The position numbers were made by a program, and so were the translations under genes. Below, piece by piece: positions 1 to 64,000 of a stretch of DNA of 64,000 bases. Source of the DNA: Tubiluchus corallicola (taxonomy: Eukaryota; Priapulida; Priapulimorpha; Priapulimorphida; Tubiluchidae); assembly GCA_030141605.1 (NCBI GenBank), contig JAQGDQ010000523.1, forward strand, positions 56,803 to 120,802, in the 5' to 3' direction. The stretch's first letter is position 1. Every line of letters begins with the position of its first letter. The notes under the pieces are model-generated. The model saw nothing but the letters and a program-made list of their open reading frames with translations. It did no database searches and was not told where the DNA came from.

Positions 1-233
1 ACGTTAGCTTAAAAAACTACATGTAATGGCCTACATAATTAATTTATTAGTGGGGCCATTTTGGTAGTCACTACCAACTTGCAGCTTGAACTAAGTTCAT
101 TTTACTTTTGAAAAACTTGGAATTTAGACAAGTTCGTTCTAGTGAAACTTGCCCAACACTAAAAAGTATGTACAATTATTTATAATCGTGCAGCATTTAT
201 TCTCATTTAGCTATTAAAACATACTTTACCTAC

Positions 234-297
234 CATAGAAGGCAATTGCATTGGTTTCAAAAAGACAAGCACCATTAGATGCTTCAAATGCTGGAAC
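234..297 (-). CDS. EEF1G: eEF1G coding exon 3
   Basis: Acceptor TTTTAG, then VPAFEASNGACLFETNAIAFY. It carries the cis-Pro of the thioredoxin fold (VPAFE) and the glutathione-site E-T-N-A-I. Ending at 234 gives phase 1 with donor GTAGGT. An alternative donor (AG|GTAAAG) four bases further on would give phase 2; the next exon lies off the left edge. Confidence 0.85.
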
Positions 298-1768
298 CTA
301 AAACAACAAAATTTCTATCCTAGTCACCACTCAACAATATCATCTAAGATATTTTTTAAAACTTAAAATTAAAAATAATTTATTCATTTAACACGTATCA
401 TAATCACATTAACTGACACACAAATTTGTATTTCAAAGGGATCATTGTTGTTAAAGCAAAAATTATGCAGGGAGATCTAAAAAAACAGTGGCTTATGATA
501 GGCCATCTACAAGTATTTTTCTAATAATTTTACAAAACAGATTTCCCAGATAAAATATAAAAACACAGTTAATAAATTTTGGGTTTTAAATCTCATCTTG
601 GTTGTAGGCATTAACACAACAATAAAAATACCATAGTCACAGTTAGTAATGTACTACTGATCAGTAGCAAAATTTAGTAACAAAGGGACTGCCTAGATCT
701 CTAATACATGGCACATCAGATGGAACAGTGGTGTGCAACTGTCCCAAGTCAGCCAAGTATTCAGTGCATTGCACATGATAAAGCAAGAACTCATGTATGA
801 AATATGAACTAAATCCAGCAGCCAACAGATGAAAATCTTGGGACTCTCAGCATTTCGATTTCCAATGACTTGAAATGGAATAAGCGCATAATTAAATAGA
901 AAAATCTGGAAATAGTGTCGTTCGAAATGAACTGTCGTTTCGAGATCATTTAAAACTCTAACGCAACCCAAACTGAATATGAGGCAATAATTTGCTCACC
1001 AAGATATGTCACTCTTAGAAATCAATTCTAAATTCAAAAGTGGTGCCTCAATCCACATTACAAATAACTGAAGACAGAAGAGAGGACGTTACGGTTCTAT
1101 ACTTGAGACGTGAGATAACTGACGATATATGACTTACCACAGAGGCAAGTTGGGCTATTATGGTCAGCGAATTGGTCGCCAATATTATTCGTTATCTTAT
1201 ATTTTAGTGTTTAGAAGCTCAGCGCTATTGCAGTCTTTAAACTAAGGCGCACCTCCTAGTCCTAGTCTTTAAACTAAAGTTTTGTAGACTAAAGAGCTTC
1301 GATTATTTTTACGGAAGGGTTTTGCACTAACGGCATTTTGACATCATTAGTTCCGATGTGACTTATTTATCATAATTACGTTTAACGTTAATCATAAAAT
1401 TAAAAAGGAAACAAAAATGTTGATGTGTAAATTGCAAAACAAACCTTGCACAAGGGAAACTTCTCTCGAAACGAATCAGTTTTATTCGTCTCGCCTAATT
1501 TAAAATCCTGAGCAATTTGTACATCAGCACCACTGTACTGTGCTGCAATCAGTACTTTAAAAGCTCGGAAGCTTCCTGCATACGTGTACAGCGTCTGAAA
1601 TTATAAAACCGCTAACATTAATCAAAGCGTACAAAATAATAAAATTACAAAATGTGCACAACTAATTTGCGATAGAAAGCAAGCAGTTTCCTGTGCTTTC
1701 ACGAAAGATTAACAAGTATTCATTAGATTTCAGATATGAAAATTAAAATTACATACGCCGGCAGCCAT
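234..1768 (-). CDS. EEF1G: eEF1-gamma (elongation factor 1 gamma), 5' end, 3 coding exons
   Basis: The gamma subunit of the eEF1B exchange complex has an N-terminal GST-like domain and helps recharge eEF1A with GTP in the cytosol. Three minus-strand exons join in phase 0 (1768-1757, 1594-1445, 297-234). They give MAAG, then TLYTYAGSFRAFKVLIAAQY and onward to KFPLCK, then VPAFEASNGACLFETNAIAF. This is the very conserved start of the family (MAAGTLYTYP.., AFKALIAAQYSG, KVPAFEG, FESNAIAYY). All junctions have GT/AG. The gene continues past the left edge, so the C-terminal domain is not visible. It is divergent from calcineurin B. Identification is firm; the exact end of exon 3 is less so. Confidence 0.93.
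298..1444 (-). other. eEF1G intron 2
   Basis: AT-rich intron of about 1.15 kb. I see no coding exon, RNA gene or recognisable repeat in it. Confidence 0.8.
1445..1594 (-). CDS. EEF1G: eEF1G coding exon 2
   Basis: 150 nt, phase 0 on both sides, acceptor TTTCAG, donor AAG|GTTTGT. It encodes the first strand and helix of the GST-like domain (LYTYAGSFRAFKVLIAAQYS) down to KFPLCK. Confidence 0.92.
1757..1768 (-). CDS. EEF1G: eEF1G coding exon 1 (MAAG)
   Basis: Twelve coding bases reading MAAG, followed by the donor GTATGT. On the mRNA strand the start codon is preceded by a C-started pyrimidine tract (CTTCCTTTTT, 1788 down to 1779). That resembles the 5' TOP motif of translation-factor mRNAs, so transcription may begin near 1788 with a 5' UTR of about 20 nt. 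Confidence 0.88.
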
Positions 1769-2217
1769 GACTAAACCCAAAAAGGAAGAATTTTAGATCG
1801 CTGAAAAGACAACTGCAGTAACATTACAGTCTGCAAAAACTGGCGCGGTATCCAACTACACAGCTTTTGCGCTATTGGCTACGCCGTTGGTACATTTCTT
1901 TTTTCAGAGGGGTGTGCTATTATAAAAACGAACCAAGCTGCATTACACATTTAACACAAATACTAACTGCTTCGTAACACGCAAACTCAGAATGAAGCCT
2001 ATTTTATTTTTTAACACAAAGTTTTGTCACTACATTGCGTCATGCACTATTTTCTACTAGTAATTGCGTTCACCCCTATTTTGAAGACAAAATTCATTTA
2101 ACCTTCTCTAGTTACCAAAAAGCCCGGATGTGAAGTATTCGCGGAGAGGAAACATTTCTACAGTCGTAGTATTCTGTAATAATAATTATTTTAGTGTAGT
2201 GGCAAAATTTTATCAAA
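1769..2217. promoter_or_regulatory. Probable bidirectional promoter, eEF1G / calcineurin B
   Basis: The start codons of eEF1G (1768, minus) and calcineurin B (2218, plus) are divergent and only 449 bp apart. The interval has no other gene. It includes the TOP-like tract of eEF1G near 1788 and both 5' UTRs. A TATA-like TATAAAA lies near 1921, but its use is unproven. Shared promoter function is inferred from geometry only. Confidence 0.6.
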
Positions 2218-2220
2218 ATG
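2218..2220 (+). CDS. PPP3R: Calcineurin B coding exon 1 (start codon only)
   Basis: TATCAAAATG is followed directly by GTAAGA, so this exon contributes only the initiator Met. Exon 2 then begins with GGG (Gly2), restoring the conserved MGNE start. The A at -3 favours initiation. It is the only ATG|GTAAG site I noticed upstream with correct phase. Confidence 0.82.
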
Positions 2221-5200
2221 GTAAGATTTTCAGTTACGATTGAGTGCTTATGATCATATCCTAATATTTAATTTGTTTCTATGCTCATCTGTACTTTTTA
2301 TCTTACACTTGTGTGTTGGTACCTAGGACTAGTAGTGGTAAATACAGTGTTGACTGAGTTACAGAATACAGAGATGCACTCTCAACAGTGAGTCCGTGAT
2401 AAGCATTAATCTAACAACTGCCAGCTTAACCTTTGTTGCCTTTCCGTTCTGTCTACTAGGGAGTATGTGATTTTTCGCCTTGGCTTCTACAGTGGCCCGG
2501 ATTTGAAAAATTGTTAGAACTGCGGCTGTAAAAATTATATATGTCATGAACATTTGCAGTTTAGGTGTAGTTAGGCAAATAGGGCGCTATTACACTTTTG
2601 CACCGCCTAGTTTTTTTCTAGCCTATTGGTTGTTTTCACGCCTGCAGGCCAGAAAGCAGACCAACAGGCGTAATATACACCATATTCCCATAATATTATT
2701 GGTTTTTAGACCTTACAATTCCAGATTAAAATCATACATTACTTACCGTCACCATCACGCAAAAAGCTCCACGTGAATAACTGTGTTTACACCTCTAATG
2801 CGCAATCGCTCTCGCGCAGTGACGATGTGGCCCTTTACATGTATTTTTAGTTTCTTCGCATAATTTATGATTATTAGGGTTGCAGCCACGGGAGTTTGTA
2901 TCGTATCGCGGGTGGGCCTGGAACGGAACACTCACAATAAGTGAGGGAACACTGTATATAATAATTAATTACAAGCATACATATCTGTTTTTCATGTATA
3001 TTAAGTTGTTAGCTGGTCAACTTGTAACAAAAAATAAATTGCTTTCAATATTAAAAATATGTATGTTTATTTTTATTGTATTTTCCGGCTATTTTTTATT
3101 AAACTTACTAAGTGACATCATCACTACCTATCAAATCGTCACTATCATCACTGCCATCGGTCGTAATGTAGTATTATTACTATTAGATTATAAAAAAAGT
3201 AAAGGTTTTTTCGTTATTTCGTAAATGCGGTCAAGATGAAAGTGTGTCACGTGCCTTTTAAGCTAGGCCCTGATAATGCATAAACTACTACGAAATTCGT
3301 CACGTGACTACACACACAAACAAGATGGCAATACGAACTGTATAGGTGTAGAACTGTGAATACAACGTAATTATTGGTAATTATACCTAAATATATGATT
3401 AAATTACCACGAGATTAGCGGAAACATTCACTGATGACGTGAGAATAATAGAATAATGACCTACGAGCCTAGAAACGAGTAATAACCTAGAAAAAACTAG
3501 GCGGTGCGAAAGTGTAATAGCGCCAGCAATTTGTGCCCAAATTATGTAAGAGTCTCTGTTATATTTGGTCTTTTTTTGTTATTAATTCTTTATTTGTCAT
3601 TAAAATGGTTCACTCATTATAATAAAATTGAGTAAGCCTCAGCGTAATGTTAAGATAACGACACTGTTCAAGACAAATGCCGTGCTTAATGCCATCTTGT
3701 TGTGTATTTGATGAAACTGTTCATCCCAAGTGAGTTTATTAACGACAGTAATGCCTAAAAATTTTACATTTTTTGCTTGTTCTATGGAACAGTCGCCTAC
3801 TTTTAGTGTTGCATTAGAATATATAATGTCATTTGATTTGGGTGATGTTACCATAAATTCTGTCTTATCATCATTCATTTTTAAACCAAAATAGTTAAAT
3901 GCTGCATTTATATTTGTTATGTCTTTTTCTAGATTATTTTTTGATGTTAGAAAGTCTGCGTGTGCTGTATAGATAGTTGTGTCATCGTCATATTGTGTTA
4001 AGTCTGAATTATGTAAAACTAAATGAATTTTATTAACGTGTAAACAAAAGAGTAAAGGACCTAATATCGTACCTTGCGGGATGCCTCTCTGTGGTGTGTC
4101 CAATGTTGAAAAAGTGTGTTTGTTCAGCTTGACTCTTTGTTTTCTAGTGTGTAGGTAATTATGAATTAGTTTGAGAGAAGTATAATCAAATCCTAGTTGG
4201 CGTAAGGTGTCTAGTAGTAAATTGTGATCGAGGCTGTCAAAAGCTTTACTTAGATGGAAAAATACTGCTGTTATATATTTATTTTTATTTAAGTTGTAAC
4301 GCCACTTGATTTTCAGTGGCACCAATTATTGCGTCTATTGTAGAATGTAGTATTCTAAAACCGAATTGATGATTTGATAGTATCACTATTTTCAATGTAA
4401 TGGTTTATTTGGTTATAAATAACTCTTTCAAATACTTAGGCTAGTACATGCACTACTGAAATTGGTCTGTAGTTTTAGCGTCATCTTTAGCATCTTTCTT
4501 GTGTATTGGAGTCATGTTTGCTTGTTTACACACTGCTGGAAATTCTGAGCGCATTAAGACTTGGTTTCTGATATATGTTAGATGAGGAGCAATGAATCTT
4601 TAGATCTTTGTATACTTTTCAAATTTACCTTTCAAAGATAATAACTCAGCTGTCCACATGGCTTTGATGCCGAGCCCTCAATTTGCTCGTAATGCACTAA
4701 TCACATCTCCTGGCAAGGCATTCCAGCAGGGAATAATTCTTTCAATGAAAAAGTGACTACTTACGTTAATACAATAGAAACTTTGGAACAGTTTCATCGA
4801 ATGTCTACTTAGATCATAGTGGCAATGAGTTGGAAAGAAGAAGACAGCTTTACTCAAGATGATCAACTCGTTCAAAATTTTGAAACAATGAATAAGATCT
4901 ATAGTTTTGCATCTCTGATAGAGTGGGGTAATGTCTTCAGCTTGTTCGCAGTCATAACTCAAAGGCAACGACTCTGAAACTTTTTAAGTCCAAGTAAATG
5001 TGAGATTTCTCAATTCTATACTCCGAAAGGTTCAATAATCAATTTCCACATTGCAAGATGTTCCTTCAGGAATGAACTTAGTATCTCATGACAAAGCAAC
5101 TCTGTTTGGTACACCTTTGGGCGATCATGCCATTTTGCCTGTTTAGGGAAAAAATTTAGATCAATTAATGCTTTTTCATTCTTCGGCACATGCTGCATGA

Positions 5201-8200
5201 ACGTACTTCAACATTGTTTCTCGTTTCCAAAATTGGTCCATATGTTGAGATCTAAATCCGTTTTCCAAACTACATTTAGCCAATATGACTCTGTTCTTTG
5301 TGAAACTCTTCAGATTATACTAAACATACATAATTTATGTCTGATTCAGTTGGTGACAAGCTTCCTTGGCAGTTTCCAAAGGAGGACTTGGTATAAGAAG
5401 TACCACTCAGCTATCTCTCCCAGCCTTTCTGGCATCATCTAGTGGTTCTGCTTCTTTAGTACACAAAATCCTTTCCAGAGTTCCCACTGCTAGCTCTTAT
5501 GCTGCTTTAGATTTAGCAAAATCGATCTGGTTGGAAAAGTTGAAGCATTTGTAACAACCTTACCTGGTACATCTTCCCAAAAATTTTGGGATAAATCTCT
5601 AATCGAAGCATCATTTGATAGTTTGTTTGCCAGGATTTCTGAGGTTGATAAAGCACTGCTATTGCCAATGGCTTCTAGACATGCTGGTGCATGGCCTGAT
5701 TCTAAGTTGTTTAAAAAGCAGTGGTCGGTTTTTGAAATATCAGGCTGCCAATGATTTGATATGTTGTGCTTTAACTTCTCCTCATGTTGCTTCTGTGTTA
5801 GAGCCCACAAGGTTTGCCTAGGTCAGATGGCAAAAGGCCTGTCCAAATGCCTTTTATTCCTTGGACCAAACGTCGTTCACTTTTTTGGGATTTTGCTTGT
5901 GTGGATACATTGAAATCTTCAAATTTTGCTGTTTCAGCTGGTTCTCTAGGTTATGCGGAAATTAGGAAGTGGGAAATGGGAGATTAGGTCAACAAGTTTT
6001 TTTATTTCAAGGTTTATCCATTGCTTTACAAAGAGGTAATGCGATAAGCATCATGAGAACAATCCCTCCATCTGAAAGACTTGAAGAGGTTATGACCTCC
6101 TTCAAGTCTTAATACCGTCTCTTTCTTTTGGGAGCAATCTGAAAATTGTAAGCTGAAAGGTTTAAATAGTTAACTGTACTATTGTAACTTTAAATGAATG
6201 TATGATGATTGCTAATCATTGCTTTTGAATACTGTTTATTTTACCTAGTGTAGAGTGAATATGGTTATTAGCATTTCAAGATGTCTATGATTTGTATGTA
6301 AACCTAGTATAATATTTAATATACAGTCAATTTGTGATATTTTTGCATTGATTAATGGCAGTTGTATCTCACCAGCTCTGCACCTGTAAATTTCGGTAAT
6401 TGTTTGATTTTTTATGTGAATCGAAGCTGTTTTAACATTAAAATTACGTTACATTATTTGCCATCTCAAAGTTGAAAGATAGTAGCAAGCAAAATATCTT
6501 GATTGTTAAAATTTTTTAACATAATATCTCTGTTTTGCCTAACACAAATTTAGCATGTACACATTAAGGTAGCAGTAATGTCTAACCATCATTTAGTAAC
6601 CTTTAACTTATTTCCTGTGATGTGTCACTAAAGTTTGCTTAAGTTTTCTCTAATCTGCTCCCAGAGCTTTCAAGACAATGATGTGTGATGTCGACCTACA
6701 TCTAGATCTGTGTGCAAAATTTTTGAGAGGAAGTTGAAAACTAAAAATGTGTGGTTCACTGCATATGTCTGTTAGCTATGGTTCCATAGTGATACATAAT
6801 TTGAATTTCTTCATGTGGTAAATTCATTGAGTTAAATTATGTCATGAATGTACAAGGTTGTACGAAGCTGATTGCTAACATGGTGTGGACTATTAGTAAA
6901 TTGATAATAATGCATGCATAATGCTAATATAAAAGATATTTAAATATCAATTAATGTTAAAGGTGGTATGCACTGCTATTCTAATATATGAAAATATTTT
7001 ATAATATATTAAAATGTATAATGAGTTACTACTGAGTAATTGTTTATGGTTAAACTTTACAGCTCGCTTTTTGTTTACATTTAAATGATGAACAGATATT
7101 CTATTTTATTTTCAGAATTGTTTTTATAGCAGATAGCATCATTAGATGAAAATAACCAAGTTGATATTTCAATTTGTTATTTTCATCTTATGTGTGTATT
7201 TGGCAATGATGCCACATTTCATTAATTAATTCTAACGTGATCTATCTTGATATCATCATCATATTTAATTGATGCTGATCAACAAATTTGTTCTTACAGG
7301 GGAACGAAAACTCTCTACCAATGGAAATGTGCAGTCACTGTAAGTTTTCTACTATTTAAGTATTGATATAAATGGTTGCTACTTTTATGCATGTTGCTTT
7401 TTTAAATCCTTTTTTCCAAAAGAAACTGAATTTGTCTACAAAGAAGTGTAGCACAAGTAGATTTGAAGTGAAAATGCTTTCTAGTTAATTTTAGTTATTG
7501 CATCTTGAATTTTTAGAGTGTTGATATAAATATTGCGCTCTGGGCTAATAATAATTTATCCTTGTCACAGTGGATCTTGAGTAAATTATGTTTAAACAAA
7601 CACACAGCTTAGCTCTGTAAACATTGTGTTTACGTAAATGTCATCTGCGCTTGGATATGTCTGGTGTAGCCCTTTTAATTATTATCGTGTGCAGTTTACT
7701 TGTTGACGGTCAACAACATGCTATGTGCTGCTTTATCTTTGGCTCAAAGTCTATCCTGCTGCACGTCAGAATTATCCTTTGCTGAAACCTTAGTTCATTA
7801 TTGCATTGCCACTTGTGAGTTGTTGACCTGGCAAGCTCAAGATTGTTATTGTTACTGTGACTGTGGAAACAATTCAGAACATGCCGAAGTTTTTTACGAA
7901 GATGTTCGGCACGCCGAGCAGTGGAGAAACCGAAAAGTCTACTTATGGGAAACAGAAAAGTAAATACCGTGTTGCCGAGCTAAAATCACGCTCTCGTCAG
8001 CATCGAAGCAACAGTCTGCCGGTAGCTGAAGTCTCTGAATTACCGCAGACAAAATCAGTTCGAGAAGCAAGAGTTCGGAGCAACAGTCTCACTCTAGAGG
8101 TGCCAGATATTGTAGAAACCACACTGCCTCTGGACGTTGAATACATCAAAACTCCTCAGATGCAAACTCTTCAGGTGGCAGAAGATGGCAAGCTAGATGA

Positions 8201-11200
8201 GCGACTTCCAAGCATTACTGAAACTACTGAGAAAGAGCAAAATGCAGATTTAATGAATGATGACAGTCCATTAGATATTTTAAACCTTGTCCCACGTGAA
8301 TGTACGTGTCGACAACTTACGTAATGATGTAAAACATTTGCTTATGAAGCTACATATTGATTACCTTTTTCACTTGCCAGATACTGTCATAAAACAAAAG
8401 CTAGGTACTGGTACTGGGTACCACAAACATTTGCTTATGAAGCTACATATTGATTACCTTTTTCACTTGCCAGAAACTGTCATAAAATAAAAGCTAGGTA
8501 CTGGCACTGGGTACCACAATTTTTCATTGAAGCGATGCTTAAAACAAAATTCAATTTCGTTCTACTTTTGTTAAGCTGTGTACTGGTATTCTTGCATATG
8601 TCATTATAATTCTCTTTTGATGTTTGATTTTAGTTGACGCTGATGAAATTAAGCGACTGGGTAAGCGCTTTCGAAAGCTCGACTTGGACAATTCTGGTTC
8701 CCTTTCTGTCGATGAGTTTATGTCACTTCCTGAATTGCAACAAAATCCTTTGGTACAACGGGTAATAGACATATTTGATACTGATGGAAATGGAGAAGTC
8801 GATTTTAAAGGTTTGTAATAATTGTATTAGTAAAAGGTTTAGTATTACTATATTAAATCATCTTTAAGCTTACAGGCACTGTCAGCCTTTTTTGTAATGT
8901 CTGATCCAAGTGAGCCAGATGTCTTTTCGAACTTCCCAATGCCATTTCATGATGTACACATGCTTTATATACGTCCGCATGTGACAATGGTACCTACCCA
9001 GTTTGTTGTCGCATTGGCCAACAGGCCTCGTTGTTAAAGCACAAGAAAAAACCCTTCATAAATAGAACCTAAAAAAGTCGTGTCTTAAAATTTTATATCA
9101 TTTACTTGTTGTCTTATAGGGTACAGAGCTTGTATTAGCACTAATGCTGTATACAACTTGTGTATTTAAACTCCCGCGATGACCGTTAGGCGCAGCCATT
9201 TTAATGGCAACTCTTTTGCTACAAGTTTAGATAACATTGCGTAAAGTTTGAAAAACATTCACAGCTTTCATTGCACACTTTTGACTAACTAAGCAAAAGT
9301 ATATATTACTTTATCTTGTCAGTAAGATCAATAATGTCTTGGTTAACAAATGACTCACAGTGGGATGGTAATGCAGTGCTGTTTTACCAGGCAGCATGAA
9401 TGTCTTCAATTATTAAGAATTTTCTTATCCAATTACATAAGTCCTTCAAACAGCTAAATGTAATGCTAAGTAATATAACTTGATGCGTAAATTTTTTTGA
9501 GACGTACAAGTGCCATATTCCAACTTATGCTGCACCAAACCATTCATAAATGTAACATGTTGGATCTGGTGAGAATTGTTTTCATAAATAATCATTTGAA
9601 TTCGTACAAGAGAACATGATACAGAGAAGGATTTGTAAAATCTTAGTTTCGGTTATTACCCATGGATTTCTAACTGCTAAATATGAATGTGTTATTTGCT
9701 CACTGGGCAACGAGGTTGCTTACATATCTTGTTTGTTTACGTGTTTGCAGAATTTATCGAGGGTGTCTCACAGTTCAGTGTGAAAGGAGATAAGGAATCC
9801 AAACTCAGGTGTAAGTGCGCATTTTTGTTTACGTACATAATTTTTAACTGATTTCATCATTTTTACTGTGTTCTTTTGCACTCCATGCTTGTCATTTTAT
9901 GCTTACAGTTTCTAATTATTTATATATAGTCTTAATTACAACCTTATTAGTAATGATGGAACAAATCTGCTATGCAGTAGGTGCCGCTTAATAGACTCAC
10001 TCTGGGACGGAAGTGTCTTGACCCAATTAATCAACTAAATCTGTTAACCGACAGATGTAGTATTACTAATATAGAAGTATGAATCGTCGGTTTAGTGGGC
10101 AATGCAAAGGCTTTTAATGAATTTTAGAAACGAAGTAATGCCTAAACTCCTGTGTAATCATTAAAAATATTAATTTATAAAGTGAGTTAATAAAAAAGAA
10201 AATAGAAAAAGTTTGCTTTTTCATACAAGTGTGTTTATTTCCAAAAATTGCATAAATACGACCAAGGTCAGCTTCTTCATTTTTTGCACCAAGTTGGGTC
10301 AGAAACTCTCATAATGATAAAAACGTTGAAAATCTGTTGTTGTATGGTGCACAAATTCTCGTAAATAATTTAGTGCTTGGCATGCTTAAAAGTCAAAAAA
10401 GCATATTGGTCACATGAAAATGTCTTATTGAAGCATGCAGAGCAAAAATATTGAGTCAGTTATGCAGAGTTATTTGAGTCTCTTGTGGACAGTTTTTGCA
10501 TACATTTGCATAGAAGCGGCCGGTACCAGACGTTTTTGAGTCTATTAACCAGGAATCTAGTAAATGGTGCCTACTGTATTTAAATTTTCTGAAACCAATG
10601 TCAACTACATTGAAAGAAATTTCCGTAACTTTCTCAAACAAGGACTTTTGATTACGTCCAAATTTCTGACCACTGGACTGCGTCCAAATTTCTGACCATT
10701 GGACTGCTCATGTGCTTGCAATCTGAAAGTTGATTGCAAGATAACTAAGTGTGATCCAGGGTCTAACATGATTGTTTAATAATCCAAAGGTCAGTGGTTC
10801 AAACTCGAGTTCATCCCGTCTTTTTTGCACTTCCTATCTTTCTGCTGAATTTGGTTTTGCAAGAAAATCAATTATTCTGGGTTTATTTACCATGCCAACG
10901 ACTTTTTTTGAGGTAATAGACATATTCAGTTCACTGTTTTGAAACTACCTGTTTGACTTACCTTGAGTGAAAAGGAAAAATGCCTGCTTGTCTCATGACC
11001 AGATTAAAGAGCTGCATGGTGTATTAGGATCATTTATATGGTACAGTGTTCCCTCACTTATCATGGGTGTTCCATTCCAGGCCTACCTGCGATAAGTGAA
11101 TTTCCGCGAAGTAGGGACGCTATACTTATTTTAGTAGTTATACATTATTTTAAGTCTTTATAAACCCAGAAACCGTAGAAGTTGCAGAACGTTTGGGTGG

Positions 11201-13790
11201 CATCGAAGGGCTTGAATAAATTCAGTCTCTAACGAAAATTTCACAAATAGCGTACACAAACTACAGATGAAAACTACACACACGCGACAGTCGGATGCTA
11301 ACGTGAAATGGAAGAGCTGAGAGGGTGGTAGCTGCACACAGTGAAAGCAAACAAATTGCACGGTATCTCACGGTCGGCAAGTAGCATCTCAAGCGGGCGC
11401 AAGTACTACATTTCGTTTTTGGTGTGTTTTCATCCGCCGAATAAATACACTATTTACTGTAACTGGTAATTTTTATGATTTATAATATTCTTTTAATGTT
11501 AGAATTAATATTTTTAATATATTTTTATGCATTTTGAGATTTTTTATTCAAAATGCATCAAATCTATACAATTACTGTACAATACGTACTACGCACGTGC
11601 TTGTACTACGCATGTACTACGCAAAATACTTCAGATGGAGTACCGCGAAACAAGTAAAATACTGCGATAAATATTTTGCATTAATATTTTTGAAAACCCG
11701 CGAAACAGCGTGTCCGTGATAAACAAACCACGAAGTAGCGAGGGAACACTGTATATTTAATCTAACAACACTTTTGCGTTGACCATAAGTATCTGCTAAG
11801 GAGCACAATTTTGCACAAGTTATATTTTCCATATTTGATTTTATAAAATTAAGTTATATAAAACATTACATTATTGACTTTTTATTTAGTTTTTTTCTGT
11901 TGTTTCTAGTTGCTTTCAGAATTTATGACATGGACAAAGATGGCTATATATCAAATGGGGAACTCTTCCAGGTAAAAACTTATTTGCGACTTTGGCTTTA
12001 AAAAATTCCGAGCCTAATTTGAGAATCCCACAAGGCTGCTTCTGATAGTTAAAAATAAATTTCTATTTCTCTTTTCTCATTCTTCAATTAACGGCATCTT
12101 AACTTATGATTGCTTTGCATGCAAGGGTTGCAGTCATACTAGCTTTTCAGTTAGCCCGTCATTACTATGCTAACATATTTGTTGCGCTACAACTTACAAG
12201 CTGACTCTGAGTGGTATATCTGACTGCAAACGTGATGTAAAATCTGTACACCATGAAGAGGCTGCCAGTTTGTTTTTTGCACATTATTATATTTACATTT
12301 TGACAATTGAACATTGTGTTGTAAAGACACAAAGAGTAAAAAATGTTTCAACTTGCTACTTAGTTTCTTTGTTTATATTGCAACTTAAAGGAAGACAGGA
12401 TGATTTTTCACGTCCTACCCCATTTTCAAGTCCGATAAAAAATACATTTTAACTCGACTAATATTGCAAAAGCGTTTCTTATAATTAAATAATAGATTAA
12501 AAACTTAATTAAAGGAGAGCGAGCCTAACTATTGATGACATCACAAACTAACATAATTTTCAACAGCAAAAATATTCCATGAGTGTGTTTGCGAAAGTGA
12601 GGACTACTGTAAGATATTCAGTGTGTTGTACTAAAACTAGACAAGTTTTAAGATAAAACTTCAGATTTTAAATTTACCGCTGTGCTTACACGTGAGCTGT
12701 CGAACGTGTGTAGTTCGTCAGAAACTAACACATCTGAACTGAGAGGTTCAGTATCTGTTTTTTGTGCAATGCTATTCCAAAATGCAAGTGCTAGTGCCTA
12801 TCTAACTAGTGAATGGTAAAATACATGTAACAGTGAAGAACTAGAGGCACGAATGTTAATTATGTTTATGTGGTAAATAATTCTTTCACGAAAGTCATTT
12901 TTGAAAAAACAGTATGTTTCCTTTCAATATTTAATGAGTAGATTGTTGTGACCTTCAGTTTTGCTTTAATTAAACTTGTACAGCAACATAGGGGCTTCAG
13001 TACTTCAATACATTAGACGATATTTTGACCAATTGCATGCCTGGGTTAGTGTTATACCTCACTAGCTATGCAGGACACACGCAACTGCATTTTCTTTGCT
13101 ACATTATGAGTTCAGAACTGATTCATTTTAGTGACATTTTTTGGTTTTGCACTAACGATTTCTTCTTACAGGTATTGAAAATGATGGTGGGTTCAAATTT
13201 GAAAGACACCCAGCTCCAGCAAATTGTTGACAAAACCATTATCTATGCTGATAAAGACAACGACGGAAAAATCTCATTCGAGGAATTCTGTACAGTAAGT
13301 TTTCTTGCGCATTAATATTAGAGGTGCATTCAAATTATACACAGTGTCAACAACGACGTTTGTTTACCAATTACTCTATGGATAGTTTTCACATTTATGT
13401 AGAAAAAATTTGCAGACTAGGTGGGCCTAAAAGTGTATGTATTATAAGTCAAATCTATGCTGGTACCCCATTGTTATTGAATGCCAGCATGATTGCGCCA
13501 AAGAATTTTATGTTGAAAAAATGATCATAATTGCTTTTTACCAGTGTGCACTTAATAGCATTACCATTACTCAAGTGTGGTTTTTTGTGCATATGTATCT
13601 TCAGTTTTCAGTGTTATAAATTACTAATTTGTTGCTGGTTTACAGTGCTTTTTCCATTTTTAATGCTTCTAAATTGATTTTATTCATCATTAGTTTGACC
13701 TAATAGTACTTTAAGTGCATTTAAAATGTTTTCTTTATTTAGGTGGTTGGCAATACAGATGTTCATAAAAAGATGGTGGTGGACGTCTAA
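2218..13790 (+). CDS. PPP3R: Calcineurin subunit B (Ca2+-binding regulatory subunit), complete
   Basis: Calcineurin B is the regulatory subunit of the Ca2+/calmodulin-dependent phosphatase calcineurin and binds the catalytic A subunit through four EF-hands. Seven exons (2218-2220, 7300-7339, 8634-8810, 9751-9810, 11910-11971, 13172-13294, 13743-13790) join with matching phases (0,1,1,1,0,0) and canonical GT-AG sites. They give exactly 170 residues, the length of the vertebrate protein. All four EF loops are intact: [48 protein letters not shown]. The C-terminus is HKKMVVDV. The N-terminus MGNENS fits an N-myristoylation signal. Similarity to human PPP3R1 is very high by eye. A second, alternative N-terminus is described at 7881-8301. 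Confidence 0.96.
2888..2954 (-). mobile_element. Solo end of the CAGTGTTCCCTC terminal-inverted-repeat element
   Basis: The sequence up to 2954 (GAGGGAACACTG, then TA) is the reverse complement of the left end of the full element at 11044-11751. It shares the inner motif of a Gly-rich-looking GGCCTGGAACGGAAC. Only about 65 bp match, so this is a fragment. Confidence 0.6.
3639..4600 (-). mobile_element. LINE reverse transcriptase fragment (CR1/Jockey-like)
   Basis: The minus-strand frame 4325-3639 shows RT signatures: [32 protein letters not shown], then the catalytic box as [21 protein letters not shown] and VKFLGITV. Upstream, 4326-4600 holds degraded frames with [16 protein letters not shown] and HQFGF, so the RT core extends rightward with stops and frameshifts. 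The catalytic box reads YDDD where relatives have YADD. No endonuclease is visible. A dead copy within calcineurin B intron 1. Confidence 0.8.
4678..4968 (-). mobile_element. LINE ORF2 C-terminal fragment
   Basis: A 96-codon minus-strand frame with the pattern of the post-RT region of CR1/L2/Jockey LINEs: [17 protein letters not shown], then hydrophobic KILNEL, then [18 protein letters not shown] (relatives end in VWNSLPxxVVxA). It lies upstream of the RT piece on the same strand, the wrong order for one element. It therefore probably derives from a different insertion. Confidence 0.6.
5340..6112 (+). mobile_element. Degenerate LINE 3' ORF fragment, plus strand
   Basis: Broken plus-strand frames carry FQRRTW / [19 protein letters not shown], later [29 protein letters not shown], then [15 protein letters not shown] and SIMRTIPPS. 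This series of motifs is typical of the region after the reverse transcriptase in a LINE lineage common in marine invertebrates. At least three frame changes and stops show it is dead. Lineage name not assigned. Confidence 0.6.
7300..7339 (+). CDS. PPP3R: Calcineurin B coding exon 2
   Basis: Acceptor TTCTTACAG, then [13 protein letters not shown] plus one base, donor GTAAGT. It supplies Gly2 and Ser6 of the myristoylation signal. Phase 1 out: its last T joins TT of exon 3 to make Phe. Confidence 0.93.
7881..8301 (+). CDS. Candidate alternative first exon of calcineurin B (140-aa N-terminal extension)
   Basis: An open frame starts at ATG 7881 (A at -3; in-frame stop upstream at 7824) and runs 140 codons to PRE plus one T at 8301, where GTACGT is a plausible donor. 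The phase-1 T joins exon 3 exactly as exon 2 does, giving [12 protein letters not shown] in place of [12 protein letters not shown]. The product would be about 296 aa with all EF-hands and no myristoylation site. The extension is hydrophilic and Ser/Arg-rich at first ([20 protein letters not shown]), acidic later. A weak acceptor at 7877 would also allow ATG (exon 1) to splice in frame. Joining exon 2 to that acceptor would give an immediate TAA, so the exon could not simply be added after exon 2. I recognise no homologue of the extension. Coding status is inferred. Confidence 0.5.
8334..8519 (+). repeat. Tandem duplication, 2 x 93 bp
   Basis: Two nearly identical 93-bp units (8334-8426 and 8427-8519), beginning ACATTTGCTTATGAAGC and ending GGGTACCACAA. 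They differ at only a few positions, so the duplication is recent. It lies just after the donor of the candidate alternative exon and before calcineurin B exon 3. Confidence 0.9.
8634..8810 (+). CDS. PPP3R: Calcineurin B coding exon 3 (EF-hands 1 and 2)
   Basis: Acceptor GATTTTAG, phase 1 in and out, 177 nt. Encodes [20 protein letters not shown] through [12 protein letters not shown]. Donor GTTTGT is a weak match but gives the conserved KEFIEG junction. Confidence 0.95.
8811..9750 (+). other. Calcineurin B intron 3
   Basis: About 0.94 kb of AT-rich sequence in which I see no gene or clear repeat. Confidence 0.7.
9751..9810 (+). CDS. PPP3R: Calcineurin B coding exon 4
   Basis: 60 nt, phase 1 in and out; acceptor GTTTGCAG, donor GGT|GTAAGT. 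Encodes [20 protein letters not shown], the linker between the two EF-hand pairs. Confidence 0.94.
10655..10706 (+). repeat. Direct repeat, 2 x 26 bp
   Basis: CGTCCAAATTTCTGACCA.TGGACTG-type unit twice in tandem with one mismatch. Confidence 0.8.
10749..10815 (+). repeat. tRNA-like SINE head (degenerate)
   Basis: Contains a B-box-like GGTTCAAACTC (10796-10806) preceded by TAATCCAAAGGTCAG, an arrangement like the variable/T arm of a tRNA, and a T-run shortly after (10821-10826). An A box is poor. More likely a SINE or tRNA pseudogene than a working tRNA. Confidence 0.35.
11044..11751. mobile_element. TA-flanked terminal-inverted-repeat element (non-autonomous, 708 bp)
   Basis: Left end TA|CAGTGTTCCCTCACTTATC and right end GCGAGGGAACACTG|TA are inverted repeats bounded by a TA duplication, the layout of Tc1/mariner/pogo-type elements. 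No transposase frame is visible inside. A solo end of the same family is at 2888-2954. Confidence 0.75.
11910..11971 (+). CDS. PPP3R: Calcineurin B coding exon 5 (EF-hand 3)
   Basis: 62 nt; acceptor TTTCTAG, donor CAG|GTAAAA. Encodes [21 protein letters not shown], the third Ca2+ loop. Confidence 0.95.
12385..12969 (+). mobile_element. TTAA-flanked inverted-repeat element, copy A
   Basis: 585 bp bounded by TTAA on each side. Left end TTAAAGGAAGACAGG; reverse-complemented right end TTAAAGCAAAAC. It belongs to a five-copy family in this window (also 34923, 47776, 55325, 55991). The TTAA target and short inverted repeats suggest a piggyBac-type non-autonomous element. Located in calcineurin B intron 5. 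Confidence 0.78.
13172..13294 (+). CDS. PPP3R: Calcineurin B coding exon 6 (EF-hand 4)
   Basis: 123 nt, phase 0; acceptor TTCTTACAG, donor ACA|GTAAGT. Encodes [20 protein letters not shown] and [15 protein letters not shown]. The LQQIVD-KTI segment is part of the A-subunit contact surface in the family. Confidence 0.96.
13743..13790 (+). CDS. PPP3R: Calcineurin B coding exon 7 (C-terminus)
   Basis: Acceptor TTTATTTAG, then [15 protein letters not shown] and TAA. One residue differs in spacing from the vertebrate [15 protein letters not shown] pattern, with total length unchanged. Confidence 0.95.
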   Translation: MVGNTDVHKKMVVDV

Positions 13791-14745
13791 AAACTTCTAC
13801 CGTATTGTCTGCTTCATACACCTTCACTTTTAGACAAAAAAGGCTTGTATTAATCAAATGTTATATAATTATTCTATTTTAGTTATTGTTACATGTGCTT
13901 AGCTAGTCAGTAACAGATGTGACTGCAAGTAGATATTTAGCTTTAGCAAAAATAGTTATTATTCATATTGTCACACTCTCTCTAATTTACCTCTTAGCAT
14001 TATATTGTTCTTTCAATTTTTGGATACATTTATAGGTTACACTGATATAATATAACTTGTCAGAGTCTATTCTGCTAGTAGGTCTCTAATAATTTAGTAA
14101 TGTTAGTGTGCCTATAGATTGTGAAGCCATTTTTGAGATAACATAGTCTAGTGAAGTTACAAGTAGCTTTACATCAGTTAAAAAAAATGTAGATTTGTAT
14201 GAATGTAGTTTAAGAACAGTTTCTATATTCTGTCATTATCAATGGAAAATTGGGATTAATCAAAAATAAGATCCAGAAAGCGGATATTTTTTGTGTGCAA
14301 TTATATTGAAATTACAATGAAATTGTTTCTAGTGATCAGTCCAGATGGGAGTGTAAGTTTTATGGATCTTTTCTTTTCTTTTTCATTAATTCATTTCTTT
14401 GATAATGGAATAAATACTTATAAACCCCAACAAGGTCAAGTACTAAAAAATGCAGACATTTTTAGATGGCTAGAAATCTTATAATTCGTGTTTTCTTCTT
14501 GGTGTTATGAAGTCGTCTGAAATTAGAATGTTATTTCTTATTTTCTCATGCTACTTTGTGAAAACTACCAACATTTATTATTAAGGAAGATTGCAAATAG
14601 TTAATGTTAGTCTTTCGCATTTTTTGTAGTTAACTATTACGAAGCAATTTGGGTAAAATAGTACTTTGTATAATACAGTATTACTGTTTTAGTGGCATAG
14701 GCTACTGCATGATTATTAAATAAAGCTTCATTTGTATTTTTATGA
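13791..14745 (+). other. Calcineurin B 3' UTR and polyadenylation signal
   Basis: AT-rich sequence after the stop codon. A canonical AATAAA lies at 14719-14724, with T-rich sequence just downstream, giving a 3' UTR of about 0.95 kb. No earlier AATAAA was noticed. Confidence 0.6.
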
Positions 14746-14823
14746 AATCAACTTGGCTGACTATGGCACTAATCGAAAACTAAAACTAACTGGCTATAAA
14801 TCCTTGTATTACCTACAAAAGTA

Positions 14824-15021
14824 GTATACGATCACAGTACATTTATTGGTATTTCTGTATACGATCACAGTACATTTATTGGTATTTCTGTATACGACAA
14901 CAGTACATTTATTGGTATTTCTGTATACGATAACAGTACATTTATTGGTATTTCTGTATACGATAACAGTACATTTATTGGTATTTCTGTATACGATAAC
15001 AGTACATTTATTGGTATTTCT
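14824..15021 (+). repeat. Minisatellite, 6 x 33 bp
   Basis: Six near-identical units starting GTATACGATCACAGTACA and ending GGTATTTCT. The period is a multiple of three and the unit lacks stops in several frames, so long ORFs appear on both strands; they are artefacts of the repeat. Confidence 0.95.
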
Positions 15022-16987
15022 ACCAAAAAAATATTGGGATTGCCACATCTTGAAATGTGATCTTTTTGTTCCCATGGAACATGTGATTTCATCTTATCTA
15101 GTCAATTTCTTTGAATTAATATCAAATTTTATGAAAGTAAATGTTGTTTAAAGGACAAGATTAGCAAATTTTTAAATTTCTTCTTAAAAGCTCCCTTTAA
15201 AATTTTATATCATCTGCATGTAATTTTATTGTACTCAGTTTTTTATGTTTTGAATAGTGCTTTGCGAAATTGAAAATTCACGCACTCCTGTGTTAACTAC
15301 TAAAAGCGCCTATTTCAACGGCGTTCGTCTGTTAAGCAATAGAAACAAGTTCTGTTAATGCACCTATATTCTGTTAGAACTTAAGCAAAGAAGGGGCAAT
15401 GTGTAAATCTTCGGCTTAGTGAATATAAATTACATTTCCGTGTAACTAAGCCTAACAAAAATTGTTTTTTTGTGTGTTGTAAATGAATAATGGGATTGTA
15501 ATGCTCTCTAATTGGTAACTTTTTGATCATTCATGCAAAGTGTATCAATTACTTAAAAATTCGCTAATCTTTTTCTTTAAAAGCAATGGTTTACTTAGAC
15601 AACGGTCAGTAGATGTCGCTAAAGTGAAGGTGGATGAATTATTATTAGTAGTAGTAGTAGTGGCATATTGATCAGGATCTTTTCCAAGATGAGTCAGTTG
15701 ATGAGTCGGTCCCTTTTTTGTGTGTTGGAGAAAATTGCTATTCAATGCAACAATAATGGCTGCTAAAAGCTTTGGAGAGTTAATAATATCTTTTCATCAG
15801 TTGATTCATCTTGGATGTCAGTTTTTTGTACATAATTGTTTTCCCCTGCATAAGTTTGAATTCTACTATATTATTTACCTATTTGTTATTATTAATTATG
15901 TTTTTCATATATGTTGTAAGTTGTTGTGCAGGAATTTATTGTACAGATTATCATATTTGCTGTTGTAATTTTCTTAAAAGTCATAAAGCGAGGTGCGTAA
16001 CTTTATTTGCATCAGGCAACTATTGTAATCACATTATCGCAATTTTTGCTGAAGACTTTGAAGCCTTTTTCGCTTTCTAAACACATTAAATGCAAAGCAT
16101 TGCCATTTTTGCATGCAAACTAAGTTAGCAAACAGTAAAAATGTGGTCCCAACCGGCTTATGAACTAAGTGTATTTAATGCCAATAAAGTTGCTTGAATG
16201 TTTTGCGTCTCACATAAAAAATGCAAGGAAAATGTTCGCATTCTCTTAAATCTGCTTCATTTTAAGCAAACAAATTTTGTGTGTTTTTCCAAGTCACAGT
16301 TTTTTATTTGTGTGATATTTCAAATTTGCTGTGTGTAAATAACAAAGAACAAAAAAATTGTAAGTGAAAAACTAATTACTCCAACAACAAATTTAGAAAA
16401 TTTATCAGTAATTATTCGGCAGTTATTGCAAAAACTCAAGCTGCAGTATGATGTAGACTTTGTAGTTGAGTAAGGAGTCATGTATTTCTTACCAAGTCAT
16501 CAAGTTCAAATTACATGACATTAGTTCTGTTGATATTAGCAAATTTGTATTAGTGGCTGTAATATACCAATGCTTTGCTTCTGTAAACTTGTACATAAGC
16601 ATGCGAGTCAATCTCTGGTGTTGATTTTTCTTAAAGATCTTTGTATTTAGTTTATTAACTTTGTCACTTCTAAAGTGCAAACACGGTTTCTGGTTATTAT
16701 GGTATTTGACAGAAAGATTTGAACTATTACATGGCTAAATTCACATGCAGTATGTGCTTTTTCCATTTGACAATGGTAAAAATTGTTATTTGAACCTTTT
16801 CCTATTTCCTCTCTTAAATAAATTTTTGACGTGTTTACAGTACAAATGATGAATTTTTTCGTTTATTTTCTCTTTGCCATAATTAGTAAGAAAGGTGAAA
16901 GAGCATTTGTTTATTTCCTTTTTGAATCGTCTACCCTCTACAGAATAGATTGCTGATATTGGGCAGAACTACAAGTTCGGACCACCT
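15022..16987. other. Intergenic, nothing recognised
   Basis: About 2 kb of AT-rich DNA. Short frames of up to 89 codons show no family features. A short TAG-trinucleotide run is at about 15645-15660. Confidence 0.7.
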
Positions 16988-17260
16988 GCATTAACTTTTG
17001 ACAGGACAGTTCTTATCAGGTTATCAGCTTTTTCAGCTTATCAAAAATATAAAATCATCAGATATCTCAATTCCTGGGCATTAACTTTTGACACGACAGT
17101 TCATGTCAGTTTATCAGCTTTTTCAGCTTATCAAAAATATAAAATCATATCTCATTTCCTGGGCATTAACTTTTGACACGACAGTTCATATCAGGTTGTC
17201 AGATTTTTCAGCCTATCAAAAATATAAAATCATCAGATAATATCTCAGTTCCTGGGCAAA
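16988..17260 (+). repeat. Tandem repeat, 3 units of 85-95 bp
   Basis: Three copies beginning GCATTAACTTTTGACA (16988, 17078, 17163), each ending in a TATCAAAAATATAAAATCAT / ATCTCA.TTCCTGG segment. Small indels make the period vary. Confidence 0.9.
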
Positions 17261-18021
17261 TACCCTATATGCTGCAGACGTCCTCGACAGTGCCCTTGCA
17301 GCACATGCCTTAACGGTGTTGGTACTTTCTTGCCCACTGTTTAACTTTTGGGCAGGCTTGCCACTATCTTCTTGATACCATACTGACTCCGTCAGTTTTT
17401 GACTTGCATGATTTCGTGCATTATTGTGCTTACGACTGTCATGCTACTTTATAATTGAGATTTTTCCATAGCAAAATTTACTGTTTTTTCGTACAGTTAT
17501 TTATCGTAAGCCTTGCAACTAGGGTCACCAAACTCACCGGGTTGGTAGCCTTGTGCGGGAACGAAGAACAATGTGGCGACCACTGATAGGGCAGTGGGTA
17601 TCGGTCACTCCTAGGACTTTTGGTTTTTTCTATTTTTTTCACAAGTATTTGGGTACTATGGGATAGATGTGTACCTAGGCTTTGAAAAAGGTGGCAAATT
17701 CTAAATGCCCGAGGGAGGGGCCAAAATGCAAAGTTTTGGGTCCCACCAATTGGTGACCTTTTACATGCTAAGGGCTAGGCACACTCTGGGCAAAGTTACC
17801 TGTGTATACATGTGACCTGAGTTGCCACGTCAAAGGTCGCATAGCGGGCAGGTCTTCATTTATTTTCGTTTATGATCCATCTGCTCCTATAGTTCACAGC
17901 GAGGCCATAATATTTTGTATGTTGGTAGGCAGGGTTGCACACTTGTATATCACAAAATATGGGACATGCGCGTATGAAAAAATTTTCCGCTAGGGGGCAA
18001 AAACCGAAAAATGCGGGTCGG
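17261..18021. other. Intergenic flank of hAT copy, unassigned
   Basis: No coding region recognised. The last 30 bases (17993-18018) contain a GGGGGCAAAAACCG motif that recurs beyond the transposase at about 19257 and 19400. Confidence 0.5.
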
Positions 18022-19219
<1,198 letters not shown>

Positions 19220-19234
19220 GTGTAGGTTACAATG

Positions 19235-19470
19235 AGAATAGTTAATCTCTGGTCCCGCTAGGGGCAAAACAGGGGTAGAGGAGACAAATGCCTTTCAGTG
19301 TTGACCGGACCTAGCTTGTAGCATATCAAATGAAAAGTCTCGATGAGACAAACCGAATGGTATAAGTTATGCCGAGACTGGTTGATCTCTGATCGCAGTA
19401 GTGGGGCAAAAACCGGAAAATGGGGTCGTGAACAGAAATGCATCGAGCGTCTAGGAATAGCACCATGTAG
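19235..19470. repeat. Two diverged tandem units flanking the hAT copy
   Basis: A segment GTTAATCTCTGGTCCCGCTA-GGGGCAAAAC recurs about 140 bp later as GTTGATCTCTGATCGCAGTA-GGGGCAAAAACC. A third related motif lies left of the transposase at 17993. The hAT copy therefore seems to interrupt an older repeat. Confidence 0.5.
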
Positions 19471-19524
19471 CAATTCTGTAACTATTGTTTGGAAAATCTT
19501 CAGTTTCTGACCACATGAGAACTA

Positions 19525-19915
19525 GCTTAATATTTTGTTTCAAACTTTACAAAGTTCATATAAAACCACAAATTAATGCAGTTTTGCACAAAATACAATA
19601 AATTATGATTCACAATAGTAACACAAGTTACAATTGACGATTTAGCAAACTACGCCTCTGATGTCTAATTTCAGAAGTAAAGTTTACATTACTGTTTAAA
19701 ATGCTCTTGCATATAAAATTTTATTCAGCCTGACATATAAACTGTATGCACATTTTCTGTGAATCACATTAAAATAGGCAAGGTTAAGTCTAGTAGAAAT
19801 ATATGTGGCGCTAGCATCATATGAAAACATTAAAAGCTTCCGTGATGATACGTTATACGTAACCTTGAGTTTTCTAAGATTATAATGATAAAAATGTCTC
19901 CAAGTGGACATAAAA
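19525..19915 (-). mobile_element. LINE 3' end fragment
   Basis: Minus-strand frame STWRHFYHYNLRKLKVTYNV, then FNVIHRKCAYSLYVRLN, followed by a 3' UTR ending near GAAACAAAATATT. It is closely similar to 37030-37380 and matches the C-terminus of the LINE at 20942-22515. Confidence 0.75.
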
Positions 19916-20888
<973 letters not shown>

Positions 20889-20941
20889 AATGTAACAGGG
20901 AAAACAAATTTGTAATATGTGGCGGAGCACTATCGCGTTCT

Positions 20942-22515
20942 TTTTAATCGGTTGATAATGGAATTTGGAGGAGCACTGCACCGGGCCCTGCAGAAGATAT
21001 GCATATTATACCCAAGTTTACTGTTAGAGAGGTGCAAGATGCAATCGGCTCACTAACTTTGCATAAATCTGCAGGTCCTGATGGTATACAGGCCGAACAT
21101 TTTAAGTATTCTTCCTCAATGTTACCGGTTCTTTTATCCTTGTTGTTTAGCTCCTGTTTGATTCACGGCTTTCTTCCTGAATCGCTAATGATGTCTGTAT
21201 TAATTCCTCTAGTAAAGGATAAAAATAAAGATATTACGGATGCAAATAACTATAGGCCAATTGCACTAGCTTCTATTGCCAGCAAAATATTCGAAATTTT
21301 ATTACTTAACAGATACAAACAGTATATTCCAACAACTCCTAATCAGTTTGGCTATGTAGAAAAACTTGGCACTGAAATTTGCATAAACACATTAAAGGAG
21401 ATCATTGACTACTACATTAGTCGTGATAGCTCTGTTCACATTGTTTTTATCGACGCATCAAAGGCATTTGATAGGGTTAATTTCTTCAAGCTTTTTCTTA
21501 AACTCACAAAGACTTCAATCCCGAATATTGTAATCCGCTTGCTCACATTTTATTACACGCAGCAAGGCATGTCTGTCAGGTGGGGACATAGTCAGTCTAC
21601 AACTTTTAATATTGGAAATGGAGTACGCCAAGGTGGCAAGATGTCACCATTTCTTTTTAATTTTTCTTTTAAAGATCTAAGTGTTAAGCTTTCATCCACC
21701 CAATTTGGTTGCAATGTGTCGAACATGGTTATGAACCACCTGATGTACGCTGACGATGTTTGTTTGTTAGCAACAACGATTACGGCCCTACAGCAACTAC
21801 TAGACGTGTATAAATTGTATGCTGAACAGTATGACATAAAAATCAATGTAGCTAAAACTAAACTTATGTCTGTTAATTCAAACATCATGAGAAATTTTAT
21901 GTTTGGTAACATCAAACTAGGTAATAATGTTTTACGTACCTGTGATAATGAAAAATATTTGGGACACATTATTTCAAATGATAACCGAGATGACCTTGAC
22001 ATTATTAATCAAAGATCCCTATACTACTGTCGTGCAAACCAACTTATTAGAAAATTCAGCTATTGTTCTGTTGATGTTAAAATATATCTATTTAATACTT
22101 ACTGTAATACATTCTATTGCATGTCTACTTGGAGACATTTTAATAATGGTAATATCTTAAAACTCAAAATTGCGCACAATGTGTCAAAAAGATTTTTTTC
22201 GGATATGCATATGACTACAGTGCTCGTGAGATGAGTGTTGAAATTCACGTGATGTATTTTGATGTATTGCGTAGAAAATCTGTCTTAAGTTTAATGAAAA
22301 GATTTGATACTAGTGATAATTTAATGTGCCAGAAAATTTTAGTAAGCGATGCCAAATTTACATCAATAAGACAGCAATGGTGGAGACTATTATTGTAATT
22401 TTCACGTTTATCTAAGTTTGTGTGTGATTTGTTTGTAGTGTTTTTTTGTTTTTATGATGTTGTATGTTGTATATATGTAAATTATAATATGAACTTATTT
22501 TTGAAATAAAGAATT
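20942..22515 (+). mobile_element. LINE (non-LTR retrotransposon) with reverse transcriptase, 5'-truncated
   Basis: The frame 20999-22234 (411 codons) has the RT core in order: HKSAGPDGIQAEHF, VLIPLVKD, NNYRPIALASIASKIFEIL, NQFGY, VFIDASKAFDRVN, GVRQGGKMSPFLFNF, the catalytic LMYADDVCLLA, then ALQQLLDVYKLYAEQYDIKI and KYLGHIIS. After 22200 a frameshift moves the C-terminus (MYFDVLRRKSVLSLM, then RQQWWRLLL, stop near 22398) into another frame. The 3' end is GAAATAAAGAATTAAATCAA. No endonuclease domain is visible. The RT catalytic residues are intact, but truncation and frameshift make this copy unlikely to be active. Confidence 0.88.
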
Positions 22516-22526
22516 AAATCAAAATC

Positions 22527-22563
22527 AATAAATCTCTCTCTCTCACTCACTCTCTTTCTCTCA
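22527..22563 (+). repeat. CT-rich microsatellite
   Basis: CTCTCTCTCTCACTCACTCT directly after the LINE tail, then TCTTTCTCTCAAGCAA. The same right flank occurs at the CT tract 23177-23253. Confidence 0.9.
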
Positions 22564-23176
22564 AGCAAATGTATACTGATTAAACCAGAAATTAAACCAC
22601 AACTATTAAAAGAACTGCAGCAATAGAACAGCAATAAGCGCCTTGTGCAGTTAGTAAAATCACTTTAAAGCGATCCTTTCACGCTTGAGCGCTCCCGCTA
22701 TGAACGTCCATTCTTCCTCCAATGACGTCAGTTGCGCACTGTCAATCTCTGTTACAGTCTAATAAGTTTTTGCGAAATAATAGATAACTAATTTCGTGAT
22801 ATTTTGGTATGAAGACTAGGTAAGCTGCCACAATTTTGAATTAATTTATGCAGTGTGCTTACAGTAATCCATGACACCCTTACAAAAACTAATAAAGTCC
22901 AGCAGTTACGCAATAATTTTCAAATGAATGGCAGGTACCACCGTGCCTGAAAACGACTAGTCAGCGCCAGTATCATTTAACTTTATGTTTTATAGACAGA
23001 CATTTTGCGAATTTCTTTGTTTAAGTGATATTAAGTGATTTCTTGTTTAATTCCTTTGTTATTTCCAGATTACCCTTCAGGTTATGTAAACATATAATAT
23101 AAAATAAAAGGTTTACTTATTTATTTTATTTATTTATACTTCCTCTCCCACTTCTTTTGCTTGTTTATTTACCCCC
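22564..23176. other. GPCR upstream region
   Basis: No gene recognised; presumably includes the promoter of the GPCR gene. Confidence 0.5.
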
Positions 23177-23253
23177 TTCTCTCTCTCTCCCTCTCTCTGT
23201 CTCTCGTCTCGTCTCTCTCTCTCACTCTCTCCCCTCTCTCTCTTTCTCTCAAG
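23177..23253 (+). repeat. CT-rich microsatellite
   Basis: Imperfect CT tract with CTGT and CGTC interruptions, about 85 bp before the GPCR start codon. Confidence 0.9.
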
Positions 23254-23338
23254 CAACTGTATAATTACTGAAGTTATGAAATGAATTATTTTCAGGTTAA
23301 AATGACAATAAACCAGGACTGACAAGACGTCGTGAAAA

Positions 23339-24379
23339 ATGAATCAACTGGATGACATCTTGGAACTTGCAGAATGGAAGAACTCCTCAGTAAGCCCAGA
23401 GCTGCACAATAAATCAAATTTTTCATATTCTCTTGATGACACTGGGCTCCACACGGGCTGCAAAAGTGTTTTAGAACATGACCTAGCTCATTTGATATCC
23501 AACTCAGTTAATCTATTACTCGGTGCCGGTATTGTAACTGGTAACTTTTTAATACTTATAACAATCATCTGCACGCCTTCACTTCACGAAGTGCCTTTCT
23601 ATTTAATTGCAAATCTGGGTGTCGCAGATTCATCAACCGGCCTAGGATTGGTCGTTCTGTTCGTGGGATTTCTGGCTGGTGTTCGATGCAAAATTATCTT
23701 CTGCACATGCGTCATTGGCCTAATGACGTTTAACATTTATGGTTCCATAACGCTGTACATGGCGGTAACGATCGAAAGATATATAGCCATTGTTTACCCG
23801 CTACACTATCCTAATTGGGTCACACAAAAAACTGGCAAAGTTGCTATTATTTTGACATGGGCTGTTACAATTCTTATGACAGTATCAGGTGCAATAACGT
23901 ATTATATAAGCGACTACACAGGATTATCTTGCATACATTTTTCCAGATATTTTGGCAAGCAAGTTTTTGCCGGAACCACTGGAATGGGGGCAATTCTCAT
24001 TCCATTGTTGGTATTTTGTTACTCTCACATTGGACTTGCCGCAGTGAGGCAGCAAAAATCTATTTCTGCTTTGAATAGCTTAAACCACAGTAGAGCGCCA
24101 CGAGGCGACGATTTCAAACAAAAGTTGAAAATAGCAAAAGTGCTTGGAATGACAGTTATTCTATTCTTAGCATTCTGGTTCCCTTTTTTAGTACTGCTTC
24201 CGTTCCATTATCTTTGCGAGTTTCACAAGTTGTGTTTTATAACAGTAAAAACTCAACTTTTGAATTTTACTTTGCTGCTAGGCATGTGCAACTCTTTCGT
24301 AAATGTGTTTGTATACTCGGGGAAATTAGGAACGTTTCGACGCGCAATGAAAGCCGTTATGTGTCGTAGACAAGGATGA
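23339..24379 (+). CDS. Class A GPCR, orphan, lysophospholipid/cannabinoid/melanocortin-like, intronless CDS
   Basis: A 346-residue seven-helix receptor. The N-terminus (about 50 aa) has three N-glycosylation sequons (N15, N24, N27) and no clear signal peptide. Landmarks: GN at 68-69 (TM1), NLGVAD with D97 (TM2), ERY at 146-148 (TM3), W174 (TM4), FWFP at 279-282 (TM6). In TM7 the NPxxY motif is altered to N322-V-F-V-Y326. There is no Pro at the usual TM5 position. Cys residues before TM3 are atypical. These traits and the TM2 sequence fit the MECA group (melanocortin, Edg/lysophospholipid, cannabinoid, adenosine). The tail is short and basic (FRRAMKAVMCRRQG), with a possible palmitoylated Cys342. 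A splice acceptor TTATTTTCAG ends at 23295, so a 5' UTR intron is possible. Ligand unknown. Confidence 0.88.
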   Translation: MNQLDDILELAEWKNSSVSPELHNKSNFSYSLDDTGLHTGCKSVLEHDLAHLISNSVNLLLGAGIVTGNFLILITIICTPSLHEVPFYLIANLGVADSSTGLGLVVLFVGFLAGVRCKIIFCTCVIGLMTFNIYGSITLYMAVTIERYIAIVYPLHYPNWVTQKTGKVAIILTWAVTILMTVSGAITYYISDYTGLSCIHFSRYFGKQVFAGTTGMGAILIPLLVFCYSHIGLAAVRQQKSISALNSLNHSRAPRGDDFKQKLKIAKVLGMTVILFLAFWFPFLVLLPFHYLCEFHKLCFITVKTQLLNFTLLLGMCNSFVNVFVYSGKLGTFRRAMKAVMCRRQG

Positions 24380-25644
24380 ACATATGCGTAAGCGGCGGGG
24401 GAGGTAGTTGCCCACGCAGGGCAAATAAATTCTAAATTTTCAGGCCAAATAAATTCTATTTCAAAAATTTTAATATTCAAAAAATGGTACTACTGGTCCA
24501 ACATTTGTTATCAGAACTACAGTTTGTGATCGGTCTACGTAAGAATATCTAACCAATAAATTTTAAACCACCTTATTTCTTAACATACGACACCGTATGT
24601 AAGAACACTACAGCGTTTTGCAATAACTTGTATGTTATAAGTTTGTAACAGGTGTATTTTAATGTTTTACTAAGCACATTTATATTATTTAGTGTTATAG
24701 GCCCAAGGACGTTCTTTATTAAGAAAAAAGATGAAGAAAAATTAAGAAACCATAATCAAGAATATTATTATTCAAAAATACGTGATCTCAGACTCAATTG
24801 AAACAATATCTGTAACGTAAAGACAAGTTTGCTGGAAAAACATACCACCATATTTATAAAGGTGTTAGTAATTTTTATCTGCCTAATATTAATTCTGCAG
24901 TCATTGATTCGCAAAAGCTGAATGTTGCAATGTTACAATGCTAAATCATGTTAAAATTAAATATTTTGGCTAACATTAAAAATCAGAAATGCCATAGAAA
25001 TGAAAATTTACAAGTTGTAAACAGTAACAACAAACGGAACAATTTTCCTGCACAGAATAAATCTCGCAAAAAAGATGAGTAACTTAATAATTTATCACCG
25101 GTAGAAACAGAAAAAAATGAAAGTAACACTGCAATAAAATTACTGATCAGCATAATAAACCTAAACGACAAAACTGATAGATACTATTCAATGAAAGATA
25201 TCACTTCTTTGTCTACCCATAATCTTTTATAATAATAATAATTAAGAAGTTCTACATAAATTACGTGTGCAACTGGTTTTTTGTACAAAAATCTATCAAA
25301 AATCAAATATTATATTAACTAAGAACACTATTATATAGCAACTATACATAGTAACATCAACAGAAACAAGGCCATTCCAATAAATACTATATACGTGGTA
25401 CAATAAAGACAATTATGTACATTCCGTATGTCACAAGTAACTTACATATAAGTTTTTCACGATGATTAAGTCTATCACCTTGACAACAACAGACAAGAAC
25501 TACTTTGTGAGACCATTTATGTACTAGCAAGGTTGGACAATTCCGAAAAAAATGTCAGTTAAGTGACAACGACTAACATTTGCTCAAGCTGCTGAAAAAG
25601 TTTCACTACACCCAGTACAGTGAAAATATATATCAAACTTTATA
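24380..25644 (+). other. GPCR 3' flank with polyadenylation signals, then intergenic
   Basis: AATAAA occurs at 24424-24429 and 24448-24453, soon after the stop codon, so the 3' UTR is probably short. Beyond that I see no gene. The GPCR and ALK genes converge here. Confidence 0.5.
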
Positions 25645-26085
25645 CAGTCATACCTCCGTTGCCGAATGTCTCCGTTCTCGACCAGAAATTCGGTACTCGA
25701 CCAACTGCCAAACACGATGGCGAGTCTAGTACAGCCGAGCGTAACCGACTGCGCCTGAGAGTAATCACGCGCAAGAATCGCTAAACTGCTTTCTACACTT
25801 ACTTTTTCTGATTTTTTCATGCAGGAACAATTATGTTTTTCTTTCAAAGTAATAAGTAATTCTATTATGCTTTTCTTATCAATTATATCATATCTACTGT
25901 TTGAATAAACATTTTTGCATTATTATATTTCGTTTTAGTAACCCTTTGCAGTTCATTTGGTGCTTGAGAACAGACTATTTGCTTTTACATTATTTCTTAT
26001 GGGAATAAATGATTCGGTTCTCAATCAAATCGGTTTTCAAACACTTTTTAGGAACGAATTATGGTCGAAAACAGAGGTACTACTG
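25645..26085. mobile_element. TA-flanked inverted-repeat MITE (441 bp)
   Basis: Left end TA|CAGTCATACCTCCGTTGCCG and right end CAGAGGTACTACTG|TA form imperfect inverted repeats with a TA duplication, as in Tc1/mariner-derived MITEs. No transposase frame. Confidence 0.7.
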
Positions 26086-27031
26086 TATCGCAAAACCAAG
26101 CTAATGTTTGTAAAGTTTACCCAACTCTCTCAAGCATGTACAGTAGAATGAAATTTAACCTTGTAAAATGCTCCAGACAAAAACTGTAGACCATTAGCTA
26201 CTAGTATTACCAAAGAGAAGATGCATCAATCACTGGTTTAGTGTGGAGGAAACCAATAAAATTTTAATGAAAACTCGTTCTTCTGTTTCTTACAAAAATG
26301 ATTCACTTTGTTAAAAACTGACACGAACTCCTGCTTTGTCCCTGCTGAATATTGGCTTTAACTATGCTGTAGTTTACTGCGCATGATTATCTGCTTTAAT
26401 AATTATTATATAGATGAAAACAATTATTAATGACAGCTAAGAAACTAAAATAATTATAAATTCAAATTGAGGAAATTCAAATTTAAATTAGCACCCATCT
26501 GATTTTAACTTCATGCTAAAGGTTAATCTGGCATTATACATACTATTTACATAACTGAGTTCAGATTAATGAAATAAATAAAAATGAGAACTTTAAATAT
26601 ATGCAGTATTTGTGAGACAAACGAGGATAATTTAGACGCTTCTTTGGCTTTTAAATAAAAATGTGTAATAATAGTATGGTATGTTGAGTGACAAACAATG
26701 GAAAAACAATATCCAATATAGCCAGTCATCATCTCACTATTACAACGATATGTCGATAACACAAAAACTGGCTTTGTGAAAAACAAGTTGTCATAGTGGA
26801 AAATCTATACAGAAAAAAGCTCACACCTGCACAACTTTTGCCTCAAGGTTCTTAGTATTTGTAACTCACTTTCGTGTTCAATGTAGTGCCCTGGCTTTTG
26901 TCAAAAAGTGCGCACATTGTTTCGTCAAGTCAAGTCAGTAGTCGCACTCTATAACATTACATACGAATGTCTTTATGAAAGTTTTTAAGTGTCTGCAGCT
27001 CTTAACAACGTTCAACACAAGGGACAAGTTA
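26086..27031 (-). other. Probable 3' UTR/3' flank of the ALK-like gene
   Basis: Follows the ALK stop codon on the minus strand. I found only variant ATTAAA signals (minus strand, near 26262 and 26394), so the cleavage site is uncertain. No other gene is visible. Confidence 0.35.
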
Positions 27032-63581
<36,550 letters not shown>

Positions 63582-64000
63582 CTGTAACAGAGAAATGAAT
63601 AAGGATTGGAGTTTAATTGAAAATATACGTTTTGCATTACAGAAAATCTGCACTAATTATTTCAATGTGGAAATCATTTTAACTGCATTGTAGCTACTGT
63701 ATCTATTATTCTGTAAATATTGGGCCGTGTACAAGACTTCGAACCAACCTAGCCATATACCAAAAATTGTAGTCCCAGTTCAAAAAACTATAAACAGATA
63801 AACTAACTAAAAGAAAATGAAGGTCCACTCCACGGCGTTCTCAGACCACGTACAAACATAGTTGCCTTTGTTTAGGAAGTCTGCCTGTGAGTTTCGTGTC
63901 CCCAGCGCTGTGTGGTTCAAAAGGTCGCAAAAAGTGGGTATCACTCATTTTGCATTACCGCTCCCCCCCCCCCCCCACACCGAGTAGAAGTTTAAAACTT
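63582..64000. other. Right edge: ALK upstream intron, unassigned
   Basis: No exon could be connected to the MAM exon. A poly-C run lies at 63963-63977. A minus-strand stretch (63800-63960) is partly open but shows no family motif. Confidence 0.5.

Follow-up and report, generated by a model that had tools for sequence, protein, structure and literature searches.

Animal calcineurin B, a highly conserved protein, is generally regarded as one short, lipid-tagged form. An isoform with an altered, longer N-terminus, alpha 2 of rat testis, was reportedly described by Chang et al. in 1994 (Biochim Biophys Acta 1217:174-180); its extension is reportedly much shorter than the 140-residue head considered here. 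A 1994 title cited by PMC5409981 terms calcineurin B alpha 2 an alternatively spliced isoform, and the passage of PMC5409981 that cites this paper does so for two genes, CaNB1 and CaNB2. Since an alternative calcineurin B isoform was named in that title, the kind has a precedent and the idea is not new; the sequence-only reading, which held that no long-extension isoform was known, had overlooked it. Alpha 2 apart, the titles and abstract openings listed, which come largely from outside the subscription journals, mention no calcineurin B whose N-terminus is altered or long. Nor was a 140-residue calcineurin B head described among these titles and abstract openings, which cover part of the literature.

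All coordinates given here are positions within the window, that is, the whole 64-kb stretch of DNA that was analysed. The + strand of the window contains an animal calcineurin B gene, of which six exons were rebuilt, from 7300 to 13790:

7300..7339, + strand: calcineurin B exon 2, ordinary N-terminus (spliced model)
8634..8810, + strand: calcineurin B exon 3, common to the short and long forms (phmmer, EF-hand models)
9751..9810, + strand: calcineurin B exon 4 (spliced model)
11910..11971, + strand: calcineurin B exon 5 (spliced model)
13172..13294, + strand: calcineurin B exon 6 (spliced model)
13743..13790, + strand: calcineurin B final coding exon, which contains TAA (spliced model)

AG precedes all six exons, and GT follows all except the last. 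Exon 3 matched calcineurin B by phmmer (E 2.9e-34 for 3ll8_B). Exon 1 was assumed: it is expected to end in ATG, and this ATG was supplied in the model; in the window it could be traced no further than two candidate matches of the pattern ATG-GTRDG, at 2218 and 6880. With the assumed ATG, the spliced short form comprised 170 residues and contained four EF-hand_1 stretches, indicating that the four-EF-hand body of calcineurin B is present. All 170 residues were aligned with 1mf8_B (calcineurin B type 1; E 4.1e-101), and 156 of the 170 were identical as counted by hand from the alignment. The gene is the same as that of ordinary calcineurin B (PPP3R1, type 1), and its exon 2 form begins with the N-terminal Met-Gly of the myristoylation site; whereas the first 14 residues of ordinary calcineurin B include the myristoylation Gly, the predicted long form has 140 others instead.

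The frame from which this long form was predicted lies between exons 2 and 3, with the following features:

7824..7826, + strand: in-frame stop TGA closing the exon 2b frame upstream
7640..7880, + strand: GC-raised stretch directly 5' of exon 2b (GC segmentation)
7881..8301, + strand: putative alternative first coding exon, 2b, of 140 codons and one further base (open frame, phase, coding statistics)
8302..8307, + strand: splice donor GTACGT, phase 1, ending exon 2b (score 0.70)

The 140-codon ATG-started frame claimed by the sequence-only reading was found as described: it runs without a stop from the ATG at 7881 to 8300, with the upstream TGA at 7824, and is followed by the T at 8301. Without splicing, the frame runs on to a TAA at 8322-8324. 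Spliced models agreed with the earlier proposal that the GTACGT donor leaves a phase-1 T that acts as in exon 2: the two exons have phase 1 at their 3' ends in common, and each restores the Phe codon when joined to exon 3. The proposed length of about 296 residues also held, as exon 2b joined to exon 3 onward yielded a predicted protein of 296 residues that is in frame to the normal stop. This protein would begin with MPKFFTK and lack the Met-Gly myristoylation site. Exon 2b has its own start codon and a donor that is phase-compatible with the shared exon, two features expected of an alternative first exon. Judging by its sequence, 7881-8301 probably serves calcineurin B as a genuine alternative first coding exon.

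Several other features were noted in the window. Between donor 8302 and exon 3, a 93-base unit is present in two tandem copies that are 97% alike (8332-8517), probably a recent duplication. A single open frame of 346 residues on the + strand (23339-24376) matched rhodopsin-like receptors (Pfam 7tm_1, E 3.9e-33). On the - strand, scattered frames extend over 27032-63656, with MAM matches at 52869-53243 and 63331-63612 and with glycine-rich and kinase-like pieces recognized by eye; the pieces 27035-27667 and 34705-34944 had no Pfam match at 0.001. These frames may be exons of a receptor kinase of the ALK/LTK type. Two reverse transcriptase frames (Pfam RVT_1), at 3642-4325 on the - strand (E 2.5e-20) and at 20951-22231 on the + strand (E 2.1e-29), are probably derived from non-LTR retroelements. 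The + strand frames at 17978-19073 resemble a ZBED/hAT-type transposase, and the larger of them (18243-19070) had no Pfam match at 0.001. The same was true of a stop-free - strand frame of 150 codons (35052-35501); by eye, similar peptides recur in the frames 47776-48102 and 56047-56325, so this frame is likely part of a dispersed repeat. On both strands, a long CT microsatellite at 59870-60260 gives rise to open frames in several phases, and coding scores are therefore inflated there.

To score codons, we used a training set of 983 codons from the window, from which exon 2b was left out; it consisted of calcineurin B, the rhodopsin-like receptor, and pieces of the minus-strand frames, one with a MAM match and the rest judged receptor-kinase-like by eye. 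The exon 2b frame scored 0.104 bits per codon, and the other five frames of that DNA scored at most 0.023. None of 3000 stop-free sequences modelled on the adjacent non-coding DNA reached this score; it was reached by 167 of 3000 composition-matched stop-free sequences, a marginal result. Synonymous codon choice gave no gene-like signal (302 of 800 nulls reached that of exon 2b). The codon-position asymmetry of exon 2b was reached by 1 of 2000 composition-matched stop-free shuffles. Composition-matched shuffles also reached the content of D, E, K, R, S, T, P and Q in the head (87 of 140 residues) in 1 of 2000 cases, its lack of Cys and Trp in 3 of 2000, and its low hydrophobic content in 105 of 2000. 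The window has 91 closed stop-to-stop frames that are 80 codons or longer; when these were ranked by best coding segment, the exon 2b frame was 16th. Six of the 15 frames above it were microsatellite frames; the other nine fell within the frames of the receptor, the kinase/MAM pieces and the transposase-like element, one of these nine being in another frame of the same DNA, and several of the higher-ranked frames belonged to the training set, whereas exon 2b did not. The best-scoring segment of the exon 2b frame (7827-8210) starts before the ATG and ends short of the donor. The sequence-only reading had treated the frame as a coding exon, and by codon-position asymmetry and amino-acid make-up it indeed looks protein-coding; taking all tests together, we judge it very likely to be coding.

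It is unlikely that 7881-8301 is instead a chance open frame in the GC-richer part of the intron, followed by a chance donor. Among 150 simulated 64-kb windows, both strands considered, a stop-free run this long occurred in 12 and an ATG-started run this long in 26; since such runs are not rare per window, the length of the frame is no proof of a gene. The synonymous usage and the marginal composition-matched score would also suit a chance frame, as would the score of donor 8302, which 6.1% of the window's 3546 + strand GTs reach. Within this one intron, however, a chance origin is unlikely. On this strand, stop-free runs of 165 codons or longer arose in 1 of 2000 order-2 simulations of intron-sized sequence; order-1 simulations gave such a run in 1 of 3000 cases for 7340-8633 and in 2 of 3000 for the GC-richer part alone (7640-8330). 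ATG-started runs of at least 140 codons were seen in 6 of 2000 simulated introns. The amino-acid make-up and codon-position asymmetry, which go beyond the composition-matched controls, and the fit of the donor phase to exon 3 also argue against chance.

The exon 2b frame could belong to another transcript. We consider it improbable that the frame stays unjoined to exon 3, whether as one exon of a separate gene lying within the calcineurin B intron or as a short single-exon gene that ends at the TAA at 8322. The frame does stay open beyond the donor to 8322, giving 147 residues when unspliced, and the GC rise starts approximately 240 bases 5' of the ATG, as a nested gene would have it; but the frame ends at a phase-1 donor that scores within the range of the calcineurin B donors, and exon 3, which is compatible in phase, is the next known exon, 332 bases further 3'. 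By our hand-entered splice-site matrices, which underlie all donor and acceptor scores given here, the weakest donor of the gene (8811) scores 0.57 and the other four score 1.80 to 2.32. Donor 8302 ranks fourth among the 81 GTs in 7341-8629, behind 8022 and 8175 inside the frame and 7815 before it; 8022 and 8175 are in phase 0 and therefore would not rebuild exon 3. Within 7881-8324, five GTs score above 0, and only 8302 and 8296 (0.4) are in phase 1.

For the origin of the long transcript, the sequence-only reading had offered either an internal promoter or the in-frame acceptor at 7877. The latter fared badly: the acceptor before 7878 scored -6.65, ranked 17th of the 27 AGs in 7345-7900, and was weaker than any of the six calcineurin B acceptors (-3.67 to 7.76). 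AGs better suited to a 5'-UTR exon precede 7571, 7770 and 7423. Two-boundary segmentation of the intron by GC gave 7640-8213 as the best segment, and GC drops after 8240; the part of the raised stretch before the ATG may be 5' UTR or promoter sequence belonging to exon 2b. Because the acceptor is poor, better AGs lie upstream, and the GC segment begins at approximately 7640, a promoter or 5'-UTR exon of its own is likelier than mutually exclusive exons fed from exon 1. TATA-like matches were present at 7367 and 7525, although these are weak since the + strand of the window has 53 such matches; no convincing promoter for exon 2b and no tRNA gene were found. Splicing of exon 1 to the acceptor before 7878, which would make exons 2 and 2b mutually exclusive second exons sharing the usual start codon, is very improbable: the phase fits, as AAC ATG would continue the frame of an exon with ATG at its end, but this low-ranking acceptor and the failure to locate exon 1 in the window speak against it.

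The head encoded by exon 2b is unevenly charged, with 11 basic and 3 acidic residues among its first 47 and 4 basic and 12 acidic among its last 46. No Pfam model matched it at cut-off, cwf18 (E 0.51) reaching 11.3 bits where 26.1 are required. It also had no match among PDB sequences up to E 10, and no relatives in viral contigs or prokaryote genomes, where none were expected. A transposon or repeat origin was rejected: neither blastn nor tblastn detected a second copy of exon 2b in the window, apart from matches of 17 and 20 bases (E 0.44 and 0.13, respectively). AlphaFold, run on the head as a single sequence, gave a mean pLDDT of 57.1 and a pTM of 0.11; this low confidence fits a disordered tail, yet lone sequences often give the same. 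Three short motifs were identified:

8004..8018, + strand: RSNSL, codons 42-46, followed by Pro; fits RSxSxP
8076..8090, + strand: second RSNSL, codons 66-70, 24 codons downstream of the first
8094..8105, + strand: LEVP, codons 72-75, fits the LxVP docking pattern

The two in-frame RSNSL copies differ at synonymous places only (CGA/CGG and CTG/CTC), and a repeated 5-mer of any kind occurred in 60 of 5000 shuffles of the head. RSxSxP is the 14-3-3 mode-1 pattern. RSNSLP at codon 42 matches this pattern, which occurred in 0.48% of 5000 shuffles. Judged by sequence, and if the chain is flexible, the RSNSL pair would be suited to a 14-3-3 dimer, although no Pro follows the second copy. LEVP lies just downstream of the second RSNSL; since LxVP is present in 6.5% of head shuffles, this motif alone is weak. 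A PxIxIT docking motif was also sought and rejected, as the head contains only the degenerate PDIVET and PSITET, a pattern seen in 8% of shuffles.

The open frame, the phase, the coding character and the motif repeat of exon 2b were observed directly in the DNA. If 7881-8301 is the alternative first coding exon that we favour, the long transcript would start from a second promoter or 5'-UTR exon between exons 2 and 2b, be translated from the ATG at 7881, and be spliced from donor 8302 to exon 3 at 8634. The product would retain the four EF-hands and have the short N-terminus with its myristoylation Gly swapped for the 140-residue head, which is probably disordered, with a basic first third and an acidic last third. 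The head would most likely serve as a targeting and regulatory tail, with the lipid tag removed, and the RSNSL pair, once phosphorylated by a basophilic kinase, could bind a 14-3-3 dimer and thereby position the phosphatase. According to an excerpt of PMC8523714, calcineurin A beta 1 likewise has an isoform-specific subunit tail that alters location; it differs in that the subunit is catalytic, the tail is C-terminal, and palmitoylation is involved. We also considered, as a long shot, that the head is a built-in calcineurin switch, a B subunit with its own phospho-site and an LEVP docking peptide in cis; equally doubtful is the further step in which LEVP would occupy the docking groove in competition with substrates and be pulled off once the head is phosphorylated and bound by 14-3-3.

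The role of the calcineurin B myristoyl group remains to be determined, as stated in a passage of a review (PMC8583826), and the long form, if real, would bear on the function of this group. A long phosphorylatable head without the lipid would mean that the B subunit offers a way to set where calcineurin is located and how it is controlled.
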